Source: an uncultured Dehalococcoidia bacterium (GTDB lineage Bacteria; Chloroflexota; Dehalococcoidia; Lucifugimonadales; Lucifugimonadaceae). From it: a stretch of 64,000 nucleotides of DNA. How positions within the stretch are numbered: position 1 is the first letter of the stretch; each line of letters opens with the position of its first letter. The position numbers and the translations under genes are program-made. The notes beneath the pieces are model-generated. The model saw nothing but the letters and a program-made list of their open reading frames with translations, had not been told where the DNA came from and searched no databases. The stretch spans positions 124,001 to 188,000 of the forward strand of contig OY282385.1 of NCBI GenBank assembly GCA_958295935.1, in the 5' to 3' direction. Positions 1 to 64,000 of this stretch are shown here, in pieces.

Positions 1-1425
1 CCCGATGGGATTTTCACGCCCGCGGCCGAACCGCAGCCCTCGCCCTCGCCGCAATCTGGCGCCGCCTCGCCCACGGCAGCATCCACGCCTTCTCCGACGC
101 CGCTCGCGACTGCGACCCAAGAGGAGAAGGCCGTGCGGGTAATGGAGAGCATGTTCGACGTTAACAATCGCGTCAACGTCGGCGCTATCGCGTCCGCCGG
201 TCTCACAGGGCATCCCGGTCTTGTACCCGTGCTCGTGGAGGCGGCGTCCCGAACGTTCGATTTTGAAACTGCGCTTGTCATCGCCGACGCTCTTGAAAGG
301 ATTACAGGCGAGCGCGTGGGCGGCGACTTTGTGCTAGTTGCGCCGTGGTTCAGCTGGATGGCGCAGCAGGACGACCTGCCCGAACTGCCTGGGTTCGGCG
401 CCTGGAAGGGCGAGAGCTACGGCGCTATCGACCCTTCTTTCCGCGATTTCTTCTATGAGGGCGTGCCTCACACCATCCCGTTATGGTCGCCGATGTGGGG
501 GGGCGTCAGGAGGGACGGCATACCGCCTCTGGAGTATCCCGAAACGATACCCGCCTCGGAGGCCGGATACCTCGAACCGGATGAGCCGGTCTTTGGGGTA
601 GTGATTAACGGAGAGGCAAGGGCGTATCCCTGGCGCATCATGGGCTGGCATGAACTAGCGAACGACGTCGTGGGAGGGAGGAACATCTCGGTCGTGTTCT
701 GAACGCTTTGCGGCCTGGGCATCGTGTACGACGCCGAGTTCGACGACAAGGTTTGGTCGTTCGGCACCTCCGGATGGCTATGGCAAAGCAACAAGCTGAT
801 GTACGACCGCTTTACCAACACGCTCTGGCATTCGCTGACCGGGGAGCCGGTCATTGGAGAGCTCGCGGGCTCAGATTTACGGCCGCCGATGCTGCCGGTC
901 ACGGTACTGAACTGGGAGGAATGGGTCGCCAGATACCCGGACTCCACGGTGTTGTCTCTCGATACCGGGCATCGCCGCACTTACAACGCGCCCGGTCAAC
1001 CGGGGTCTGCGTATAACGACTACTTCAGTTCCCCAGGCAAGATGTTCCCCACCTTCGCGGAGGACGAGAGATTGCCCTTCAAGGATCGCGTGTTGGGACT
1101 TTCTTTCGGGGACGTTGCCAGGGCGTACCCGGTCGAGGTCGTTACCGCGCGCCGAGTCATCAACGATCAGGTGGGGAGCCAGGCGGCGCTGTTGGTCGGC
1201 GTTCCGGGCGCGGGCGCGGTTCGCGTATTCGACCCGCAAGGCAACACCTTCACGCCCGGCAAGGATACCCGCGAGGTAGTTGATCAGGATGGCGGGGTGT
1301 GGCTCATAGAGGAAGATGGATTGGTCAGCGCCGACGGATCCCTCAGATTGCCCAGGCTGCCTGCCCGCGAGCTGTTCTGGTTCGCCTGGACAGCCTTCTT
1401 CCCACATACGGAACTTTACCCATAG
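1..1425 (+). CDS. DUF3179 family protein, probable selenoprotein (5' truncated by window edge)
   Basis: The reading frame is open from the window edge and is interrupted once, by TGA at 700-702, before the true TAG stop. It starts inside a Pro/Ser/Thr/Ala-rich linker like those that follow a lipoprotein signal in this genome, so the missing N terminus is probably an export signal. The DUF3179 core runs from the [12 protein letters not shown] segment to the end. Family members usually carry a CPLCG-type motif after the NDVVGG segment; here the frame reads VVF-TGA-TLCG, so the TGA sits on the first Cys and gives a UxxC pair. Downstream sequence ([17 protein letters not shown], the [12 protein letters not shown] segment) is well conserved with the second copy at 57719-59248, which argues against decay. 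A SECIS-like hairpin follows the TGA. The biochemical function of DUF3179 is unknown to me. Counting from the window edge the Sec is codon 234. Confidence 0.85.
715..738 (+). promoter_or_regulatory. Bacterial SECIS-like hairpin of the DUF3179 gene
   Basis: The mRNA folds into a stem of eight pairs with two single mismatches (G717/G736 and A721/C732) closed by a four-base loop UGUA at 725-728. The loop starts 22 nt after the TGA and has G in its second position. Bacterial SECIS consensus models ask for a short apical loop with a G among its first two bases, about 16-37 nt downstream of the UGA, so the geometry fits. Folding was done by eye. Confidence 0.7.
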
Positions 1426-1477
1426 CGGAAGCCCTGCGGAGTGTTCCCAAGCCTTTCGCGCTTCTAGAATGGAGTGG

Positions 1478-3334
1478 ATGGACAAGTCACGCATCCGCAA
1501 CTTCTGCATTATCGCCCACATCGACCACGGCAAATCGACGCTTGCCGACCGGCTGATGCAGTTCACGGGCGCGGTCGAGGACCGCGACCTTACCGAACAG
1601 CACCTCGACACGATGGAGCTCGAACGGGAGCGCGGTATCACCATAAAAGCGCAGGCGGTCAGGCTCTCCTATACGGCCCGCGATGGCCGCGGCTACGAAC
1701 TGAACCTCATCGACACCCCCGGCCACGTTGACTTTACCTATGAGGTCTCGCGCTCCCTTGCAGCGTGCGAGGGAGCCCTGCTCCTGATAGACGCCACCCA
1801 GGGCATTCAGGCCCAAACCATGGCCAACATCTACCTCGCCATGGAGCACGACCTGAGCATTATCCCGGTCATAAACAAGATCGACCTGCCGGGAGCCGAG
1901 CCGGAGCGCGTTGCCGGCGAGATTGAACAGTCTTTCGGATTCGCGCCGCAGGACATCCAATACATATCGGCCAAGACCGGAAAGGGCGTGCTCGATCTGC
2001 TGGAAACCGTGGTGGAGCTTGTAGAGCCTCCGCGCGGAGATCCGTCGGCTCCGCTCAGAGCGCTCATCTTCGACTCCCGTTACGACCCATACAAAGGCGT
2101 CGTGGCTTACCTGCGCGTTGTGGACGGAGAGATGAAGGGAACCGAGCGGGCGATGCTCATGAGCGCCGGCGTAACCGCCGACGTACTCGAAGCGGGTTTC
2201 TTTTCCCCGGCTCCGGAAAAATCGGCCGGGCTTGCCACGGGACAGGTCGGGTACCTCGCCACGGGGCTGAAGAACGTACGAGACTGTAGGGTGGGGGATA
2301 CGCTGACCTCCAGCCGCCTTCCCGCGACCGCCCCCCTGGCCGGCTACCGCCCGCTCAAGCCCATGGTCTTTTCAGGACTGTACCCCGCGGATGGCAAGGC
2401 CTATCCGGAACTCCGGGACGCCCTGGACAAGCTGCAACTCAACGACCCTGCGCTGGTGTTCGAGCCGGAGTCGTCCACCGCCCTGGGGTTTGGATTTCGC
2501 TGCGGGTTCCTCGGTCTGCTGCACATGGACATAGTGCAGGAACGCTTGGAGCGGGAGTACGACCTGAGCCTGATAGCCACCGCGCCGGGGGTGAACTACC
2601 GGGTAACCCTTACCGACCAGAGCGTGGTGGAGGTGGACAACCCTTCCAGGATGCCGCCGGCCCAGACCATCGCAGAGGTGCGAGAACCGTGGGTGGAACT
2701 GTCGATAATCGCACCATCCCGCTTCATCGGCCCGGTCATGGATCTGGTCACCGGCCGGCGCGGCGAATACCGGAAGATGGAGTACCTGCCCACGCGATCC
2801 TCCATGAGCGCCGGCGCGAACGGCCCGGCGGATGCGCCGGCCAACGACGCCAGGGTGCACCTGGAGTACCTGGCGCCGCTCTCGGAGATACTCGTCGACT
2901 TCCACGATCAGTTGAAGGCCAGGACTCAGGGCTACGCCTCGATGGACTATTCGCTCGTCGATGACCGCCCCGCGGATCTGGTGAAATTGGAGGTGTTGGT
3001 GAACCAGGAGCCGGTCGATGCCCTGTCCATCATCACCCACCGGGGAGACGCTCAATCGCAGGGGCGCAAGCTGGCCCGCAAGCTCAGGGAGTTGATCCCG
3101 CGCCAGATGTTCGAAGTGCCCATTCAGGCGGCCATAGGCAACAAGGTGATCGCCAGAGAGACGGTCAGGGCCCTGCGAAAGAACGTACTCGCCAAGTGCT
3201 ACGGCGGCGACGTGACTCGCAAGCGCAAGCTGCTGGAACAACAGGCTGAGGGGAAGAAGCGGCTCAAGAAGATCGGAAGGGTAGACGTTCCGCAGGAAGC
3301 CTTCCTGGCCGTGCTGAAGATCGACCGGGAGTAG
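1478..3334 (+). CDS. lepA: Elongation factor 4 (LepA), ribosome back-translocase GTPase
   Basis: EF4/LepA is a ribosome-binding GTPase. All G motifs are visible: AHIDHGKST (residues 13-21), RGIT, DTPGH (about 79-83), NKID (about 133-136) and the SAK motif. The C-terminal part ends with the LepA-specific domain ([16 protein letters not shown]). The protein is 618 residues, slightly longer than usual, because about 15 Ser/Ala/Gly/Asn/Pro residues are inserted near residue 440 just before the conserved [11 protein letters not shown] segment. I chose the ATG preceded by GGAG; another ATG lies nine bases upstream, and the frame stays open further back into the preceding DUF3179 gene without any LepA homology. 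It lies 52 bp after the DUF3179 stop, on the same strand. Confidence 0.96.
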
Positions 3335-3421
3335 TCCGGACTGCGGCCCCGCGTTTGCGGCGTCGTTTGCGGCGCCTGGCCGAGCCGGCGGGGTGTAAAA
3401 CATTGACAGGGACGTGAGGCT

Positions 3422-4642
3422 GTGAAGCGAAGATCGTGGACTGGCGGCGCGTTCTCCTATCCCTCTTACCGCACGCTGTGGGTGGCAGGGAACTTCGTAG
3501 CTTTTGGCACGTGGATGGAGCGGCTGGCCGTCGGCTGGCTGGTGCTGGTCGAGACCGACTCGGCCCTGCTCACCGCGGTGGCCTTTGGCATACGAAGCGC
3601 GCCGGGGATCATTGCCGCGCCGGTGGGCGGCGCGGTGGCCGACAGGTTTCCACGCAACCGGCTGCTGCTGGCGACGGCCTTGGCAAGAGCCGCGGCGTTC
3701 CTTGGCATGGCCCTCGTGGCCGTCGACGGTTTCTCCAATCCGTGGCCCATATTCCTGCTTGTAGCAGTAGGCGGAGTGCTCAACTCCTTCGAGATGCCCG
3801 CGAGGCAGGCTTTCATCACCGACGTAGTTCCTGCCAGGGCTCGCATGAACGCCATCTCGATTCATTCACTGGGTATGCGCGCAGTGGGGGCAGCCGGAGC
3901 GTTGGCGAGCGGTCTCATAGCAGAGTTTCTGGGAGTGCCCGCCGCGCTTTTGACAGGCGCGGCTGCCGTTCTTCTGGGCGGCCTTTTGATCCTGCTAGTT
4001 CCAGCGGTGAGCATGGGCTCGAAGAGGCTCGTGACGCCGCTTAGGAGTGTGGGTCTCGAAGCGGTGAGGGGCATTCGGTCAATAGTGCGAATGCCTGCGG
4101 TTTCGACCCTGCTATGGATGGCCGTGGTCGTCGAGATATTCGGGTTTGCCTACGAGGCGGTGATGCCGGCTATGGCGCGGGATGAGTTGTCGGTTACCGA
4201 GTCGGGATTTGGGACGCTGCGATTGGTCACCGGCCTGGGCGCAGTAGCAGGGGCGGCCTTGCTTTCCCTGCTCGGAGACTTTCGGCGCAAGGGGCCGCTC
4301 TTGCTTGCCATAACCCTGGGATACGGGCTTGGGCTATTTGGCCTTTCCATGAGCCAGAGCTTCGTAGTAGCTCTCGCCCTTGTGGCCTTGGTGGGGGCTA
4401 TGGCCGCTATGTTCGATGCCATGGAGTGGACGCTGCTTCAATCCAACGTGCCCCATGACATGCGCGGCCGCGTAATCGGCGGGTGGGTCTTTGCGATCGG
4501 TTTCGGCTGGATCGGCCACCTGGCCATGGGGGCTGTGGGCGAGGCCTTTGGCGTTAGGTGGGCGATAGGGGGAGCTGGCGCGATCGTGGTAGCGGTGAGC
4601 GTGGCCGCGCTGCTGCTTGCGCCTGCGCTGCGGCGCTCGTGA
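3422..4642 (+). CDS. MFS transporter (MFS_3/EntS-like exporter family)
   Basis: A 406-residue polytopic membrane protein with about 12 predicted hydrophobic segments. The N-terminal half contains FEMPARQAFITDVV followed by an RMNAISIHSLGMRAVG segment, typical of the MFS_3 branch that includes the enterobactin exporter EntS and many uncharacterised drug or siderophore exporters. It uses a GTG start with a weak GA-rich region upstream. It ends 12 bp from the convergent galU stop. The substrate cannot be told from sequence, and there are no siderophore genes nearby. Confidence 0.85.
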   Translation: MKRRSWTGGAFSYPSYRTLWVAGNFVAFGTWMERLAVGWLVLVETDSALLTAVAFGIRSAPGIIAAPVGGAVADRFPRNRLLLATALARAAAFLGMALVAVDGFSNPWPIFLLVAVGGVLNSFEMPARQAFITDVVPARARMNAISIHSLGMRAVGAAGALASGLIAEFLGVPAALLTGAAAVLLGGLLILLVPAVSMGSKRLVTPLRSVGLEAVRGIRSIVRMPAVSTLLWMAVVVEIFGFAYEAVMPAMARDELSVTESGFGTLRLVTGLGAVAGAALLSLLGDFRRKGPLLLAITLGYGLGLFGLSMSQSFVVALALVALVGAMAAMFDAMEWTLLQSNVPHDMRGRVIGGWVFAIGFGWIGHLAMGAVGEAFGVRWAIGGAGAIVVAVSVAALLLAPALRRS

Positions 4643-4654
4643 CGGGACTTTCAG

Positions 4655-5527
4655 CTACCAATCTCCTATCGCGTCGAGTACCGCCTGCCGAAGCTCTCTG
4701 TCCGACGCCGCCTCGTGAAGCGCTGCCAACAGCATCCCTTGGGGCTCGCCCGCGTCTGCGTGGTAGCCCTCGAACTCGCAGGCCGACAGGGGAACCTCGC
4801 CTATCGTGGCCGCGATCGCATCCGTTATCTGTATCTCGCCGCCTGCCCCTGCTTTGCCCGCGGCGAGATGGTCGAACACGGCGGGGTGCAGGACGTACCG
4901 ACCTATTATCGACAAGTTGCCGGGGGCATCCTCCAGCGCGGGTTTTTCAACCAGACCGCGCACTTGGTGGACGCGTTCGCCAATGGGTTTGGCATCGATT
5001 ATGCCCTTGGAGGGGATCACTTCCTCGGCCACTGCACGCGCCGCGATCACGCTGCCCCCGTGCTCGCGGTGCACCTGCATAAGTTGTTGCAGGGCCGCCG
5101 GGCGGTTCCAGATCATGTCGTCGGGCAGGATGACGGCGAAAGTCTCTCGACCCACCACGCTCTTCGCCAAATGGACTGCGTGACCCAATCCCCTGGCCTC
5201 CGACTGCACCACAGAGACGATTTCGACGGCTTCTCTTATCGCCCGCTGCTGGGCAAGCAGATCATCCCTCCCGCGATCCGCGAGCGCCTGCTCCAGGCCG
5301 TGATGACTCTCGAAGTAGGCTGTCACGCCCTCCATGCCGGGGGAGATGACCAGGGCTGCGGTTTCAATTCCGCATTCCGCAGCCTCGGCAACGGCGTAGT
5401 GGATGAGCGGCGTGCTCAGCACGGGGAGAAGCGCCTTCGGTACCGAGCGAGTGACCGGCAAGAACCTGGTGCCGAGGCCCGCTATGGGTATGACGGCTTT
5501 GCGAACTTTCATAGACCGGCCTGTCAT
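4655..5527 (-). CDS. galU: UTP-glucose-1-phosphate uridylyltransferase
   Basis: GalU makes UDP-glucose from UTP and glucose 1-phosphate in the cytoplasm, feeding glycolipid and polysaccharide synthesis. The N-terminal nucleotide-binding motif AGLGTRFLPVTRSVPKALLP begins near residue 16. The central VVQSEARGLGHAV and LPDDMIW segments and the GLVEKP motif are the usual GalU signatures, and 290 residues is the normal length. A second in-frame ATG five codons downstream (MKVRKAVIP) is an equally plausible start; neither has a strong Shine-Dalgarno. It is divergent from the SRP RNA gene. Its product could serve the glycosyl and flippase genes at 27-35 kb, which is an inference. Confidence 0.93.
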   Translation of the reverse strand: MTGRSMKVRKAVIPIAGLGTRFLPVTRSVPKALLPVLSTPLIHYAVAEAAECGIETAALVISPGMEGVTAYFESHHGLEQALADRGRDDLLAQQRAIREAVEIVSVVQSEARGLGHAVHLAKSVVGRETFAVILPDDMIWNRPAALQQLMQVHREHGGSVIAARAVAEEVIPSKGIIDAKPIGERVHQVRGLVEKPALEDAPGNLSIIGRYVLHPAVFDHLAAGKAGAGGEIQITDAIAATIGEVPLSACEFEGYHADAGEPQGMLLAALHEAASDRELRQAVLDAIGDW

Positions 5528-5616
5528 GCCGCTAGTTTACAAGCCTGGCGCCTGGAATACCCGGCAGGCGTCCAAATCCGCCCCCGGCGCGCCGTGGAAC
5601 GTTGTAGCATTGAATT

Positions 5617-5886
5617 GGCCGTGCTAGGCGGGGAGCTAGCGGTGCCCTGTACCCGCAATCCGCTTTAGCGGGGCTTAATTCCCCCTGGAGGCGCCGTAGC
5701 AGGGGTCACTGCAGGCCGTCGAGCGGCATTGAGAGCTTGGTCCCGCGCGGCGAGGACTCACGAACCCCGTCAGGTCCGGAAGGAAGCAGCGGTAAGGGAG
5801 AACCCTCGGGTGCCGCGGGACAGCCGGGCTTGAGCTGATCCGGCTGACCACACTCGGGCGCGGGGCCGAAATGGGGGTGCACGGCC
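5617..5886 (+). ncRNA. ffs: Signal recognition particle RNA, large (Bacillus-type, with Alu domain)
   Basis: The domain IV core is exact: CAGGTCCGGAAGGAAGCAGC at 5771-5790, with the GGAA tetraloop and the symmetric loop that binds Ffh. The 5' Alu domain is also recognisable from the GTGCTAGG, TAGCGGTGCCCTGTACCCGC and AATCCGC elements that match the B. subtilis scRNA. The ends are set by a perfect eight-base terminal helix (GGCCGTGC at 5617 with GCACGGCC at 5879-5886), giving about 270 nt. A TAGCAT element just upstream, preceded by TG, could be the -10 box. This RNA works with Ffh and with FtsY, which is encoded at 26167-27096. Confidence 0.95.
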
Positions 5887-5977
5887 ATTTATTACACCAT
5901 CCTCTCCGCCTGCTTCAAGGCGCGACTTCAGTTTCCCCTCTTGCGGGAGGGGGCAATGCAATCGCAATAGCGGACGT

Positions 5978-6793
5978 ATGTCACCCAGGCGGCTAGGACA
6001 ACACTTCCTGACTGACCGCGCCATCGCTGCCCGAATCATCGATGCGGCGGGCATCGATGCGGGTGAAACCGTCGTGGAAATCGGCCCGGGGCGCGGCTCT
6101 CTGACCGGGCTGATCGTCGAAGCGGCAGGGCGGACCATCCTCGTGGAGTTGGACGGCGGGCTGGTTTCAAGGCTGCTCTCCCGGTATGAAGGCTGCGGCT
6201 CCGTATGCGTAATCGAGGCGGACGCCCGCACCCTGCCGGTATCCAGCCTGCCGTGGCTCGACGGACGACCGTACCTGGTCGTTGGCAACCTGCCGTACTA
6301 CGCCGCGTCGCCGATCATACGCAACTTCATAGAGTCGCCCCATCCGCCCGCCCGCATGGTGGCGATGGTGCAGAAAGAGGTGGCGCTGGAGACGTGCGCG
6401 CCTGCTGGCAAGAAGAGCCTGCTATCTATAGCCATGCAACTCTATGCAGAAGTCGAAAGTCTTTTCGACATTCAGCCTGAGGCGTTCCGGCCCAGGCCAA
6501 AGGTTACTTCCACCCTGCTCGAACTGCGACCGCTGGGAAAACCGCGCGTAGGTCTGGAATCAGTAGACGACTTCTTCCGAGTGGTCAGAGCGGGTTTCAG
6601 CCAACCCAGGAAGCAGCTGAGGAACTCTATGGCGAACGGTCTCTCCGAGACCCCCGCGTCGGTAGCCGGGTTGCTTGCAAACGCCGATATAGACCCGTCC
6701 CGCCGTCCATCTACGCTATCCATCGAGGAGTGGGCTGCCGTCTACCGTGAGTATGCGTCCACGCTGGCCCATGGCAAAGAGGCCGCCGTATGA
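5978..6793 (+). CDS. rsmA: 16S rRNA (adenine1518-N6/adenine1519-N6)-dimethyltransferase
   Basis: RsmA (KsgA) dimethylates the two adjacent adenines in helix 45 of 16S rRNA late in 30S assembly. Visible motifs are RRLGQHFL at the N terminus, the SAM-binding EIGPGRGSLT near residue 34, and the catalytic VGNLPYY near residue 102. The C-terminal domain includes the FRPRPKVTS segment. The length of 271 residues is normal. The ATG lacks a strong Shine-Dalgarno. The stop overlaps the start of ispE as ATGA, so the two genes are translationally coupled, and ispE commonly lies next to rsmA. Confidence 0.96.
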   Translation: MSPRRLGQHFLTDRAIAARIIDAAGIDAGETVVEIGPGRGSLTGLIVEAAGRTILVELDGGLVSRLLSRYEGCGSVCVIEADARTLPVSSLPWLDGRPYLVVGNLPYYAASPIIRNFIESPHPPARMVAMVQKEVALETCAPAGKKSLLSIAMQLYAEVESLFDIQPEAFRPRPKVTSTLLELRPLGKPRVGLESVDDFFRVVRAGFSQPRKQLRNSMANGLSETPASVAGLLANADIDPSRRPSTLSIEEWAAVYREYASTLAHGKEAAV

Positions 6794-7695
6794 CCCGCGC
6801 CGCCGAACCGGAGAGCGGGTTTGACGGCTCCGACGCACTCCGGGAAGAGGCGCACGCCAAGATCAACCTGACGCTGGAGGTCATTGGCAAACGCGGCGAT
6901 GGCTACCACAACCTCGTGTCGGTCATGCAAACGGTAGAACTGCACGACGTGCTCACGTTCACCCCCGCGGAAGGACTCCGCGTCACTTGCAGCGATGCCG
7001 GGATACCCGCTGAATCCAACCTGGCCTTGCTGGCGGCTCGGGAACTCCAACGGCACACCGGTACGGGGCTGGGGGCCCGTATCCACCTTGAAAAGAACAT
7101 CCCGCTGGCTTCGGGTCTGGGCGGGGGCTCGGCCGATGCGGCAGCAGCCTTGCGCGGGCTGAACAGGATGTGGCGAACCGGCCTGTCGGCGGACAGATTG
7201 AGGGAAATAGGCGCACGGGTGGGCTCGGACGTGCCTTTCCTGGTAGACGGGGGTACCGCCTTGGTGCAGGGCAGGGGAGAAGAGGTCAAGACATTGCCTC
7301 GTGCGAGCGTGGAATGGATCGTGATTGCGTCTCCGGCCAGCCTCGTAGAGGGCAAGACCGGCGTGATGTTCACGCGACTGGACCCCTCTACGTTCACTAG
7401 AGGCGCCCTCTCTCACAAGCTCGCCGGTCGCATAATCGCCGGCTCGGACGTGCCGCAGGAGTTGCTATTCAACGTGTTCGGAGAGATCGCGCAGAGCGTC
7501 TTTCCACACGTGGAAGAAGCGAACTCCGCTTTTAAGTCGTTGGGCGCGAGAGAGGTATTCCTCAGCGGCGCAGGGCCCAGCATCTTCGCCATACCGCCGT
7601 CGCGGGAGATCGGCACGGCGTGGCAACTCCTCATGGAACAGCGGGGTATCAGGGCATTTCTCACGAAACCGTGGTGGCCTGCCTTGCAGACGTAG
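6790..7695 (+). CDS. ispE: 4-diphosphocytidyl-2-C-methyl-D-erythritol kinase
   Basis: IspE is the GHMP-family kinase of the methylerythritol phosphate isoprenoid pathway. It phosphorylates the 2-hydroxyl of CDP-methylerythritol with ATP. The AHAKINLTLEV start motif (from about residue 21) and the ATP-binding PLASGLGGGSADAAAAL motif (from about residue 104) are intact, as is a C-terminal LSGAGPSIFA. The 301-residue length is usual. It shares an ATGA overlap with rsmA, so expression is probably coupled. The organism therefore uses the MEP route. Confidence 0.96.
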   Translation: MTRAAEPESGFDGSDALREEAHAKINLTLEVIGKRGDGYHNLVSVMQTVELHDVLTFTPAEGLRVTCSDAGIPAESNLALLAARELQRHTGTGLGARIHLEKNIPLASGLGGGSADAAAALRGLNRMWRTGLSADRLREIGARVGSDVPFLVDGGTALVQGRGEEVKTLPRASVEWIVIASPASLVEGKTGVMFTRLDPSTFTRGALSHKLAGRIIAGSDVPQELLFNVFGEIAQSVFPHVEEANSAFKSLGAREVFLSGAGPSIFAIPPSREIGTAWQLLMEQRGIRAFLTKPWWPALQT

Positions 7696-7713
7696 AAGAG
7701 GCCGGAACCTGAG

Positions 7714-8124
7714 TTGTTGACACTAGCGGCAGGGGTGATCGTCGGCTCCATCATGGGGATGACCTTCGTAACTCATGCCGCCTGGCTGCTTGTGGCCGCG
7801 CCCCCAACCTGGCTGTTACAGCGCGCCCGGACGATTGGCGTGGCCGGACTCCTGGCGATGGCGAGCCTCTTCGCCTTCGTCATCTGGCAGTTGATAGGCG
7901 CAGGCGCCGCTTTCCTGTTCGGAATCCTGCACGAACGATACCCGACGACGCTTCCCGGCATCCCCAGCGCCGTGTACTTGCTGATGATTCTCTTCCTCTC
8001 GGCCATAGCAACCATGCCGGCATTAGTCCTCATGCCGGATCGCATCAGGCACGTTCTCTTCCAGTATCTTGTGTTCGCAGGACTGTTCGGGCTGTTTATT
8101 CCGTTCCTGGTCAGTTCGCGGTAG
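7714..8124 (+). CDS. Small polytopic membrane protein, function unknown
   Basis: A 136-residue protein of roughly four hydrophobic segments with a short polar loop in the middle (ILHERYPTTLPGIPS). It begins at a TTG codon 18 bp after ispE, with AGAGG upstream, and is likely co-transcribed with rsmA-ispE. I recognise no family motif. The hydrophobic pattern supports a real inner-membrane protein, but the assignment to coding sequence rests only on frame length, position and codon choice. Confidence 0.6.
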   Translation: MLTLAAGVIVGSIMGMTFVTHAAWLLVAAPPTWLLQRARTIGVAGLLAMASLFAFVIWQLIGAGAAFLFGILHERYPTTLPGIPSAVYLLMILFLSAIATMPALVLMPDRIRHVLFQYLVFAGLFGLFIPFLVSSR

Positions 8125-8250
8125 AGCCGGACCGCCGCGAGCAGACCCGATTCGTGGAACAATGCGGCAGGTAAGGCAGGCCCTTGGCAACTCCACAACA
8201 GAGGGATCTCTCCAACGCACCGGATCTTGTGGCGGAAGACGGAAAGCCGT

Positions 8251-9027
8251 ATGAGACTTGCGGGAAAAGTGGCGATTATCACCGGGGCCGCCGTGGGCCT
8301 CAAAGGCGAGTTGATGAACTTTGGCGGCGGAGCGGCATGGAGATTCGTCGAGCAGGGAGCGCAGGTGGTCCTGACCGACATAGACGACGAGCGGGGAGAG
8401 TTGACCGCCGCCCAGATCTGTGAAGCGGGAGGCGATGCCCTGTACCTGCACCACGATGTTTCGGACGAGAACGATTGGGCGCGCGTGGTGGACGCCGCCC
8501 TTGCGAGATTCGGACGGCTGGACGTGTTGGTCAACAACGCAGGCGGAGGCGGGGGCGGCTCGGAGATCACCTCGGACTCGTCGATCCAGGCGTTCAAGCA
8601 TTGGATGGACGTCAACTGCACCGGTACCTTTCTCGGTATACGCGCTGCAATCGACTCGATGAAGGAGGCCGGCGGCGGCTCGATCATCAACGTATCGTCC
8701 ATCTACGGCATGGTGGGCGGCCCTGCGCCTCCCTCGTACCTTGCCTCGAAGGGCGCAATTCGCAACCTGACCAAGGGAACTGCCGTGCAGTTGGCCCCAT
8801 ACGGGATACGCGTAAACTCCATTCACCCAGGTTTCGCTTTCACCGCCCGCACCAGGGAGAACTTCAGCAAGAAGGAAGAGGCCGCCGTACGCCTGGCGCG
8901 GGTGCCCATGGGCCGCTTCGCAACGGTCGATGAGGTGGTCTATGGCATGATCTACCTGGCCTCTGATGAGTCTTCGTGGGTTACCGGAACGGAGTTGGTG
9001 ATCGACGGCGGATTGACGGCGGCCTAG
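8251..9027 (+). CDS. SDR family NAD(P)-dependent oxidoreductase with enlarged cofactor loop
   Basis: A classical-type short-chain dehydrogenase of 258 residues. It has the NNAG motif, a catalytic Ser in NVSSIYG and YLASK (Tyr163, Lys167), and a C-terminal DGGLTAA. The nucleotide-binding motif is unusual: instead of TGxxxGIG it reads TGAAVGLKGELMNFGGGAAW, about seven residues longer than usual. The same kind of loop occurs in the next gene. I start it at ATG 8251, preceded by GGAAAG. The substrate is unknown. Confidence 0.85.
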   Translation: MRLAGKVAIITGAAVGLKGELMNFGGGAAWRFVEQGAQVVLTDIDDERGELTAAQICEAGGDALYLHHDVSDENDWARVVDAALARFGRLDVLVNNAGGGGGGSEITSDSSIQAFKHWMDVNCTGTFLGIRAAIDSMKEAGGGSIINVSSIYGMVGGPAPPSYLASKGAIRNLTKGTAVQLAPYGIRVNSIHPGFAFTARTRENFSKKEEAAVRLARVPMGRFATVDEVVYGMIYLASDESSWVTGTELVIDGGLTAA

Positions 9028-9121
9028 AGTCGCCGCACCCCCGCGTGCAGGCGCACTCCTGGGACGAAGCCAGGCAGAGAGCAAAACATCCGAACCACGA
9101 GGTAGTAGCCGGAACGGAGAC

Positions 9122-9937
9122 ATGGACAGATTCAAAGGAAAAGTGTTGTTGCTAACTGGATCGGCCGCCGCGGTCAGAGGCGAGCAGTTGGGATTCGGAG
9201 GCGAGACGGCTTGGCGGTTTCTCGAGGAAGGCGGGCAAGGCGTGATGCTGACGGACGTACAGGACGAGAAGGGCGAACGCGCTGCCAGCCAGATGCGGGC
9301 CGACGGCTACGATGCCCGCTACATGCGCCTCGACGTTACCGATGAGCATCAGTGGCAGGCCGTCGTAGACAGGACGGTAAGCGAGTTCGGCAGGCTGGAC
9401 GGCTTGGTAAACATAGCGGGCGCGATCGACCGCGGCACCATCTCGGAAACTTCCTCGGATCACTGGCAGCGGGTGATAGACGTCTCCTTGCGGCAGGTAT
9501 TTCTGGGAACCAGGACAGCCATCGCGCCGATGCGTCAGGCCGGCGGCGGGTCTATCGTAAACATCGCCTCCATGGTCGGACGTTCCTCATCGCTCTACGC
9601 CGCGGGATATTCGACCTCGCGCGCCGGCATGGTGCAGTTTGCCAAGGCTGCTGCGATCCAGTTGGGGAAGTACAACATCAGGGTCAACGCCATCCTGCCC
9701 GGCTGGACCAGAACGCCTTTCACTGAGTCGATATACCAGGACGATGCGCAGCGCCGCATTCGGGACGTGCGGGTGCCGCTGGGGCGCTGGGCGGAGCCTA
9801 AGGAGATAGCCGCGGCGATCCTGTTCCTGCTCTCGGACGACGCCAGCTACGTATCCGGCGCCGACCTGTTGGTCGACGGAGGAACCACCGCAGGAATGGC
9901 AGACCTCGGCCTGACCACAGATCACCTGAACGTGTAA
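9122..9937 (+). CDS. SDR family oxidoreductase, YxxxR variant
   Basis: A paralogue of the preceding SDR, 271 residues long, with the same enlarged nucleotide loop (TGSAAAVRGEQLGFGGETAW). The structural NNAG motif is NIAG here. The active-site Tyr163 is followed by STSR, so the catalytic Lys of YxxxK is replaced by Arg167. It keeps the C-terminal DGGTTAG segment. It lies 94 bp after its neighbour on the same strand and probably forms a transcription unit with it. Whether it is still an active dehydrogenase is uncertain, because the Lys normally lowers the Tyr pKa and binds the nicotinamide ribose. Confidence 0.85.
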   Translation: MDRFKGKVLLLTGSAAAVRGEQLGFGGETAWRFLEEGGQGVMLTDVQDEKGERAASQMRADGYDARYMRLDVTDEHQWQAVVDRTVSEFGRLDGLVNIAGAIDRGTISETSSDHWQRVIDVSLRQVFLGTRTAIAPMRQAGGGSIVNIASMVGRSSSLYAAGYSTSRAGMVQFAKAAAIQLGKYNIRVNAILPGWTRTPFTESIYQDDAQRRIRDVRVPLGRWAEPKEIAAAILFLLSDDASYVSGADLLVDGGTTAGMADLGLTTDHLNV

Positions 9938-10119
9938 GGAAACGCATCGCAGCGGGCGGACCCGATCATCCGGAAAGCCCGGGAACATCGGCCGCCAGCG
10001 CCGCGTTCCTTTGCACTTATATCGGTCGGATGAGCAACAAAAACGGTCGCCCATCCTCTTCTGTCGCCCAGCGCCCAGCACGGGCGGCCAAAGCGCTTTC
10101 CACAACTTGAGGCCTGTCT

Positions 10120-10136
10120 ACTCTACTTTGTAGAGT
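10120..10136. repeat. Inverted repeat ACTCTAC-TTT-GTAGAGT, possible operator
   Basis: A perfect seven-base inverted repeat with a three-base spacer lies 48 bp upstream of the coiled-coil gene starting at 10185. TTGAGG and TATCCT elements nearby could form a weak promoter around it. It could be an operator or a short RNA hairpin. There is no T-run, so it is not a clear terminator. Confidence 0.4.
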
Positions 10137-10184
10137 CGGTTTAGTCCCTGTATCCTTAGAGCATCGGTGACTCAGGAGGAAGAT

Positions 10185-10526
10185 ATGACAACAGTAGAAG
10201 AGCGGGTAGCGCGCTTGGAGGGTGGCTATGAACATCTAGCCACCAAAGCCGATCTTGCCAGTGCAGAAAGCCGTCTTTCCGAGCGCATATCGGGGCTGGA
10301 AATCAAGATCGCCGAGTTGGGCGCGCAGATGCTCTTGATAGCCCAGGCAGTCATAGTTCCGTCTGAAAGAAACGCCATGGGATTTGGGCGCGGACAGCAA
10401 GCCACCGGCTTCCCGGCGCCTCTACCCCAAATCTTGCAGAATTCCAGCGGGAATCATAATGAATGTCGCGCCCGTATCTACCAAAGCGTCAAACTACTGA
10501 AAGCGTCTCCCGGCGGGATATCCTAA
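10185..10526 (+). CDS. Small coiled-coil protein, possibly degraded at the C terminus
   Basis: The first 60 residues, starting MTTVEERVARLEGGYEHLA, form an amphipathic coiled coil with heptad spacing that ends in GAQMLLIAQAV. Proteins of this look usually continue into one C-terminal membrane helix. Here the helix is absent and the tail (PSERNAMGFGRGQQATG onward) is low in pattern, which suggests a frameshift or loss of the 3' end. The start has a strong AGGAGG six bases upstream. It faces the convergent methyltransferase gene 62 bp away. Function unknown. Confidence 0.5.
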   Translation: MTTVEERVARLEGGYEHLATKADLASAESRLSERISGLEIKIAELGAQMLLIAQAVIVPSERNAMGFGRGQQATGFPAPLPQILQNSSGNHNECRARIYQSVKLLKASPGGIS

Positions 10527-10588
10527 TCTCTATTGGCATGTTTAATCTTATTTCTGGCCAACCCTCTTCCGTCATCTCTAGCTTTCCA

Positions 10589-12268
10589 CTATACGCCCAT
10601 TCTCTTCTGCCGCCCTCGCTGGGCGCGGGGCGCGGGCGTGTATTGAGGCGGTAACTGGCGTGATGGCATGTCGATTCGTTGTCCGCCAACGATCTGCCCG
10701 GCGGTCAGTATCTGTATACGCGGGTACGTCCGGCCATCGTAATGGCACCTGTACGCTCCTGCTGAAATTGCCGCCTGCTCCATAGCACGCGTGGGTGTGC
10801 GAACTGCCACGAGTACGCCCAACGCCGCCTTCTCGTTCTGCACCGCGCCGATCAGATCTCGCACGTGAGACGGTCCGGTGGCGCCGCCCTTCACCGAAAT
10901 GATCACTTGCCGGTACTCGATAGCCTCGGCGCCGGACTTCTTCGGGTCCATCTCCGGAAAGGCCAGCACTCCGTCTACGCCTTGGTCTGCGCCCTTCTTG
11001 TTCTGCCCGCCTCGGGACGTGCCTCCCAGTTTGGCGACAGCCCAAAACTGGAACTGAAACTTGTCTCGCTCCGCAAGGGCGAGCGCTGCCGCCTCGTCCG
11101 CCGGTTCGCCGTCCACCTCGATGCCGTCCCTGAAATCTTCGGGGAACGTGGTCGCAAGTCGGTTGCGTATCAAGTCAACGGCGAGAAATGTAACGTCTAT
11201 GCCAATCCATTTGCGCCCCAGTTTGTGCGCCGCTGCCACTGCTGTGCCGCAACCGCAGAAGGGGTCGAGAATGACGTCGCCGGGGTTCGACGAGACCTGA
11301 ATGATGCGCTCCAGAAGCGCTTGGGGCTTCTGGGTAGGGTAGCCGAGTCGTTCTCTTGAACCTCCTACGCGGTGAATATCCGTCCAGATACTTTGCAAAG
11401 GTATTCCAGGCATTTCATCCAGATACACTTTTCGGCGAGGCATTCCAGTCCGGGTATAGACAAGTTTGCCGGCGCGTTCGAATTGCTCCATCTTCGAACG
11501 CGAAAATGCCCAGAATCGTCCTTTGTAGGGCATGACTGTTCGCCCGTCTGGACCGGTCCAGGGGTATTCCGTATCGCCGCCTGGTTTGGCCGCAGTCAAG
11601 TCAACACTCTGGTACCTTCGGCCCGTGCCTTCCTCGACGTGCCTGTAGTGAGAATCGACGTACTCCTGAGCGTAGTCTCCGTATTGTGTAGTCCACTTGG
11701 AATCTCTCGATTTTGAATAAAACAAAAGTGCATCATGGATCCTGCCGTAGTGTCTTGCCCCCTGGCCCACGTCTGAGTGCGCCGTCGTGCGCTTCCAGAT
11801 AATTTCATTCTTGAAGTTCACCGCGCCGAATACCGCATCCATCATCGCCTTCAGGTAATGGCTCGCGGTCGGGTCGCAATGCAAATAGATAGATCCTGTG
11901 GACTTCATAACGCGCCGAAGTTCGACCAGCCTTGGAGTCATCATGGTCAGATATGCCGTGCCGTCGTTGTACCCCAGAGCCTCGACGAAAGCTCCCAGCA
12001 TACGTCCTACTTCATCGCCCCTGGAGACGACCTCGTGAAAGATCTCGTGCGTGGTCGTGCCGGGCTTGCCCCAATGCCACGTATCCTCGAATGCCTGTAT
12101 CTGCGCCTCTGACTCCGTGCCCTTGGACTCCTTGAGTAGCACGGTGTAAGAGCGGTTGGAGTTGAAGGGCGGGTCCAGGTAGACGAGATCGACGCACTCC
12201 GGCGGGAAGTTGCGCAGTACAGTGAGGTTGTCGCCGTAGTAGAGGGTGTTGGGACTGAAGCTAGGCAT
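10589..12268 (-). CDS. Type beta DNA methyltransferase fused to a PD-(D/E)xK-like nuclease domain
   Basis: The N-terminal 400 residues are an amino (N4/N6) DNA methyltransferase of the beta order. The catalytic DPPF (residues 32-35) precedes the target-recognition region and the SAM motif DPFCGCGT near residue 338, and YPTQKPQALLERI is also present. A second domain begins near residue 410: GADQGVDGVLAF (about 425) followed by VIISVKGG (about 458), which has the D...(hydrophobic)-x-K spacing of Mrr-like PD-(D/E)xK nucleases. The tail RDLIGAVQNEKAALGVLV is characteristic of this fused family. It could be a one-protein restriction-modification enzyme or a methyltransferase with a vestigial nuclease domain. 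No separate restriction or specificity subunit is adjacent. It runs convergent to the coiled-coil gene. Confidence 0.85.
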   Translation of the reverse strand: MPSFSPNTLYYGDNLTVLRNFPPECVDLVYLDPPFNSNRSYTVLLKESKGTESEAQIQAFEDTWHWGKPGTTTHEIFHEVVSRGDEVGRMLGAFVEALGYNDGTAYLTMMTPRLVELRRVMKSTGSIYLHCDPTASHYLKAMMDAVFGAVNFKNEIIWKRTTAHSDVGQGARHYGRIHDALLFYSKSRDSKWTTQYGDYAQEYVDSHYRHVEEGTGRRYQSVDLTAAKPGGDTEYPWTGPDGRTVMPYKGRFWAFSRSKMEQFERAGKLVYTRTGMPRRKVYLDEMPGIPLQSIWTDIHRVGGSRERLGYPTQKPQALLERIIQVSSNPGDVILDPFCGCGTAVAAAHKLGRKWIGIDVTFLAVDLIRNRLATTFPEDFRDGIEVDGEPADEAAALALAERDKFQFQFWAVAKLGGTSRGGQNKKGADQGVDGVLAFPEMDPKKSGAEAIEYRQVIISVKGGATGPSHVRDLIGAVQNEKAALGVLVAVRTPTRAMEQAAISAGAYRCHYDGRTYPRIQILTAGQIVGGQRIDMPSRQLPPQYTPAPRAQRGRQKRMGV

Positions 12269-12282
12269 AGAGTCTGGCTTTT

Positions 12283-12321
12283 GCCGCCATCTCGTTTTGC
12301 ACTGCGCCGATCAGATCGCGG
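12283..12321 (-). pseudogene. Remnant of a second nuclease domain (RDLIGAVQNE scar) upstream of the methyltransferase
   Basis: Read on the minus strand this stretch encodes RDLIGAVQNEMAA, nearly the same as RDLIGAVQNEKAA inside the methyltransferase-nuclease gene. The DNA match to 10823-10861 is about 35 of 39 bases. The frame then drifts and stops just inside the methyltransferase start region. This is most simply a leftover of a homologous gene or a partial duplication, lying between the methyltransferase start and the stop of the next gene. Confidence 0.6.
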
Positions 12322-12343
12322 AGGTATGCGAGCGCTTATTGGC

Positions 12344-14908
12344 TCAATGCGGATGCCCATGCCCCGACTGCTTGCCGCGCACGTCGGCGATAGCCTGCTC
12401 GAACACCCTCTTTATGCTGGCGTGCCGCTCCGGCGTGTCCCGCGTCGCCAGCGTGTCGAGCCACTCCAGGCCGCCCTGCATCGTGGTGATCAGATACTCG
12501 CCCAGGTCGTGGGCGAACACGTCGCTGCCCTTCGCCTTCACGTACACGGGAGAGGTATGGGCCCCAAAGTTCACGGGCCACACGTGCCAGGCCCGATGCT
12601 TGCTGATGCACCGGGCCGCAAGCCACCCGCTTCCCGGCACCTCGACCTCTTCGCTAAGCCTGATGGACGTGGAGCCGCGAGGAGCGCTTTCCTGCGCAAT
12701 GATCCGCCCGTTGAAGACCACCTCGACGGCGTGCATCGGCATCGTGGAAATCGCGGCGGCCTCCACGTGCAGCCTGCCGCCGCCGGCCGGTACGTGGATC
12801 TCGGCGCCGGGCGCTCGCCCTTCCACGCTGAAGTCCAGCAGGGGGCCGGTTGAAGTGACGGTGCGGCCGGCTCGCACCGCCCGGGCCCACGCCTGGAAGG
12901 TGAAGTCATCATCGCCTATGTGGGCGTAGGTGCGAGAGCCGCCCACCGGCATACCGGCAGACATCTTGTCGGTGCCGCCGACCACGGCGACCCGGTAGCC
13001 GCAGTTCAGCAGCCGGTACCACTCGTGGATTCCAAAGGTGTCCATCGAGGCCGACCAGAAATCCCTGATCTCCAGCCCGTCCACCTTGCCCAGAATGACC
13101 TCGGCTATCACCTCCGAATGCGGATGAGGGAAGTGGGGGACGATAGCCGCGCCACCCTGTGCGCGTACCCGGTCGGCCCACTCGCTCATCGCAAGCTCCG
13201 TGGCATCCCCCACGTAGCCTTCCGTGGGCCCGCTGGTGCTCATCGGATAGATCGGCTGGCCCGTGGCCCCAAGCAGGCTTATGTGACCGAGGAAGTGCTG
13301 GCGGTTCTCCGACCCGACCCACACGAGCACCTCGTCCCGGCTCGACCCTGATAGGGCGCCGGTGTAGTCGGCTACGTTGGTAAACAGATCGCCCCACTGC
13401 GCGGCCAGCAGATTGATGATGTTCAGGTCTTCCGCGCCGGCCTCCAACCGGGCCGTCTCGGTACTGATGAAGTGCACGTGGGTATCCGCGGTGACCCAGC
13501 CCTCCGACCGCTTGTTCGCGATGCGCTCCAGGACTATCTCCAGCTCTCGCTGGCCCGGCATGATCTGCAGCTTCTGCCTTACGGGCAGGTACTCGAAGCC
13601 CTTTGAGACCTCGGCGTACACCTCGCCCACCGGCAGTTCTCCCTGGAACTCGCCGTCCACGTATGCGTACTGCGTTTGTCCCAGCTTCAGATCCGCCCCA
13701 TAGTCCTCGAACCAGTTGTCGTTCACCTCGTGGCGGTGTCCGTAGGGTGGAAGATAACGCCCGTCCGCAGAGCGGAAGTGGATTCGCGCAGGCGTGGGCT
13801 TGCCGGTCGATGCGTCGATGACGCGCCCATGCAGCCACGTTCTGGTCGGAGTCAACCTGCGTATGGTCACCGCTCCGTCGGGGCTAGCCGCCGATCCTGA
13901 GCGCAGCGCGTCTCCCACGTGTATGGGGCGCCCCCCGGCGGTCAGCGTGGCGTCCGGCGTCGCTGACATGTCCAGAGCAAGCTTCAGAGGAACGTCCGGA
14001 TCGAATTCGCCCCAGCCCTTCACCGGCTCGGAAAGCCAAACCTCCGGATCGAACTGCTCCACGAGGCGTTTTCTGGCTATCACCCCCAGGTCCACGTCCA
14101 ACGCAAGGTCTTCGACCTGCTCCGGCGGCCCTGCATCCGTCTCCACGGCGTAGGTTTCCAGCCTGCCCTGCCTCAGCGGGTGCTCGCTGCCGTTGAACAG
14201 CGTCAGCGCGCCTATGCCTATGGCCGCCGCGCCGGTCGGTTCGATGCGAACGGCCTTGAGCGGTCTCTCCGGGTGTGGATTGGGCAGCGCGTAGATAGAC
14301 CATGAGGCGGTCGGCGGGTTCATGGTGGGCATACTCTGACGCGGCGGGCTGAGCACGGGCACAATCGGCCCCACGGTGACGCCGGTCTGGAAGCGGCCCC
14401 ACATGTTTTCCGGGTAGGGGCCTCGCATTTCCAGAGCCGCGATATCCTGATGCTGTCGGGATACGAAACCGCTTTGAGACCGCACGTTCACCTGGTTCAC
14501 CTCGAACCGGCGACGCACGGTGACACCCTCTTCCCCGCCGTCCTCGTACACCATTACGTAGTCGGCCAGGCGTTCGCCCGGCGCGGTAACCACCGGGTTC
14601 ACGTAGTCGGAGGTCTGGCCGGCCACCGTACTACGGGCCCGCGAATCGCACAGGTGCGCGAATATCAGGTACGAGGCGGATCCCTCGACCGGAATAGTTG
14701 CAGCCTCTTCAGAGCCGTTAGCCCCGGCCACGAGGATGCCGCTTGCGTCGGCATCGGCCGGCCCAAGGTCGAACGGAACGCCCCAAAACCGCTGCTCCCC
14801 GCCTGGCAGCGCTGCAATGGCCTGAGCCGCTGCATCCTCCCACGGACTCGCATCAGACCGCGAATGGGTGTAGTGGTTGCCCACAGGAACCTGTCTGAAT
14901 TTGCTCAT
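12344..14908 (-). CDS. CehA/McbA-like metallohydrolase (PHP-type) with N-terminal accessory domains
   Basis: An 854-residue protein. Its C-terminal third holds a PHP-like metal site: ADTHVHF near residue 476, the VPHFPHPHSEV segment, and the VVGGTDKMSAG segment. This matches the CehA/McbA group of metallohydrolases, some of which hydrolyse carbamate pesticides. Before it is a carboxypeptidase-regulatory-like beta domain (LHGRVIDASTGKPTPARIHF). The N-terminal 300 residues are a beta-rich region I cannot assign. No signal peptide is visible. Its ATG overlaps the stop of the upstream MFS gene (ATGA), so carrier and hydrolase are coupled, suggesting uptake followed by hydrolysis of an organic ester or amide. 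The natural substrate is unknown. Confidence 0.8.
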   Translation of the reverse strand: MSKFRQVPVGNHYTHSRSDASPWEDAAAQAIAALPGGEQRFWGVPFDLGPADADASGILVAGANGSEEAATIPVEGSASYLIFAHLCDSRARSTVAGQTSDYVNPVVTAPGERLADYVMVYEDGGEEGVTVRRRFEVNQVNVRSQSGFVSRQHQDIAALEMRGPYPENMWGRFQTGVTVGPIVPVLSPPRQSMPTMNPPTASWSIYALPNPHPERPLKAVRIEPTGAAAIGIGALTLFNGSEHPLRQGRLETYAVETDAGPPEQVEDLALDVDLGVIARKRLVEQFDPEVWLSEPVKGWGEFDPDVPLKLALDMSATPDATLTAGGRPIHVGDALRSGSAASPDGAVTIRRLTPTRTWLHGRVIDASTGKPTPARIHFRSADGRYLPPYGHRHEVNDNWFEDYGADLKLGQTQYAYVDGEFQGELPVGEVYAEVSKGFEYLPVRQKLQIMPGQRELEIVLERIANKRSEGWVTADTHVHFISTETARLEAGAEDLNIINLLAAQWGDLFTNVADYTGALSGSSRDEVLVWVGSENRQHFLGHISLLGATGQPIYPMSTSGPTEGYVGDATELAMSEWADRVRAQGGAAIVPHFPHPHSEVIAEVILGKVDGLEIRDFWSASMDTFGIHEWYRLLNCGYRVAVVGGTDKMSAGMPVGGSRTYAHIGDDDFTFQAWARAVRAGRTVTSTGPLLDFSVEGRAPGAEIHVPAGGGRLHVEAAAISTMPMHAVEVVFNGRIIAQESAPRGSTSIRLSEEVEVPGSGWLAARCISKHRAWHVWPVNFGAHTSPVYVKAKGSDVFAHDLGEYLITTMQGGLEWLDTLATRDTPERHASIKRVFEQAIADVRGKQSGHGHPH

Positions 14909-16215
14909 GGCCGCCTCCTCACTGATGCCGCTTCAGCGCCGCGCTTCCCGGAGCGCGCTGCCGCGGGCTTTCTTGCGAACAACATGAACGCAGCGCCCGC
15001 CAGCATAACAATCATGAACACGTTGAAGGCTACCTGGTACTCGCCGGTTACGTCGAACACCCTTCCCGCAAAGACCGGGCCGAAGAAGGTCACCGGCACG
15101 AGCAGGAACTGGATCAACCCGTGAATCGTGGCGTACCTGCGTCTCCCGAAGTAGTCCCCGATTATCGCCATCGACACCGGTATCGTGGCCCCGTATCCAA
15201 TGCCGTAAACCCCTGCAAACAACCACAGACGGGAGGCGCTATCCGCTTCCGAGAGCAGCCAGATGCCCAGAGCCTGCAACAGGAACCCGCCTATCAGAGC
15301 GTAGTTCTTGGGAACGTAATCGCCCGCCAGTCCGAAGAGCAGCCGGCCAGCGATGCTGATGGCTACCGTCGTACCCAGAATGGAACTGGCGACTGCCAGA
15401 GAGAAATCCCTCACCTCGGTCAGGTAGTTCACCTGATGAATGACCACCGACGTCGACGCCATGTTCCGCGCTGCAAATCCTAGTACCAGCAACCAGAACG
15501 ACATGGTGATGAGCGCTTGCCGCACCGTCACGTCGGCATCCTGGCCCGCCGTCCTGAGCCGGGCGGAACGGCTCCCGGACGCAGCAGCGCCGCCGCTTTC
15601 GACTCGGCTCCCCGGATCGTCACCGTCCGGCAGGTACCCGTAATCCTCCGGGCGTTTGCGCAGAAGCGCGGACAGCGGCACGGATAGCGCGAGCACGCCC
15701 ACCCCCGCCGCAAACGCAGCGGTGCGCCACCCGTAGTCGTCGGCGAGCCACCCCAGCAGCGCCACGGTGCCGCCCGAAGCGCCCGCGCCGATGGTGTACA
15801 GCGCAAAGGCGCGGCCCCGCTTCCTGATGAACCACGCGTTTACCGCCGCACTGCGGGACGTAGAACCCGTGCTGTATCCCACCGACATCCAGCCGGCATA
15901 AAGCAGCAGAAACGCCGCGAACGCCGTTACGTGAACAGGGCCGGCGTTGAACCCGTTCAACCGGCTCATCGCCAGGAACCCAACGCCGACCATAGCGGCG
16001 CCGGCCATCGCCATCCTGCGGGGACCGAAGCGGTCTACCAGAGAACCGATTAGCGGGCCGAGTATTCCGCCCTCGAGCCGGGAGAGGGAAACCACCATCG
16101 CCCCGGCCGCGGCCGACCATCCGAACTCGCCCAGCAGGGCGGTGTAGAAGATCGGGAAGCCGTAGAACCATACCCCGGAGCCGTAGAAATTCTGGGCCCC
16201 GGCTGCTGCTACCAC
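14905..16215 (-). CDS. MFS transporter (OxlT/monocarboxylate-like)
   Basis: A 436-residue, 12-helix carrier related to the oxalate:formate antiporter and monocarboxylate branches of MFS. Visible features are the SLVDRFGPRRM loop between helices 2 and 3 and the central hydrophilic loop after the EDYGYLPDG segment. The earliest standard start is the GTG used here, but the frame stays open upstream and encodes PKIFFGWW directly before it, which is the usual N terminus in this family. No ATG, GTG, TTG or CTG occurs between that segment and the in-frame TAA, so the true start may be non-standard (ATA or ATC). The stop overlaps the metallohydrolase start. Confidence 0.82.
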   Translation of the reverse strand: MVAAAGAQNFYGSGVWFYGFPIFYTALLGEFGWSAAAGAMVVSLSRLEGGILGPLIGSLVDRFGPRRMAMAGAAMVGVGFLAMSRLNGFNAGPVHVTAFAAFLLLYAGWMSVGYSTGSTSRSAAVNAWFIRKRGRAFALYTIGAGASGGTVALLGWLADDYGWRTAAFAAGVGVLALSVPLSALLRKRPEDYGYLPDGDDPGSRVESGGAAASGSRSARLRTAGQDADVTVRQALITMSFWLLVLGFAARNMASTSVVIHQVNYLTEVRDFSLAVASSILGTTVAISIAGRLLFGLAGDYVPKNYALIGGFLLQALGIWLLSEADSASRLWLFAGVYGIGYGATIPVSMAIIGDYFGRRRYATIHGLIQFLLVPVTFFGPVFAGRVFDVTGEYQVAFNVFMIVMLAGAAFMLFARKPAAARSGKRGAEAASVRRRP

Positions 16216-16315
16216 CCACCAGCCGAAGAAGATCTTTGGCCTACGGGCGGGTATGGAGGCTACGATGCGGATAGGTCTCTGAAGTCCCTGGCCTATGCCA
16301 CCTCGAAGGCTTTAG

Positions 16316-16789
16316 TTAGCCCAGAGATGCCGCCTGTGCTTTGACCTCGTCGTAATCCGGCTCATTCGGGGGAGCGTCCGCCACCCAGGTCCAGCGTACA
16401 ACGCCGCCCTTGTCCACCACGAACACAGACCGCACCGCGGCATCGTAACCCGGCATACCGGCAAAGTCCTTGAACACTACGCCGTAGTCGTTGATCGCCG
16501 TGCGCGCGTAGTCGCTCAACACCGCGAAAGTCAGGCCGTGCTTGGCCGTGAACTCGCTGATCGCCCAACGCGGGTCCACGGAAATGCCTATGACCTCGGC
16601 GTCGGCCTTGTTCAGCTCGGCCAGCGAGTCCCGGAACGTGCACATCTCTGTGTCGCAAACGCCGGAGAAAACAGCCGGGAAAAAGGCGATCACCACGTTC
16701 TTGCCGGCATAATCCGACAGGCTCACCTTATCGCCCGCACCATCTACCAACGTGAATCCCGGCGCCTCTTGACCTGGTTGTACAGCCAT
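16316..16789 (-). CDS. Peroxiredoxin (AhpE/BCP-like)
   Basis: A 157-residue thiol peroxidase that reduces hydrogen peroxide and organic hydroperoxides. The peroxidatic Cys45 lies in FFPAVFSGVCDTEMC, and Cys50 is a possible resolving residue five positions later, as in BCP/PrxQ-type enzymes. It has the expected thioredoxin-fold strands and an RSVFVVDKGGVVRW segment. The start is well defined by AGGAG seven bases upstream. Peroxiredoxins are one of the families that sometimes use selenocysteine; this one has Cys. Confidence 0.92.
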   Translation of the reverse strand: MAVQPGQEAPGFTLVDGAGDKVSLSDYAGKNVVIAFFPAVFSGVCDTEMCTFRDSLAELNKADAEVIGISVDPRWAISEFTAKHGLTFAVLSDYARTAINDYGVVFKDFAGMPGYDAAVRSVFVVDKGGVVRWTWVADAPPNEPDYDEVKAQAASLG

Positions 16790-16983
16790 CTCACACTCCT
16801 TATATCAATCGCCTCGGCGGAAACTCTGCGCGTTCAATCGCCGCATTATGCCACTCGCCGCAGCGGGTGTCTCCGAAAGACCCTACGACGGAACGGCGCC
16901 GGCAGGCTCCGCCGTGCAACGGCGGCTGATATAGGATTGCCCCAACTTGTTCGCGCCGGCGCACGTTCCGACAGGCGGGAAGG

Positions 16984-17340
16984 ATGCAGAAGCTACTCTG
17001 TGGACGACCGACACTCATACTCGCGCTCGGATCTGCGGTTTTGATCGCCCTGGCAGCCTGCGGAGGGTCCGGACCTGCTCCTGAAATTGTTGGCCAACAG
17101 CTCAAGACAGGCCTGGTTAACTTGGATTACACGGTGTGGGTGGACTGCACTGTCCGCAACTCAGGCGCGGAAGGTGACGTTGAATTGACCGCGACTCTAG
17201 ATGGCGGGGGGTCTTGGAAGAAGCGAAAGACCTTGTACGTTGGTTCCGAGCAAGAGACCGCCCATCAATTTGAGTTTCGCGAACCCGAATTTCTTGCGGC
17301 AGACCGCTACGAATACCAGTGTGAGGCTCGGCCAAAGTAG
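16984..17340 (+). CDS. Small lipoprotein, extracellular FxLYD-like beta domain
   Basis: 118 residues with a hydrophobic signal ending in the lipobox ALAAC, so it is exported and lipid-anchored. The mature part (DYTVWVDCTVRNSGAEG onward) looks like a small beta-sandwich that holds two further cysteines (WVDC and YQC), probably a disulfide. Its arrangement resembles the two paralogous lipoproteins at 56525 and 57146. Function unknown. Confidence 0.75.
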   Translation: MQKLLCGRPTLILALGSAVLIALAACGGSGPAPEIVGQQLKTGLVNLDYTVWVDCTVRNSGAEGDVELTATLDGGGSWKKRKTLYVGSEQETAHQFEFREPEFLAADRYEYQCEARPK

Positions 17341-17385
17341 GCGGGGAAGTTACTGGGAAGTTGACTGAACAGGAGAGTAGGACCT

Positions 17386-17883
17386 GTGAGCAATTCAGGA
17401 AAAGTGATTGCCTGCTGTGCCAGGCAGGAACGGGGTATGCCCAAGTTTCCCCTCGACGAAGTGGAGGTGGGGAAACACGGCGTGGTCGGTGACTACCACG
17501 CCGGCGCCCTCGGCCAGCACGGCAGCAACGCCGGCAAGCCCAACAAACGGCAAGTCAGCGTGGTGGGCAAAGAGCTCTACGACAGCCTGGCGGAATCCCT
17601 GCAGGTGGAGATTCTGCCCGGCGCGTTCGGCGAGAACTTCCTCGTCGAAGGGCTGGGCGACCTCTCCGAACTCGCTGGCGGCGACGTGATCAGGATCGGC
17701 AACCGCGTCGCTGTTCGAGTTACCGAACAAAACGATCCGTGCTCCAACCTAGATTACATCCACAAGGGCGTGCTGAAGGCGTGCGTCGGTCGGCGCGGCG
17801 TGGTCGGATCCGTCATTTCCACCGGCAGCGTGAGACCCGGCGACGAGGTGTCTATCGAGGCCGGAGCGATGAGCGGCGAATGA
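17386..17883 (+). CDS. MOSC domain-containing protein
   Basis: A stand-alone MOSC (molybdenum-cofactor sulfurase C-terminal) domain of 165 residues. It shows GKHGVVGDYHAG near the N terminus, the VSVVGKELYD segment, GAFGENFLVEG, and the conserved cysteine in the EQNDPC motif. Stand-alone MOSC proteins are thought to carry or transfer sulfur or bind molybdenum cofactor-like ligands, but the role of this one is not known. It uses a GTG start with AGGAG about 12 bases upstream. Its stop overlaps the next ATG as ATGA. Confidence 0.88.
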   Translation: MSNSGKVIACCARQERGMPKFPLDEVEVGKHGVVGDYHAGALGQHGSNAGKPNKRQVSVVGKELYDSLAESLQVEILPGAFGENFLVEGLGDLSELAGGDVIRIGNRVAVRVTEQNDPCSNLDYIHKGVLKACVGRRGVVGSVISTGSVRPGDEVSIEAGAMSGE

Positions 17884-18971
17884 CGAGGCGCCTGCTCGTA
17901 GTCGGCGGCGGCGCGGTGGGCAGCTACCTGGCGGGTTGGTTGTCCCGAGAGGGCCGCGACGTAACCATCCTCGATACGTGGCCGGAGCACGTGGACGCGG
18001 TGAACGAACGGGGCCTGAGAGTGTCAGGCCCGCACCGGACTTTCGTCGCCAGACCGGCGATGCTCAATCTGAACGAGGCGCAGCGCCTGGCCCGGCAGGA
18101 GCCATTCGACGCCGCCTTCATATGCGTAAAGTCGTTCGACACGGCATGGGCCGCGCCTCTGGCGTCTCGTTTCATAGCCCGGGACGGTTATCTAGTTTCC
18201 GCGCAAAACTGCTGGAACGACCCCGCGCTGGCCGCTGCGGTCGGCGTTGAACGGGCCGTGGGCCTCGTCATGTCATCAATACAGGTGGCCCTGTGGGAAC
18301 CCGGCAACGTGGCGCGCGGCGGGAAGCAGCGCCGCCGGGATGCCGGCTACGACGTGTTTCGAGCCGGCGAGCACGACGGCCGCATTTCGAGGCGCATTCG
18401 GGAACTCGCGGCCATGCTGGACCCCATCGATGGGGCAAGGGTCACCGACAACCTATGGGGAGAGCGGTGGGCCAAGCTTTGCCAGAACTGCATGGGCAAC
18501 CCGGTAACCGCAGTTTCCGCTATGGGCGTATCCCAACTGGCGGCAGACCCCAGAGCCAGGGAATTGCAGATGAGGTTGGCCGCCGAGTCGGCCCGCGTCG
18601 GACTGGCTATCGGGTACCGCATTCCCGATTTCGCAGGATTCAGCGCCGAGGTGTGGGCGGATGCCGCGTCGCCCCAACACTACGAGGCCATCGACGCCGC
18701 GCTTTCCGCGCGCAAAGACGGGGACAACTGGAGGCCCTCCATGGCCCAGGACGCCGAAAAGCGGAGGCCGACCGAGATAGACGAAATGAACGGCTTCGTC
18801 CTGCGCAAGGCCCGCGAACTGGCCGAACCCGTCCCCGTGACAGAAGCCGTCGTGAACGCGGTACGCGCCTTCGAGCGAGGCGAGATAGAGCCGGCTCCAA
18901 ACCAGATCGAGGCTATCCTCGGCGCATCCGGCAATTCCCTTCACCCGCAACGGGAGAAATTTGGAGACTGA
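17880..18971 (+). CDS. Ketopantoate reductase-like (ApbA/PanE family) oxidoreductase
   Basis: A 363-residue member of the 2-dehydropantoate 2-reductase superfamily. The Rossmann motif VVGGGAVGSYLAG begins at residue 7, AAFICVKSFDT is the usual second conserved segment, and WGERWAKLCQNCMGNP is the conserved helix at the start of the C-terminal domain. PanE proper is about 300 residues, so this one is longer and may act on another 2-oxo acid. It is coupled to the MOSC gene by overlap. No other pantothenate gene lies nearby, so I do not call it panE. Confidence 0.8.
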   Translation: MTRRLLVVGGGAVGSYLAGWLSREGRDVTILDTWPEHVDAVNERGLRVSGPHRTFVARPAMLNLNEAQRLARQEPFDAAFICVKSFDTAWAAPLASRFIARDGYLVSAQNCWNDPALAAAVGVERAVGLVMSSIQVALWEPGNVARGGKQRRRDAGYDVFRAGEHDGRISRRIRELAAMLDPIDGARVTDNLWGERWAKLCQNCMGNPVTAVSAMGVSQLAADPRARELQMRLAAESARVGLAIGYRIPDFAGFSAEVWADAASPQHYEAIDAALSARKDGDNWRPSMAQDAEKRRPTEIDEMNGFVLRKARELAEPVPVTEAVVNAVRAFERGEIEPAPNQIEAILGASGNSLHPQREKFGD

Positions 18972-19020
18972 CCCCGCGATGCAGGCGATGGGGCAGGGTA
19001 GGGCGGCGCCGAGGGCCGAA

Positions 19021-19267
19021 CGCATCAACCGGGTCACCCAAGATGATTCTCGACAAACCATTTCCACGCTAGTTCGGAGGCTGGACGCGTCAACCAGGTC
19101 ACCCAGGATGATTCCCGACAAACCATTTCCACGCTAGTTCGGAGGCTGGACGCATCAACCGGGTCACCCAAGATGATTCCCGCCAAACCATTTCCCCGCT
19201 AGTTCGGAGGCTGGACGCATCAACCAGGTCACCCAAGATGATTCCCGACAAACCATTTCCCCGCTAG
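19021..19267. repeat. 65-bp tandem repeat array, 3.8 copies
   Basis: Four head-to-tail copies begin at 19021, 19086, 19151 and 19216 with an exact 65-bp period. The unit begins CGCATCAACCGGGTCACCCA and passes through CCATTTCCACGCTAGTTCGG. Copies differ at a few positions, and the last is cut just before the small membrane protein gene at 19278. The period is not a multiple of three and no gene spans the array. There are no unique spacers, so it is not a CRISPR. Together with its flanks it fills the 306-bp gap between the ApbA-like gene and the next gene. Confidence 0.95.
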
Positions 19268-19277
19268 CTAAAAAGAC

Positions 19278-19484
19278 ATGAAACTCAGCAGAAACGCCTT
19301 GGCCGGCGCCGGTTTGGGCGGCGTCGTAGCCATTGCCGCGACGATCATCTCACTATTCCGGCTTGAGAACACCGGTGTCGGCGTGGGAGAGGCCATCGCG
19401 GTCGGCCTCCTCATAGGCATGCCCATAGCCGTTGCCGGCGGCTTCCTCGTCGGATGGCTTTGGGACGCCGTAGCCCGTCGTTAA
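19278..19484 (+). CDS. Small two-helix membrane protein, function unknown
   Basis: 68 residues with two hydrophobic stretches (AGAGLGGVVAIAATIISLF and a second from about residue 37, GEAIAVGLLIGMPIAVAGG) joined by a short polar turn, ending in RR. It starts ten bases after the 65-bp tandem repeats, so its leader lies inside the repeat array. No family was recognised. Small size makes the call moderate, but the membrane pattern is clear. Confidence 0.5.
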   Translation: MKLSRNALAGAGLGGVVAIAATIISLFRLENTGVGVGEAIAVGLLIGMPIAVAGGFLVGWLWDAVARR

Positions 19485-19578
19485 CTCACCCTCGCCGACG
19501 CCGAGCCCAAGCGGCGAGCAAACACTCCGGCCCGACGTATGGGCTGGGAAAAGAGAATCTTCAGGTACAGTTTGACCT

Positions 19579-22413
19579 ATGACTCAACGCCTACACTCGC
19601 CCACCGAACTGCCTGACGAGACCTATGTCGCGCTCGATCTGGAGACCACCGGTCTGGACCCGCAGCGCGACGACATCATCGAGGTCGGCGCAGTCAAGTT
19701 CAGGGGCAACGAAGAACTGGGCCGATTCTCCAGCCTTGTGAATCCGCGCCGGAAGTTGCCCCCCTTCATCACGTCCCTAACCGGCATTACCCAAGAGGAA
19801 GTCGACTCTGCCCCTGCGTGGAGCCAGGTGGCGCAAGGCCTGCGGAGATTCCTGGCCGACTTGCCGATGGTGGGCCACAACGTGGGCTTCGACGTGGCAT
19901 TCCTGCGCTCTAACAATGTCTTTCACAAGGGCATGGCCCTGGATACCAATGAACTCGCCTATGTCGCGCTGCCGACCGAGCCGTCGTACGGACTCGTCCG
20001 GCTCGCCCAGAAGTACGCCGTACCCCACGATTCCCCGCACCGCGCCCTCTCCGACGCCATGGCGACGCGGGACGTGTTCCTGGAACTCTACCGACGTCTT
20101 TCAGCTATGGACCCGGCAATGCTGAGACAGTTGCAGCGAATGGGCGGTCAAAGCAACCCGACGATAGCGACCGTTGCAGGCCGCGCCATCGACAAACTGA
20201 AGCTAACGCAGCAGCAATCACAAACTCACTCGACGGGCCTGGATACGCGGGAGCTGGCGCGCAGGCTGCACACGCCTCGGATACAGCGGCAAGAAGCGGA
20301 ACCGCCGGATCGCGAACTGTACCTCGAACAGGTGAAGGCGCTCTTCGCGCCAGGCGGTTCTCTGGAAAAGACTTTGCCGGCCTTTGAACTGCGAGGCGAG
20401 CAAATCGCCATGGCGAGGGCCGTAGCAGAGGCCATCGCGGACGGAGAAAACCTCGTGGTGGAGGCAGGCACCGGAGTGGGGAAGTCCATCGCCTATCTGG
20501 CCGGCGCAGCCCTGCACGCAACCTCCGGAGGCGGGACGGTAATCGTCTCCACCAACACTATCAATCTACAGGCCCAGCTCAAGAACAAAGACGTGCCTCT
20601 GCTCAAGGAGAGCCTGGCAGCCGCAGGTTTGATAGAAGCGGAAGATATTTGCGTAAGCGAACTGAAGGGCAGAAGCAACTACATCTGCTACCGGCGTTGG
20701 GCGCACGCCGCGCAATCCGACTTGCTCGACGATCAAACGACCCGCTTGGCGGCCAAGTGTCTCGTATGGCTGTCCGATACCGGCACCGGTGACCGCTCCG
20801 AACTGCGACTGAGCCGGCAAGACGGCCCGGCCTTTGCCAAGCTCTTGTCAGCCGAAGGAGCCATGAAATGTCCGCCCCCGGAGGGCCCATGTTTCCTGCG
20901 GCAGGCCAGAAACCTGGCGCACTCGGCAAACGTCCTCATCGTCAATCACGCCCTGCTCATGTCCGATGCGCACGTGGGAGGCGGTTTCCTGCCCCCACAC
21001 GACGCTCTCGTTATAGACGAAGCCCATCACCTGCTGCCCGTGGCCACTAACCAGCTCGGTTTCAGGGTCATGCAGCAACAGTTTGAAAGCGAACTGGCCA
21101 GACTGTCCGGCGAGCGCGGCCTGATAATGGAACTGGGAAACGCCTTGCAGTCCAGCGAAGGACCGGTCGAGGCCCTTGACCTCTCCCTGGCTCAAACGAT
21201 GAAGGGAAGTGAAGCGGCGCGGGGCGCCGAAGAACGCTCTGTAGACTTCTTCACCCGCCTGAGCTCAACCTACGCCGACTTTGTCGGCCGAGGCCAAGGC
21301 GGCAAGCTGCGAATTACAGACGGCCTGAGAGCGCAACCTGCATGGTCGCCCCTGGAGGTCGCCTGGGAAAACCTCGATACGGCCCTTGCGGTAACCATTG
21401 GCGTTCTCGATGACCTCCAGGGCAGGGCCAATCGAGCTGAAAAACTGGACGAAAGCATAGCCCCCATCGTGCTCAACGCCCACGCCGCCTTGAAGTATTT
21501 ACTCGACGCCCGTGAGGCCCTCCGACAGTCTGTCCCCCAGCCGCAGGATGGCATGGTGTATTGGATAGAACAACGGGGCAGGGATCGGTTGCTGACCCTG
21601 AACGCCGCCCCGCTTGAAGTAGGACCCATTCTGAGAGAGAAGATCTTCGAGAGGGAACGCTCGGTGATCCTGACCGGGGGAACCCTGGAATACGACGGAA
21701 ATATCGAAAGATTTCGCGATTCCGTGGGACTTGAGGGCGGCAAAGACCTCTTGCTGGGTTCGCCGTTCGACTACAAGCGCGCCGCTCTGGTAGCTGTTCC
21801 GGCAGATATGCCGGAACCGGGAAACTCCGGTTACGCCAGAGCGGTTTCCGAAGCCATACTGGACGTCGCCCTGAAGCTCCGCAACCGCATCCTGGTCCTC
21901 TTCACGTCATACTCCGCTCTGGAAACGGCCAGACGGTCAATCGCAGAACCGCTCGGCCGCGCCGGAATCATGCTGCTTGCTCAGGGAGCCGGCATGACGC
22001 CTCACCGCGTCATGCAGGAACTCGCGCGAAACGAAGCCGCCGTGGCCCTCGGGACGAGCAGCCTCTGGGAGGGCGTGGACCTGGAAGGAGCCTCGATAAA
22101 GGCGCTGATCATGGCGAGGCTGCCCTTTCCGGTTCCTACCGATCCCGTGGTGGAGGCGCGAGCCGAACTCGTCGAGGACGGCTTCAACGAATACATGGTC
22201 CCGGAAGCGGTTGTGCGCTTCCGGCAGGGATTCGGCAGGCTGATACGTTCAGCCACCGACCGAGGCGCCTTCGTGGTGCTGGATCGGCGCATCATAGCGC
22301 GCGGCTACGGGGGAAAGTTCCGGAGGGCATTGCCCGAGTGCACGGTGAGGCGCCCCCCCTTGTCAAACCTCGGCGGCGTAGTGGCGGACTGGAACGCCGG
22401 CAGGCCCGTTTGA
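19579..22413 (+). CDS. DinG-family DNA helicase with N-terminal DnaQ-like 3'-5' exonuclease
   Basis: 944 residues. Residues 15-175 are a DEDD exonuclease with motif I DLETTGLD (20-27), motif II GHNVGFDVAFL, and motif III HRALSDAMAT. The rest is an XPD/DinG-like superfamily 2 helicase with Walker A EAGTGVGKS (about 295-303), DEAH box VIDEAHHLL (about 478), and the C-terminal motif GTSSLWEGVDLEGASIKALI. Cysteines in YICYRRW and MKCPPPEGPC could ligate an iron-sulfur cluster as in other XPD relatives. The exonuclease-helicase fusion is known from Gram-positive DinG proteins. It probably acts in repair or R-loop and replication-block removal. The stop overlaps the next start. Confidence 0.92.
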   Translation: MTQRLHSPTELPDETYVALDLETTGLDPQRDDIIEVGAVKFRGNEELGRFSSLVNPRRKLPPFITSLTGITQEEVDSAPAWSQVAQGLRRFLADLPMVGHNVGFDVAFLRSNNVFHKGMALDTNELAYVALPTEPSYGLVRLAQKYAVPHDSPHRALSDAMATRDVFLELYRRLSAMDPAMLRQLQRMGGQSNPTIATVAGRAIDKLKLTQQQSQTHSTGLDTRELARRLHTPRIQRQEAEPPDRELYLEQVKALFAPGGSLEKTLPAFELRGEQIAMARAVAEAIADGENLVVEAGTGVGKSIAYLAGAALHATSGGGTVIVSTNTINLQAQLKNKDVPLLKESLAAAGLIEAEDICVSELKGRSNYICYRRWAHAAQSDLLDDQTTRLAAKCLVWLSDTGTGDRSELRLSRQDGPAFAKLLSAEGAMKCPPPEGPCFLRQARNLAHSANVLIVNHALLMSDAHVGGGFLPPHDALVIDEAHHLLPVATNQLGFRVMQQQFESELARLSGERGLIMELGNALQSSEGPVEALDLSLAQTMKGSEAARGAEERSVDFFTRLSSTYADFVGRGQGGKLRITDGLRAQPAWSPLEVAWENLDTALAVTIGVLDDLQGRANRAEKLDESIAPIVLNAHAALKYLLDAREALRQSVPQPQDGMVYWIEQRGRDRLLTLNAAPLEVGPILREKIFERERSVILTGGTLEYDGNIERFRDSVGLEGGKDLLLGSPFDYKRAALVAVPADMPEPGNSGYARAVSEAILDVALKLRNRILVLFTSYSALETARRSIAEPLGRAGIMLLAQGAGMTPHRVMQELARNEAAVALGTSSLWEGVDLEGASIKALIMARLPFPVPTDPVVEARAELVEDGFNEYMVPEAVVRFRQGFGRLIRSATDRGAFVVLDRRIIARGYGGKFRRALPECTVRRPPLSNLGGVVADWNAGRPV

Positions 22414-23315
22414 AGACGCAGACCCCGAACGCTGACAGATCTGGCCGCGCAGTTGTCGAGGTGGTGGACGGACCTATAGACCTCGCGGCCACGCTTGACG
22501 GAGGGCAGGCCTTTCGCTGGTGGCCGGACGATGCAGAAGGCCAGGGATCCTACAGAGGGGTGATTCTCGACCGCGTGGTGCGAATCTCCCCCAGCGGCAA
22601 TGATCTTGTGGTGACCGCGCTCGACGATAAGCCCGTTGACCAGGCAGCCGGTCTGGTATCCGATCACGTCAACGCGAGCGCGACTCTCGCAGCCTTCCGG
22701 CGCAAGTTCGGCTCCGAGCCGGGCGTTTGCGGCGCAATACTCGACTATCCCGGCCTCCGGCTGCTCCGACAAGACCCATGGGAATGCCTGGCGTGCTACC
22801 TCTGTTCCTCAACCTCGAGCGTCAAGCGAATCAAGCAAAATGCCGAAGACCTGGCCGTGACGCTGGGCCGAAAAGTGGGCCCCGGGAAGGGCGACTTCGA
22901 GTTTCCCTCGGCACAGGCCGTAGCAGATGCCGGCGAGCAAAAGCTGCGAGACCTAAAACTGGGATTCCATGCAAAAGGCCTCGCCAAAGCCGCAGCGCTG
23001 GTCGCAGCAGGCGATCTGGACCTCTCCTCCTTGAGAACGCTTGCCTACGACGAGGCAAAGAGGGAACTCCTGAAACTCGAAGGCGTCGGAGACAAAATTG
23101 CAGACTGCGTGCTCGCCTTTTCCCTGGACAAGCCCCAGACATTCCCCCTTGATACCTGGGTCAGACAGGCAGTCAGGAAGCGCTACACGCTCCCCGACCG
23201 TTGCGACGACGCATTTATCAGGGAATGGGCCCGCGAAAAGTTCGGAGACTTCAGCGCGATCGCCAGTCAGTTCCTGTTCTACAGGGAGTGGGTAACCCGC
23301 GGGACTGCCGGATAG
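22410..23315 (+). CDS. 8-oxoguanine DNA glycosylase/AP lyase, OGG1-like
   Basis: A 301-residue HhH-GPD base-excision enzyme. The helix-hairpin-helix is LEGVGDKIADCV, with the Schiff-base lysine in GDK (about residue 229), and the catalytic aspartate is in PLDTWV (about 248). The pattern GVGDKIADC...DKPQTFPLD is that of OGG1 rather than MutY or AlkA. It removes oxidised guanine from DNA. I place the start at a TTG that overlaps the DinG stop (TTTGA), because upstream codons lie inside DinG and have no OGG homology. The two genes are thus translationally coupled repair functions. Confidence 0.88.
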   Translation: MKTQTPNADRSGRAVVEVVDGPIDLAATLDGGQAFRWWPDDAEGQGSYRGVILDRVVRISPSGNDLVVTALDDKPVDQAAGLVSDHVNASATLAAFRRKFGSEPGVCGAILDYPGLRLLRQDPWECLACYLCSSTSSVKRIKQNAEDLAVTLGRKVGPGKGDFEFPSAQAVADAGEQKLRDLKLGFHAKGLAKAAALVAAGDLDLSSLRTLAYDEAKRELLKLEGVGDKIADCVLAFSLDKPQTFPLDTWVRQAVRKRYTLPDRCDDAFIREWAREKFGDFSAIASQFLFYREWVTRGTAG

Positions 23316-23344
23316 GGCAGGGCGGACCTAATCGTCTACTTGCG

Positions 23345-24595
23345 CTAGCTTCGCGCCGCAAGACGCTGACGGCGCCCCACCAGCTCCATCTCTTCCTGCC
23401 TCGTCGTTACCGAACCGTCGAGCCTGGCTCGCTTGGCCTCGTCCAGCAGCCGCCCGATCTCCGGCCCCTGCGGGATTCCGGCAGCCAGCAGGTCGTCCCC
23501 CGTTATCTCAGGCCGCACGTGGCGCAGCTTCTCCATGTAGGCGTCCAGCCGGGCCTTCTGGGGACTGGCCGCCGCGATCTCACGCTGCGCATCCAGAGCC
23601 GCCGGGGGAAACTCCGACAACAGACCTGCCACTTCGCTCGGCGACAGGTCATCACGCTTCAATAGAACTGAAATACTCCGGTAGTGCGGCGCCGCCAAAA
23701 TCACTTCCCGCCACTCCGATGGCGGAGCCAACCGAGCCACAAGCGCACGCGCCTCGCCGGTTGTCAGAGCCGCAGTGGCAAGCGCCAGGTAGAAGATGAA
23801 CTCCCTGCCAGGTAAGCGGCGCATCGCCGCAAGCGCAGCCCGGCCTATGCGAAATGACGGGTCGATGGCCGCCAGCAGACCCCTCTCATCAGCCATCTCC
23901 AGCAAGTCCGCCTGGACCGGCTCGCACAGCATCTTCTCAAGCTCTGCCCTCATGCGCGCCGAACTCACGCGGTCCACGTAGCCGGAATCCCGCTGCATGA
24001 GAAGCACAGTAGAGGGCTTGATACGGAAGCTGAGCCGGTGCTCGTAACGAAGCGCCCGGAAGATCCTGGTGGGATCGTCCCTGAAACTATCGTCGTGCAG
24101 CACGCGGATCATCTTCCTCGCGGTGTCCCCAAAGCCTCCGTGCGGGTCGATCAGATCGCCCCAGCTTGACGGCGCAAGGCTTACTGACATGGCGTTGACC
24201 GTGAAGTCTCGACGGGCCAGGTCGTCCTCGATGCCCGACGGCTCCACCACCGGCAAGGCCCCAGGCTCCTCGTAAGTCTCTCTGCGAGCTGTTGCCACGT
24301 CCACCTGGCCCATGGGCATCGAAACCCTGGCCGTACCGAACTCCTGAGAAGTCCGCTCCACCTTCCCGTTCCCATCCGCGGCAAGAAGATCGGCGAACTC
24401 GTGAGCGTCTCCAACCACGGAAACGTCCAGGTCCTCCGGATGGCGGCCCAAAATCGTGTCGCGCACAGGCCCGCCCACCAGGTAGGCGGCTTTCGCAGGC
24501 CCATCCGGCCTGGACGCCAGCCTCCCAACCAAGCGAAGACTATGCAACGCCTCCTGGGGAAGCGTTCGCTGGAGCAGAGCGGCTATATTCGGCAA
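23345..24595 (-). CDS. cca: tRNA nucleotidyltransferase/poly(A) polymerase family protein
   Basis: 416 residues of class II nucleotidyltransferase. The N-terminal catalytic motif VGGPVRDTILGRHPEDLDVS (residues 40-59) contains the metal-binding Asp pair. RRDFTVNAM and the DDPTRIFRALRYEHRL segment follow as the usual motifs of the head and neck. The C terminus is helical. It adds or repairs the tRNA 3' CCA, or part of it, since some bacteria split C- and A-adding between two enzymes. The only tRNA in this window already encodes CCA. It is convergent with the ogg-like gene and divergent from the DsbA selenoprotein gene. Confidence 0.9.
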   Translation of the reverse strand: MPNIAALLQRTLPQEALHSLRLVGRLASRPDGPAKAAYLVGGPVRDTILGRHPEDLDVSVVGDAHEFADLLAADGNGKVERTSQEFGTARVSMPMGQVDVATARRETYEEPGALPVVEPSGIEDDLARRDFTVNAMSVSLAPSSWGDLIDPHGGFGDTARKMIRVLHDDSFRDDPTRIFRALRYEHRLSFRIKPSTVLLMQRDSGYVDRVSSARMRAELEKMLCEPVQADLLEMADERGLLAAIDPSFRIGRAALAAMRRLPGREFIFYLALATAALTTGEARALVARLAPPSEWREVILAAPHYRSISVLLKRDDLSPSEVAGLLSEFPPAALDAQREIAAASPQKARLDAYMEKLRHVRPEITGDDLLAAGIPQGPEIGRLLDEAKRARLDGSVTTRQEEMELVGRRQRLAARS

Positions 24596-24758
24596 TCTGG
24601 ACTACCTTCAGGGTTCTACGAGTCTATGCAATTCTACTCTCTAGGGCATGTGAAACTCGACTGAATGATTAGACGGTTTACGTCAACTCTGCGCATGTAT
24701 CATCAGAATGTCAGCCATAGACTTGGAACAAACAGAGAGTCAAGCAAGCGAGGAACTT

Positions 24759-25394
24759 ATGTCCACTGAAACGCCTTTGAAGATGGAAGTGTTCATCGAC
24801 TACACCTGACCGTGGGTTCGTCAGACGGCTGTTTGGCTGTCCAGAGTTCAGGAAGAGCTTGGCGATGGGCTTGAGATCGAGTACCGCAGCTTCGTTCTGG
24901 AGCAGGCCAACTCACGACATGGGGAAGGATGGAAGGCATGGGAACAGGGAGACGACTACGTAAGCCGCGGCCTTGACTCGCTGCGAGGCGGCGTCGCGGC
25001 GCGCAAACAGGGCAGAGGCGCGCACACCGCGTACATGCTGGCGGTACTCGATGCCAAGCACGTCGAACGCAGAGACGTACGCTCCCGCGAGGCCGTCTTC
25101 GGCTGCGCCGAAAGCGCGGGTCTCGACATGGAAAGGTTCAAGCGCGACTTCGACGACCCGGCAGCCCTGCGGGAAATAGCGCGCGACCACGAATACGCCG
25201 CCTCAGAGGGCATATTCGGTACCCCCACCTTCAAGTTCCAGGACGGGTCGCTGGCATTCCTGAAGATGTACACGCCGCCCGAATCCGAAGCCATAACCGC
25301 CTTTCAACACTTCGTTGGAATGGCGAGCGGAAGGAAATACTTCGGCGAGTTGAAGCGGCCGCAACCCCCGTGGCCGCGAGGCGCATTGGATTAG
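24759..25394 (+). CDS. DsbA-like thiol oxidoreductase, selenoprotein (FrnE-type)
   Basis: 211 residues if the in-frame TGA at 24807-24809 is read as Sec17. The N terminus runs MEVFIDYT-U-PWV, where the family has CPWC or CPWx, so Sec replaces the catalytic N-terminal cysteine and the second position is Val20. The remaining DsbA features are intact: a long helical insertion (residues about 60-140) and the cis-proline loop GIFGTPTFKF. Nothing else interrupts the frame. I chose the ATG with GAGGA upstream; an in-frame ATG 51 bases earlier has no Shine-Dalgarno. There is no signal peptide, so it is probably cytoplasmic as in FrnE-type proteins. Standard gene calling would report only the fragment after the TGA. 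It is followed at once by rnc. Confidence 0.9.
24824..24841 (+). promoter_or_regulatory. Bacterial SECIS-like hairpin of the DsbA-like gene
   Basis: GACGGC pairs with GCTGTC (six pairs including one G-U) and closes a six-base loop UGUUUG. The loop begins 20 nt after the TGA and has G in its second position, as bacterial SECIS models require. The distance and the U-G-U start match the hairpin behind the TGA of the DUF3179 gene. Folding was done by eye. Confidence 0.7.
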
Positions 25395-25396
25395 CC

Positions 25397-26134
25397 TTGC
25401 CAACTAACCTCCCCGACCGCTCCGCCCTCTCAGCCGTTCAGAAAGCTTTGCAAATCGAATTCGCCGACTCCGATCTGTTGAGATTGGCCCTCACTCACAA
25501 GTCGTTTGTGAACGAATACCCGGATGCGGGCGTGGAATCCAATGAAAGACTGGAGTTCCTGGGAGACGGCGTAGTTAACTTCGTGGTCGCTCGAAACCTC
25601 TACCGGCGGATGCCGGAAGCGCCGGAAGGAGAACTGACCAACAGGCGCTCCCACGCAGTCAGGCGGGAAGCCCTCGCTTCGGCTGCCGAGCGCATCGGGC
25701 TGGGCAGCCACCTCGTCATGGGCCGGGGCGAAGCCGCGACCGGCGGCGCACAACGCCCTACCAATCTGGCCAACGCCTTCGAGGCATTGTCCGGCGCCGT
25801 CTTTCTCGACAGGGGCTTCGACGAATGCGAGAAGCTCCTGCTCGGCTGGCTCGGACCGGAAATCGACCAAGCCCTTCAACTCCGGAGCCCAAAAGACCCA
25901 AAGTCGCTGCTGCAAGAGATCGTTCAGCGAAGCGGGATTTCCCCGCCCACGTACCGCCTGGCGGACTGCGGCGAGCAGGATTATCGAAATCGATTTGCCG
26001 CAGAAGCCCTGATCGACGGAGAGGTCATGGGAACCGGCGTCGGCGGCAGGAAGATTGACGCAGAGCGAGCCGCAGCGCAGGACGCCCTGAACAATCACGC
26101 TATCGCAGCGGTATCCCGTCAAGCCGACACATAG
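25397..26134 (+). CDS. rnc: Ribonuclease III
   Basis: RNase III cleaves double-stranded RNA in rRNA and mRNA processing. The signature NERLEFLGDGVVNFVVA (about residues 48-64) and the second metal-binding segment EALSGAVFLDRG are present, followed by a double-stranded-RNA-binding domain from DPKSLLQEIVQ to the C terminus. The length of 245 residues is typical. The start is uncertain: TTG here, directly after the DsbA stop, or a GTG 27 bases upstream that would overlap the DsbA gene. Either way it is in one unit with the selenoprotein gene and ftsY, a common rnc-ftsY pairing. Confidence 0.94.
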   Translation: MPTNLPDRSALSAVQKALQIEFADSDLLRLALTHKSFVNEYPDAGVESNERLEFLGDGVVNFVVARNLYRRMPEAPEGELTNRRSHAVRREALASAAERIGLGSHLVMGRGEAATGGAQRPTNLANAFEALSGAVFLDRGFDECEKLLLGWLGPEIDQALQLRSPKDPKSLLQEIVQRSGISPPTYRLADCGEQDYRNRFAAEALIDGEVMGTGVGGRKIDAERAAAQDALNNHAIAAVSRQADT

Positions 26135-26166
26135 GCGCTCGACACCGCGCCTGAAAGGAACCGGCC

Positions 26167-27096
26167 CTGTTCAAGTTTGGAGACAAGCGGAAGAAAACCG
26201 CTGAGACTTCTGAAAAAACCGGCGCGTCATGGCGGCGCGTCCTGGGAAGGGTCTTTAGACGACCAGGCGCCGACCCCGACTTCTGGAACGAGCTGGAAGA
26301 GGCCCTCATCACTTCCGACGTCGGGGCGCGCACCACCATAGAACTGCTCGACAACGTCCGCAGCCGCACCTCCGCCTCAGACGATGCAAACCAAGTCAAG
26401 GCCCAACTCAAAGCGGCCATGATAGAAACACTCTCCCGGCCCGCAGGCCCTGATCCCTTCCCCGATGGCCGCCCCGTAGCCGCGTTGGTCGTTGGAGTTA
26501 ACGGATCCGGCAAGACGACCAGCATCGCAAAACTGGCCGCGGCAGGGGACCGGGAAGGCCGCACCGTGCTCCTGGGAGCCGCCGATACGTTTCGCGCCGG
26601 CGCTATCGAACAACTCAGAACGTGGGGAGACCGCCTCAACCTGCCGGTCGTATATCAAAAGGCGGGCAGCGACCCCGGAGCCGTCGCCTTCGACACCATG
26701 GGCGCAGCAAGAGCACGCGGCGCAGACCTCGTCATGATCGACACCGCCGGACGGCTCCACACCCGACACAACCTCATGGAAGAATTGAAGAAGGTCAGGA
26801 CAATAGTCGAAAGACAGGCCGCAGGATACGAACAGCGAGTGCTCCTCGTAATCGACGGCGTATCAGGACAAAACGCGGTTGCGCAGGCCAGAGCCTTTAC
26901 CGAGGCCGTGAGATGCGACGGGGTGATGATCACCAAGCTGGACGGCTCCGCGCGGGGAGGCATGGCTTTGGCCATCGCGGGAGACTTGGGGCTGCCGATC
27001 TGGTTCATAGGTACCGGGGAATCCGTGAACGACTTTTCCGAATTCGACCCGGAAGGTTTCACAGACGCCCTTTTGCCAGGCGTCAGGACCGCCTGA
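26167..27096 (+). CDS. ftsY: Signal recognition particle receptor FtsY
   Basis: FtsY is the SRP receptor GTPase that docks SRP-ribosome complexes at the membrane. The NG domain is complete: GVNGSGKTTS (about residues 110-119), DTFRAGAIEQL, DTAGRLHT and TKLDGSARGG. The acidic A domain is nearly absent, and the protein (309 residues) starts with a basic FKFGDKRKK segment. An in-frame TGA lies 15 bases upstream and the only start between it and the NG domain's N-terminal helix is CTG, which has AAAGGA seven bases before it. This is a rare CTG initiation. It partners with the SRP RNA at 5617-5886. Confidence 0.93.
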   Translation: MFKFGDKRKKTAETSEKTGASWRRVLGRVFRRPGADPDFWNELEEALITSDVGARTTIELLDNVRSRTSASDDANQVKAQLKAAMIETLSRPAGPDPFPDGRPVAALVVGVNGSGKTTSIAKLAAAGDREGRTVLLGAADTFRAGAIEQLRTWGDRLNLPVVYQKAGSDPGAVAFDTMGAARARGADLVMIDTAGRLHTRHNLMEELKKVRTIVERQAAGYEQRVLLVIDGVSGQNAVAQARAFTEAVRCDGVMITKLDGSARGGMALAIAGDLGLPIWFIGTGESVNDFSEFDPEGFTDALLPGVRTA

Positions 27097-27132
27097 TCTT
27101 AAACAGGCCGGCCCGCCCCAAGAATCTGCGCC

Positions 27133-29526
27133 ATGCTTGAGTCCGTCAGCTGGCTGCTCACCATCCAAATCGTGGGCCTGGCCGCCTTCCCGTTCGCTTT
27201 CGCAGCCTTTCCCAACCTCGCAGACAGGGCATGGGGATTCGCCAAGCCCCTCGGCCTCATCATAATCGGCCTCGCCATATGGGGCCTCAGTCAGCTGGGA
27301 GTCCTCCCCAACGCCCCATGGGCTTGGCGTCTCGCTATTGGCGTACTTGCCGTGGCAGGTGCAACGTTTGCCTGGCCGCGCCGCGCGGAAATCATAGCCG
27401 CTGTACGGCGCAACAGTCTCCCGATAGCGGTTGGCGAGACCCTGTTCCTCGCCTTCTTCGTAGCCTGGACCCTCTTTCGGCTGTTCGATCCCAACATCGC
27501 GGGCACCGAAAAGCCGATGGACTTCATGTTCCTGAACGCCTCGACCATCGCGCAGGCGGCCCCCCCGGAAGATCCATGGATGAGCGGCCAGCCCGTCGCT
27601 TACTACTACTTCGGATACTGGATGTTTGCCGGATTGGGCAAGGCCGCGTCCGTTCAACCCTCTATCGCCTACAACCTCTCCCTGTCGCTCGTTGCCGCCA
27701 TGGCGGCAGGCGCCATCTTCACGCTCGTATATTCCATGGTTCGGAAGGACGACGGGCCTATGCGCAGCGCGCTTTGGGCCGGCGCGGCCGCCAGCCTGCT
27801 GCTGCTGGCCGTCTCCAGCCTCGCGGGATGGTGGGAGTTGCTGGCCAACTTCGGGATCGGCAGCGACGGCTTCTACAACTGGCTTGCCATAGACAACCTC
27901 GAACGCAACGACCAGCCCGGCAGTTGGAGGCCAACCGAATTCTGGTGGTGGTGGCGCGCATCCAGAGTAATCAACACGTTCAATGAATCGGGCATTGGCC
28001 TCGACTTCACCATCCAGGAATTCCCCTTATTCAGCTTCGTGCTCGGTGACCTGCATCCGCACGTCATGTCCATCCCCTTCGTACTCACCGGGCTGGGCGC
28101 AGCCTTCAACATCCTTGCGTCCAGGGAGAGATGGGGATTCCCCTGGCTTCGAAAGAATCCGGCAGCCGCGATCTGCCTGGCGCTGCTCATAGGAGCCGCT
28201 GGATTCATCAATGCCTGGGACCTGATGTTTCTGACAACGGCCCTGATGGGGGCGGCGCTGCTCAACACTGCCACCCACTCCCGTCCCGCGTCCGCGCTCC
28301 GGAAGGTACTGTCGTCAACATTGTCCCTTGCCTCGATTGGCGCGGTCGGCATACTGGCGTTCTCGACCTTCTACTTTGGAACTCTGGCCGCGCAGATACG
28401 ATTGCCTCCGATAGCCCCTGCCGATTTTGGCTCCAGACCCATTCACTTCCTCACGGTATGGGGCCTGCTGCTGCTCATAAGCGGGGCCTTTCTGTCCGTC
28501 ACGGCTTGGCGAACCCTCCGGCCCCAATTTCTATGGGCGCGGGACGCCGTGGAAGGAAGGGCCTCCGCGTTCGCACGGCCCGGCCTGGCCCCCTGGACCG
28601 TCGCTCTGAGCGGCGTGATCCTGCCATACCTCATATGGGCATTTGCGCACCTGGAATTCATCGAAGGCGCCCAAACCTTTGACCTGATTACCCGCCTGTG
28701 GACAGTTCTACCCCTGGGGGCAATAGTCGTGATCCTCTTCGTCACCGTCGTGAAACGGGCCGGCGAGGGCAATAACGACGCCGCCCAATTTGCGCTACTG
28801 GGATCCCTGATAGCCGCGTACCTGCTCTACGGCGCAGAACTGCTGCACGTGCATGACGCATTTGGCAACCGCATGAATACCGTTTTCAAGTTCTACTACC
28901 AAGGCTGGATAATCCTGTCCGCGATTGGAGCATACGCACTATGGCGATGGCGCTCCATTCACCGGAATCTCAAAGGCTGGAGGCTGGGCGCAAGCGCCGC
29001 CGCCGCCGTCCTCGGAGTCGTCTTGCTCGCCGGATCCCTCTACTACACCGCCGCCGCAACGGTGACCAAGGCCGGTGAAGGCGGTGGAAACTCACTTGAC
29101 GGCCTCGCATACCTGGAACGCACCGCCCCGGACGAGTTCGCGGCGATACAATTCCTAAGAGAAAACGCCGACCCCGGTGACCGCCTGGTCGAGGCCGTCG
29201 GAGGCTCCTATAGCGATTTCGGACGCGTGTCCGGCTCGACAGGCATACCTACAATACTCGGATGGCCGGGTCACGAACTGCAATGGCGCGGCTCGAACGA
29301 GCTCGTGACACCCAGGGAAAACGACGTGCAACAGCTGTACACCACAAGCGACCGGCAAAGCGCGGCGAGCATCATAGACCGGTACGGCATCGATTACGTC
29401 ATAGTTGGAAAGCGAGACAGGTCTAAATACCCGTCACTTGACGTAACCAAGTTCGATACGCTGGGTATACGCGTGTTCGAGGAGAACCACATGACCATCT
29501 ACTGCTTCAAGGAGGACTGCCCCTGA
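27133..29526 (+). CDS. YYY-type (DUF2298) multi-pass membrane protein
   Basis: 797 residues with about 16 or more hydrophobic segments. The motif QPVAYYYFGYWMFAGLGKA, near residue 155, defines the Chlor_Arch_YYY family found in Chloroflexota and archaea, thought to be related to GT-C-type membrane glycosyltransferases. The soluble C-terminal end contains the DRLVEAVGGSYSDFGRVSG segment. It overlaps the next gene by TGATG, and the pair of this family with a TIGR03663-type protein recurs in genomes. A role in surface glycosylation or lipid-linked sugar transfer is inferred; the substrate is not known. Confidence 0.88.
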   Translation: MLESVSWLLTIQIVGLAAFPFAFAAFPNLADRAWGFAKPLGLIIIGLAIWGLSQLGVLPNAPWAWRLAIGVLAVAGATFAWPRRAEIIAAVRRNSLPIAVGETLFLAFFVAWTLFRLFDPNIAGTEKPMDFMFLNASTIAQAAPPEDPWMSGQPVAYYYFGYWMFAGLGKAASVQPSIAYNLSLSLVAAMAAGAIFTLVYSMVRKDDGPMRSALWAGAAASLLLLAVSSLAGWWELLANFGIGSDGFYNWLAIDNLERNDQPGSWRPTEFWWWWRASRVINTFNESGIGLDFTIQEFPLFSFVLGDLHPHVMSIPFVLTGLGAAFNILASRERWGFPWLRKNPAAAICLALLIGAAGFINAWDLMFLTTALMGAALLNTATHSRPASALRKVLSSTLSLASIGAVGILAFSTFYFGTLAAQIRLPPIAPADFGSRPIHFLTVWGLLLLISGAFLSVTAWRTLRPQFLWARDAVEGRASAFARPGLAPWTVALSGVILPYLIWAFAHLEFIEGAQTFDLITRLWTVLPLGAIVVILFVTVVKRAGEGNNDAAQFALLGSLIAAYLLYGAELLHVHDAFGNRMNTVFKFYYQGWIILSAIGAYALWRWRSIHRNLKGWRLGASAAAAVLGVVLLAGSLYYTAAATVTKAGEGGGNSLDGLAYLERTAPDEFAAIQFLRENADPGDRLVEAVGGSYSDFGRVSGSTGIPTILGWPGHELQWRGSNELVTPRENDVQQLYTTSDRQSAASIIDRYGIDYVIVGKRDRSKYPSLDVTKFDTLGIRVFEENHMTIYCFKEDCP

Positions 29527-31766
29527 TGGCTGGCGAAGGCGCCGAGGAAATGCTTGGCCCAACGGGAACGACCGCGCCTGGAGCTGAACCCCCGCAGGCG
29601 CGTATCTCAGATACGCCTGCAAGCTCCGATGGGCGCTGGGCAGGCGGGCGCTGGGTGGATTCAACCGATCCGCAGACCCCGCCAGGGGAGGCCTTCGCAC
29701 CCGAACGCGGCGAGACCGACCAAGAAGACCTGATACCCGTATTCTGGGAAAAGCTCGGCTACGCCGCACTCTTCTTCATCGCTCTCGCCATGCGGCTGTG
29801 GGACCTCGGAGCGCGTGCAGTCCACCACGACGAGAGCCTGCACGGCTTCTTCGCATGGCAAATATTCAACGGCACGGGCCACGAGCACAACCCGCTCCTG
29901 CACGGCATGTTCCTGTTTCACAGCGTCGCAGGATCATTCTGGATATTCGGGGACAGCGACTACACCATGCGCCTCCCCATGGCCCTCTTCGGAAGCGCGC
30001 TTGTACTCATGCCCCTCCTGCTCAGGTCCAGGCTGGGGCAGGTCGGCGCACTCGCCGCCGCCGTCATGCTGGCCTTCTCCCCAGCCATGCTCTACTTCAG
30101 CCGATTTGCCCGAAACGACATCTTCATGGCCGTCTTCGTATTCGGACTGTTCGTCATGATCTGGCGCTACCTCGATGAACGAAAGAACCGCTACCTGTAC
30201 CTGGCCGCAGCCTTCCTCGCGCTGGGCTTCACGACCAAAGAGACCGCCTACATATCGTCGCTCATATTCATGGTTGGCCTCCTCTACCTGGCGCACCGCA
30301 AGGTGGGCCAATGGCTCTGGGGCCGCAGTACCCTCAGGCAGTTCGATCCGCCTGGAAGACTGCTCATACTCCTGGCGTGTCTCACCATGCCCCTCGGGGG
30401 CGCGATCATCGCGATCTTTCAAGAGCCTCTGGGCATCACGCTCGCCGCCACCGCAGGCAATGCCGAGGGGCTGCCCACCGGCTCGCCAGGCGGAGGAGGT
30501 TGGGCCATAGCCATCGCCGTGACCGTCGCCCTGACACTGACCGCCATGGGTATCGGACTCATGTGGAATCGCAGGGCGTGGCTCATCTCATGGGCCGTGT
30601 TCGCAGCCATATTCGTCACCATATTCACAAACTTCTTCACTCACCCGGGCGGAATAGGCAGCGGAATATGGCAGTCGCTCGGATACTGGATGGCCCAGCA
30701 GGAAGTAAATCGCGGAGAGCAGCCCTGGTTCTACTACTTCATCATGGTCTCCGTGTACGAGTTCCTGCCCTTTCTCATCGCAGTAGGCGCGGCGGTCTGG
30801 TACACCTTCAAGGGAAACGCATTCTCGCGCTTCCTCGTATTCTGGACCGTCGCAAACTTTGCCGCATACTCCCTCGCCGGCGAGAAGATGCCCTGGCTGC
30901 TGGTCAACGTTGCCCTGCCCATCATCATCCTTGCAGCCAAGGCGATAAACGACATGGTGCGGACCATATCCTGGCGCACCGTGATCGAGTCTAAACTGCC
31001 CTATCTACTGATCGGGGTTCCTCTGTTCCTGATCTTGATATGGCGGCTGGCGTTCTTCCAGTTCGATAACCAAAACGGCATCCGATCTTTCTTCGCTCTG
31101 TGGCTCTTGGTAGCGGCCATCGGAGTTATCCTCGTCCTCTTCTGGTGGCTGGCGCGACGTATGGGCTGGAAGCCGACACTCTCAGCAACCGCTCTTCTGC
31201 TGACCGGGCTAATGTTCCTCCTCACCATCAGGGCCGGATGGGTGGCTACCTATACACACTCCGACGTACCCCGCGAAATGCTCGTATACACCCAGACCTC
31301 CCCCCTGCTGCATGACCTCGTTCAGGAAATCGAGGCCGCCGGCAACCTCACGGGGGACCGAGAGGACATACGGCTATACATAGACGCCGCAGACGGATAC
31401 ACCTGGCCTTGGGCGTGGTACCTGAGAAACTATGCGCAAGTCTCTTTCCTTGACCTCTCGCAGGCAGAACCCACCAAACCCGGCCAGGGCACCTCAGTGG
31501 CAGTAGTCCACGCCAAAAACAACGACAAGGTCGAGACCGACCTCATGGACGAGTACACCTCGGGACGCAGGATTCCGCACCGATGGTGGTTCCCGGAACG
31601 ATACAAGCAACTGACCCCCGGCAAGTTCTTCAGCGCCTTTGCAGACCGCGAGTCCTGGCGCGTGGTCATCGACTTCTTCCTATACCGCGAACTGGCAGCC
31701 CCCATCGGATCGGTCGATTCTTACGTCTACTTTGACAAGGACATACCGCTTGCCGTCCGAGAGTAG
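29526..31766 (+). CDS. GT-C/GT39-like membrane glycosyltransferase (TIGR03663/Agl23-type)
   Basis: 746 residues. A cytoplasmic Pro/Gly-rich N terminus of about 75 residues is followed by about 12 membrane helices. The first outside loop holds VHHDESLHGFFAWQIF, where the acidic DE is the GT-C catalytic-type motif, followed by HEHNPLLHGMF. The RFARNDIFMAVFV segment is also characteristic. These proteins, called Agl23-like or flippase-activity-associated, are thought to transfer sugars from polyprenyl-linked donors. Translationally coupled with the YYY protein. The exact acceptor is unknown. Confidence 0.85.
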   Translation: MAGEGAEEMLGPTGTTAPGAEPPQARISDTPASSDGRWAGGRWVDSTDPQTPPGEAFAPERGETDQEDLIPVFWEKLGYAALFFIALAMRLWDLGARAVHHDESLHGFFAWQIFNGTGHEHNPLLHGMFLFHSVAGSFWIFGDSDYTMRLPMALFGSALVLMPLLLRSRLGQVGALAAAVMLAFSPAMLYFSRFARNDIFMAVFVFGLFVMIWRYLDERKNRYLYLAAAFLALGFTTKETAYISSLIFMVGLLYLAHRKVGQWLWGRSTLRQFDPPGRLLILLACLTMPLGGAIIAIFQEPLGITLAATAGNAEGLPTGSPGGGGWAIAIAVTVALTLTAMGIGLMWNRRAWLISWAVFAAIFVTIFTNFFTHPGGIGSGIWQSLGYWMAQQEVNRGEQPWFYYFIMVSVYEFLPFLIAVGAAVWYTFKGNAFSRFLVFWTVANFAAYSLAGEKMPWLLVNVALPIIILAAKAINDMVRTISWRTVIESKLPYLLIGVPLFLILIWRLAFFQFDNQNGIRSFFALWLLVAAIGVILVLFWWLARRMGWKPTLSATALLLTGLMFLLTIRAGWVATYTHSDVPREMLVYTQTSPLLHDLVQEIEAAGNLTGDREDIRLYIDAADGYTWPWAWYLRNYAQVSFLDLSQAEPTKPGQGTSVAVVHAKNNDKVETDLMDEYTSGRRIPHRWWFPERYKQLTPGKFFSAFADRESWRVVIDFFLYRELAAPIGSVDSYVYFDKDIPLAVRE

Positions 31767-31772
31767 ACCCAC

Positions 31773-31851
31773 TCCCGCGCAGGCGGAACCTCAAGTCTAT
31801 CCCCGGCCGTTTGCCCAGCCGGAGAAGCCCCTTCCCGCGCGGTCGGAAACC
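31773..31851. repeat. Two degenerate REP-like elements
   Basis: TCCCGCGCAGGCGGAACC at 31773-31790 and TTCCCGCGCGGTCGGAAACC at 31832-31851 share a core and resemble degenerate TTCCCGCG...GGAA repetitive extragenic elements. A third copy with 20 identical bases lies at 32452-32471. The 247-bp gap to the next gene holds nothing else that I can support. Confidence 0.6.
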
Positions 31852-32013
31852 ACGCCATGAGGGGCCGCCGCGTGAGGGGCTATCCACGCCGCAGACCGCA
31901 AGGGGGCAGCATATGGAGCCTGCTGGTTCCCCTGCTCATAATTCATCGTGCCTTTGTGTTTGGCGCGGGCGTGTAAAGCCATCGTGAGCGGCTAGCGCGG
32001 GGAGTTTTAGGCC

Positions 32014-32367
32014 ATGACAGACAACGACGTTCAAAACAACTGGATTCGCAGGAACTTCAAGGGAGCGTTGACCATCGTCCTGCTACTGCTGTGCTTCGTG
32101 CTCGCATTGAACGCATACAACGCCGCGATCCGCGTAATCGGCGAGTACGAGTCGGCGCTCCAAGCCGAGTTGGCCGACCTGCAGGACACGAAGAAGCGAG
32201 CCAACGACCGCATTGAAGAGCTGATCGACGAGCTGGCCGAACTGCGGGACGCAAGGAAGGGCATCATCGAGCGCAACACGCGGGAAGGCGAGCTCGTGCA
32301 GGAGATCGCCAAAGAGTTGCGGGAGTTGGCCGACAGGTACAGCGAGAGACTGGAGACATCGCCATGA
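32014..32367 (+). CDS. Small membrane-anchored coiled-coil protein
   Basis: 117 residues: a short polar N terminus, one membrane helix (ALTIVLLLLCFVLALNAY), then about 75 residues of heptad-patterned coiled coil (EYESALQAELADLQDTKKRA onward). This is the topology of a membrane-tethered spacer or assembly factor. It lies between the TIGR03663-type gene and the flippase-like gene in the same direction, and its stop overlaps the start of a tiny following frame as ATGA. Function unknown. Confidence 0.65.
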   Translation: MTDNDVQNNWIRRNFKGALTIVLLLLCFVLALNAYNAAIRVIGEYESALQAELADLQDTKKRANDRIEELIDELAELRDARKGIIERNTREGELVQEIAKELRELADRYSERLETSP

Positions 32368-32525
32368 CCACACAGACACCTACCGAGCGCGTGGACGACG
32401 GCGGGGAACTGCGCCGCGATTCCACGCTGCGAATCAGCGTGGCGAAACCCATTCCCGCGCGGTCGGAAACCCAAGCCGGATTCCATCCCCCGCGCCATCA
32501 GGAAGATCGGGACCGAAACGCATGA
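32364..32525 (+). CDS. Very small coupled ORF of doubtful reality
   Basis: A 53-codon frame whose ATG overlaps the previous stop (ATGA) and whose own stop overlaps the next ATG (GCATGA). The perfect coupling at both ends argues for translation. Against it, the 3' half is made of the REP-like element TTCCCGCGCGGTCGGAAACC (32452-32471) and the product is basic, polar and without a recognisable fold. It may simply carry ribosomes through to the flippase-like gene. Confidence 0.3.
   Translation: MTTQTPTERVDDGGELRRDSTLRISVAKPIPARSETQAGFHPPRHQEDRDRNA
32452..32471. repeat. REP-like element, exact 20-bp match to 31832-31851
   Basis: TTCCCGCGCGGTCGGAAACC recurs here 620 bp downstream of its twin. 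It lies within the tiny coupled frame before the flippase-like gene. It has imperfect inverted symmetry (TTCC at one end, GGAA near the other). Confidence 0.6.
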
Positions 32526-33610
32526 TTGGGCAACGCGCCTTGTGGCTGGGGTTCGCGGCAAGCGCAGGTTTTCTGGCGATCTTCGTCGTCCTGTTCGTCG
32601 ACTTCTCCCGCATAGCCAGCGAGTTGAGGTCAGCCAACTACCTATACGTAGCCCCCTCCATGCTCTTCTACCTTGCCTCCCTCTACCTCAGAGCCCACCG
32701 CTGGAAATTCCTCCTCTTTCCGGTTATGGGCTCGCCCCGCAGGCCCATATTCCCCGTAGTCGTAGTCGGATACATGGCCAACAACCTCATCCCCATGCGC
32801 ATGGGCGAAATCGTCCGCTCCTACTACACCAGTCTGAGGGAAGACATCTCCACGAGCGGAGCCTTGGGCACCATTGCCGTGGAGAGAGCCTCTGACGCGC
32901 TCGCGCTGCTTTTCCTCCTGGCCATCGCGTGGACCGTCGTCCCGGCATACGGCGCCATAAGCGGAATCGCCGAACAGATTCCCGGAGGCACGGCAACGCT
33001 GATCCTGGCCGGACTGATGCCGTTTATCCTCGTCATGGCAGCGGTGGCAGCAATAACCGCCGTCTCAGAGGCCAAGGCGCTCTCTATAGCAGCACGAGTC
33101 GCCTCCCCGCTTCCGCACGGCGCCAGGGCCAGAGTCCTCGACCTGCTCACCGGCCTGCTGCGTGGAATGACCGTGGTCAGGTCGCCCAGGAAGCTTTTCT
33201 ACCTCATCGTCCTGTCTCTCCCGATCTGGCTCATGGAGGCGGCGATGTATGGAACCATAGCCATCGGCTTCGACATGCCCGCTCAGTTCAACGGAAACCT
33301 GGAGTTCGTCGCAGTCATACTCGTCTTTACCGCAGCGGCCAACCTCGCCGGCGTGCTGCCGTCAACCGCCGGCGGGTGGGGACCGTTCGACCTCTTCGGC
33401 GCGGCCGCGCTCGTGGCATTGGGGCTGTCCGGAAACGCCGCTTCGGCATACGCCATCACTGTCCACGTAGCCCTATGGGTGCCGCCCACGTTGCTGGGCG
33501 CGGCCCTGCTGCTGTTCGACGGCGCATCCCTCACTCGCCTGGCAGACGACGCCAAGCGATCTCGACTCCAACCATCTACCGGCCCTGCCGGCACCAAGCA
33601 AGCCCTGTGA
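32522..33610 (+). CDS. Flippase-like/LPG synthase transmembrane family protein (UPF0104)
   Basis: 362 residues with about eight membrane helices of the lysylphosphatidylglycerol-synthase TM family. The segments RAHRWKFLLFP, ANNLIPMRMGEIVRSYY and TIAVERASDALALLFLL are typical. It lacks the soluble aminoacyltransferase domain of MprF, so it is more likely a lipid or glycolipid translocase-like protein than an LPG synthase. Its stop overlaps the next GTG as GTGA. The neighbourhood (YYY protein, GT-C protein, FAD oxidoreductase) suggests a glycolipid pathway. Confidence 0.85.
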   Translation: MIGQRALWLGFAASAGFLAIFVVLFVDFSRIASELRSANYLYVAPSMLFYLASLYLRAHRWKFLLFPVMGSPRRPIFPVVVVGYMANNLIPMRMGEIVRSYYTSLREDISTSGALGTIAVERASDALALLFLLAIAWTVVPAYGAISGIAEQIPGGTATLILAGLMPFILVMAAVAAITAVSEAKALSIAARVASPLPHGARARVLDLLTGLLRGMTVVRSPRKLFYLIVLSLPIWLMEAAMYGTIAIGFDMPAQFNGNLEFVAVILVFTAAANLAGVLPSTAGGWGPFDLFGAAALVALGLSGNAASAYAITVHVALWVPPTLLGAALLLFDGASLTRLADDAKRSRLQPSTGPAGTKQAL

Positions 33611-34947
33611 ACGTAGGCATCATCGGCGCAGGAGCCGCCGGCCTCGCCGCGGGCTATGACCTCGTCAACGCCGGCCACGCCGTCACCCTGTATGAGTCGG
33701 CGCCCTTCACCGGCGGCCAGGCATCCACCATAGAAGTGGGCGGAGGCCGACTCGAACGCGGATACCACCACCTCTTCACCAGCGACTACGCAATCATCGA
33801 TCTCATCCAGGAAATCGGTCTCTCCGAAGAGCTGAAGTGGTTCCCGTCACTGGTCGGCACCTACGCCGCCGGGCGCGTCTACCGAACGACCACTCCCCTC
33901 GACCTGCTGAAGTTCGGGGCGCTCCCCCTTCTTGGCAGGATTCGCCTGGGGCTATTGGCGCTGCGCCTGCAACGAATGAAGAACTGGCGCGCGCTTGAAT
34001 CTTTCACCGCGGACCAGTGGCTCCGTACGAGGCTCGGAGGCAGAGCCTACGAGGTGGTGTGGAACCCCCTGCTGCGAGCAAAATTCGGCGAGTACTACGA
34101 AGAAATCGGTATGCCATGGTTCTGGTCCAAGATCCAAACCCGGTTCGCCTCCCGCAAAGGGCTGGGCGGGGAAAGATTGGGATACCCCATAGGCAGCTTC
34201 GACTCTATATTCGACGAACTCGCCCGACGTATAGAGAGCGCGGGCGGCAGGGTGCTGCTTGAAAATCCAGTCCGCACCGTAGAGGTCGCGAACGGAGAGG
34301 CCGCCGGCATCACGGCCTTGGGGACTGACCGCGAACCGTTCAGCGAGGGGTTCGACGCAGTCATCGCAACCGTGCCGTCCTTCGAATTTCCCAAGCTCGT
34401 TGACCTGCCCGACCATTACCGCTCCAGGCTGGACTCCGTACATTACCTCGCAGCAGTCGTCTTGATACTGGAAATGAACCGGCCACTGACGGATATCTAC
34501 TGGATGAACATCGCAGACCGCAGCGTGCCATTCCTGGGAATCATCGAGCACACCAACCTGGCGCCGAGAAGCCTGTACGGGGGAAGATACGTGCTCTACC
34601 TGACCAACTACCTCGATAGGCGAGACGAAATGTTCGCCCTCTCGCCCGACGAACTCCTCGACCGCTACCTGCCGCACCTGAAGAAGTTCAATCCGGCCTT
34701 CCAGCCAAACTGGATCGAGCGGATGCACTACAACAGCGTCAGCGCCGCCCAGCCCATAATCGGCGCCAACTACTCCGCACGCATACCGGATCACAGAACC
34801 CCGATCCGACGTCTGTACCTCGCCAACACCACCCAGATATACCCGGAGGATCGAGGCACTAATTACAGCGTGCGTATGGGCCGGCAGGTCGCCAGGATGC
34901 TCATGCAAGACGAGAAGAACGGCTGGAACGCTTGGCCCGCTGCATGA
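33607..34947 (+). CDS. NAD(P)/FAD-dependent oxidoreductase (protoporphyrinogen oxidase/amine oxidase fold)
   Basis: 446 residues, FAD-binding from the first codons (VNVGIIGAGAAGLAAGYDL) with the GTG start overlapping the flippase-like stop. The GGQASTIEVGG segment and C-terminal GTNYSVRMGRQVARM are typical of the amine-oxidase or desaturase-like branch, often found with polyprenyl or glycolipid genes. The segment GYHHLFTSDYAIIDLIQEI also occurs in homologues annotated as 'FAD-dependent oxidoreductase' next to glycosyltransferases. The substrate is unknown; a sugar-lipid or isoprenoid is a guess from context. Confidence 0.82.
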   Translation: MNVGIIGAGAAGLAAGYDLVNAGHAVTLYESAPFTGGQASTIEVGGGRLERGYHHLFTSDYAIIDLIQEIGLSEELKWFPSLVGTYAAGRVYRTTTPLDLLKFGALPLLGRIRLGLLALRLQRMKNWRALESFTADQWLRTRLGGRAYEVVWNPLLRAKFGEYYEEIGMPWFWSKIQTRFASRKGLGGERLGYPIGSFDSIFDELARRIESAGGRVLLENPVRTVEVANGEAAGITALGTDREPFSEGFDAVIATVPSFEFPKLVDLPDHYRSRLDSVHYLAAVVLILEMNRPLTDIYWMNIADRSVPFLGIIEHTNLAPRSLYGGRYVLYLTNYLDRRDEMFALSPDELLDRYLPHLKKFNPAFQPNWIERMHYNSVSAAQPIIGANYSARIPDHRTPIRRLYLANTTQIYPEDRGTNYSVRMGRQVARMLMQDEKNGWNAWPAA

Positions 34948-35063
34948 TCTCGCCGCAAGCCCGAGTCAGCCGCGCCGCTCAGCCCTGTTCTATTCTGTGC
35001 GAACCGGGTTGATAATGCCTGATGCCTCACGCGGCAGCATGGCGCCGAGCAGGGGGTAAGGAA

Positions 35064-35843
35064 TTGGGAAAGCTCCAGGACAAAATCGCAATAGTCACCG
35101 GCGGCGGAACCGGCATAGGCCGGGAGACGGCTTTACTGATGGCAGGGGAGGGCGCAAAGGTCGTAGTTTGCGGGCGCCGAAAAGCCCCCCTCGATCAGGT
35201 CGCGGCGGAGATACGGGCAGCGGAAGGAATTTGCGTCCCTCGGCCCGTTGATCTGGAAGATGGAGAGGCCGCCGCCGAACTGATTGAATGGGCCAACACT
35301 GAGTTCGGACGCGTCGACGTACTCGTCAACAACGCCGGATTCTCCAGCCGCATCCGATCCATCCGGTACGTGCAGCCCGAAGAGTGGGACGCCGTGTTCA
35401 GGGTCAACGTACAGGCCGTATACAGACTTACCCAAGCCGTGTTGGACGGCATGATACAGCGCGGTGAAGGAACCATAATCACCGTGTGCAGCATGGCAGC
35501 GCTTTCACCCGGCCCCCTCGGAGGAGCCCCTTACTCAGCGGCAAAAGCGGCAGCCATCGCCATCATGCGATACGTCAATAACGAGCAGCGAAACACCGGA
35601 GTACGAGCCAGCGCAATCATACCCGCCGAGGTGAATACCGACATCCTGGACAAGCGCGCCGTTCCACCGTCAGAGAAAGACCGAAACACCATGATGGGCG
35701 CGCGGGACGTCGCAGAGGCCATACTCCTATGCGCAACCCTCCCACAGAGAACGGTCATCGAGCAGGTCACCATGACGCCGTCCTACCTGCGCGACCAATC
35801 GGCTGACGCCGCAGCTCTCTCGCAGGTGGGCGCACCGGAATAA
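35064..35843 (+). CDS. SDR family oxidoreductase, canonical type
   Basis: 259 residues with the standard cofactor loop TGGGTGIGRET, NNAG, a catalytic Ser in TVCSMAA and YSAAK. It is therefore a normal classical SDR, unlike the two at 8251 and 9122. I start it at a TTG preceded by AGGGGG; an ATG 42 bases upstream would add a basic PHAAAWRRAGGKE leader without homology. The C-terminal DQSADAAALSQ region is atypical for family ends. Substrate unknown. Confidence 0.8.
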   Translation: MGKLQDKIAIVTGGGTGIGRETALLMAGEGAKVVVCGRRKAPLDQVAAEIRAAEGICVPRPVDLEDGEAAAELIEWANTEFGRVDVLVNNAGFSSRIRSIRYVQPEEWDAVFRVNVQAVYRLTQAVLDGMIQRGEGTIITVCSMAALSPGPLGGAPYSAAKAAAIAIMRYVNNEQRNTGVRASAIIPAEVNTDILDKRAVPPSEKDRNTMMGARDVAEAILLCATLPQRTVIEQVTMTPSYLRDQSADAAALSQVGAPE

Positions 35844-36099
35844 TCCGCGCCCCCGCAATGGGTAGGGGAGAGGCAGGAGTACACCCGCGCCAATGACAGA
35901 CTGCTTGCCAGGTCCTGCCGCATCTGGCATTGTCCTCAATAGCAAGAACCCCCCGGCCCGCCAGCCCTAACGGCCCGCTCCCGAACAAACCCACCCGCTT
36001 GAAGTAACTAAACTTACGCCCGCGGCCAGCAGCCCGTAGCGTCCACAGACGCTGGCGAGGGCCTATGGTAGATTTATCCATGGACAAAAGGGGTGAACC

Positions 36100-36711
36100 A
36101 TGAATCAAAGCCAACTAGGCACTATAGAGCGCGCTCAGGGTGTCCTGTTGGGGCTGCTCGATGCTTTCGGGGGCGGGATACCCAAGACTAAGCTTGTCAA
36201 GCTGGTCTATCTGATGGATTGGCACGCCTACCGACTGCGCGGGGAGACGCTAACAGGTTTCAGCTACAAGTTCGACCATTACGGACCTAACGCAGAAGGC
36301 AACGCGATAGTACGCGAGTTGGACAAGATGGCAGATGCGGACCTGGTCGGCATATCTCGGGCGCAGACCTCTGTCGGGTTCGCCTATATCTACCGAAGCG
36401 CACCCCATCTCGACTCCTCCAGACTGCATCTTTCAGATGAGGATTGGTCAGAAATCCATACGGCGCTCTTCAAATACGGCTACCTGGATCGTGAGGAGAT
36501 CACTCGCGTCGCAAAGAGCACCCCTCCAATGGTGGGCATACGGCAAGGCGATGCTCTGACGTTCGAGCAGGATCTGCTGCTAACAGATGAAGAGGTCGCC
36601 GCCGATCCTTTTTGGCAGGAAAGCTTTGCAGCTATGCAGGATAATTCGGAACGAGTAACCATCGAAGAAATAAGGAAAGATATTGGCGAACCGACTAACC
36701 TTCAGCCGTAA
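36100..36711 (+). CDS. Panacea-domain (SocA/DUF4065) antitoxin
   Basis: 203 residues. The N-terminal half has the SocA/DUF4065 pattern KTKLVKLVYLMDWHAYRLRG followed by FSYKFDHYGPNA, the Panacea domain shown in recent work to neutralise many unrelated toxins. It has AAGGGG upstream of the ATG. It overlaps the next gene by 29 bases in another frame, as expected for an antitoxin-toxin pair. Whether it inhibits by direct binding or by adapting the toxin to a protease (as SocA does with ClpXP) cannot be told. Confidence 0.82.
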   Translation: MNQSQLGTIERAQGVLLGLLDAFGGGIPKTKLVKLVYLMDWHAYRLRGETLTGFSYKFDHYGPNAEGNAIVRELDKMADADLVGISRAQTSVGFAYIYRSAPHLDSSRLHLSDEDWSEIHTALFKYGYLDREEITRVAKSTPPMVGIRQGDALTFEQDLLLTDEEVAADPFWQESFAAMQDNSERVTIEEIRKDIGEPTNLQP

Positions 36712-36967
36712 CGGTCCTGCTCGATCCTTCTACGCAAGCCTGCCTTATGATGACCGGAAGGCCCTGGATGAGATACTGGAATACATCAAAGATTTTCCCT
36801 TCGAGCATGGTGACATAATCACGAAACGGTTTGCCCCTCCCGTGTACATATATGTGTACAGAGATGATGAATGGCGGATTTCCTACGGCCTGTCCTTCCA
36901 TAGAGGCAGCGTCTATTGCGATATCGGCATATGGGCGATCTCGCGGGTAGAACCTGAGGCCGCATAG
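36683..36967 (+). CDS. RelE/ParE-fold-like putative toxin
   Basis: 94 residues, starting at a TTG with AAGGA upstream, inside the 3' end of the antitoxin gene. The pattern is two N-terminal helices (FYASLPYDDRKALDEILEYI) then strands: PPVYIYVYRDDEWRISYGLS and YCDIGIWAISRVEP. This fits a RelE/ParE/HigB-like ribosome- or gyrase-toxin fold, with basic and aromatic residues in the strands. Assignment is by shape and context, not by a clear motif match. Its partner is the overlapping Panacea antitoxin. Direct repeats begin 38 bp after its stop. Confidence 0.6.
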   Translation: MANRLTFSRNGPARSFYASLPYDDRKALDEILEYIKDFPFEHGDIITKRFAPPVYIYVYRDDEWRISYGLSFHRGSVYCDIGIWAISRVEPEAA

Positions 36968-37004
36968 TAAGCGCAGCTCGGCAAGCCGGACTGGCGCGCA
37001 TACC

Positions 37005-37333
37005 CATAGCTCGGTAGGGCAGACGCCGGAGTGCGCGCGGCCCGTAACGCCCCTGACCCCCTCTAGCCTACTCTAATCAGGAAATCGGCAACCGCAGCAA
37101 CGGGGCTGGAACCTGCTGGAGGCCGCGAAACCCCATCTTGGACGGAACTCGGAGTTGCGAATCAAGCAACGCACCGATTCCCTATGCTATTTAGCCTATG
37201 TTATGGCATCAACGCATGTCAACGTCGCACTGCGTTTCGACGCGCGCTAATGACCTGCCTCGCGCTGCCATACTACTCATAGCTCGGTAGGGCAGACGGC
37301 GGAGTGCGCGCGGCCCGTAACGCCCCTGACCCC
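37005..37333. repeat. 56-bp direct repeats flanking a 217-bp non-coding segment
   Basis: The segment beginning CATAGCTCGGTAGGGCAGAC and ending CCTGACCCC occurs at 37005-37060 and again at 37278-37333 with one mismatch (CGCC/CGGC). The 217 bp between them are lower in GC than the surroundings, hold no gene I can support, and include the segment ATTCCCTATGCTATTTAGCC. The whole 405-bp gap lies between the toxin gene and the hydrolase gene. It could mark past insertion or recombination. Confidence 0.85.
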
Positions 37334-37372
37334 CCGGCCTCTCCGCGTCCCTGCACACACCCGCGCCTGACG

Positions 37373-37960
37373 CTAACCCGCAGGCGCTTCAAACTCCATC
37401 ACGCGCGTACCCGCCCTGGACAGAAACCAACGCACGGAATGCTCAAGAGCGCTGTTGAAACTCGCAGACGGCCACGAACCGCAATTCTCAGGCTCGATCA
37501 GATGGCTGCCCGGTATCGCCTCGTGCAGCCTCACGCCCTGGGAATGCGACGTCTCCTCGCTTTGACGCCCGCGGAACACCAGACAAGGAGCAACCGGCCT
37601 CATCACAGTACCGGACGCGGGCTCCGCCAGGGCGTAGTCCGCGATTATCAACGCCCGCAGCGAGCCAGGAGCCGATACCGCCATATCGATCGCCGCGGAC
37701 CCGGACCCACCCTGAGCGATCACAACCGCAGGCTCGCCCGCAGCCCAGATCGCCTCCAGCAAGCTGCCCGCCTGTTCAGCCTCCAACGCCGCAACGCGAT
37801 ACTCCCCGGCAAACCGGACCGCAAAGTCAGACCACTGGCTGGCGCAGCCCCCGCCCGCTATCAGGAATAGCGGCGGCGCGGGCTCTCCGCCGCACGACCA
37901 TTCCAGTACCGGGATTTCCCGGCCCGGAAACTGAGCCAGATGCGTTTCTGAATATGACAT
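37373..37960 (-). CDS. Alpha/beta-hydrolase-like protein with degenerate nucleophile elbow
   Basis: 195 residues with the pattern of a small alpha/beta hydrolase: FLIAGGGCASQWSDF (oxyanion-hole region with HG replaced by GG) and VVIAQGGSGSAAIDMA where GxSxG is expected. The last Gly of the elbow is Ser here (GGSGS). A possible catalytic acid region is APCLVFRGRQSEE, but no C-terminal catalytic His is clear. It may be a non-catalytic relative. It runs in the same direction as the CDF gene upstream, 217 bp away. Confidence 0.6.
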   Translation of the reverse strand: MSYSETHLAQFPGREIPVLEWSCGGEPAPPLFLIAGGGCASQWSDFAVRFAGEYRVAALEAEQAGSLLEAIWAAGEPAVVIAQGGSGSAAIDMAVSAPGSLRALIIADYALAEPASGTVMRPVAPCLVFRGRQSEETSHSQGVRLHEAIPGSHLIEPENCGSWPSASFNSALEHSVRWFLSRAGTRVMEFEAPAG

Positions 37961-38177
37961 GCCCTCGCTCCGTACCTCAACGTCGGAAAAGCGCCTGACG
38001 GCCGCCGCAAGTACTCTCTGCCAGTGTGCCCCGCGCGCCTTTCAGCCAGATGGCCGCACCGTACGCGTGCCTGCCGCAGCCCCGCCGTCCTTCCCACAAA
38101 CGCCCCTCATCCCTCCCGCAGCCTGCACACCGCTTGGCGACGCGAAAGGCTGCGCCGGAGAATCCAGGCGGCATCTC

Positions 38178-39326
38178 CTAAGTGGCGCGACCCTCTGCGA
38201 CCATGCTCTGCCTCTCAGAGGAACTGTGGGCTAGCAGATGTCCCACGTGATGGTTCTCCACGCAGCCTTTCAGAGATTTCTCCACCTGTATCGTCGCGTG
38301 ACCAATGCCAAAGTCGTCGTGCGTGATCCCTTGGATCCTGGTGAGCAGCTCGTCCACGTTGCCATCATATGAGGGGTCTACCAGTACGTGCGCCGTAAAC
38401 GCCTCGTTACCGGAAGTTATCGTCCAGATGTGAACGTCGTGCACCACTGTCACACCCTCAAGTTCCTCGATGTCGCTGCAAAGCTTGTAAACGTCTATGT
38501 GCTCAGGAGTTCCCTCCAGCAGTACGTGGAATATCCTTCTCACGAGATTCCAGGAACTGACCAGCACCAGCAAACCTATCACCACACTCAGGATCGGGTC
38601 CGCTATCGTCCAGTCGAAAGCCAAGATCAGCACCGCAGAAATGACCACCCCAACCGAACCCAGCAGGTCGGCCACCACGTGCCAGAAAGCCCCCTGCACG
38701 TTCAGGTTCTCCTTCGAGGACGCGTGAAGTATCCCGGCGACCACCAGATTTATGACAAGGCCGCCTATGCCCACGATCAGCACCGGCCCTGCATCTACGT
38801 CAATATCCTCCACCCCCCTGAACCGATGGTACGCCTCGAAGAATATCCAGCCCACGATCAACCACAGCGCAAGCACGTTGGCCAACGCGGCAAGCACCTC
38901 AGTCCGGTAGTAGCCAAACGTACGCTCCGGAGAGGAGTCGCGCTCCGCAATCCACATGGCGAACAGAGCCACGGCAATAGCCGCCGCATCCGTAAACATG
39001 TGCCCCGCGTCGGACACAAGCGCCAAACTGCCTGAAACGAAGCCCGTCACCGCCTCCGCAACCATGTAGACGGAGATCAGCCCTAGGGAAATGGTCAGGC
39101 GGCGCTTGCTAGCCCCCCGCAGGTCGTGAGAATGATCATGGCCGCCGTGATCGTGCCCATGATCGTCATGACCATGCCCGTGGTCGTCATGATCATGGTC
39201 CTCATGGCCGCCGTGATCATGCCCATGATCGTCGTGCCCGTGATCGTCATGATCATGGGCGTGGCGGCCCCCGCCGCCGCTATCGCCGGACTGGCCTGAA
39301 CTACGTGGGTCGGACTCTTTGGCCAT
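38178..39326 (-). CDS. Cation diffusion facilitator (CzcD/ZitB-like) with His-rich N terminus
   Basis: 382 residues. The first 65 residues hold an extraordinary His/Asp/Gly run (about 47 residues of HDH, DDHGH and GGH units) that should bind Zn, Co or Ni. About six membrane helices follow with HMFTDAAAIAVAL and HVVADLLGSVGVV, the paired HxxxD metal sites of CDF transporters. The cytoplasmic C-terminal domain ends VENHHVGHLLA. It exports divalent metal against protons. I chose ATG (MAKESDP); a TTG 120 bases upstream extends the frame without homology. The His-rich stretch is encoded by imperfect DNA repeats. Confidence 0.92.
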   Translation of the reverse strand: MAKESDPRSSGQSGDSGGGGRHAHDHDDHGHDDHGHDHGGHEDHDHDDHGHGHDDHGHDHGGHDHSHDLRGASKRRLTISLGLISVYMVAEAVTGFVSGSLALVSDAGHMFTDAAAIAVALFAMWIAERDSSPERTFGYYRTEVLAALANVLALWLIVGWIFFEAYHRFRGVEDIDVDAGPVLIVGIGGLVINLVVAGILHASSKENLNVQGAFWHVVADLLGSVGVVISAVLILAFDWTIADPILSVVIGLLVLVSSWNLVRRIFHVLLEGTPEHIDVYKLCSDIEELEGVTVVHDVHIWTITSGNEAFTAHVLVDPSYDGNVDELLTRIQGITHDDFGIGHATIQVEKSLKGCVENHHVGHLLAHSSSERQSMVAEGRAT

Positions 39327-39859
39327 GAAACTGATACTTGAAGAACGGGGATCGGCTTGTCTACCGGGCGGCAGTCTGAAAGTCCGGGAAATCTCCCTCT
39401 CCGACAAGGCCGGCAGGGAACTCAAAGCGGCAGCGGATGACGCCAAGAAACGACTCCGCCGCTAGTCTATAGCGAAACCTCATTCTTGTCTTGTGGTGGC
39501 CCGCGTACAGATAGCCCAATCCAAGACCGCACTTCCGCCGCCGCCCATCAGTCAGCCCATCCCGCTGTCATCTCCGACCCATGTTGAATGTGCCGCATCG
39601 AACCGCTTCAGCCCATCCCCCTATTTCCCCATCGCTACCACCGCCGCCGTGACCTAGGCCGCCGTCTAACGCCTTCTCCAACCTGCCTTACCCCCAATAC
39701 ATAACACCAAAAAGCCCCGCACGGGCCATGAAGACTCTTCGCGTGCGACAGCGCGGCAGTCAGAGTAAACTTGCTAGCGCCAGGCTGCGCGACGACGCCC
39801 GCCCAGGTGTGAAACGACAGATTCGGAACAGACTGAAGAGTGAAGCTAAGGAGCCAACG
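39327..39859. other. 533-bp divergent intergenic region, no gene supported
   Basis: It lies between the divergently transcribed CDF gene and the PLP enzyme gene, so it should contain two promoters. The plus strand is C-rich and CAGCCCATCCC occurs at about 39551 and again near 39609. No clear consensus promoter, terminator or metal-regulator box was found by eye. The frames running through it are extensions of the two flanking genes without homology. Confidence 0.6.
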
Positions 39860-41017
39860 TTGACGACAGCATCAGGCTGGGGAGACATCTACAAGGAAAT
39901 CGGGGCTACACCCATCATAAACGCCATCGGAAGCGTGACGCTGTTGGGCGGCTCAACTCCAATCCCGGAAGTGAAAGACGCGATGGAGCGCGCAAACGAC
40001 GCATTCATCCCCCTGGAACATCTCGAGGAAAAGGCTGGACAGGCCATCGCAGACCTCATCGGAGCGCCCGCAGGATACATCACCTCCGGAGGAGGATCCG
40101 CCCTCACACTCGCCACCGCAGCTTTCATCGCAGGTGACGATGACGACAAAATCGAGCGGCTGCCCGACACCTCCGGAATGAAGAACGAAATCCTGATACA
40201 GAAGCGGCAACGCTACTGGTACGACCGATGCCTCGAAATGGCCGGAGGAAAACTCGTCGACTTCGGCTCCGAAGAAGAAACCACCGAGGCAGACCTCGAA
40301 AACGCCATAGGCCCAAATACCGCAGTCGTGCACTACGTAGCATACGAGCAGAACCCGGTAGATCCCCACGCACTCACCTTGGACCAGACCGTCGAAGTCG
40401 CAAAGGACAACGGCGTGCCGGTCATGGTCGACGCCGCAGGCCAGATATACCCGCTGGAAAATCTCGGAAAGTACGTCAAAGCCGGAGCCGATATCTCCTG
40501 CGTCGCAGCAAAGTACATGGGAGCCCCGCACTCCACAGGGTTCGCACTCGGAACCAAAGACGCCATACGCAAACTCGCCCTGCAGTCGTTCGTTTCCTAC
40601 GAAGGCAGGCGCGTGCGCGGCATCGGGAGGCCCCACAAGGTTGACCGGGGAGAAATGATGGGTGTGGTCGCAGCCGTACAACGGTGGATGACCATGAACC
40701 ACGAAACACGCCTCGCAAACGCCGAGCAGCAGAGCCAGGCCATCCTGGCCCCGATCAGGGGCATACCCGGCGTCAACGCAAGCCTCATCAACAACGTCGT
40801 AGCCAACCAGCCCTTCGGAGTACGGATGGACCTCGACCCACAGGTCGCCGGCATGACGAACGAAGACCTCATCGAGCGGCTCAAGGAAAACGACCCCCCC
40901 ATCTGGACGCGCGTGCCGGCAGGCGGAGATAGCATCACGATCCACGTATTCGGCCTGTCGGAAGGCGAAGACAAAGTCGTAGGCGAAGCCATCGCAGCCG
41001 TACTCAAGAAGGCCTGA
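39860..41017 (+). CDS. SelA-fold PLP-dependent enzyme (DgaE-like)
   Basis: 385 residues of fold-type I PLP enzyme related to SelA and DgaE (D-glucosaminate-6-phosphate ammonia-lyase). It starts GDIYKEIGATPIINAIG, the usual opening, and the internal-aldimine Lys218 is in AAKYMGAPHSTGF. It lacks the N-terminal tRNA-binding domain of true SelA, so it is not expected to make selenocysteinyl-tRNA. The TTG start is fixed by AAGGAG seven bases upstream; 44 more codons are open upstream but lack homology. The neighbouring DUF1932 dehydrogenase suggests a sugar-acid or amino-acid catabolic step. Confidence 0.8.
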   Translation: MTTASGWGDIYKEIGATPIINAIGSVTLLGGSTPIPEVKDAMERANDAFIPLEHLEEKAGQAIADLIGAPAGYITSGGGSALTLATAAFIAGDDDDKIERLPDTSGMKNEILIQKRQRYWYDRCLEMAGGKLVDFGSEEETTEADLENAIGPNTAVVHYVAYEQNPVDPHALTLDQTVEVAKDNGVPVMVDAAGQIYPLENLGKYVKAGADISCVAAKYMGAPHSTGFALGTKDAIRKLALQSFVSYEGRRVRGIGRPHKVDRGEMMGVVAAVQRWMTMNHETRLANAEQQSQAILAPIRGIPGVNASLINNVVANQPFGVRMDLDPQVAGMTNEDLIERLKENDPPIWTRVPAGGDSITIHVFGLSEGEDKVVGEAIAAVLKKA

Positions 41018-41035
41018 TAGAACGAGGCGCCGCAC

Positions 41036-41902
41036 GTGCCAGTAAACAACGTCGCAATACTCAGCCCCGGCAGCATGGGCTCAGCCGTAGGACGCGTCCT
41101 GCGCGAGCACGGATACGACGTGACCACCATGCTGACCGGGCGCAGCCAGCGCACGCGCGCACTGGCCCGGCAAGCAGGCTTTCGAGACGTCCCGCAACTC
41201 GACCGGCTCGTTGAAGAGGCCGACCTCATACTGGCAATCCTCGTGCCCGACAGGGCCGCGGACTTGGCAAACCAGGTGGCGCAGGCCATGAGCAGGACCG
41301 GCGCGCGTCCCACCTACGCCGATTGCAACGCCGTCTCGCCCGAAACCGCCCGGAAATTGGCCGAAATCATCGAACAGGCCGGGGCAAGTTACGTCGACGC
41401 AGGCATCATCGGAGGCCCGCCAGGTTCCGGAGAACCCCCGCGCTTCTACGCATCAGGCCCGAACCAGGCAGTACTGGGCGAACTGGACGGGAAGGGCATA
41501 TACGTCCCCCTGCTGGGAGGCGAGGCGGGCAGAGCGTCGGCCATGAAGATGTGCTACGCCTCACTCACGAAGGGACTGGCCGCCCTTCAGACCGCAGCCC
41601 TGATCGCAGCCCACCGCCTCGAACTGTCAGAGCAACTGAAAGACGAACTGGAGTCGAGCCAGGCAAACACCCTGCGGCAAATGCAGTCCATCAAGAGCCT
41701 GCCCGGCAAAGCTTTCCGCTGGGTCGGAGAAATGGAAGAAATCGCCGACACGTTCGAAAACGTCAACGTAACCGGAGGATTTCACAGAGGCGCCGCGGAC
41801 ATATTCAGACTCGTGGCCGACTCGCCGCTTGGAAATGAGCGCCCGGAGACCATAGACTCTGAGCGAACGCTCCAGGACACCATCAGGATATTCGCCGAAT
41901 AA
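41036..41902 (+). CDS. NAD(P)-dependent oxidoreductase, 6PGDH-like with DUF1932 C-terminal domain
   Basis: 288 residues, GTG start 18 bp after the PLP enzyme. The Rossmann motif (ILSPGSMGSAVGRVL, residues 8-22) is the GxxGxxG of beta-hydroxyacid dehydrogenases, slightly altered to SPGSMGSAVG. GIIGGPPGSGEPPRFYASGP and AMKMCYASLTKG are typical of the DUF1932 subgroup, where the Lys of AMKMCYAS corresponds to the catalytic Lys. Probably a dehydrogenase working with the SelA-fold enzyme in one pathway. Substrate unknown. Confidence 0.82.
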   Translation: MPVNNVAILSPGSMGSAVGRVLREHGYDVTTMLTGRSQRTRALARQAGFRDVPQLDRLVEEADLILAILVPDRAADLANQVAQAMSRTGARPTYADCNAVSPETARKLAEIIEQAGASYVDAGIIGGPPGSGEPPRFYASGPNQAVLGELDGKGIYVPLLGGEAGRASAMKMCYASLTKGLAALQTAALIAAHRLELSEQLKDELESSQANTLRQMQSIKSLPGKAFRWVGEMEEIADTFENVNVTGGFHRGAADIFRLVADSPLGNERPETIDSERTLQDTIRIFAE

Positions 41903-42093
41903 GCAAGCCTGATCCTGCCCCGCTCAACACCCCTTCAGACACTCTCCTCGTTCCCGGCGGCCATCCAGCGCGTCGCACCGCCCGCGTCGCCGGAGCCCAA
42001 CTGGAACTACGCCAAAAACCGTCTCCCCACCTCTACGCGCCCCGCCAACAGCACACCCAACGGCATCCAAGCGCCTTACGGGTGTCGCGCCGC

Positions 42094-42906
42094 CTACAGC
42101 TCCGAAATGCGCTTTCGCAACCCCGAGGCGATGTGCTGATACTCGTCCGCCACCGCGTCCGACTCAAAGATCACGGGGCGCTTGGCGTCCCGGTACTCGA
42201 TCCGCATCTCCGTTCTGCCGAGAAAGGGCAATCCCATCTCGTCGGCAAGCTCCTCACCCGCGCCGTAACCAAAGATCGACCCGGAAAGGTTCTCGACTAC
42301 GCCAAGAACAGGAAGATTCATCTTGCGGATCATGTTTATCGAGCGCTTCGCATCCAGAGCGGCCAACTCCTGCGGAGTCGTTACCACGATAAAGCCGTCC
42401 AGGTTCAGCGTTTGCATCACCGTCAGCGGCGCGTCCGAGGTGCCGGGCGGAAGGTCCACGATCATGTAATCGATATTCCCCCACTCGGTATGCGTAAGAA
42501 ACTGATTGATGGCGTTGTGGATCATCGGACCGCGCCAGATGATCGCCTCCTCCTCGTTCTCCTGGAAGAACGCCATGGACATCACCTTCACCCCAAAGCG
42601 GGATGACGGATAGAAAACCCCGTTCTCGTGAGCAGGCCCCTCGGTCACCCGCAGCACGCGGGTAACGTTCGGACAATCGATGTCACAGTCGAACAGGGCT
42701 ACGTTCTCCCCCTCCTGCGCAAGGATCGCCGCAATGTTGACCGCAACGGTCGTCTTGCCCACGCCCCCCTTGCCGCTGTACACGCCGACCCGCTTGCCTA
42801 TGCGGTTCAGCTTCTCCGAAATGGCCTTGCGCTGACGGAAATTCTCCCGCACCTGTGCCAGTCGGGCCTCTTCCTGAGGGGTGAGCGGTCTGCGAGGGGA
42901 GGTCAT
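42094..42906 (-). CDS. Mrp/NBP35-type P-loop ATPase lacking the usual CxxC
   Basis: 270 residues of MinD/Mrp-family ATPase, which loads or carries Fe-S clusters. The deviant Walker A VYSGKGGVGKTTVAVN starts at residue 42 and VDLPPGTSDAPL is the conserved Mrp segment. Where most Mrp proteins have NMSxxxCPxC this one has VENLSGSIFGYGAG, so the dimer-bridging CxxC is absent. The N-terminal DUF59 domain of fused Mrp proteins is missing here but is encoded as a separate gene just upstream. The ATPase could act as a cluster-free scaffold or use other ligands. It is the downstream gene of the DUF59-Mrp pair. Confidence 0.85.
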   Translation of the reverse strand: MTSPRRPLTPQEEARLAQVRENFRQRKAISEKLNRIGKRVGVYSGKGGVGKTTVAVNIAAILAQEGENVALFDCDIDCPNVTRVLRVTEGPAHENGVFYPSSRFGVKVMSMAFFQENEEEAIIWRGPMIHNAINQFLTHTEWGNIDYMIVDLPPGTSDAPLTVMQTLNLDGFIVVTTPQELAALDAKRSINMIRKMNLPVLGVVENLSGSIFGYGAGEELADEMGLPFLGRTEMRIEYRDAKRPVIFESDAVADEYQHIASGLRKRISEL

Positions 42907-43020
42907 TGACTCTGGTATGCGGCTTCGGCGCAGGTCTTGGCGCGCCCGCCATGTTGTCTGCGGGAATATCGTCGGTTTGCAGGGTGGGAGCGGACGGGAC
43001 GCAGCCGCTTGCCCAGACCT

Positions 43021-43338
43021 TCAGTCCAGGCCGAGCAGCCGCTTGCCGTCATCTGTGATCATGTCGGGCGTCCAGGGCGGATCGAAAACCACGTCCACCT
43101 GCACGTCCTCCACCTCATCCAACTCGGCAATTCGCCATTCCGCCTGCTGTGCGATGTATGGCCCCATGCCGCAGCCGGCCGCGGTAAGCGTCATCTCGAC
43201 GTGCACGTCCCCGTCCTCCACCTCGACCGTGTATATCAAGCCGAGGTCCACCACGTTGACGGGAATCTCAGGGTCATACACATCGCGCAAGGCGTCCATA
43301 ACTTCGTCACGGGTTAGAGTCGCTGTAGATTCAATCAT
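43021..43338 (-). CDS. MIP18/DUF59 metal-sulfur cluster assembly factor (SufT/PaaD-like)
   Basis: 105 residues. VYDPEIPVNVVDLGLIYTVE is the family signature, and the single conserved cysteine is in AAGCGMGPYI. DUF59 proteins (SufT, MIP18, and the N-terminal domain of Mrp) help Fe-S maturation. It lies 114 bp upstream of the Mrp-like ATPase in the same direction, so the two domains that are fused in many bacteria are split here. No other suf genes are present in the window. Confidence 0.92.
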   Translation of the reverse strand: MIESTATLTRDEVMDALRDVYDPEIPVNVVDLGLIYTVEVEDGDVHVEMTLTAAGCGMGPYIAQQAEWRIAELDEVEDVQVDVVFDPPWTPDMITDDGKRLLGLD

Positions 43339-43640
43339 CTCGCATCCGGGATGGCGTCAGTGCGCCCTGATAGCGGTTTCCTCTCACGCCGATGACCGGG
43401 CTGCGCGCCCGGCCAATGAGCGGTGCATAGCCAAGATTAACAGAGAATCCACGCCGCCGCCGTAGAACCGCTCGCAACGCCCAGGCAGGCGCCCTGTTGG
43501 TCATCCGGCGAAGAGCCTGTTCCCCATCGAAAACGCGGGGCAGGGGAACACCGTGGAAGACGTTGCGCCATGATCGCCGCCGCAACGCGATGACGCCGAG
43601 CCTTGCACTCGCCCGAACTTGTCGAGCGCCCCTACGCGAA

Positions 43641-43673
43641 ACGCAGGAACGGCCGCAATGACCGTTCCTGCGT
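43641..43673 (-). terminator. Strong hairpin downstream of the PhyH gene
   Basis: ACGCAGGAACGG pairs perfectly with CCGTTCCTGCGT (12 bp) around a nine-base loop. It lies 28 bp after the stop of the PhyH-family gene on the minus strand and is followed only by a short T-poor tail, so it may terminate or stabilise the transcript 3' end. The rest of the 362-bp gap has a weaker GC-rich hairpin near 43397 (CCGGGC-TGC-GCGCCCGG) and no gene. Confidence 0.6.
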
Positions 43674-43700
43674 CTCCACTTCTATCCGTGGAACTGCCCG

Positions 43701-44693
43701 CTAGGCGCAGTCCGGGTGTCCTTCCTGCCAGCGTCCGAAGCGCACGTCCGACTCGCCGTTCTGGTTGATCTTTGCCATCTTCGAGCGCGCATTCGTCCAC
43801 ATCTCCGTCCACAAGTCCGCATCACGCAACTCCAGACTCGGGTCCTGCTTGCTGCGGGCCACGAATCCCGGGAAAGCCCCCCGACCGGTCGCCTGACCGA
43901 TCGGGTTGTAGCGAAGGTCGAAGCTCCAACGAATCTTCTCGCTCACGTTGGACAGCGAACCATGCACCGTCTCCTTGTGCAAGAAGATCACGTCCCCGCG
44001 CTTCGCAGGCATCGGAATTGTAGAGTCGATGTCGAAGAGATGCTCGGGAATGACCCGCCTACCCTGGCCCTGGTAGTTCAGGCAGTGCGTAAGCAGGCCG
44101 CTGTCATGGCTCTGAGGCACGATCTTCAACGGCCCCTGCTCGATCGACGCGTCCGTAAGCGAAAACCAGGCCGTGATCATCTCCGTCTCGTCCGCATCCG
44201 GAGTGACCACACCGTGGTCCTGATGCCACTCCGTAGCACCGATGACCGGCTCGCCCCGCTCATTCCTCGGCAGGTACTTCTCAGGCGGCTTGATGCGGAC
44301 GTGCTGCACCGGGTTCGAGTAGATCTCCGGGCCGATCAGCGACTCCACCGCATCCAGCAACGGCGCCGCCGTCAGAGCATTCAGAACGGCCTGACCCGTC
44401 CAGAACGGAGTCTCCTCCGTGACCCCCGCGAAAGGCAGGGAAAAATCGAAATGGCCGGAGAAGTGCGTCCCCGTCTCGGCGTAGATCCTGGTCACCCGGT
44501 CGCCGAACGGCAAATCCTCGTACCTCGATGAAATCTCACCCTTTTCGTAGAGCACGTCGGCCAGCTGGTCGAGCACCCCCGCGTACTCCTCGATGATCGG
44601 GTCCAGATACCTCTCACCATCCAGGACCCCGTCCACCTTCAGGAATCCGTACTTATAGAAACCGTCTACTTGTTCCTTTGTCAGCGAGCCCAT
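43701..44693 (-). CDS. Phytanoyl-CoA dioxygenase (PhyH) family protein
   Basis: 330 residues of Fe(II)/2-oxoglutarate oxygenase. The iron-binding HxD is in EWHQDHGVVT (near residue 157), the distal His in KETVHGS (near 242), and the 2-oxoglutarate Arg is likely in RWSFDLRYNP. The family hydroxylates varied substrates; SAR202-type genomes carry many paralogues. It is transcribed alone, ending before the hairpin at 43641, and lies divergent from the FAD-dependent oxidase gene. Substrate unknown. Confidence 0.9.
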   Translation of the reverse strand: MGSLTKEQVDGFYKYGFLKVDGVLDGERYLDPIIEEYAGVLDQLADVLYEKGEISSRYEDLPFGDRVTRIYAETGTHFSGHFDFSLPFAGVTEETPFWTGQAVLNALTAAPLLDAVESLIGPEIYSNPVQHVRIKPPEKYLPRNERGEPVIGATEWHQDHGVVTPDADETEMITAWFSLTDASIEQGPLKIVPQSHDSGLLTHCLNYQGQGRRVIPEHLFDIDSTIPMPAKRGDVIFLHKETVHGSLSNVSEKIRWSFDLRYNPIGQATGRGAFPGFVARSKQDPSLELRDADLWTEMWTNARSKMAKINQNGESDVRFGRWQEGHPDCA

Positions 44694-44912
44694 TTTGCTT
44701 GACCTCCGCTTCTGTCGAGGCTGTTCGTTTACGCAATTTAACGCGCGATGGCAGCGTATATTACACCTTTCCGCGCTGTTGACTCACCTGCGGTACGGCG
44801 CAACTTTCAGATGAGGCGCGCTCCCGGGCGCTCAGGCGCTCCTGGTGAGGAGAGAACACGTCGTCCGTCAATTCGACCGGGGCCGACGCCTCCACGACGA
44901 AAGGAGCAGGCA

Positions 44913-46520
44913 ATGACCGACCGGCGGAGCATATGGGCGTGGGGAATGGAATCCACCGAGCCCGCCGCCGTGCAGAGACGCCTGGCGGCTCAGGACGCTT
45001 CCGGACGCTTCGGAATCCAGCTTGAACCCGATGAGCCGCCGAGAGTGCAGAGCCTGCAACTGCGAAAACCGCGCATCACGCCGCCCGCCGCGCTGGCTCA
45101 TATCTGTTCCACCGATCCCCGCGCCCGCACGGTTCACAGCTACGGACACAGCTTCAAGGACCGCGTCAGGAAGTTCGACGGGACGTTTCACAATCCGCCC
45201 GACGTGGTAGCCCTCCCGGCCACCGAAGATGACGTAGCCACCGTGCTCGACTGGTGCTCCACAAGCGGATACGCCGCAGTGCCCTTTGGAGGCGGCTCCT
45301 CGGTGGTCGGAGGAGTCGAACCCCCGCAAGACCGCGCAGGTGTCGTAAGCGTAGACCTTACCGCCCTCAACCGGGTCCTCGAAGTTGACGACACCTCCCG
45401 CACTGCCCGCATCCAGGCAGGCGCTTTGGGACCCGTGCTTGAGGCCCAGCTAAGGCCGCTGGGCATGACGCTAAGGCATTTCCCACAAAGCTTCGAGTTC
45501 TCGACCCTCGGAGGATGGATCGCCACACGGTCAGGCGGACACTACGCAACCAACAGAACTCAGATCGACGATTTTGTACAGTCCGTGCGCCTGCTCACCC
45601 CTGCCGGAAAATGGGAGTCACGGCGGCTCCCGCGCAGCGGCGCAGGGCCAAGCCCGGATCGACTCCTCATGGGCAGCGAGGGCGCACTGGGCATAATCAC
45701 GGAGGCATGGGTCAGAGTGCAGCCCCGCCCCAGGTTCAGGGCAGGGGCCAGCGCTGCCTTTCAGTCATTCCGCTCGGCATGTGACGCCGCCAGAGGCATC
45801 GTTCAGGCAGGATTGTGGCCTGCTAACTGCCGGGTACTGGATCCGGCAGAGGCCCGCAACTCGGCTGGCATGGATGGCGCCTCCGCGCTGCTCATCATCG
45901 GTTTCGAGTCCGCAGAAATCCCCCAGGACTTCAACCTCGAGGCGGCCGCGGCCATAGCAAGGGACGCGGGCGGATGCGTGCTCGTCGAAAGCTCAACGCC
46001 CGCTCCGGCCGGCCGCCCCGCACGCGGTAGCCCGGGGCGCGATCCTGCCGTAGCGTGGCGAAACGCCTTCATTAACATGCCCTACAAGTGGGACGAGTTG
46101 GCCGGACTTGGATTGATACTCGACACCTTTGAAACCGCGATCACGTGGGAACGCTGGCCACAGTTCGATCAGTCGGTACGAGCCGCAGTCGCAGAGGCCC
46201 TCCGGGAAGTATGCGGCGACGGGGAAATAACCTGCCGATTTACACACGTATACCCCGATGGCCCCGCGCCGTACTACACCTTCATCGCTCCCGGCAAACG
46301 AGGATCCGAACTGTCAATGTGGGCGGAGATAAAGCAAGCCGCATCCAACGCAGTACTCGACGCAGGCGGGACTATCACCCACCACCACGCCGTGGGGCGC
46401 GATCACCGGCCATGGTACGACCGACAGAGACCGCGCCTCTTCGGCGAAGCCCTGCGAGCAGTGAAGAAGGCGGTCGATCCGCACGGGGTCATGAATCCTG
46501 GAGTACTGATCGACCCCTGA
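44913..46520 (+). CDS. FAD-binding oxidoreductase (FAD_binding_4; alkyl-DHAP synthase/glycolate oxidase type)
   Basis: 535 residues. The PCMH FAD-binding region includes DVVALPATEDDVATVLDWCS, VPFGGGSSVVGGVEPP and FEFSTLGGWIATRSGGHYAT, as in alkyldihydroxyacetonephosphate synthase and D-lactate/glycolate oxidase relatives. The C-terminal end has THHHAVGRDHRPWY and DPHGVMNPGVLIDP, both strong signatures of the AGPS-like subgroup (His-rich active site and cap end). The start is fixed by AAGGAG seven bases upstream. A lipid ether or 2-hydroxyacid substrate is possible but unproven. Confidence 0.85.
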   Translation: MTDRRSIWAWGMESTEPAAVQRRLAAQDASGRFGIQLEPDEPPRVQSLQLRKPRITPPAALAHICSTDPRARTVHSYGHSFKDRVRKFDGTFHNPPDVVALPATEDDVATVLDWCSTSGYAAVPFGGGSSVVGGVEPPQDRAGVVSVDLTALNRVLEVDDTSRTARIQAGALGPVLEAQLRPLGMTLRHFPQSFEFSTLGGWIATRSGGHYATNRTQIDDFVQSVRLLTPAGKWESRRLPRSGAGPSPDRLLMGSEGALGIITEAWVRVQPRPRFRAGASAAFQSFRSACDAARGIVQAGLWPANCRVLDPAEARNSAGMDGASALLIIGFESAEIPQDFNLEAAAAIARDAGGCVLVESSTPAPAGRPARGSPGRDPAVAWRNAFINMPYKWDELAGLGLILDTFETAITWERWPQFDQSVRAAVAEALREVCGDGEITCRFTHVYPDGPAPYYTFIAPGKRGSELSMWAEIKQAASNAVLDAGGTITHHHAVGRDHRPWYDRQRPRLFGEALRAVKKAVDPHGVMNPGVLIDP

Positions 46521-46645
46521 ACCATTGTCCCTGGCAGCGGACAAAATGACTTCACCCTCTCTCTGAAACCGCGCACCGAAATTCCCCAACTGACCGAAGG
46601 CCGTACCGCCGCCGCGCCATGCGTACAAGCGCCTGCCTGACCTGA

Positions 46646-46957
46646 CTAGAAGAGGGACACCAACGCCCGAATAATGCCGACAAACAGCCCGATAAACCCT
46701 ACCGGCAGCATGAAGATCCCACAGCCGCAGCCGGTCCCTGCCATCACGCAGCCGGCTCCCGGCGCGGAGTCATGGCCTCCTGCCCTTGACCGAAACGCCC
46801 CTGCCGCCATGCCCATGGAAAACCCAACACCTGCACCTATCGCGCCGCCGACCATCGTACCGAACGAGAGACTGGCGCCAACCGCCCACGCCCAGATCAG
46901 GCCGGTCAGGGCGCACTGCCCCCCGACGATGATCACGGAAGATAATAGAATCTTCAC
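46646..46957 (-). CDS. Small glycine-rich membrane protein
   Basis: 103 residues from a GTG start: KILLSSVIIVGGQCALTGLI begins a membrane segment, then a Gly/Ala-rich stretch (MVGGAIGAGVGFSMGMAAGAF), a short soluble loop with five cysteines or glycines (GCVMAGTGCGCGIF), and a last membrane segment. The frame is open 258 bases further upstream but lacks a convincing start or homology there. The TTG immediately before the GTG is an alternative. It is convergent with the FAD oxidase gene and divergent from the aminotransferase gene. Function unknown. Confidence 0.5.
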   Translation of the reverse strand: MKILLSSVIIVGGQCALTGLIWAWAVGASLSFGTMVGGAIGAGVGFSMGMAAGAFRSRAGGHDSAPGAGCVMAGTGCGCGIFMLPVGFIGLFVGIIRALVSLF

Positions 46958-47061
46958 CAATTCGACTATAAGCCTCTCTCTGACATACGGCTCTTTCTCC
47001 CCTCGGCTGCCAAAGATGGTACCCGTTTCATGGGCAAAAGCGGCAGACTGACCTGTCCGCG

Positions 47062-47080
47062 TGGCGCCAGCGTGGCGCCA
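47062..47080. promoter_or_regulatory. Twin TGGCGCCA palindromes spaced one helical turn
   Basis: The eight-base perfect palindrome TGGCGCCA occurs at 47062-47069 and at 47073-47080, 11 bp apart, so both face the same side of the DNA. It lies in the 345-bp divergent gap between the small membrane protein and the aminotransferase gene. This arrangement suits cooperative binding of a dimeric regulator. No regulator gene is adjacent. The rest of the gap shows no gene. Confidence 0.5.
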
Positions 47081-47302
47081 GAGGGAGCGCGACTCGCCCG
47101 TCCGCCCACTCCTCGCCTCGATCCGTCGGCCGGGAGAGCCTCCGCCAAAGCGCTCCCTCGGTTTTGCCCCATGATCGCGCCCGACGATTGACCTCGCGCC
47201 CGGACGTATCCACAAACGCTCTTGCAGGTGTTAGGTTTATCCGGCTCAAGGCATAGAGTGGCAGCCGCTGCGTACCGGTTGCTGCCGCAGGAGAACCCAT
47301 CC

Positions 47303-48598
47303 ATGACCGCAATTGAAGAACGATTCCGCCAGCTTCACCCAAAATCCGAAGTACTAGCCGAACAGGCAGGACGATTTTTCCCAGAGGGCGTAACACACGT
47401 TAGCCGGAAACTGGCGCCGTACCCCGTATACATGGACCGGGGAAAGGGGCCGCGCAAGTGGGACGTGGATGGCAACGAATACGTCGACTACCGGACCGGG
47501 CACGGTTCCATGATCCTCGGACAGGCGCACCCGGCAGTGGTCGACGCCGTGCAGGCACAGATGGAGAAGGGAACCCACTTCAGCGCCAGCACCGAAGTCG
47601 AAATTAGATGGGCAAGACTTATAGAGCAGATCGTGCCGTCCGTCGAAAAGGTGCGCTTCGTCAGCTCCGGTACAGAGGCCGTCATGATGGCCTTTCGCAT
47701 ATGCCGCCGCTTCTCTGGCAAGCAAAAGATAGTCAAGTTCGCCGATGCATTCCACGGTTGGTCCGACGCCGCATACGTCACCGACCCGGACACCGACGCC
47801 GCATACGGCATCCCCGCCGGCACCGCTTCAACCATCATCAACCTGCCAGAGCACGACCTCGACGCTGTGGAAGACACTCTCAAGGCAGACGACGACGTCG
47901 CAGCCGTCATATTCCAGGGAAACGACCTCGCCAGGCCGGAATTCATACGCGGCCTGCGAGAAGTCACCGAACGCCATGAAACACTACTCATATTCGACGA
48001 GGTGGTCAGCGGCTTCAGGTGGTCCATGGCAGGGTGCCAGGGACGATACGACCTGCGCCCGGACGTGAGCGCTTTCGCAAAGATACTCGCAGGAGGACTG
48101 CCCGGCGGAGCCGTAGGCGGAAGGGCAGACGTGATCGACGTCATCAGCGAAGGCGGAGTACGACACCCAGGAACCTTCAACGCAAACCCGCTCTCCGCAG
48201 CAGCAGGCTCCACGGCCCTGCAGATACTGATCGACGAGCCGGTAGTCGCAACCGCGGAAGCGTCTGCCGAAAAGCTGAAGGCAGGTATAAACGACGTGCT
48301 GCAGCGCATGGAGATCCCCGGAGGCGCCTACGGCATCTCGTCCTCCATATCCGTAAGCCTCGGGCAGAAAGTCGATACTGCCGACCCCTACGCGTCCCCG
48401 GCAGAAACCGACCCTCACGGCTCGCAAGTACCGTCGCACGCCATGGACCAGCTTCAGATGGAGTTGATCAACCAGGGCGTATGGTCAAGCCCGGCGGCTT
48501 TCATACTGTCGAGCACGCACGAGGACAGCGACGTCGACTTTACGGTCGAGAAATACGAGGCGGCTTTGCGGGAGGTGCGCAAGACCGGCGCGATCTAG
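47303..48598 (+). CDS. Class III PLP-dependent aminotransferase/aminomutase (glutamate-1-semialdehyde aminomutase-like)
   Basis: 431 residues. Features are GGxTH-like FFPEGVTHVSRKLAPYPVYM, DVDGNEYVDYRTGHGSMILG, SSGTEAVMMAFRICR (PLP phosphate site), IFDEVVSGFR (pyridine-N Asp) and the PLP Lys260 in AFAKILAGGLPGGAVGG. It resembles GSA aminomutase (HemL) paralogues of catabolic use, but with no haem genes around, its true substrate is unclear. It starts at ATG with AGGAG upstream. In these lineages HemL-like paralogues are frequent. Confidence 0.85.
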   Translation: MTAIEERFRQLHPKSEVLAEQAGRFFPEGVTHVSRKLAPYPVYMDRGKGPRKWDVDGNEYVDYRTGHGSMILGQAHPAVVDAVQAQMEKGTHFSASTEVEIRWARLIEQIVPSVEKVRFVSSGTEAVMMAFRICRRFSGKQKIVKFADAFHGWSDAAYVTDPDTDAAYGIPAGTASTIINLPEHDLDAVEDTLKADDDVAAVIFQGNDLARPEFIRGLREVTERHETLLIFDEVVSGFRWSMAGCQGRYDLRPDVSAFAKILAGGLPGGAVGGRADVIDVISEGGVRHPGTFNANPLSAAAGSTALQILIDEPVVATAEASAEKLKAGINDVLQRMEIPGGAYGISSSISVSLGQKVDTADPYASPAETDPHGSQVPSHAMDQLQMELINQGVWSSPAAFILSSTHEDSDVDFTVEKYEAALREVRKTGAI

Positions 48599-48678
48599 CC
48601 CGCGCCCGGTCGGGATCAGCCTACCCGATCAGATTCGCCCGAACGACGCGCCCCTCGGAAGCCGCCTGAATAAGCGCG

Positions 48679-49686
48679 TCAGCTCTTGACCAGCTTGGTG
48701 AAGCGGCCCCCTATGAGCCACTCCGGCACGTAGAGATTGCCTTGAGCGTCCGCGGCAATCCCGTGCGGGCTGTTGAACTTGCCCGGACCCAGGTCCGGAG
48801 GACGCATCGGAACTCCGCCCTCTCCCAGCGAGTTGGGCCAGCCCTCTCGCTGCGCCGCCTCGAGGTTCGCCCCAAGTTGCCCCGCAAGATCGTCGTTCAG
48901 GTCCACCAGGGTCACCCGCGCCTGAAGCTCGGGTATCGCCAAAAGGTCTCCCGCCACCGCGAACGCGCACGGCGTGATCAACCAAGCCTCCCCGAAAGAC
49001 CTCTTGAATCCCCCTTCCAGGTCGTACACCTGCACACGATTATTGGCGCGGTCCGCTATGTACAACTCCGGCTCCGCCTTGCGGTAATCGATCAGCAAGC
49101 CATGCGGCGTGTTGAACCGGCCCGCCGCTCCCTCCTCCCCGTTGATGCTGCCCAAATAATCCCCCTGCCGGTCGTACCGGTGCACCACGCTCTGACCGTA
49201 TCCGTCAGCTACCCAGACGTCGCCGTTGCCCCCGTGACTCTCCTGATGCACCGCAACCGACGTGACTGAGAACGATCCAGCATCGTAGATCGACAGATCC
49301 GGCTGGCCGATACGCAGCAATTCGTTGCCGCGAAGATCCAGCTTGATGGCCTGACTGGGCTTTGACCCGTCCGGGTACTCGTAGTTCAGCTCAGGCGCCC
49401 TTTTCCGCCCCGTATCGCCTATCCACAAAACCTCACCCTCGCCCTCCCCGGCCGCAATGGTTATCCCATGCGCCTCAGTGATAGGCGCGTCCCATGACTC
49501 CACGACGTTGCCGTCCGTGTCGAAAGTCAGAATAGTCGGCTTGCCTCCGTGACAAGACACGATGCGGCCGTCAGAACGGATCACAGCGTCATGGTGTGAC
49601 CAGCCCTTGGCCGCAACCTCGTCATCGGGAATCTCGGCCCAGTTATCGACCCACGTGTAGACGTGATCTCCCTTGCCAATTTTCAT
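48679..49686 (-). CDS. NHL-repeat six-bladed beta-propeller protein
   Basis: 335 residues with repeated blades such as GSFSVTSVAVHQESHGGNGD, GRFNTPHGLLIDYRKAEPEL, YIADRANNRVQVYD and GKFNSPHGIAADAQGNLYVP, which are NHL motifs. The overall look is that of peptidyl-alpha-hydroxyglycine lyase-like or SMP-30-like propellers. No signal peptide is visible, so it is probably cytoplasmic. AGGAGG seven bases before the ATG fixes the start. It is convergent with the aminotransferase and lies 123 bp after the ADH gene on the same strand. Confidence 0.85.
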   Translation of the reverse strand: MKIGKGDHVYTWVDNWAEIPDDEVAAKGWSHHDAVIRSDGRIVSCHGGKPTILTFDTDGNVVESWDAPITEAHGITIAAGEGEGEVLWIGDTGRKRAPELNYEYPDGSKPSQAIKLDLRGNELLRIGQPDLSIYDAGSFSVTSVAVHQESHGGNGDVWVADGYGQSVVHRYDRQGDYLGSINGEEGAAGRFNTPHGLLIDYRKAEPELYIADRANNRVQVYDLEGGFKRSFGEAWLITPCAFAVAGDLLAIPELQARVTLVDLNDDLAGQLGANLEAAQREGWPNSLGEGGVPMRPPDLGPGKFNSPHGIAADAQGNLYVPEWLIGGRFTKLVKS

Positions 49687-49809
49687 TTGCCAACCTCCTT
49701 CAGGGCCTGAAAGTCGCGCACCGAGACCCTCGGCGCGGCTCGACGGCCCCGCCTCGATGCGCTCCCAAAAACGCGTGCGTTCGTCAGAGCCGCTTGCGCT
49801 CGCGTCTCC

Positions 49810-50961
49810 TTACGGGTGCAGGATTACCTTGGTATAGCCCTCTTCCCTGCGGTCGAACTTCGTGTACGCCTCCGGCGCTTCGTCGAGCGGAATTTCATGC
49901 GAAACCACGAAATTAGGCTCCACACGCTCGGCGATGATCAGGTCGCGCAGGTAAGCGTTGTACTGCTTCACGTTGCACTGGCCGGTACCCAGGCGCAGCC
50001 CCTTCTCGAACAGCTTCCCAAAATTGATTAGCAATGAACCTCTGGCGGCGTGGGGGTCAACGCCTCCAGGATCGGAGGGCACGTACAGGCCCGGAATTCC
50101 CAAGGCCCCGGTGGGCGAAACAACGTCTATCAACTGGTTCAGCACGATGTTGGGAACCTCGTCCTGCTCACCGCCCGCCGCCGAGGACCCCGCCGACGTG
50201 GCCTGATATCCGACCGCGTCTATGCCCTTGTCGACGCCCTCCCCCTTCCTGTGAGACTTGATCTGCTCTACCGGATCGCCCGCGTCATAGTCGATCGGTA
50301 TCGCTCCGATCCCTTCCGCCTTTTCAAGACGCTCCTTCACGTGGTCCACCGAATAGACCTCCGCAGCCCCACGGATTACGCAACTGTACGCAGCCATGAG
50401 GCCCACCGGCCCGGCCCCGAAAACCGCTGCCGACTCGCCAGGGCGAACACCGGCCAGCTCCGCTCCGTGGTAACCGGTGGGAAAAATGTCGGCGAGGAGT
50501 GCAAAATCCGCCTCGTAGTCGTTGCCAGGCGGAAGCGGAAGCGCGTTGAAATCCGCAAAAGGTACCTGAAGATACTCAGCCTGCCCGCCAACCCAGGGCC
50601 CCATCGCCACGTAGCCGTAAGCTCCACCGGCAAAACCGGGATTGACCGTGGTGCAAAATCCCGTAAAACCACCCAAGCAGTTCTTGCAGAAACCGCACGC
50701 CACGTTGAAAGGAAGAACTACGCGATCACCAACTTCGCGCTCCTTGACACCCGAACCCACCTCCTCGATGACCCCCATGTTTTCGTGCCCAAACACGATG
50801 CCCGGCTCCGCAGCCGTCCGCCCCTCGTACATGTGCAGGTCTGAACCGCAGATGCAGGACGAAGTGATCCGAACAATCGCATCGTTCGGATGCTTGATCT
50901 CTGGGTCGGGTACCTGCTCGATCGCGACTCGGAACGGTTCCTTGTAAACTACAGCCTTCAT
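49810..50961 (-). CDS. Zinc-dependent medium-chain alcohol/formaldehyde dehydrogenase
   Basis: 383 residues of zinc MDR. Catalytic zinc ligands are Cys in SCICGSDLHMYEG and the His/Glu of FGHENMGVIEEVG; the structural zinc lies in ACGFCKNCLGGFTGFC. The Rossmann motif is VFGAGPVGLMAAY. The family includes the glutathione-independent formaldehyde dehydrogenases. The start (MKAVVYKEPF) follows GGAGGG; longer upstream reading adds unrelated residues. It ends with the segment EGYTKVILHP. It probably oxidises an alcohol or aldehyde. Confidence 0.9.
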   Translation of the reverse strand: MKAVVYKEPFRVAIEQVPDPEIKHPNDAIVRITSSCICGSDLHMYEGRTAAEPGIVFGHENMGVIEEVGSGVKEREVGDRVVLPFNVACGFCKNCLGGFTGFCTTVNPGFAGGAYGYVAMGPWVGGQAEYLQVPFADFNALPLPPGNDYEADFALLADIFPTGYHGAELAGVRPGESAAVFGAGPVGLMAAYSCVIRGAAEVYSVDHVKERLEKAEGIGAIPIDYDAGDPVEQIKSHRKGEGVDKGIDAVGYQATSAGSSAAGGEQDEVPNIVLNQLIDVVSPTGALGIPGLYVPSDPGGVDPHAARGSLLINFGKLFEKGLRLGTGQCNVKQYNAYLRDLIIAERVEPNFVVSHEIPLDEAPEAYTKFDRREEGYTKVILHP

Positions 50962-51296
50962 TCGCACCCTCCGGGGGCCTGTTGCCAAGGTTGATAAATG
51001 CCGCTCGATAGATGCGCCTATCTTACCCGACCGCGAGATGATTTGCCGTTGAACCAAAGAATACTGCGCACAACTCGCTCGCAAGAGGAATACCATGTCT
51101 CTCCGAGCCCCTCCAACAATTCCCGGAAATCGGGAAAGATCTTGGTTCGGCCCATGATTTCAAGTACTCGCAGCTGGGCAAAGCTCAAACCGGAGCGCTT
51201 CCGCTCTTTATATGCAGGGACGGAACCCACCGGAGGTGCCGTTGGTGTTTAATGATTCCTTCACGTCATGAGCGCGTAGCCGGAGAAAGAACGAAA
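50962..51296. other. 335-bp divergent promoter region between ADH and SelA-fold genes
   Basis: It separates divergent genes, so both promoters should lie here. No consensus promoter was found by eye. A 70-codon frame on the minus strand (51018-51230, GTG start, no Shine-Dalgarno, containing GLSFAQLRVLEIMGRTKIF) has a helix-turn-helix-like look but no recognised family and I do not call it a gene. Confidence 0.5.
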
Positions 51297-52451
51297 ATGG
51301 GATTGGGCATCTCGCAATCGTCCGACGATATGCTGACGCAGTTGGGTGTGACGCCAGTCATTAACGCCGGCGGCCCCAACACCAAGCACTCCGGGAGCCG
51401 TCCGTTGCCCGAAGTCATCGACGCCATGGAAGCAATGGCCCCGATCTTCGTGCAGATGGACGAGTGGCTGATCGCAGCAGGCCAGGAGATCGCAAGACTG
51501 GTGGGCGCGCCCGCAGCCACCATCACCAGCGGCGCATCAGGAGGGCTTGTCGTACAAGCCGCAGCAGCAATATCCAGAGGCGACGCCGAAGTGATCGAAC
51601 GGCTCCCAATCACCGACGGAGCGCCAAACGAGCTCATCATCCAGAAGAACCAGCGCTTCCCTTACGACCGCCTATACCTCACGCCCGGCGCGCGCTTTGT
51701 TGAAGTCGGGGATGAGAACGGCTGCACCGCCGACGAAGTGGAAGCCGCCATAACCGACAGAACCGCCGGAATCATTGACCTCGAGGCAGGCCCGGAAAAT
51801 CCATGCGACGTACCCCTGACAACGCTCGCAGACGTCGCCCACGCCCGAGACCTGCCGGTACTATGCGACGCCGCCTCCAAACTCCCCCCTCGCTCGAACC
51901 TCACGCGCTACCTCGAAGAAGGCGCCGACCTCGTCAGCTTTTCCGGCGGCAAGGGCATGCGAGGCCCACAGAGCACCGGAATGCTCCTCGGCAGGCCGGA
52001 ATGGGTTGAGTACGCTCGACTGTGCAACGCGCCGAACGCGACTGTAGCGCGAGGGCTGAAAGTCTCCAAAGAAGAGATCGCCGGCCTCGTAGCCGCGGTG
52101 CGCAAGTTCGTCACCGTCGATGAAGTGGCCGAGACCGCGGAATACTTGCGGCTCATGCACGAACTCGTAGAGCAGGTCGGTGAAGTCCCGGGGGTAGACT
52201 CTTCGGTGCAGCGCGGTGAGCCCTACTACGTCCCCCACGCAGTGTTCCGGTTCAACCAATCGTGGGCTGGGCCGGACAACGGCGAGATAGGCCGGCGCCT
52301 GATGGAGGGAAGGCCGAGAATTTACTTGCGGCACGTACACCCAAGCGGACGCGAACTGTCTGTAGACCCGCTTAGCATACAGCCTGGCGAGCATGAGCAG
52401 GTCGCAAAGCGGCTTCGCGAAGAACTCCTGCTCGCAGCACGAGAAAACTGA
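51297..52451 (+). CDS. SelA-fold PLP-dependent enzyme (DgaE-like), second copy
   Basis: 384 residues, homologous to the protein at 39860-41017. It opens LTQLGVTPVINAGGPNTKHS and has the aldimine Lys219 in FSGGKGMRGPQSTG, which matches the SelA/DgaE Lys motif. It too lacks the N-terminal domain of true SelA. Chosen start ATG has a GGAGAAAG about ten bases upstream; another in-frame ATG is 45 bases earlier. It lies 79 bp before the ThDP decarboxylase on the same strand, so the two may share an operon and a substrate pathway. Confidence 0.8.
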   Translation: MGLGISQSSDDMLTQLGVTPVINAGGPNTKHSGSRPLPEVIDAMEAMAPIFVQMDEWLIAAGQEIARLVGAPAATITSGASGGLVVQAAAAISRGDAEVIERLPITDGAPNELIIQKNQRFPYDRLYLTPGARFVEVGDENGCTADEVEAAITDRTAGIIDLEAGPENPCDVPLTTLADVAHARDLPVLCDAASKLPPRSNLTRYLEEGADLVSFSGGKGMRGPQSTGMLLGRPEWVEYARLCNAPNATVARGLKVSKEEIAGLVAAVRKFVTVDEVAETAEYLRLMHELVEQVGEVPGVDSSVQRGEPYYVPHAVFRFNQSWAGPDNGEIGRRLMEGRPRIYLRHVHPSGRELSVDPLSIQPGEHEQVAKRLREELLLAAREN

Positions 52452-52530
52452 CAAGGCGACAAGTCGGGCAAGCAAGCCTTCCAGTGGCGGAAGGCGAGCA
52501 GACCCACCAGTAAGGAAGGGCGGAACAGGA

Positions 52531-54186
52531 ATGAAGGGCAGCGATGCGTTGATGGAAATGCTACGGGCCGAGGGTGTCAAGTACATCTTCGGAAATCCCG
52601 GCACGAGCGAGGCGGCAATTATGGACTCGCTCGAAAACTACCCCGAATTCGAGTACGTGCTCGCCGTGCAGGAGTCGGTAGCCATCGGAATGGCCGACAC
52701 ATACGCCCGCGCAACGGGCAAGCCCGCTTTTGTGAGTCTGCACATAGACAACGGCCTCTCCAACTCATTCGCGCTGCTCATAGACTCCTACAACGCCGGC
52801 ACCCCCCTCGTGATGACCGCCGGAAACAAGGACGTCCGAAAGCTCGCTGAAGGGCGGAGCGACCTTGCGGAAATGGCCAGGCCATACACCAAGTGGAGCG
52901 CCGAAATCACACATCCCGAACAGTACCCGTCGGTGATCCGAAGAGCCTTCAACGAGGCCGTCAGCCCACCCACCGGACCGGTGTTCGTCTCGCTCTCCGC
53001 CAATTCACTGGACGATGACGCCGAGGTCAACCTCATCCCGTCAACACCGCTCAGAAAATCCCCAACCGCCGACCACAGAGATATTGATGAAGCGGTGGAG
53101 ATTCTGGCCGGCGCCAAAAGCCCGGTCATGATAGTCGGAGACCGGGTGATGGAGAACCACGGCGTCGATGCCGCAATCCAGGTCGCCCAAATGCTCGGAG
53201 TGCCCGTGTACGGACACGGCAGCAGCCAGGTCAACTTTCCCAGCGGACATCCGCAGTACGTGGGCCCCCTCAGCATCAGACAACCGGCAGCCGTCGAGAC
53301 CTTGGCCAATGCCGACGCCGTGCTCGCCGCAGGTTGCCCCGTGTTCAACGACTTCTTCTATCAGAGCGACACCGTCTTGGGACCCCAAACCAAGCTGGTG
53401 CACCTCGACATAAACGCACACGAAATAGGCAAGTCCGAACCCACCGACGTCGGCATCCTGGCCTCGCCTGGCGCCGCACTGGGACAACTTGCCGAGGCCC
53501 TCGGCGCGGAAATGACCGGATCACAGATCGAGGCCGCGCGGGGCAGGGCGGCAGCCGTAGCCGAAAAGACCAGAGCCGCAGATGAGGCGTTTCGCAAACT
53601 CGCAGCAGCAGGCGGCAGCCAACGACCGATGTCGCCCGAGGCTGCAATGCTCGCTCTTGCCGAAGCGCTGCCCGAAAACGCCGCCGTGTTCGACGATGCA
53701 ATAAGCAACCGAGGCTCCTTGCACGCCGCCGCAAAGTTCAACCAGCCCGGAGATTACTTCGGCTCCCGAGGCGGATCCATTGGATGGGGCCCAGGCGCAG
53801 CACTCGGTCTGAAGCTCGCAAACCCGGATCGGCCCGTCGTAGCCGTATGCGGAGACGGCACCATGATGATGTCCGTACAGGGCCTTTGGACCGCCGTCAA
53901 CTCCAGAATCCCAGCGGTGTTCGTGATCTGCAACAACGCCATGTACCGCGTACTCAAGCTGAACATGAACGTCTACAAGAGAGCCGTAAAGGGCAGGCCG
54001 GACGAGCCGAGCAAGTACCTCGGAATGGATTTCCCAGTGCCTTTCGACTTTGCTTCCCTCGCCCAGGCCTTTGGAGCCCACGGCGTGCGCATCGAGGACC
54101 CGGCAGACGTCGGCCCGGAACTCAACAAGGCCATCGAGATGAACGCGCCCGCAGTGCTCGACGTGATAATCGACGGGGCTGTATAA
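52531..54186 (+). CDS. Thiamine-diphosphate-dependent decarboxylase (benzoylformate decarboxylase-like)
   Basis: 551 residues with the three-domain ThDP fold. The activating Glu48 is in AVQESVAIGMADTYAR, the early IFGNPGTSE motif is typical of benzoylformate decarboxylase and the acetolactate-synthase-like family, and the ThDP diphosphate/Mg motif starts at residue 441 (GDGTMMMSVQGLW) with NN about 27 residues later (VICNNAMYRV). It decarboxylates a 2-oxo acid or joins two of them. Which one is unknown, but position after a SelA-fold enzyme (possible 2-oxo acid former) suggests consecutive steps. No FAD motif of true acetolactate synthase is evident. Confidence 0.88.
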   Translation: MKGSDALMEMLRAEGVKYIFGNPGTSEAAIMDSLENYPEFEYVLAVQESVAIGMADTYARATGKPAFVSLHIDNGLSNSFALLIDSYNAGTPLVMTAGNKDVRKLAEGRSDLAEMARPYTKWSAEITHPEQYPSVIRRAFNEAVSPPTGPVFVSLSANSLDDDAEVNLIPSTPLRKSPTADHRDIDEAVEILAGAKSPVMIVGDRVMENHGVDAAIQVAQMLGVPVYGHGSSQVNFPSGHPQYVGPLSIRQPAAVETLANADAVLAAGCPVFNDFFYQSDTVLGPQTKLVHLDINAHEIGKSEPTDVGILASPGAALGQLAEALGAEMTGSQIEAARGRAAAVAEKTRAADEAFRKLAAAGGSQRPMSPEAAMLALAEALPENAAVFDDAISNRGSLHAAAKFNQPGDYFGSRGGSIGWGPGAALGLKLANPDRPVVAVCGDGTMMMSVQGLWTAVNSRIPAVFVICNNAMYRVLKLNMNVYKRAVKGRPDEPSKYLGMDFPVPFDFASLAQAFGAHGVRIEDPADVGPELNKAIEMNAPAVLDVIIDGAV

Positions 54187-54223
54187 ACCCCGGAGGCCCA
54201 GCCAAGTAGACCCAGGCCGCAGT

Positions 54224-54239
54224 GGATAACGCGTTATCC
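54224..54239. promoter_or_regulatory. Perfect 16-bp palindrome GGATAACGCGTTATCC
   Basis: It lies 37 bp after the ThDP decarboxylase stop. Perfect dyad symmetry over 16 bases suits a dimeric DNA-binding protein or an RNA hairpin without a loop. There is no T-run, so it is not a typical terminator. Confidence 0.4.
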
Positions 54240-54430
54240 CTGCGGAGTGGGATACCGGAATCAAACGTCGGAGCGCACGAGGCCGATGCGCCGCGCGGCG
54301 GCAGATGGCAGATCGTACAACAGAGCCTCCCGCACACACTTGGGCAACGCTGTGGGCGGCGAGCGCAAGAGTAGCCCCGACGAAACGCGCAGTTGGAAAA
54401 AGCCATCCCGGAATCTATCCCAGGACAGAA

Positions 54431-54506
54431 TGGCGCCCCCGGCAGGATTTGAACCCGCGACCGTCTGCTTAGAAGGCAGCTGCTCTGTCCACTGAGCTAC
54501 GGGGGC
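54431..54506 (-). tRNA. tRNA-Arg (anticodon TCT)
   Basis: On the minus strand the cloverleaf is complete: acceptor GCCCCCG with CGGGGGC, D-arm GCTC...GAGC, anticodon loop CTTCTAA with anticodon TCT, T-arm GCGGG-TTCAAAT-CCTGC, discriminator G and an encoded 3' CCA. It is 76 nt including CCA. The top pair of the anticodon stem is a G-A mismatch. It reads AGA/AGG arginine codons. A TATATC box about 13 bases upstream on the minus strand could be the -10. Confidence 0.97.
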
Positions 54507-54565
54507 ACGCCCATATTCAGGATATACCCGCCCGACGCCGCACGCAGACCCCCGCCGCGCATCCT

Positions 54566-54607
54566 CGGCGCACCGCGGCCACCCCGCTCCCACCGCGCCG
54601 TTTTTTT
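54566..54607 (+). terminator. Weak intrinsic terminator with T7 run
   Basis: CGGCGC at 54566-54571 can pair with GCGCCG at 54595-54600, directly followed by seven T residues. The loop is long (23 bases) and only six pairs are firm, so strength is modest. It would stop rightward transcripts that run past the ThDP decarboxylase and antisense to the tRNA. Confidence 0.4.
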
Positions 54608-54647
54608 GTTCTCACCCAGCGCAGACCGAATCGGGAAATGCCTATCC

Positions 54648-56276
54648 TCAACCAGACCGGTTGCCTGAGTAACGAACGATCGCCTCCACACTGTCCAGGC
54701 TGATGGCTACGCCCATGTGCTCATTTCGAGACTTCACCTCGATCTCCACCTCGTTCCAACCTTGCCGCAGCGCGGGCGATCTGGAAACGTCGAAGTCGAG
54801 CCAGTAGTGGTTGTAGAGGATGTGCTTCGTTGCAGCCTCGCGATCCAGCCTCTCACCGTTCAGGCGGAACTCCAGGTCGTCCAACGACGTGAAATTGACG
54901 AGCAACAACCGCAGCGTCGCTCCCTTCAGGCGGCCGACCGCTTCCTCGGACGCAACGTCGTCGGCAACGTCCACCCTCACAGACGCCGTATCCCCGGGCT
55001 GATCGAGGTCGATTGGCAGAGGCCCGGGCGGCACCGTCGGCGCCCCGTACTCCGCCGCATTCCAATCCCACTCCGGCGGCTTGTCGACGAGATAGTGCTT
55101 GTCACTACCTTCCAGGGTCGCCGGATCACCTATCTCTCGCCACTGCTGCCCGCTGTAATTGATATCGCGGCTGAACCGGATGATCTGGTTGTTCCACAAG
55201 TAGATGCCGTCAACCCCTGCGCGCCAGTAGGTGGCCGCCGACGCCCGGCACATCTCCGTGCTGAATACCGTAGGCTCGCCGAAAAGCACCCCCGCGCTGT
55301 ACGCGCGATCCCACCAGAACAGGCCCAAGTTCTGCGCGATGACCTGAACCCCAGTGTCGCTGCACGCCTCCACGTACTCCTCGACGGGGACGCGGTGCAT
55401 ACTCCCGTGCACCACGCCCGCAACGAGAATGTCGATAATCCCCTCGGCAATCCAGGTCCTCACGTCTAGGCCGGAACCCATGGCAAGCTCGAATGTCGGA
55501 GGCACGCGCACGGACAGCGGAAGCGGCCTCCCGAGCTCCTTGGACCGCTCGTCGAGCAGAGCGCGGATTGCGCGCAGCAAATCGGTCATCAGCGGCGCGT
55601 TGTCCTTGGCCGTTCCTGGCCGGAAGAACCTTGGAAAGCGGCAGAAATCCCAATCGAAGCCGTCCAAGTCGTAGTTCTGTATCGCCTCCCTCGCTATCGA
55701 CAGACGATACTCACGCACCTCCTCCAGCCCAAAGTCGTATGCGAATCGAGACCAACCGGGCCGTATACTCCCGTGGGGGTTGTCCGCCAGGCCCAGAAGC
55801 CAATCCGGGTGCGCTCGCTTCATCGGCGAAAGGTGTGGATGGCCGTCGGGCAGATTGCCGTCGTGCACGTCGTTGACGCGCATCGAAAGAAAGACGTCGA
55901 GGCCGTGCCGGTGGCCGTGATCGATTAGAACCGATGGGGGGTCAACACCCCTCTCGATCAAATCCCGCGTGTTCTCGTAAACGCGCCACTGGCCCGCAGT
56001 CGTGAACTTGTCCACGTCCTCGCCCCAGATAGGCCCGACCTTCGTGTCATGCGAGTACTGATCGGAAAACCGATGTGAAGGCGAGCCCAGAAACGGGTCG
56101 GTGCCGAGCTGCCAGTACAGCGTATCGACCTGCGTGCCCAGCAACGGCCCGATGGTCAACTCCACCAACCCCTCTTCGCCCATCGGAGCGTCCTTGGTCG
56201 GCCCGATCAGGGTTCCCCCGTCGTTGCAAAAGATCAATCTGTGTGGTTTGCCTTTAGCTGCCAACTCTTCCCCCAA
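54648..56276 (-). CDS. Glycoside-hydrolase-like TIM-barrel protein with C-terminal beta domain
   Basis: 542 residues. The core looks like a family-10-like or GHL-type glycosidase barrel: HRHGLDVFLSMRVNDVHDGN, YDLDGFDWDFCRFPRFFRPG (strand 4-like acidic cluster) and GVDGIYLWNNQIIRF near the barrel end. About the last 130 residues form a beta-rich region (RVDVADDVASEEAVGRLKGA onward) of the ligand-binding type. No signal peptide. A catalytic pair cannot be named with certainty, so activity is inferred. It is divergent from the lipoprotein gene at 56525. Confidence 0.7.
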   Translation of the reverse strand: MGEELAAKGKPHRLIFCNDGGTLIGPTKDAPMGEEGLVELTIGPLLGTQVDTLYWQLGTDPFLGSPSHRFSDQYSHDTKVGPIWGEDVDKFTTAGQWRVYENTRDLIERGVDPPSVLIDHGHRHGLDVFLSMRVNDVHDGNLPDGHPHLSPMKRAHPDWLLGLADNPHGSIRPGWSRFAYDFGLEEVREYRLSIAREAIQNYDLDGFDWDFCRFPRFFRPGTAKDNAPLMTDLLRAIRALLDERSKELGRPLPLSVRVPPTFELAMGSGLDVRTWIAEGIIDILVAGVVHGSMHRVPVEEYVEACSDTGVQVIAQNLGLFWWDRAYSAGVLFGEPTVFSTEMCRASAATYWRAGVDGIYLWNNQIIRFSRDINYSGQQWREIGDPATLEGSDKHYLVDKPPEWDWNAAEYGAPTVPPGPLPIDLDQPGDTASVRVDVADDVASEEAVGRLKGATLRLLLVNFTSLDDLEFRLNGERLDREAATKHILYNHYWLDFDVSRSPALRQGWNEVEIEVKSRNEHMGVAISLDSVEAIVRYSGNRSG

Positions 56277-56332
56277 TCAGTTCGTTCATACCCATTTGAA
56301 TACCGCAACCGTATCCGGGCGGGCAGTGCGTT

Positions 56333-56347
56333 CGTGAGTGACTCACG
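56333..56347. promoter_or_regulatory. 15-bp palindrome CGTGAGT-G-ACTCACG
   Basis: A perfect inverted repeat of seven bases around a single G. It lies 56 bp upstream of the glycosidase-like start in the 248-bp divergent gap before the first lipoprotein gene. It has the form of an operator for a dimeric regulator of either gene. Confidence 0.45.
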
Positions 56348-56524
56348 CCGATGTTACAGCCATCCGGCCCTCCCAAGCATCTCCGCCAACAAACCTCCCC
56401 GTTAACAGTCCGCGCACAAACCGCCCTTGCGAATGTTAGGTTATACTCCCTTTGCAGTGGCCGGCAGGGATCATGCCTCCCCCTTATACAGGGTTCGGAT
56501 CTTGGTACGTTCGCAATGACCCTC

Positions 56525-57052
56525 ATGAAATTACGATTCGCAGGCGCGGTCTTGCTCCTGTTGGGCCTCTTCGCCATGGCCCTCGCCGCGTGCGGCGGCG
56601 GCGGCGATGAGCCCGCCTCTTCAAGCGGAGAGCAGGGCGCGGATCAGGCTGAAGAATCCAGGTCTCAACCTACTCCGTCTGACAACCCGGAACGGCTCAA
56701 GTCCGAAGCGCCCGCGGTCGAAGAGGGCCAAGCCGACGTAGAATCCGGGATACAGGTCGATGAGATTCGGATTGAACCCGCCGGGCTGGGCGGAAAAGTT
56801 AAAGTCCTCATAACGAACGTGCTGCAAGAGGAATGCACCGGTCCGGTTATCAACATGGACCTGGTCGATGCCGATGACGGGGTCGCGGGGCAGATGGGCA
56901 TCAACAGCTCCTCGCCGCTGCCGGCCGGCGAGCAGAAACTCTACGAACAACGCTACCTCGGCAAGTCAGTGTCCGACGCTCGAATCACTTCAATCACTTG
57001 CGACAACTCCCCGTCCCGCCACGGAGCTCCCCGTAGCCCAACCAAGAAATGA
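56525..57052 (+). CDS. Lipoprotein with FxLYD-like beta domain, paralogue A
   Basis: 175 residues. A positively charged N terminus and hydrophobic helix end in the lipobox ALAAC, then a Ser/Gly/Glu linker, then a folded domain with two cysteines (EECTGPVI and SITCDN). Segments such as GKVKVLITNVLQEECTGP and KLYEQRYLGKSV match the next protein (GGTVRADVTNNADTPCNGA and KLKDRYFGTVA), so these are tandem paralogues. An ATG nine bases upstream is an equally good start. Function unknown. Confidence 0.75.
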   Translation: MKLRFAGAVLLLLGLFAMALAACGGGGDEPASSSGEQGADQAEESRSQPTPSDNPERLKSEAPAVEEGQADVESGIQVDEIRIEPAGLGGKVKVLITNVLQEECTGPVINMDLVDADDGVAGQMGINSSSPLPAGEQKLYEQRYLGKSVSDARITSITCDNSPSRHGAPRSPTKK

Positions 57053-57145
57053 CCCGCGCAGTCTGTGACTACACCGGCCTCGCGTATACTTGCAGCCGTG
57101 GCCAGGCAGCCCGGCAGCGGCGCAGATAGACAACGGATCTTTCAC

Positions 57146-57673
57146 ATGTCCCGAATCAACTATCGAACGAAAAGCGTTTTCCTGACGGCGCTCGGACTCC
57201 TTGCAGTCGCACTTGCGGCCTGCGGCGGCGGAAGCGGCGATTCCTCGTCCCCACAATCAACCTCTCCGGCGGGGGGCTCTTCTCAGCAACCCACCCCGGT
57301 CCCTCCAACCGCAACCCCCATACCTCAAGACAGCGCCGTACAGTCGCTTGAAGAAACCGGGCTTGCCGTTGAGAACATCGAGTTGGAAGCCGGCAGCTTC
57401 GGAGGAACTGTCCGGGCGGACGTTACGAACAACGCCGATACCCCATGCAATGGAGCCGTCATACTCGTCAGCCTGCTCAGGGAAGACGGAACACAGGCCG
57501 GAGAGGTCGGCTTGCTGGGTCAAAAAATCGACCCCGGAGAGACCAAGAAACTCAAGGACCGCTACTTCGGCACAGTCGCAAAGGCCGCTGTCAGCTCCGC
57601 AACCTGTGAAGCCTCCGTGTTGAGTGACGCCTCCGCACCCGATCGCGCACAGACCCCCGAGGCCGGGAAATAG
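57146..57673 (+). CDS. Lipoprotein with FxLYD-like beta domain, paralogue B
   Basis: 175 residues with lipobox VALAAC, a Ser/Thr/Pro linker (QQPTPVPPTATPIPQ), and a domain with the two cysteines of its neighbour (DTPCNGA and SSATCEA). It ends 45 bp from the convergent DUF3179 paralogue. It lies 93 bp after paralogue A on the same strand and is likely co-transcribed. It is exported and membrane-anchored. Function unknown. Confidence 0.75.
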   Translation: MSRINYRTKSVFLTALGLLAVALAACGGGSGDSSSPQSTSPAGGSSQQPTPVPPTATPIPQDSAVQSLEETGLAVENIELEAGSFGGTVRADVTNNADTPCNGAVILVSLLREDGTQAGEVGLLGQKIDPGETKKLKDRYFGTVAKAAVSSATCEASVLSDASAPDRAQTPEAGK

Positions 57674-57718
57674 CGCGTCCTGCCCCGTAGCTCGGACGGA
57701 CGTTTTCCAGGGAAACCG

Positions 57719-59248
57719 TCAGTTCGGCGCGTACAACGTGGTTTCGGGGTGGAAGGCGTACCAGGCCGACCAGAACGCGTGCACGCCGCTGAGCCGGCTC
57801 AATCTGACTGAAGGGTCATCATTCCTGATCAGATGCGACTCGCTGGCCGTCCACGCATTGCCCGCGTGGTCCTCCACCGAAGCCGAGGTTGAACCGAATC
57901 GAAAGTTATACTCACCCCTCTCGTACGCCCGCACCGCGCCGCTATGGGGATCTACCGAAATTACCACCGGCTTGCCGCCAATGCGGCCGTTGAGAACGCG
58001 GGCCGTCCAAAGGTCGTACACCTGCCAGGCGCGGGCCGCCCCCTTGATCTTCAGCCCGAAAACAGGCGTCTTGGGCGGCAGACGTTCGTCGGTCCTGAAC
58101 ACCGGGAACATCAGAGCCGGACTCGTCCCGTAGCCGCCGTAGGGCGCTTCCGGGTCCAGCGGGTTCCTGTAGTTGCGTACGAATCCCGTGTCGATGGAAA
58201 GCACCGTGGTGTCGGGGTGCTTTTCCTTCCACGCAGACCACGTGGAAAGAACAACCGGCAGGCGCGGCAGGCTAATCCCGCTCAGAGCCAATCTGCCCAC
58301 GACCGGCTCGCCGGTCATCGAGTGCCAGAGTGACCTGGTGCCCCTGTCATACAGCAAATTGTCTCCCTGATAGAGGTAGCCGGACGTGCCAAACGTATAA
58401 GTCCTGCTGCCGATGTTCGTTGCATACATCGTCGCCGTTCCGTTGACAGGACTCACGGACAGGGAAATCCGTACCCCGCCGATAGTGTCGTTCACAACCT
58501 CATGCACGTTCAGGATGCGCAACGGAAACGCGCGGGCATCCCCGTTCACGCGAACCCCCACAACCCGATCGTTATCATCCAGGTAGTCCGCCTCTGCAGC
58601 CGCCGAGTACTCAGGTTCATCGAGGGCGGGTATGTCGAAAGGACCGACCCCTCCCCACTGGACCGCCCACGTATCCAATCGAGACGGAACGTCACGGTAG
58701 ATGAAGCGCTCCAGGCTCAGATCGAACTGGGCGAACAGCGTACCCTTCCAACGGTCGTAATCCGGTGGAGCGTTAATCTCCGGATGTTCACCCAGCCACC
58801 TGTACCAATCCGCGACCGAACGGGTGTCCCCGCCGTAATCCTCACCGGTCAGAGCCTTGAGCGCGCGGGCTACGCGGGACGCGGTTAGCGCATCCAGCGT
58901 TAGCGAGGCCGTATCGACCAACGGCATTACCAACCCGGTGTGCCCGAGCTCGCCGGCGTCGTCTATCGCTTCAAGATCGGGATTCGGGTCGAACTCAAGG
59001 TGATTGGAGTACGGCCGCTGGCTGAAGAGGTAAAAGCGGAACATCACCTGCCGCGCCGCAATATCCAGTTCTGAAGAGGCAGGCCGGGGCGTCGAGGTCG
59101 GAACTGCCGGCCTGGGAAGCAGCACGCGAGCCGGAGTCGGAACCGCCGTCGCCTGAAGAGTGTCCGGCAGGGACTCGCTCGCCGTGCAGCCCGCCAGACA
59201 AACGCTCGCCCCAAAGGCGATGACCGCAGCAATGATCGATCGAGCCAT
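57719..59248 (-). CDS. DUF3179 family lipoprotein with Ser/Asn in place of the Cys pair
   Basis: 509 residues with a lipobox (VCLAGC) and a Thr/Pro/Ala-rich linker, then a complete DUF3179 domain. It aligns end to end with the selenoprotein at 1-1425: GVRVNGDARAFPLRILNVHE and YTFGTSGYLYQG match. Where the first copy has U-T-L-C this has S-P-V-N (LSVSPVNGTATMY), so both redox residues are lost. Start taken at ATG (MARSIIAAV) with GGAGG upstream; 30 more codons are open before it. A non-redox paralogue or a structural subunit is possible. It is divergent from the ABC binding-protein gene. Confidence 0.85.
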   Translation of the reverse strand: MARSIIAAVIAFGASVCLAGCTASESLPDTLQATAVPTPARVLLPRPAVPTSTPRPASSELDIAARQVMFRFYLFSQRPYSNHLEFDPNPDLEAIDDAGELGHTGLVMPLVDTASLTLDALTASRVARALKALTGEDYGGDTRSVADWYRWLGEHPEINAPPDYDRWKGTLFAQFDLSLERFIYRDVPSRLDTWAVQWGGVGPFDIPALDEPEYSAAAEADYLDDNDRVVGVRVNGDARAFPLRILNVHEVVNDTIGGVRISLSVSPVNGTATMYATNIGSRTYTFGTSGYLYQGDNLLYDRGTRSLWHSMTGEPVVGRLALSGISLPRLPVVLSTWSAWKEKHPDTTVLSIDTGFVRNYRNPLDPEAPYGGYGTSPALMFPVFRTDERLPPKTPVFGLKIKGAARAWQVYDLWTARVLNGRIGGKPVVISVDPHSGAVRAYERGEYNFRFGSTSASVEDHAGNAWTASESHLIRNDDPSVRLSRLSGVHAFWSAWYAFHPETTLYAPN

Positions 59249-59284
59249 ATCCCTCCGCCGTGCGCCCCGCCAGAATCGCACCGG

Positions 59285-59313
59285 TTGACATTGAACTGGG
59301 GCATCGCTATTAT
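59285..59313 (+). promoter_or_regulatory. Sigma70-type promoter of the ABC importer operon
   Basis: TTGACA (59285-59290), a 17-base spacer, and TATTAT (59308-59313) form a near-consensus promoter. It points toward the binding-protein gene, giving a leader of about 105 bases. It is the best promoter seen in the window. Confidence 0.8.
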
Positions 59314-59427
59314 CGCCGAGCTTGCGGCTACAGAGCATATCTGTGGTTGAATTGTGTTCGCAGTGACAGATCTATGTACAGCGCAGCCAAGTTCACTAGT
59401 GGAACTTTGAGGTGGAGAGTCAACAGA

Positions 59428-61326
59428 ATGTTCAGTAAACGCTTTCGCTGGCGGAGTTTGGTACTAGCATCGATGATCACCGGCGCACTCGTCGCCGTCG
59501 CGTGCGGCGGGGGAGCTGATCCCACGGCCACGACCGCGCCAGTAGCCCCTGCGCCAACCGCTACCGCGGCCGCAGCCCCAACTGCCATGCCGGCAGCTAC
59601 ACCCACCGCCGCACCCGCCGCAACCGCCATGGCAGCTACGGCCACGCCAAGGCCCGCCGCAACCGCCACTACGGCTCCCGAGCCGTCAGGCGGAGGCAAT
59701 TTGGTCATAGGCGTACCCGCGGTATGCCCGCCCATCTTCAACAACCGCTTCCTGACCGGCGCATGCTTCGAGCGCGTACAGATGTGGGGATTCACCGAGG
59801 GACTTACCTGGATGAAGCACGCCCCGCCCCCCATCCAGGTAGATGAGGAAGACCTGTCCAAGTCCATGATTGAGTCATGGAACCACGACAGCGCCGCCAA
59901 CACTTTGACCTGGACCATCAAGACCGGCATACCTTTCCATAACCCAGACTTTGGAGAGGTCGATGCCGAAGACGTTGCCTTCAGCTTCAACGAAGCCTTT
60001 GCCGAAGGATCCACCTTCAACAGGGCAGGGCAGTTGAGGCAATGGATCGACACCATCGAGGCAGTGGACAAGCGCACCGTCCTCATCAACTGCACCGACG
60101 CAGGCTGCCAGAAAGACTGGATCAGGCAGCAGTCCAACTACAACGGGCAGACCGCCTCGATAACCAGCTTGGACGCCTTTGAAGACCTAGGTGAAGAGGC
60201 TTCGCTTGGCCACCTCGAAAACATAACCGGCGCCTTCAAGGCCACACGCTGGATTGCAGACGAAATCATCGAGTCCGAAGCAGTACGACCACACTGGCGA
60301 TGGGACCCCATCGTGGACACCCTCACCTTCAGGGCAATTCCTGAAAACTCCATCCGGCTAGCCGCACTGGTCAACAGCGAGATACATCTTGCAGACCTCC
60401 CGCCCCGATTCGTGGCCGAAGCGGTCGACAAGACCAGCGGTAGGGCGCAGCAGGTCGGCGGCGGCCAGGGGCAGGGCATCTGGTACGCAGGAAACTACTG
60501 GGCAACCACCGACTACCTTGGAGCCGCCGGCGAAGGCAATGACGTAACCATGCGCCCAGGCTACAACCACGACGACGACCACCCCTGGATCGGAGAGTGG
60601 GGCAACGACGCGTCCATGGAACGCGCTCGCAAGATCCGCATGGCCATGTCCATGATGATCGACTGGGAGCGTCTCTCCGACAAGATCTTCGGTGGACTCG
60701 CAGACAGAAGTTGGTCGCAGTATGGATGGAACCCCGATGACGCCGAATGGCGCAGCAGTTGGGAAATCGGGTACGACACGGCCATGGCCCAGCAACTTCT
60801 CCAAGAAGCCGGGTTCGCCGACGGGTTCTCCTTCGGATACTGGATACCGCCCGACGTTACAGTCGTCATCGACCCCGAGTTTGCGGAAGCCATAGCCCAA
60901 ATGTGGGTGGACGGCGGCCTAACGCCTGAAATCGAAAAGACCGCTTACTCCGCACGCAGGCCAACCCTGGTCGCACGTTCCATGGACATACCATGGGCAT
61001 TCAGCGCCAACGGTGGAAACTCCACCCCGAGAGACACCAACGCCGTAGGCTCGCACGTACCCAGGGCCGGAAGCTGGGGATCCGGCCTCGAACTGCCCGA
61101 CGAAATCGGACAGCTCTGGAAAGCCATCGAAGAAGAACGAGAGCCCGCCAACAAGAGGATGATCAATGCTGACGTCTCAGACTTCTTCAACAGCTGGCGG
61201 CTATACACCCCCGTGGTAGACGTGGTGCCCTTCTGGGCCGTTAGGCCGGAGGTGACCGCCTGGGACCCGTACACGGGCAACCTGCCATACTTCAGCAACC
61301 CGCACACCATCAGACTCTCCAACTGA
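59428..61326 (+). CDS. ABC transporter substrate-binding lipoprotein (peptide/opine/nickel family 5)
   Basis: 632 residues. A lipobox (VAVAC, Cys26) is followed by a 60-residue Ala/Thr/Pro linker (TATAAAAPTAMPAATPT region) and then a family 5 extracellular solute-binding domain, with NTLTWTIKTGIPFHNPDFGEV as the usual early motif. The linker probably holds the domain away from the membrane. It is driven by the promoter at 59285 and followed by a terminator, then two permease genes. The ligand (oligopeptide or other) is unknown. Confidence 0.85.
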   Translation: MFSKRFRWRSLVLASMITGALVAVACGGGADPTATTAPVAPAPTATAAAAPTAMPAATPTAAPAATAMAATATPRPAATATTAPEPSGGGNLVIGVPAVCPPIFNNRFLTGACFERVQMWGFTEGLTWMKHAPPPIQVDEEDLSKSMIESWNHDSAANTLTWTIKTGIPFHNPDFGEVDAEDVAFSFNEAFAEGSTFNRAGQLRQWIDTIEAVDKRTVLINCTDAGCQKDWIRQQSNYNGQTASITSLDAFEDLGEEASLGHLENITGAFKATRWIADEIIESEAVRPHWRWDPIVDTLTFRAIPENSIRLAALVNSEIHLADLPPRFVAEAVDKTSGRAQQVGGGQGQGIWYAGNYWATTDYLGAAGEGNDVTMRPGYNHDDDHPWIGEWGNDASMERARKIRMAMSMMIDWERLSDKIFGGLADRSWSQYGWNPDDAEWRSSWEIGYDTAMAQQLLQEAGFADGFSFGYWIPPDVTVVIDPEFAEAIAQMWVDGGLTPEIEKTAYSARRPTLVARSMDIPWAFSANGGNSTPRDTNAVGSHVPRAGSWGSGLELPDEIGQLWKAIEEEREPANKRMINADVSDFFNSWRLYTPVVDVVPFWAVRPEVTAWDPYTGNLPYFSNPHTIRLSN

Positions 61327-61346
61327 CGCAAACGTTGGCCTGAGCA

Positions 61347-61390
61347 AGAAGGGGCCGGGGGGATTTCCGCCCCGGCCCCTTCTCGTTTAA
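61347..61390 (+). terminator. Terminator between binding-protein and permease genes
   Basis: A perfect 14-bp stem AGAAGGGGCCGGGG/CCCCGGCCCCTTCT around a nine-base loop, followed by CGTTTAATA. It lies 20 bp after the binding-protein stop and before the permeases. A partial terminator here would raise the ratio of binding protein to permease, as in many importer operons. Confidence 0.8.
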
Positions 61391-61463
61391 TATCCCTTGC
61401 AGCGCATCTGGATAGCTCCCCTACGCCAAATTCGCTCCACTTTCAGCTCGCAACGAGGTCGGA

Positions 61464-62381
61464 ATGCGAAGATTCATAGTCCGCAGGCTGGTATACGGCG
61501 TCGTTGTGATATGGCTCGTCAGCTTCCTCATCTTCGCCCTCTCCAGAATGGCCGGCGACCCGCGGCAGTTCTTCGTGGACGAGTACACCACCGCCGAATC
61601 TTATGAGGCTATGGGAAGGGCAATGGGCCTCGACAGGCCCCTTGTCGTCCAGTACGGACTCTGGTTCGGAAATGCCCTCACCGGAGACTTTGGACGATCC
61701 CTATACACCCGGGTTTCCGCTCTCGACAGCATCCTCGAGCGAATGCCCGCCACTCTTCAGTTGACCGCAGGCGCCTTCATATTCGCCTTGATAACCGGCA
61801 TCCCCCTCGGAGTGCTCTCCGCCGTCAGACGAGGAACCTTCTGGGACTACTTTGGACGCACGTTTGCCCTGTACGGGCAGGCCTTGCCAGGATTCTGGCT
61901 CGGAGTCATGCTCGTACTTATCATAAGCGTACAGTTCAAGCTGCTGCCCACCTCTGGCAAAGGCGACTGGACGCATTACGTGCTGCCCGCAGTCACCTTG
62001 GGATGGGGCTCGGCAGCTGCATTCGTTCGACTCACCCGCTCCGCGATGCTCGAAATACTCGACTCGGAGTTCGTAAAGTTCGCACGAGCCAAGGGCGTCG
62101 CAAACCAGAAGATCATATGGAAGCATTCCTTCAGAAACGCACTCATCGCACCCCTCACCTTCTCAGGCATTCTGCTCGCCGCCTTCCTTACTGGCGCCGT
62201 CGTCACGGAGAAAGTCTTCGCCTGGCCGGGCATGGGAAGCCTGGCCGTACAATCCGTCATCAACAACGACTTCCCCGTCATGACCGGATCCGTCATGATC
62301 TTTGCCGGTTTCTTCGTCGGCGCAAACTTCGTAGTCGACATTCTCTACGCGGTTATAGATCCGCGCATCAAGTACGAATAG
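61464..62381 (+). CDS. ABC transporter permease, DppB-like
   Basis: 305 residues, six membrane helices. It starts MRRFIVRRLVYGVVVIWLVS, a typical opening for DppB/OppB permeases, and has the FGRSLYTRVSALDSILERMP loop. The cytoplasmic EAA-like loop is in the FARAKGVANQKIIWKHSFRN segment, which contacts the ATPase. It forms a heterodimer with the next gene product. The ATPase subunits are not in this window. Confidence 0.93.
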   Translation: MRRFIVRRLVYGVVVIWLVSFLIFALSRMAGDPRQFFVDEYTTAESYEAMGRAMGLDRPLVVQYGLWFGNALTGDFGRSLYTRVSALDSILERMPATLQLTAGAFIFALITGIPLGVLSAVRRGTFWDYFGRTFALYGQALPGFWLGVMLVLIISVQFKLLPTSGKGDWTHYVLPAVTLGWGSAAAFVRLTRSAMLEILDSEFVKFARAKGVANQKIIWKHSFRNALIAPLTFSGILLAAFLTGAVVTEKVFAWPGMGSLAVQSVINNDFPVMTGSVMIFAGFFVGANFVVDILYAVIDPRIKYE

Positions 62382-62387
62382 ACCCCG

Positions 62388-63317
62388 ATGGACATCACCG
62401 AAAATACTGCAACTGCAACACCGCGGCGAATATCCGGGCAGACGCTTTGGAAGCAGACTTGGAGAATAGCTCGCACATGGCCGCTCATTCCCCTCATCAT
62501 CATCGGCCTTCTCGTAAGCTCCGCCGTCTTTGCTCCCCTCATAGCGAATAAAGAGGCCGAGAGGGGAGACATCTTCTTCAAGAACATCCCACCCATCTGG
62601 TACACCGAGTATTACGCGCAAAACCCGGATGACCCCAAATTCATTCTCGGCGCAGATGCACTGGGACGGGACGTTTTCAGCAGGGTCGTATACGGCAGCC
62701 GAATCTCCATCACCATCGCCGGAATTGTTCTCTCGGCAGGCGCAATCGGTGGAACCATCATCGGCCTCGTCGCAGGCTACTTCGGAAGAAACATCGACGA
62801 ATTGCTCATGCGCTTTGTGGATCTCACCTTCGCCGTGCCCTTCATCCTGGTCGCATTGGTGGTTGTTATCGTCTTTGGGCAAAGCCTGACGATAATCATC
62901 GTCCTGCTCATAGCCTTCAGCTGGGGCGTCTTTGCAAGGCAGGTAAGGGGTGAAACCTTGGTCCTAAGAGAGCAGGACTACGTTTCCATGGCAAAGGTCG
63001 TAGGAGCATCGCCTGTATATATTCTCTACAGGCATCTGTTCCCAGGCGTTTTCAACACCCTCATGGTCGTAGCCAGTCTGAGAGTAGGTACGCTGATACT
63101 GGCGGAGTCCGTGCTCAGCTACCTCGGCGTCGGCGTGCCCCCTCCCACGCCCGCCTGGGGCGCCATGGTCTCCGATGGCCGAGACTACATAGCCACGGCA
63201 TGGTGGAGCACCTTCTTCCCAGGCCTGGCCATCTTCCTGACCGTGCTGGCCTTCAATTTCCTGGGCGACTGGCTGAGGGACAGGCTCGACCCGCGGCTGC
63301 GGCAACTGGCGGACTGA
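62388..63317 (+). CDS. ABC transporter permease, DppC-like
   Basis: 309 residues, six membrane helices, beginning six bases after the DppB-like stop. The N-terminal region has FAPLIANKEAERG followed by FILGADALGRDVFSRVVYGS, the DppC/OppC signature, and the EAA-like loop is VSMAKVVGASPVYILYRHLF. The C terminus is the soluble tail WLRDRLDPRLRQ. It works with the DppB-like protein and the binding protein upstream. Confidence 0.93.
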   Translation: MDITENTATATPRRISGQTLWKQTWRIARTWPLIPLIIIGLLVSSAVFAPLIANKEAERGDIFFKNIPPIWYTEYYAQNPDDPKFILGADALGRDVFSRVVYGSRISITIAGIVLSAGAIGGTIIGLVAGYFGRNIDELLMRFVDLTFAVPFILVALVVVIVFGQSLTIIIVLLIAFSWGVFARQVRGETLVLREQDYVSMAKVVGASPVYILYRHLFPGVFNTLMVVASLRVGTLILAESVLSYLGVGVPPPTPAWGAMVSDGRDYIATAWWSTFFPGLAIFLTVLAFNFLGDWLRDRLDPRLRQLAD

Positions 63318-63391
63318 GGCCCCCACCACTGGCCGAGCCCCATGCCTGCGCCCTTGAGCCTGCCGTCGAGCGGAGTGCAGGACATAGGTAG

Positions 63392-64000
63392 ATGCGAAAC
63401 CACCACGTAGCCTTGCCGCTCCTTCACCTGCTCATTGGTGCAGCGGCGGCGCTGCTGCTGACCGCGGCATGCAGGTCCGCCGGCCCCGAATCTCCCACTC
63501 CCCAACCGGCTGAGATCCGCCAAGCCGATGAAAGCCCCGCCGTAGCCTTTTCGGGAAGCGGACGCCTTGCCGACGTAACCCCCTTCGAGGACATAGCCGT
63601 ATCTGCGCTGGGCGCCGACGCCTTCGTTGACAACTGGTTCCCGGGCATAGCGCTGTTCGACTACGACCGAGACGGCGATATCGACATATACGTGTCATCC
63701 GCGGAAGATGCCTCACCCAGGGGACAGGCGCGGGGCGGCCCCAACCTGCTGCTGAGGAACGACGGAGATGAAACCTTCACGGAGGTCGCCGAAACCGCCG
63801 GCGTAGATATCCCCAAGGCCAACAGCTCAGGAGTCGCAGCATGCGACCTCGACAACGACGGCTACCAGGACCTATACGTAGCCTCATACGGGCGTATCGG
63901 AGACGACCTCGACTACCGGTCCGTAGATGAAACCCCCGGCCTGCGCGATGCAGTCATGGACCACCTCTTCCGAAACCGCGGGGACGGTACATTCGAGGAC
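63392..64000 (+). CDS. FG-GAP/VCBS repeat lipoprotein (3' truncated by window edge)
   Basis: At least 203 residues. A lipobox LLTAAC (Cys27) and a Pro/Ser linker precede calcium-binding-like repeats: FDYDRDGDIDIYVSS and CDLDNDGYQDLYVAS, as in ASPIC/UnbV and integrin-alpha-like propellers. The protein is exported and lipid-anchored. It begins 74 bp after the permease gene and may be part of the same unit. Its length beyond the window and its function are unknown. Confidence 0.88.
   Translation, partial: MRNHHVALPLLHLLIGAAAALLLTAACRSAGPESPTPQPAEIRQADESPAVAFSGSGRLADVTPFEDIAVSALGADAFVDNWFPGIALFDYDRDGDIDIYVSSAEDASPRGQARGGPNLLLRNDGDETFTEVAETAGVDIPKANSSGVAACDLDNDGYQDLYVASYGRIGDDLDYRSVDETPGLRDAVMDHLFRNRGDGTFED

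Follow-up and report, generated by a model that had tools for sequence, protein, structure and literature searches.

A probable DUF3179 selenoprotein from a SAR202-type Chloroflexota order, with a predicted tandem Rieske-like fold

The in-frame TGA at positions 700-702 of the window, by which we mean the whole 64,000-nucleotide stretch of DNA analysed here, is very probably decoded as selenocysteine (Sec), a reading drawn from comparison of the gene, its relatives and the Sec machinery across genomes. The affected gene belongs to the DUF3179 family, already listed among predicted selenoproteins, and many of its relatives across a Chloroflexota order carry the same codon. The following features are involved:

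1-1425, plus strand: putative DUF3179 selenoprotein gene, an open frame with a single TGA (PF11376, E 9.7e-76) and a stop codon at 1423-1425
559-981, plus strand: predicted first Rieske-like repeat, with the UxxC (model pLDDT 94.6; Z 9.0 to NirD-type 3c0d)
649-654, plus strand: His-Glu pair of the first repeat, invariant across 64 aligned homologues
700-702, plus strand: in-frame TGA, probable Sec codon, aligned with Cys
700-711, plus strand: U-T-L-C motif, corresponding to CxxC where homologues have Cys (relatives from many phyla read CTLC or CPLC)
718-735, plus strand: SECIS-type hairpin, stem 718-724/729-735, loop UGUA at 725-728, mostly absent in Cys homologues
1063-1422, plus strand: predicted second Rieske-like repeat, without the Cys pair, homologous to the first (Z up to 7.9 to Rieske proteins)
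57719-59338, minus strand: the window's other DUF3179 gene, which has lost both Cys (SPVN) and has no internal stop (PF11376, E 6e-75)

As the initial annotation had described, the frame re-read over 1-1425 is interrupted by the one TGA and by no other internal stop. The 5' end of the gene lies 132 bases before the window start; with the upstream DNA included, the frame spans G000:C1:123830-125425 in the coordinates of the window genome, which is a single contig of 2.75 Mb, and translation from the ATG at 123869 yields a 518-residue protein. Its N-terminus carries a lipoprotein-type signal (LLAAGC), followed by a low-complexity linker and then by a full DUF3179 domain, which matches positions 1-292 of the Pfam profile and scores 255 bits where 27 is the cut-off. 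This match upholds the assignment to the family, and the TGA lies at the first Cys of its CxxC motif. NCBIfam yielded no matching DUF3179 model.

The profile search across the order covered 147 genomes and found DUF3179 in 90 of them; among the matches listed, 90 contained exactly one TGA, one contained a TAA and none a TAG. In an alignment of 96 domains, drawn from 60 extra loci across the order together with the search loci, 63 carried a TGA, every one of them in a single column, and the remaining residues in that column were Cys (30), Ser (2) and Trp (1). With single TGAs so predominant over TAA and TAG, and with one column for all those examined, the TGA is not a product of chance, and homologues do carry Cys at the site. 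The named relatives matched by the window protein are mostly Dehalococcoidia, SAR202 cluster bacteria included, and point to a SAR202-type Chloroflexota as the probable source of the window. Sec forms in named genomes occur in Dehalococcoidia/SAR202 and also in Poribacteria, in one Acidobacteria and in one Verrucomicrobiales assembly; Cys forms are spread over many phyla in the same scan. In 400 genomes sampled from the phylum, Sec forms were in the minority once the order itself was set aside. The DUF3179 tree requires at least eight changes between Sec and Cys. A Sec-type gene on a contig labelled Actinomycetes (L171) is nested in the Dehalococcoidia clade of this tree and is probably misbinned.

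All four components of the decoding apparatus, selA, selB, selC and selD, were found in the window genome. SelA scored 429 bits, the first of eight SelA-profile matches being the only one taken as SelA; SelB scored 337 bits, above the cut-off; and a tRNA-Sec with a UCA anticodon is present. The selD gene (L034, G000:C1:970798-971724) itself contains an in-frame TGA and probably encodes a selenoprotein in its own right. Across the order, selB was found in 134 of the 147 genomes, and seven DUF3179 genomes were without it in the profile search. Four of these seven have a true UCA tRNA-Sec, and fragmentation of the assemblies probably explains why selB escaped detection there. Both selB and tRNA-Sec are missing from G031 and G042, whose DUF3179 genes have no TGA and show CPLC and SPIS at the motif. 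G090 has TGA copies of DUF3179, yet neither selB nor tRNA-Sec was found in it; as the assembly lies in 620 contigs, this absence probably reflects missing sequence.

A hairpin with a UGUA loop was proposed to begin 22 nt after the TGA, with G as the second loop base, and it is present at that place. In the window copy the stem has six pairs and one A.C mismatch, at a position that is paired in the other 17 members of the clade, and the hairpin belongs to the minimum-energy fold (-13.3 kcal/mol over 46 nt). Its folding energy is no better than that of shuffled sequences (z -0.01), so the hairpin is not detectable by energy alone; covariation, however, does show it. Within the window clade of 18 orthologous sequences, four of the seven stem pairs have both partners changed, and none of the 500 shuffles or of the slid versions reaches the observed covariation score. 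Of 71 UGA sites, among which the site of one genome figures twice, 66 have a strong in-register stem (score at least 15); control sets made by exchanging codons between sequences within each alignment column average 9.3 such sites and never exceed 14. Among non-TGA homologues, 4 of 36 have a strong in-register stem, and none was seen in the UGA register of the three CTLC relatives L145, L146 and L149. No Rfam family matched at the DUF3179 or selA loci.

Read with the standard code, genes of the window type would end prematurely at the TGA, and the codon might be taken as a true stop, or as the mark of a pseudogene or a sequencing error, giving a truncated protein. Nothing specific favours this reading, beyond the existence of broken copies in other genomes: L243 and L247 (G185) have additional TGAs or broken frames and are themselves sequencing errors or pseudogenes. 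Against it, dozens of genomes have the TGA in the same column, the 3' half of the gene is conserved beyond it, TAA and TAG are almost absent and the hairpins covary, so that comparison across genomes refutes it for practical purposes and leaves it barely conceivable. A genome-wide reassignment of TGA, for example to Gly or Trp, has even less to commend it. The distant Gracilibacteria homologue L213 does carry several in-frame TGAs at apparent Gly positions, reflecting a different genetic code rather than Sec and setting a trap for automatic Sec searches; in the order studied here, however, each DUF3179 gene has one TGA, in the Cys column only, other frames in the window and genome close at TGA, and the UCA tRNA-Sec is accompanied by selA, selB and selD, which together refute reassignment. 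The original proposal, Sec in place of the first CxxC cysteine, is thus sustained by Cys in homologues, by the SECIS-type hairpin and by the full Sec machinery; of the refuting findings foreseen in the initial annotation, none that was open to test was encountered.

The window gene is not alone in its genome, where the profile search found four DUF3179 copies. The second Sec copy, at 1,970 kb, has its TGA at the same residue (U-P-L-C) and the fourth copy has WAVS at the motif; from the motifs UTLC, UPLC, SPVN and WAVS, the set comprises two Sec copies and two copies that have lost both cysteines. Conservation of the downstream domain with the second window copy, advanced in the initial annotation, holds at 43% identity (domain at 57731-58564, minus strand), but with both Cys lost (S-P-V-N) this copy cannot show Cys at the TGA site, and the support is weaker than had been implied. 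The same gene retains the His-Glu pair and is possibly a non-redox paralogue. Elsewhere, genomes of family f1, such as G175 and G177, have up to 11 DUF3179 matches each, Sec and non-Sec mixed, in a lineage-specific expansion, and a CVLC copy adjoining a Sec copy (L244, G010:C1:1855791-1856714) keeps a SECIS-like stem in register, perhaps as the result of a recent Sec-to-Cys change.

PDB sequence searches returned no real relative, and the view of the fold of the window protein comes from structure modelling. The model of window positions 262-1422 (387 residues) has a pLDDT of 93.7, and comparing the profiles of its two halves shows them to be homologous (probability 99.4%, E 5.5e-21). Nearly all the structure matches listed by VIA have the Rieske fold, with Z up to 9.0, a value obtained with the first repeat modelled alone, and Foldseek E above 0.001; as Z values of 7 to 9 may reflect a common arrangement alone, the relation to the Rieske fold is likely but not proven. 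No thioredoxin-fold chains are among the matches listed, which does not exclude a thioredoxin fold. Across 64 homologues, invariant Cys or His occurs only at H130, U/C147 and C150 (model numbering), and the CxH...CxxH ligands of the Rieske 2Fe-2S cluster are not conserved among them. The modelled DUF3179 domain is likely to consist of two Rieske-like beta domains in tandem, lacking iron-sulphur ligands.

Replacement of Cys by Sec is typical of redox catalysis. From its motif and sparse neighbourhood evidence, the window protein is probably an exported selenol/thiol oxidoreductase. SelB bound to the hairpin just past the UGA would deliver Sec-tRNA(Sec), Sec would be inserted at 700-702, and the product would be an exported, lipid-anchored selenoprotein whose first domain, with its U-x-x-C and invariant His-Glu pair, acts outside the cytoplasm. 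The selenol may attack the substrate, the second Cys then resolving the selenyl-sulphide, and re-reduction may proceed through a CcdA/DsbD-type membrane thiol carrier, perhaps via a thioredoxin-like partner. DsbD/CcdA-type genes lie near DUF3179 at four loci, all in other lineages, and, few as they are, agree with a thiol-redox role. Neighbourhood comparison revealed no conserved partner and no conserved redox gene beside the window gene, which is followed by lepA; across the order, the neighbour clusters are mostly unrelated genes or shadow frames, and one neighbour of thioredoxin-like appearance was rejected as mainly a Crp-type regulator. The invariant His, Sec/Cys and Cys could together form a metal site, making the protein a metal-handling lipoprotein, with UGA still read as Sec and the U-x-x-C and His-Glu pair binding metal in place of redox chemistry. 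This is unlikely, given the redox bias of Sec-for-Cys replacement and the thiol-redox neighbours in some lineages. Returning to the oxidoreductase reading, a broader proposal, that DUF3179 is a new redox architecture combining a duplicated Rieske-like fold, no iron-sulphur ligands and a UxxC with His-Glu, and forms a major part of the exported selenoproteome in this marine Chloroflexota order, is tentative and falls somewhat short of probable.

The selenoprotein family itself is not new, contrary to the initial annotation: 'DUF3179 domain-containing protein, pfam11376, UxxC/T' stands in the selenoprotein tables of two reviews (PMC9312934, 2022; PMC13188914, 2026), both of which count it among high-confidence predicted selenoproteins and credit Zhang and Gladyshev (2007, NAR 35:4952). 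DUF3179 is not named in the GOS paper, whose OS_HP1 (UxxC) probably corresponds to this family, by elimination only. The literature searched, in which three papers mention DUF3179, gave no description of the DUF3179 fold or of SAR202 selenoproteins; within it, the wide multi-copy use of Sec DUF3179 in a SAR202-type order, the eight or more Sec/Cys switches and the predicted tandem Rieske-like model without cluster ligands seem to be new. An uncharacterised table entry thereby becomes a well-supported, widespread family, found in marine bacteria that are mostly uncultured; its Sec and Cys forms are aligned, its SECIS is conserved and its structure is modelled with confidence. The co-occurrence of Sec, Cys, Ser and Trp paralogues offers ready material on what Sec contributes.

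With the known DUF3179 selenoproteins (PMC9312934, PMC13188914), the window gene shares the Pfam family, Sec at the first UxxC position and a prediction made by comparison only. The predicted beta fold of each half resembles that of Rieske-fold proteins, in particular NirD-type small subunits (3c0d, 2jo6) and Rieske ferredoxins, from which DUF3179 differs in its tandem duplication and in having a UxxC pair and His-Glu where CxH...CxxH is not conserved. With thioredoxin-like UxxC selenoproteins it has in common the UxxC motif and a probable thiol-redox role, whereas its predicted fold is Rieske-like in the matches found. The source of the DUF3179 selenoprotein described by Zhang and Gladyshev in 2007 is reportedly a deltaproteobacterial worm symbiont; by contrast, many genomes of the Chloroflexota order studied here hold at least two Sec copies, and UTLC, UPLC and CxxC forms occur side by side in the order.

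Follow-up and report, generated by a model that had tools for sequence, protein, structure and literature searches.

The window (the whole stretch of DNA analysed here, 64,000 nucleotides from an uncultured Dehalococcoidia bacterium) carries on its plus strand a gene for a putative DsbA-like selenoprotein of 211 amino acids. This gene extends over positions 24759-25394, from an ATG at 24759 to a TAG at 25392-25394, when TGA is translated as U, and a likely Shine-Dalgarno sequence, GAGGAA, is visible on the same strand at 24750-24755. The TGA at 24807-24809 (plus strand) is the sole stop codon within the 211 codons. It corresponds to codon 17, in the motif D14-Y-T-U17-P18-W-V, and the N-terminal part of the protein reads MSTETPLKMEVFIDYT-U-PWV. 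A first-pass annotation of this DNA had reported a TGA giving U-P-W-V in a frame of 211 codons with no other stop, which is confirmed. Shortly downstream lies a SECIS-like hairpin, GACGGCU-GUUU-GGCUGUC, on the plus strand at 24824-24841 (arms 24824-24830 and 24835-24841), the position of which is kept across TGA forms. The gene is flanked by a divergent tRNA nucleotidyltransferase (cca)-like gene on the minus strand (23345-24595) and by an RNase III (rnc)-like gene on the plus strand (25397-26134), for which the listed open reading frame starts with a GTG at 25370. The names of these neighbours, and of ftsY further on, are presumptive. Elsewhere, the window contains a bacterial large SRP RNA at 5619-5884 (RF01854, 173.5 bits) and a tRNA gene on the minus strand at 54434-54506 (RF00005, 67.8 bits).

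The product matches the Pfam profile DSBA (PF01323) with 56.4 bits, for a gathering score of 25.6 (E 4e-15). None of the NCBIfam profiles scored above cut-off on it, and annotation pipelines may, therefore, miss or truncate the DsbA-like Sec family. The AlphaFold2 model has a mean pLDDT of 93.6 and a pTM of 0.90. By both profile and fold, the closest solved structure is DR2335 (PDB 7dk9; profile E 1e-26; Z 24.3, 2.1 Å over 195 residues), and the next fold matches, at Z 15-18, are Rv2466c-type proteins, GST kappa, YjbH, FrnE, and DsbM.

A homolog search in the genomes of 60 relatives yielded matches in 36 genomes, with exactly one in-frame TGA in most of these homologs, and a wider search in 294 genomes of the class added further ones. 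Codon 17 is TGA in 38 of the homologs read (the window's own counted), spread over many genera and families, and TGC or TGT in nine. The closest dozen relatives are 54-67% identical to the window protein, and this identity is maintained on both sides of the TGA. D14, U/C17, and P18 are invariant in a 46-row alignment (A1), where V20 is conserved at 90% or more. Downstream of the TGA, comparison with eight relatives gives 0.51-0.67 differences per third codon position and 0.16-0.36 per second position, a third-position excess that is expected for a translated frame. In stop-free syntenic homologs, the residue aligned opposite the TGA is Cys. The active site of the Cys homologs is CPWV, CPFV, or CPYV, and among solved proteins the single-Cys DR2335 comes closest, so that the FrnE label given in the first-pass annotation does not hold. 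Cys-form relatives with a name are mostly MAGs of Chloroflexi, Dehalococcoidia, SAR202, Thermomicrobiales, and Dormibacterota, one being labelled Nocardiopsaceae. A single-protein query of a contig collection gave no match, and an alignment-based query returned Cys forms, since its pattern back-translates Cys.

In the host genome (one contig, 2,750,180 bases), a tRNA-Sec with a UCA anticodon (70 bits) is present, and profile searches detected SelA (516 bits), SelB (337 bits), and SelD (381 bits). The search for Sec machinery proposed in the first-pass annotation thus had a positive outcome. The SelD gene (L017, G000:C1:969298-973224) has its own in-frame TGA in the motif CGG-U-AGK, a known Sec site of SelD, and encodes a second selenoprotein of this genome. 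Across the 60-genome set, SelB is over cut-off in every genome with a TGA form and SelA is present in all of them but one (G007, 86% complete), while the TGA form never occurs in genomes having neither SelA nor SelB over cut-off. Seven genomes of this set have the Cys form: G004, G005, and G015 are without SelA and SelB, and G016, G026, G035, and G044 (the latter assigned to the Cys form because its frame contains no stop) retain both, so that the link between the Sec or Cys form and the machinery is not one-to-one. In the Cys-form genome G035 (locus L056), the SelB match (G035:C57:3808-5550) contains a TAA, possibly due to machinery decaying after a Sec-to-Cys switch, or to a sequencing error.

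These data bear on two other ways of reading the TGA. Were it a true stop, or a miscalled TGC or TGT, in a decaying frame, a TGA replacing Cys would look identical in one genome alone, and the window hairpin taken by itself is not significant. Nevertheless, the same codon is TGA in the 38 homologs read, from many genera and families, and the frame after it is maintained, with its third-position excess and no further stop; the homologs refute a pseudogene or sequencing error in practice, and its probability is negligible. The UGA might instead be decoded as an amino acid other than Sec, through table 4-like reassignment to Trp or general suppression, which would also account for readthrough in a DsbA-like gene. 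However, the stop-free homologs have Cys, not Trp, at the aligned position, and tRNA-Sec (UCA) and SelA/B/D are encoded in the genome, which makes this second possibility extremely improbable. Judging from the sequences, UGA codon 17 almost certainly encodes Sec. Its location at the catalytic position of the DsbA fold, as proposed in the first-pass annotation, is strongly supported by the TGA and Cys homologs and by the machinery.

The hairpin constitutes the weaker limb of the case for Sec, which stands more firmly on TGA conservation and on the machinery. In the window, it consists of six pairs closing a UGUUUG loop, as first described, or of seven with U24830-G24835 paired and a GUUU loop. 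The distance of 20 nt initially attributed to it is that of the loop: the hairpin starts 14 nt past the UGA, and the apical loop 20-21 nt past it. In the bSECIS model, an apical loop of 3-9 nt, with a G among its first two nucleotides, begins 16-37 nt from the UGA (PMC13188914). The window hairpin, with a G within the first two loop positions, fits this model, though it is not significant alone (z -0.85 against dinucleotide shuffles, the MFE structure using a competing pairing, and p about 0.27 when compared with synonymous recodings). Several close sisters have an AUUUG loop, with no early G.

Conservation of a hairpin in sister genomes with the TGA was a point on which the first-pass annotation had staked its reading, and most of the 38 TGA forms do keep one at a similar distance, to an extent that the encoded protein does not require. 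Within the permitted place, the best hairpin of these forms has a mean of -7.7 kcal/mol versus -4.1 kcal/mol in synonymous recodings of their genes, with p <0.1 in 21 of 38, bearing in mind that the rows are related and do not constitute independent tests, and that the place searched was picked after viewing the alignment and follows the published distance range. For the nine Cys forms, the corresponding values are -3.5 and -2.3 (p <0.1 in two), and the hairpin is mostly weaker or displaced; the TGA forms of G007 and G137 also have weak hairpins. Out of several ways of testing the hairpin, only the position-restricted recoding test clearly separates Sec from Cys forms. The folding energy of the whole region, compared with synonymous recodings, carries little information (mean z of -0.88 in Sec and -0.64 in Cys forms). 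Counts of paired cells and the covariation score are above all 500 column shuffles, which related sequences can produce, and a comparable covariation score is obtained when the partner is slid by -3. RNAalifold found no consensus structure over all TGA forms, probably because the pairing register shifts by one between clades. We read these observations as a putative SECIS, a hairpin that TGA forms would keep at a fixed distance under selection, with flexible pairing.

Sec and Cys forms occupy the same neighbourhood. In many loci, the cca-like gene lies upstream in divergent orientation; the rnc-like gene directly follows in most, and ftsY comes next in many. A tree of 63 proteins, built after masking of the active-site column, has Sec and Cys rows in alternation and requires seven Sec/Cys changes, at least five of which are forced by well-supported branches. 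Taken together, the shared synteny, the Sec machinery, and the recurrent Sec/Cys switches document a DsbA-fold selenoprotein family. The junction with the downstream gene is tight: two nt past the TAG, at 25397, is a TTG with an equivalent in close relatives, a candidate alternative start for the rnc-like gene. Between 25370 and 25400, there is no space for a separate leader between the selenoprotein gene and the rnc-like frame. Readthrough of the upstream UGA and translation of rnc may, accordingly, be coupled.

Regarding function, coding, Sec/Cys exchange, machinery, and the predicted fold are supported. We infer the physical insertion of Sec, the chemistry, the substrate, and the resolving thiol as follows. 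SelB and tRNA-Sec would decode UGA 17 as Sec, guided by the downstream hairpin, a step that the sequence data strongly support. The protein would be a single-selenol DsbA-fold oxidoreductase, probably cytosolic. In the model, Sec17 is predicted at the N-terminus of helix 1, the place of the nucleophilic Cys in DsbA folds, and the cis-Pro loop GTP (154-156) is expected opposite to it. The selenolate would most likely attack a disulfide or a (hydro)peroxide, and the resulting Se-S (mixed selenosulfide) or Se-OH (selenenic acid) intermediate would then be reduced by an outside thiol. Sec/Cys17 is the sole conserved Cys-type position, Cys occurring only sporadically elsewhere (46-row alignment and tree set). 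This is why Sec17 would be resolved from outside, a monoselenol mechanism to which we give about an even chance. The first-pass annotation rightly stated that Sec would have no local resolving thiol, although this is a family trait and not the result of Sec substitution. Cys115 was considered as a resolving thiol and ruled out, as it is not conserved. As regards low-molecular-weight thiols, a BshC (bacillithiol ligase) profile gave no match in 21 genomes, and an MshC (mycothiol) search in the host genome gave only a below-cut-off match, probably a cysteinyl-tRNA synthetase.

Two variations on this mechanism deserve to be weighed. The resolving Cys could come from a thioredoxin- or glutaredoxin-like partner in a two-protein relay, a variant of the outside-thiol mechanism that accords with the absence of a conserved internal Cys; monothiol redoxins often operate in this way, with a separate partner protein. 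No partner gene was found, however, the conserved neighbours being cca, rnc, and ftsY rather than redoxins, and such a relay, while conceivable, is rather doubtful. A larger departure would be that Sec17 acts as in glutathione transferase kappa (GSTK) or HCCA isomerase: with an activated thiol cofactor, it would catalyse thiol transfer or isomerisation instead of disulfide or peroxide reduction. These enzymes share the DsbA-derived fold (Z about 16-17.6 for GSTK and 15.8 for HCCA isomerase) and, as here, have one active-site position without a resolving Cys, but this position is occupied by Ser in both, and they rank well below DR2335, and slightly below Rv2466c, in Z. In addition, Sec and Cys replace each other in the DsbA-like family, which indicates redox chemistry, and a GSTK- or HCCA-like activity is thus unlikely. 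The selenoprotein reading and the oxidoreductase class, taken together, are highly probable. A stronger claim would be a long shot: that of a widespread Chloroflexota single-selenol DsbA-fold enzyme, encoded at a conserved cca-rnc-ftsY locus, that lacks an internal resolving thiol and has a chemistry undescribed for any selenoprotein. On this view, should rnc be translationally coupled to the gene, RNase III output could likewise depend on UGA readthrough, and hence on selenium.

DsbA-like selenoproteins were known from other bacteria, as the first-pass annotation had stated, with UxxV and DxxUP subfamilies tabulated in the literature. The GOS survey of 2008 lists 'DsbA 3, pfam01323, UxxV', which counts 5 selenoproteins and 72 homologs with Cys (PMC2398784), and a review of 2026 includes 'DsbA-like protein form 2, PF01323, DxxUP, MDP6049977.1', labelled 'crotonase/enoyl-CoA hydratase family protein' (PMC13188914). 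The Chloroflexota family belongs to the same Pfam family and shows both D-x-x-U-P and U-x-x-V, the likeness being one of listed motifs. Selenoproteins of this kind are, thus, already tabulated, and the present DsbA-like Sec gene is a well-supported further member. In a limited literature search, no paper was found on a DsbA-like Sec family in SAR202 or other Chloroflexota.

The Rv2466c-type mycothiol-linked reductases (4nxi, 4zil) resemble the window protein in fold, at Z about 18. They are CxxC-type enzymes, a motif absent here, and the host genome is without MshC over cut-off. FrnE of D. radiodurans (5cnw) and its cd03024 relatives share the DsbA fold and, like the window protein, are predicted to be cytosolic. 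In FrnE, the active site is CP(W/F)C and a C-terminal CxxxxC is frequent (PMC8945050). The window protein (UPWV) has neither, and CPxC is missing even from its Cys homologs. The closest likeness is that of DR2335 from Deinococcus radiodurans (7dk9, and 7dka for C24S), which matches the window protein over its full-length fold, with 26% identity. For this protein, no functional data were known as of PMC8945050. It also has a single conserved Cys followed by Pro and an aromatic residue (CPYA), with no CxxC, and differs in having Cys where the window protein has Sec. As this Cys counterpart has a structure, the Sec form offers a handle on the role of single-Cys DsbA-like proteins.
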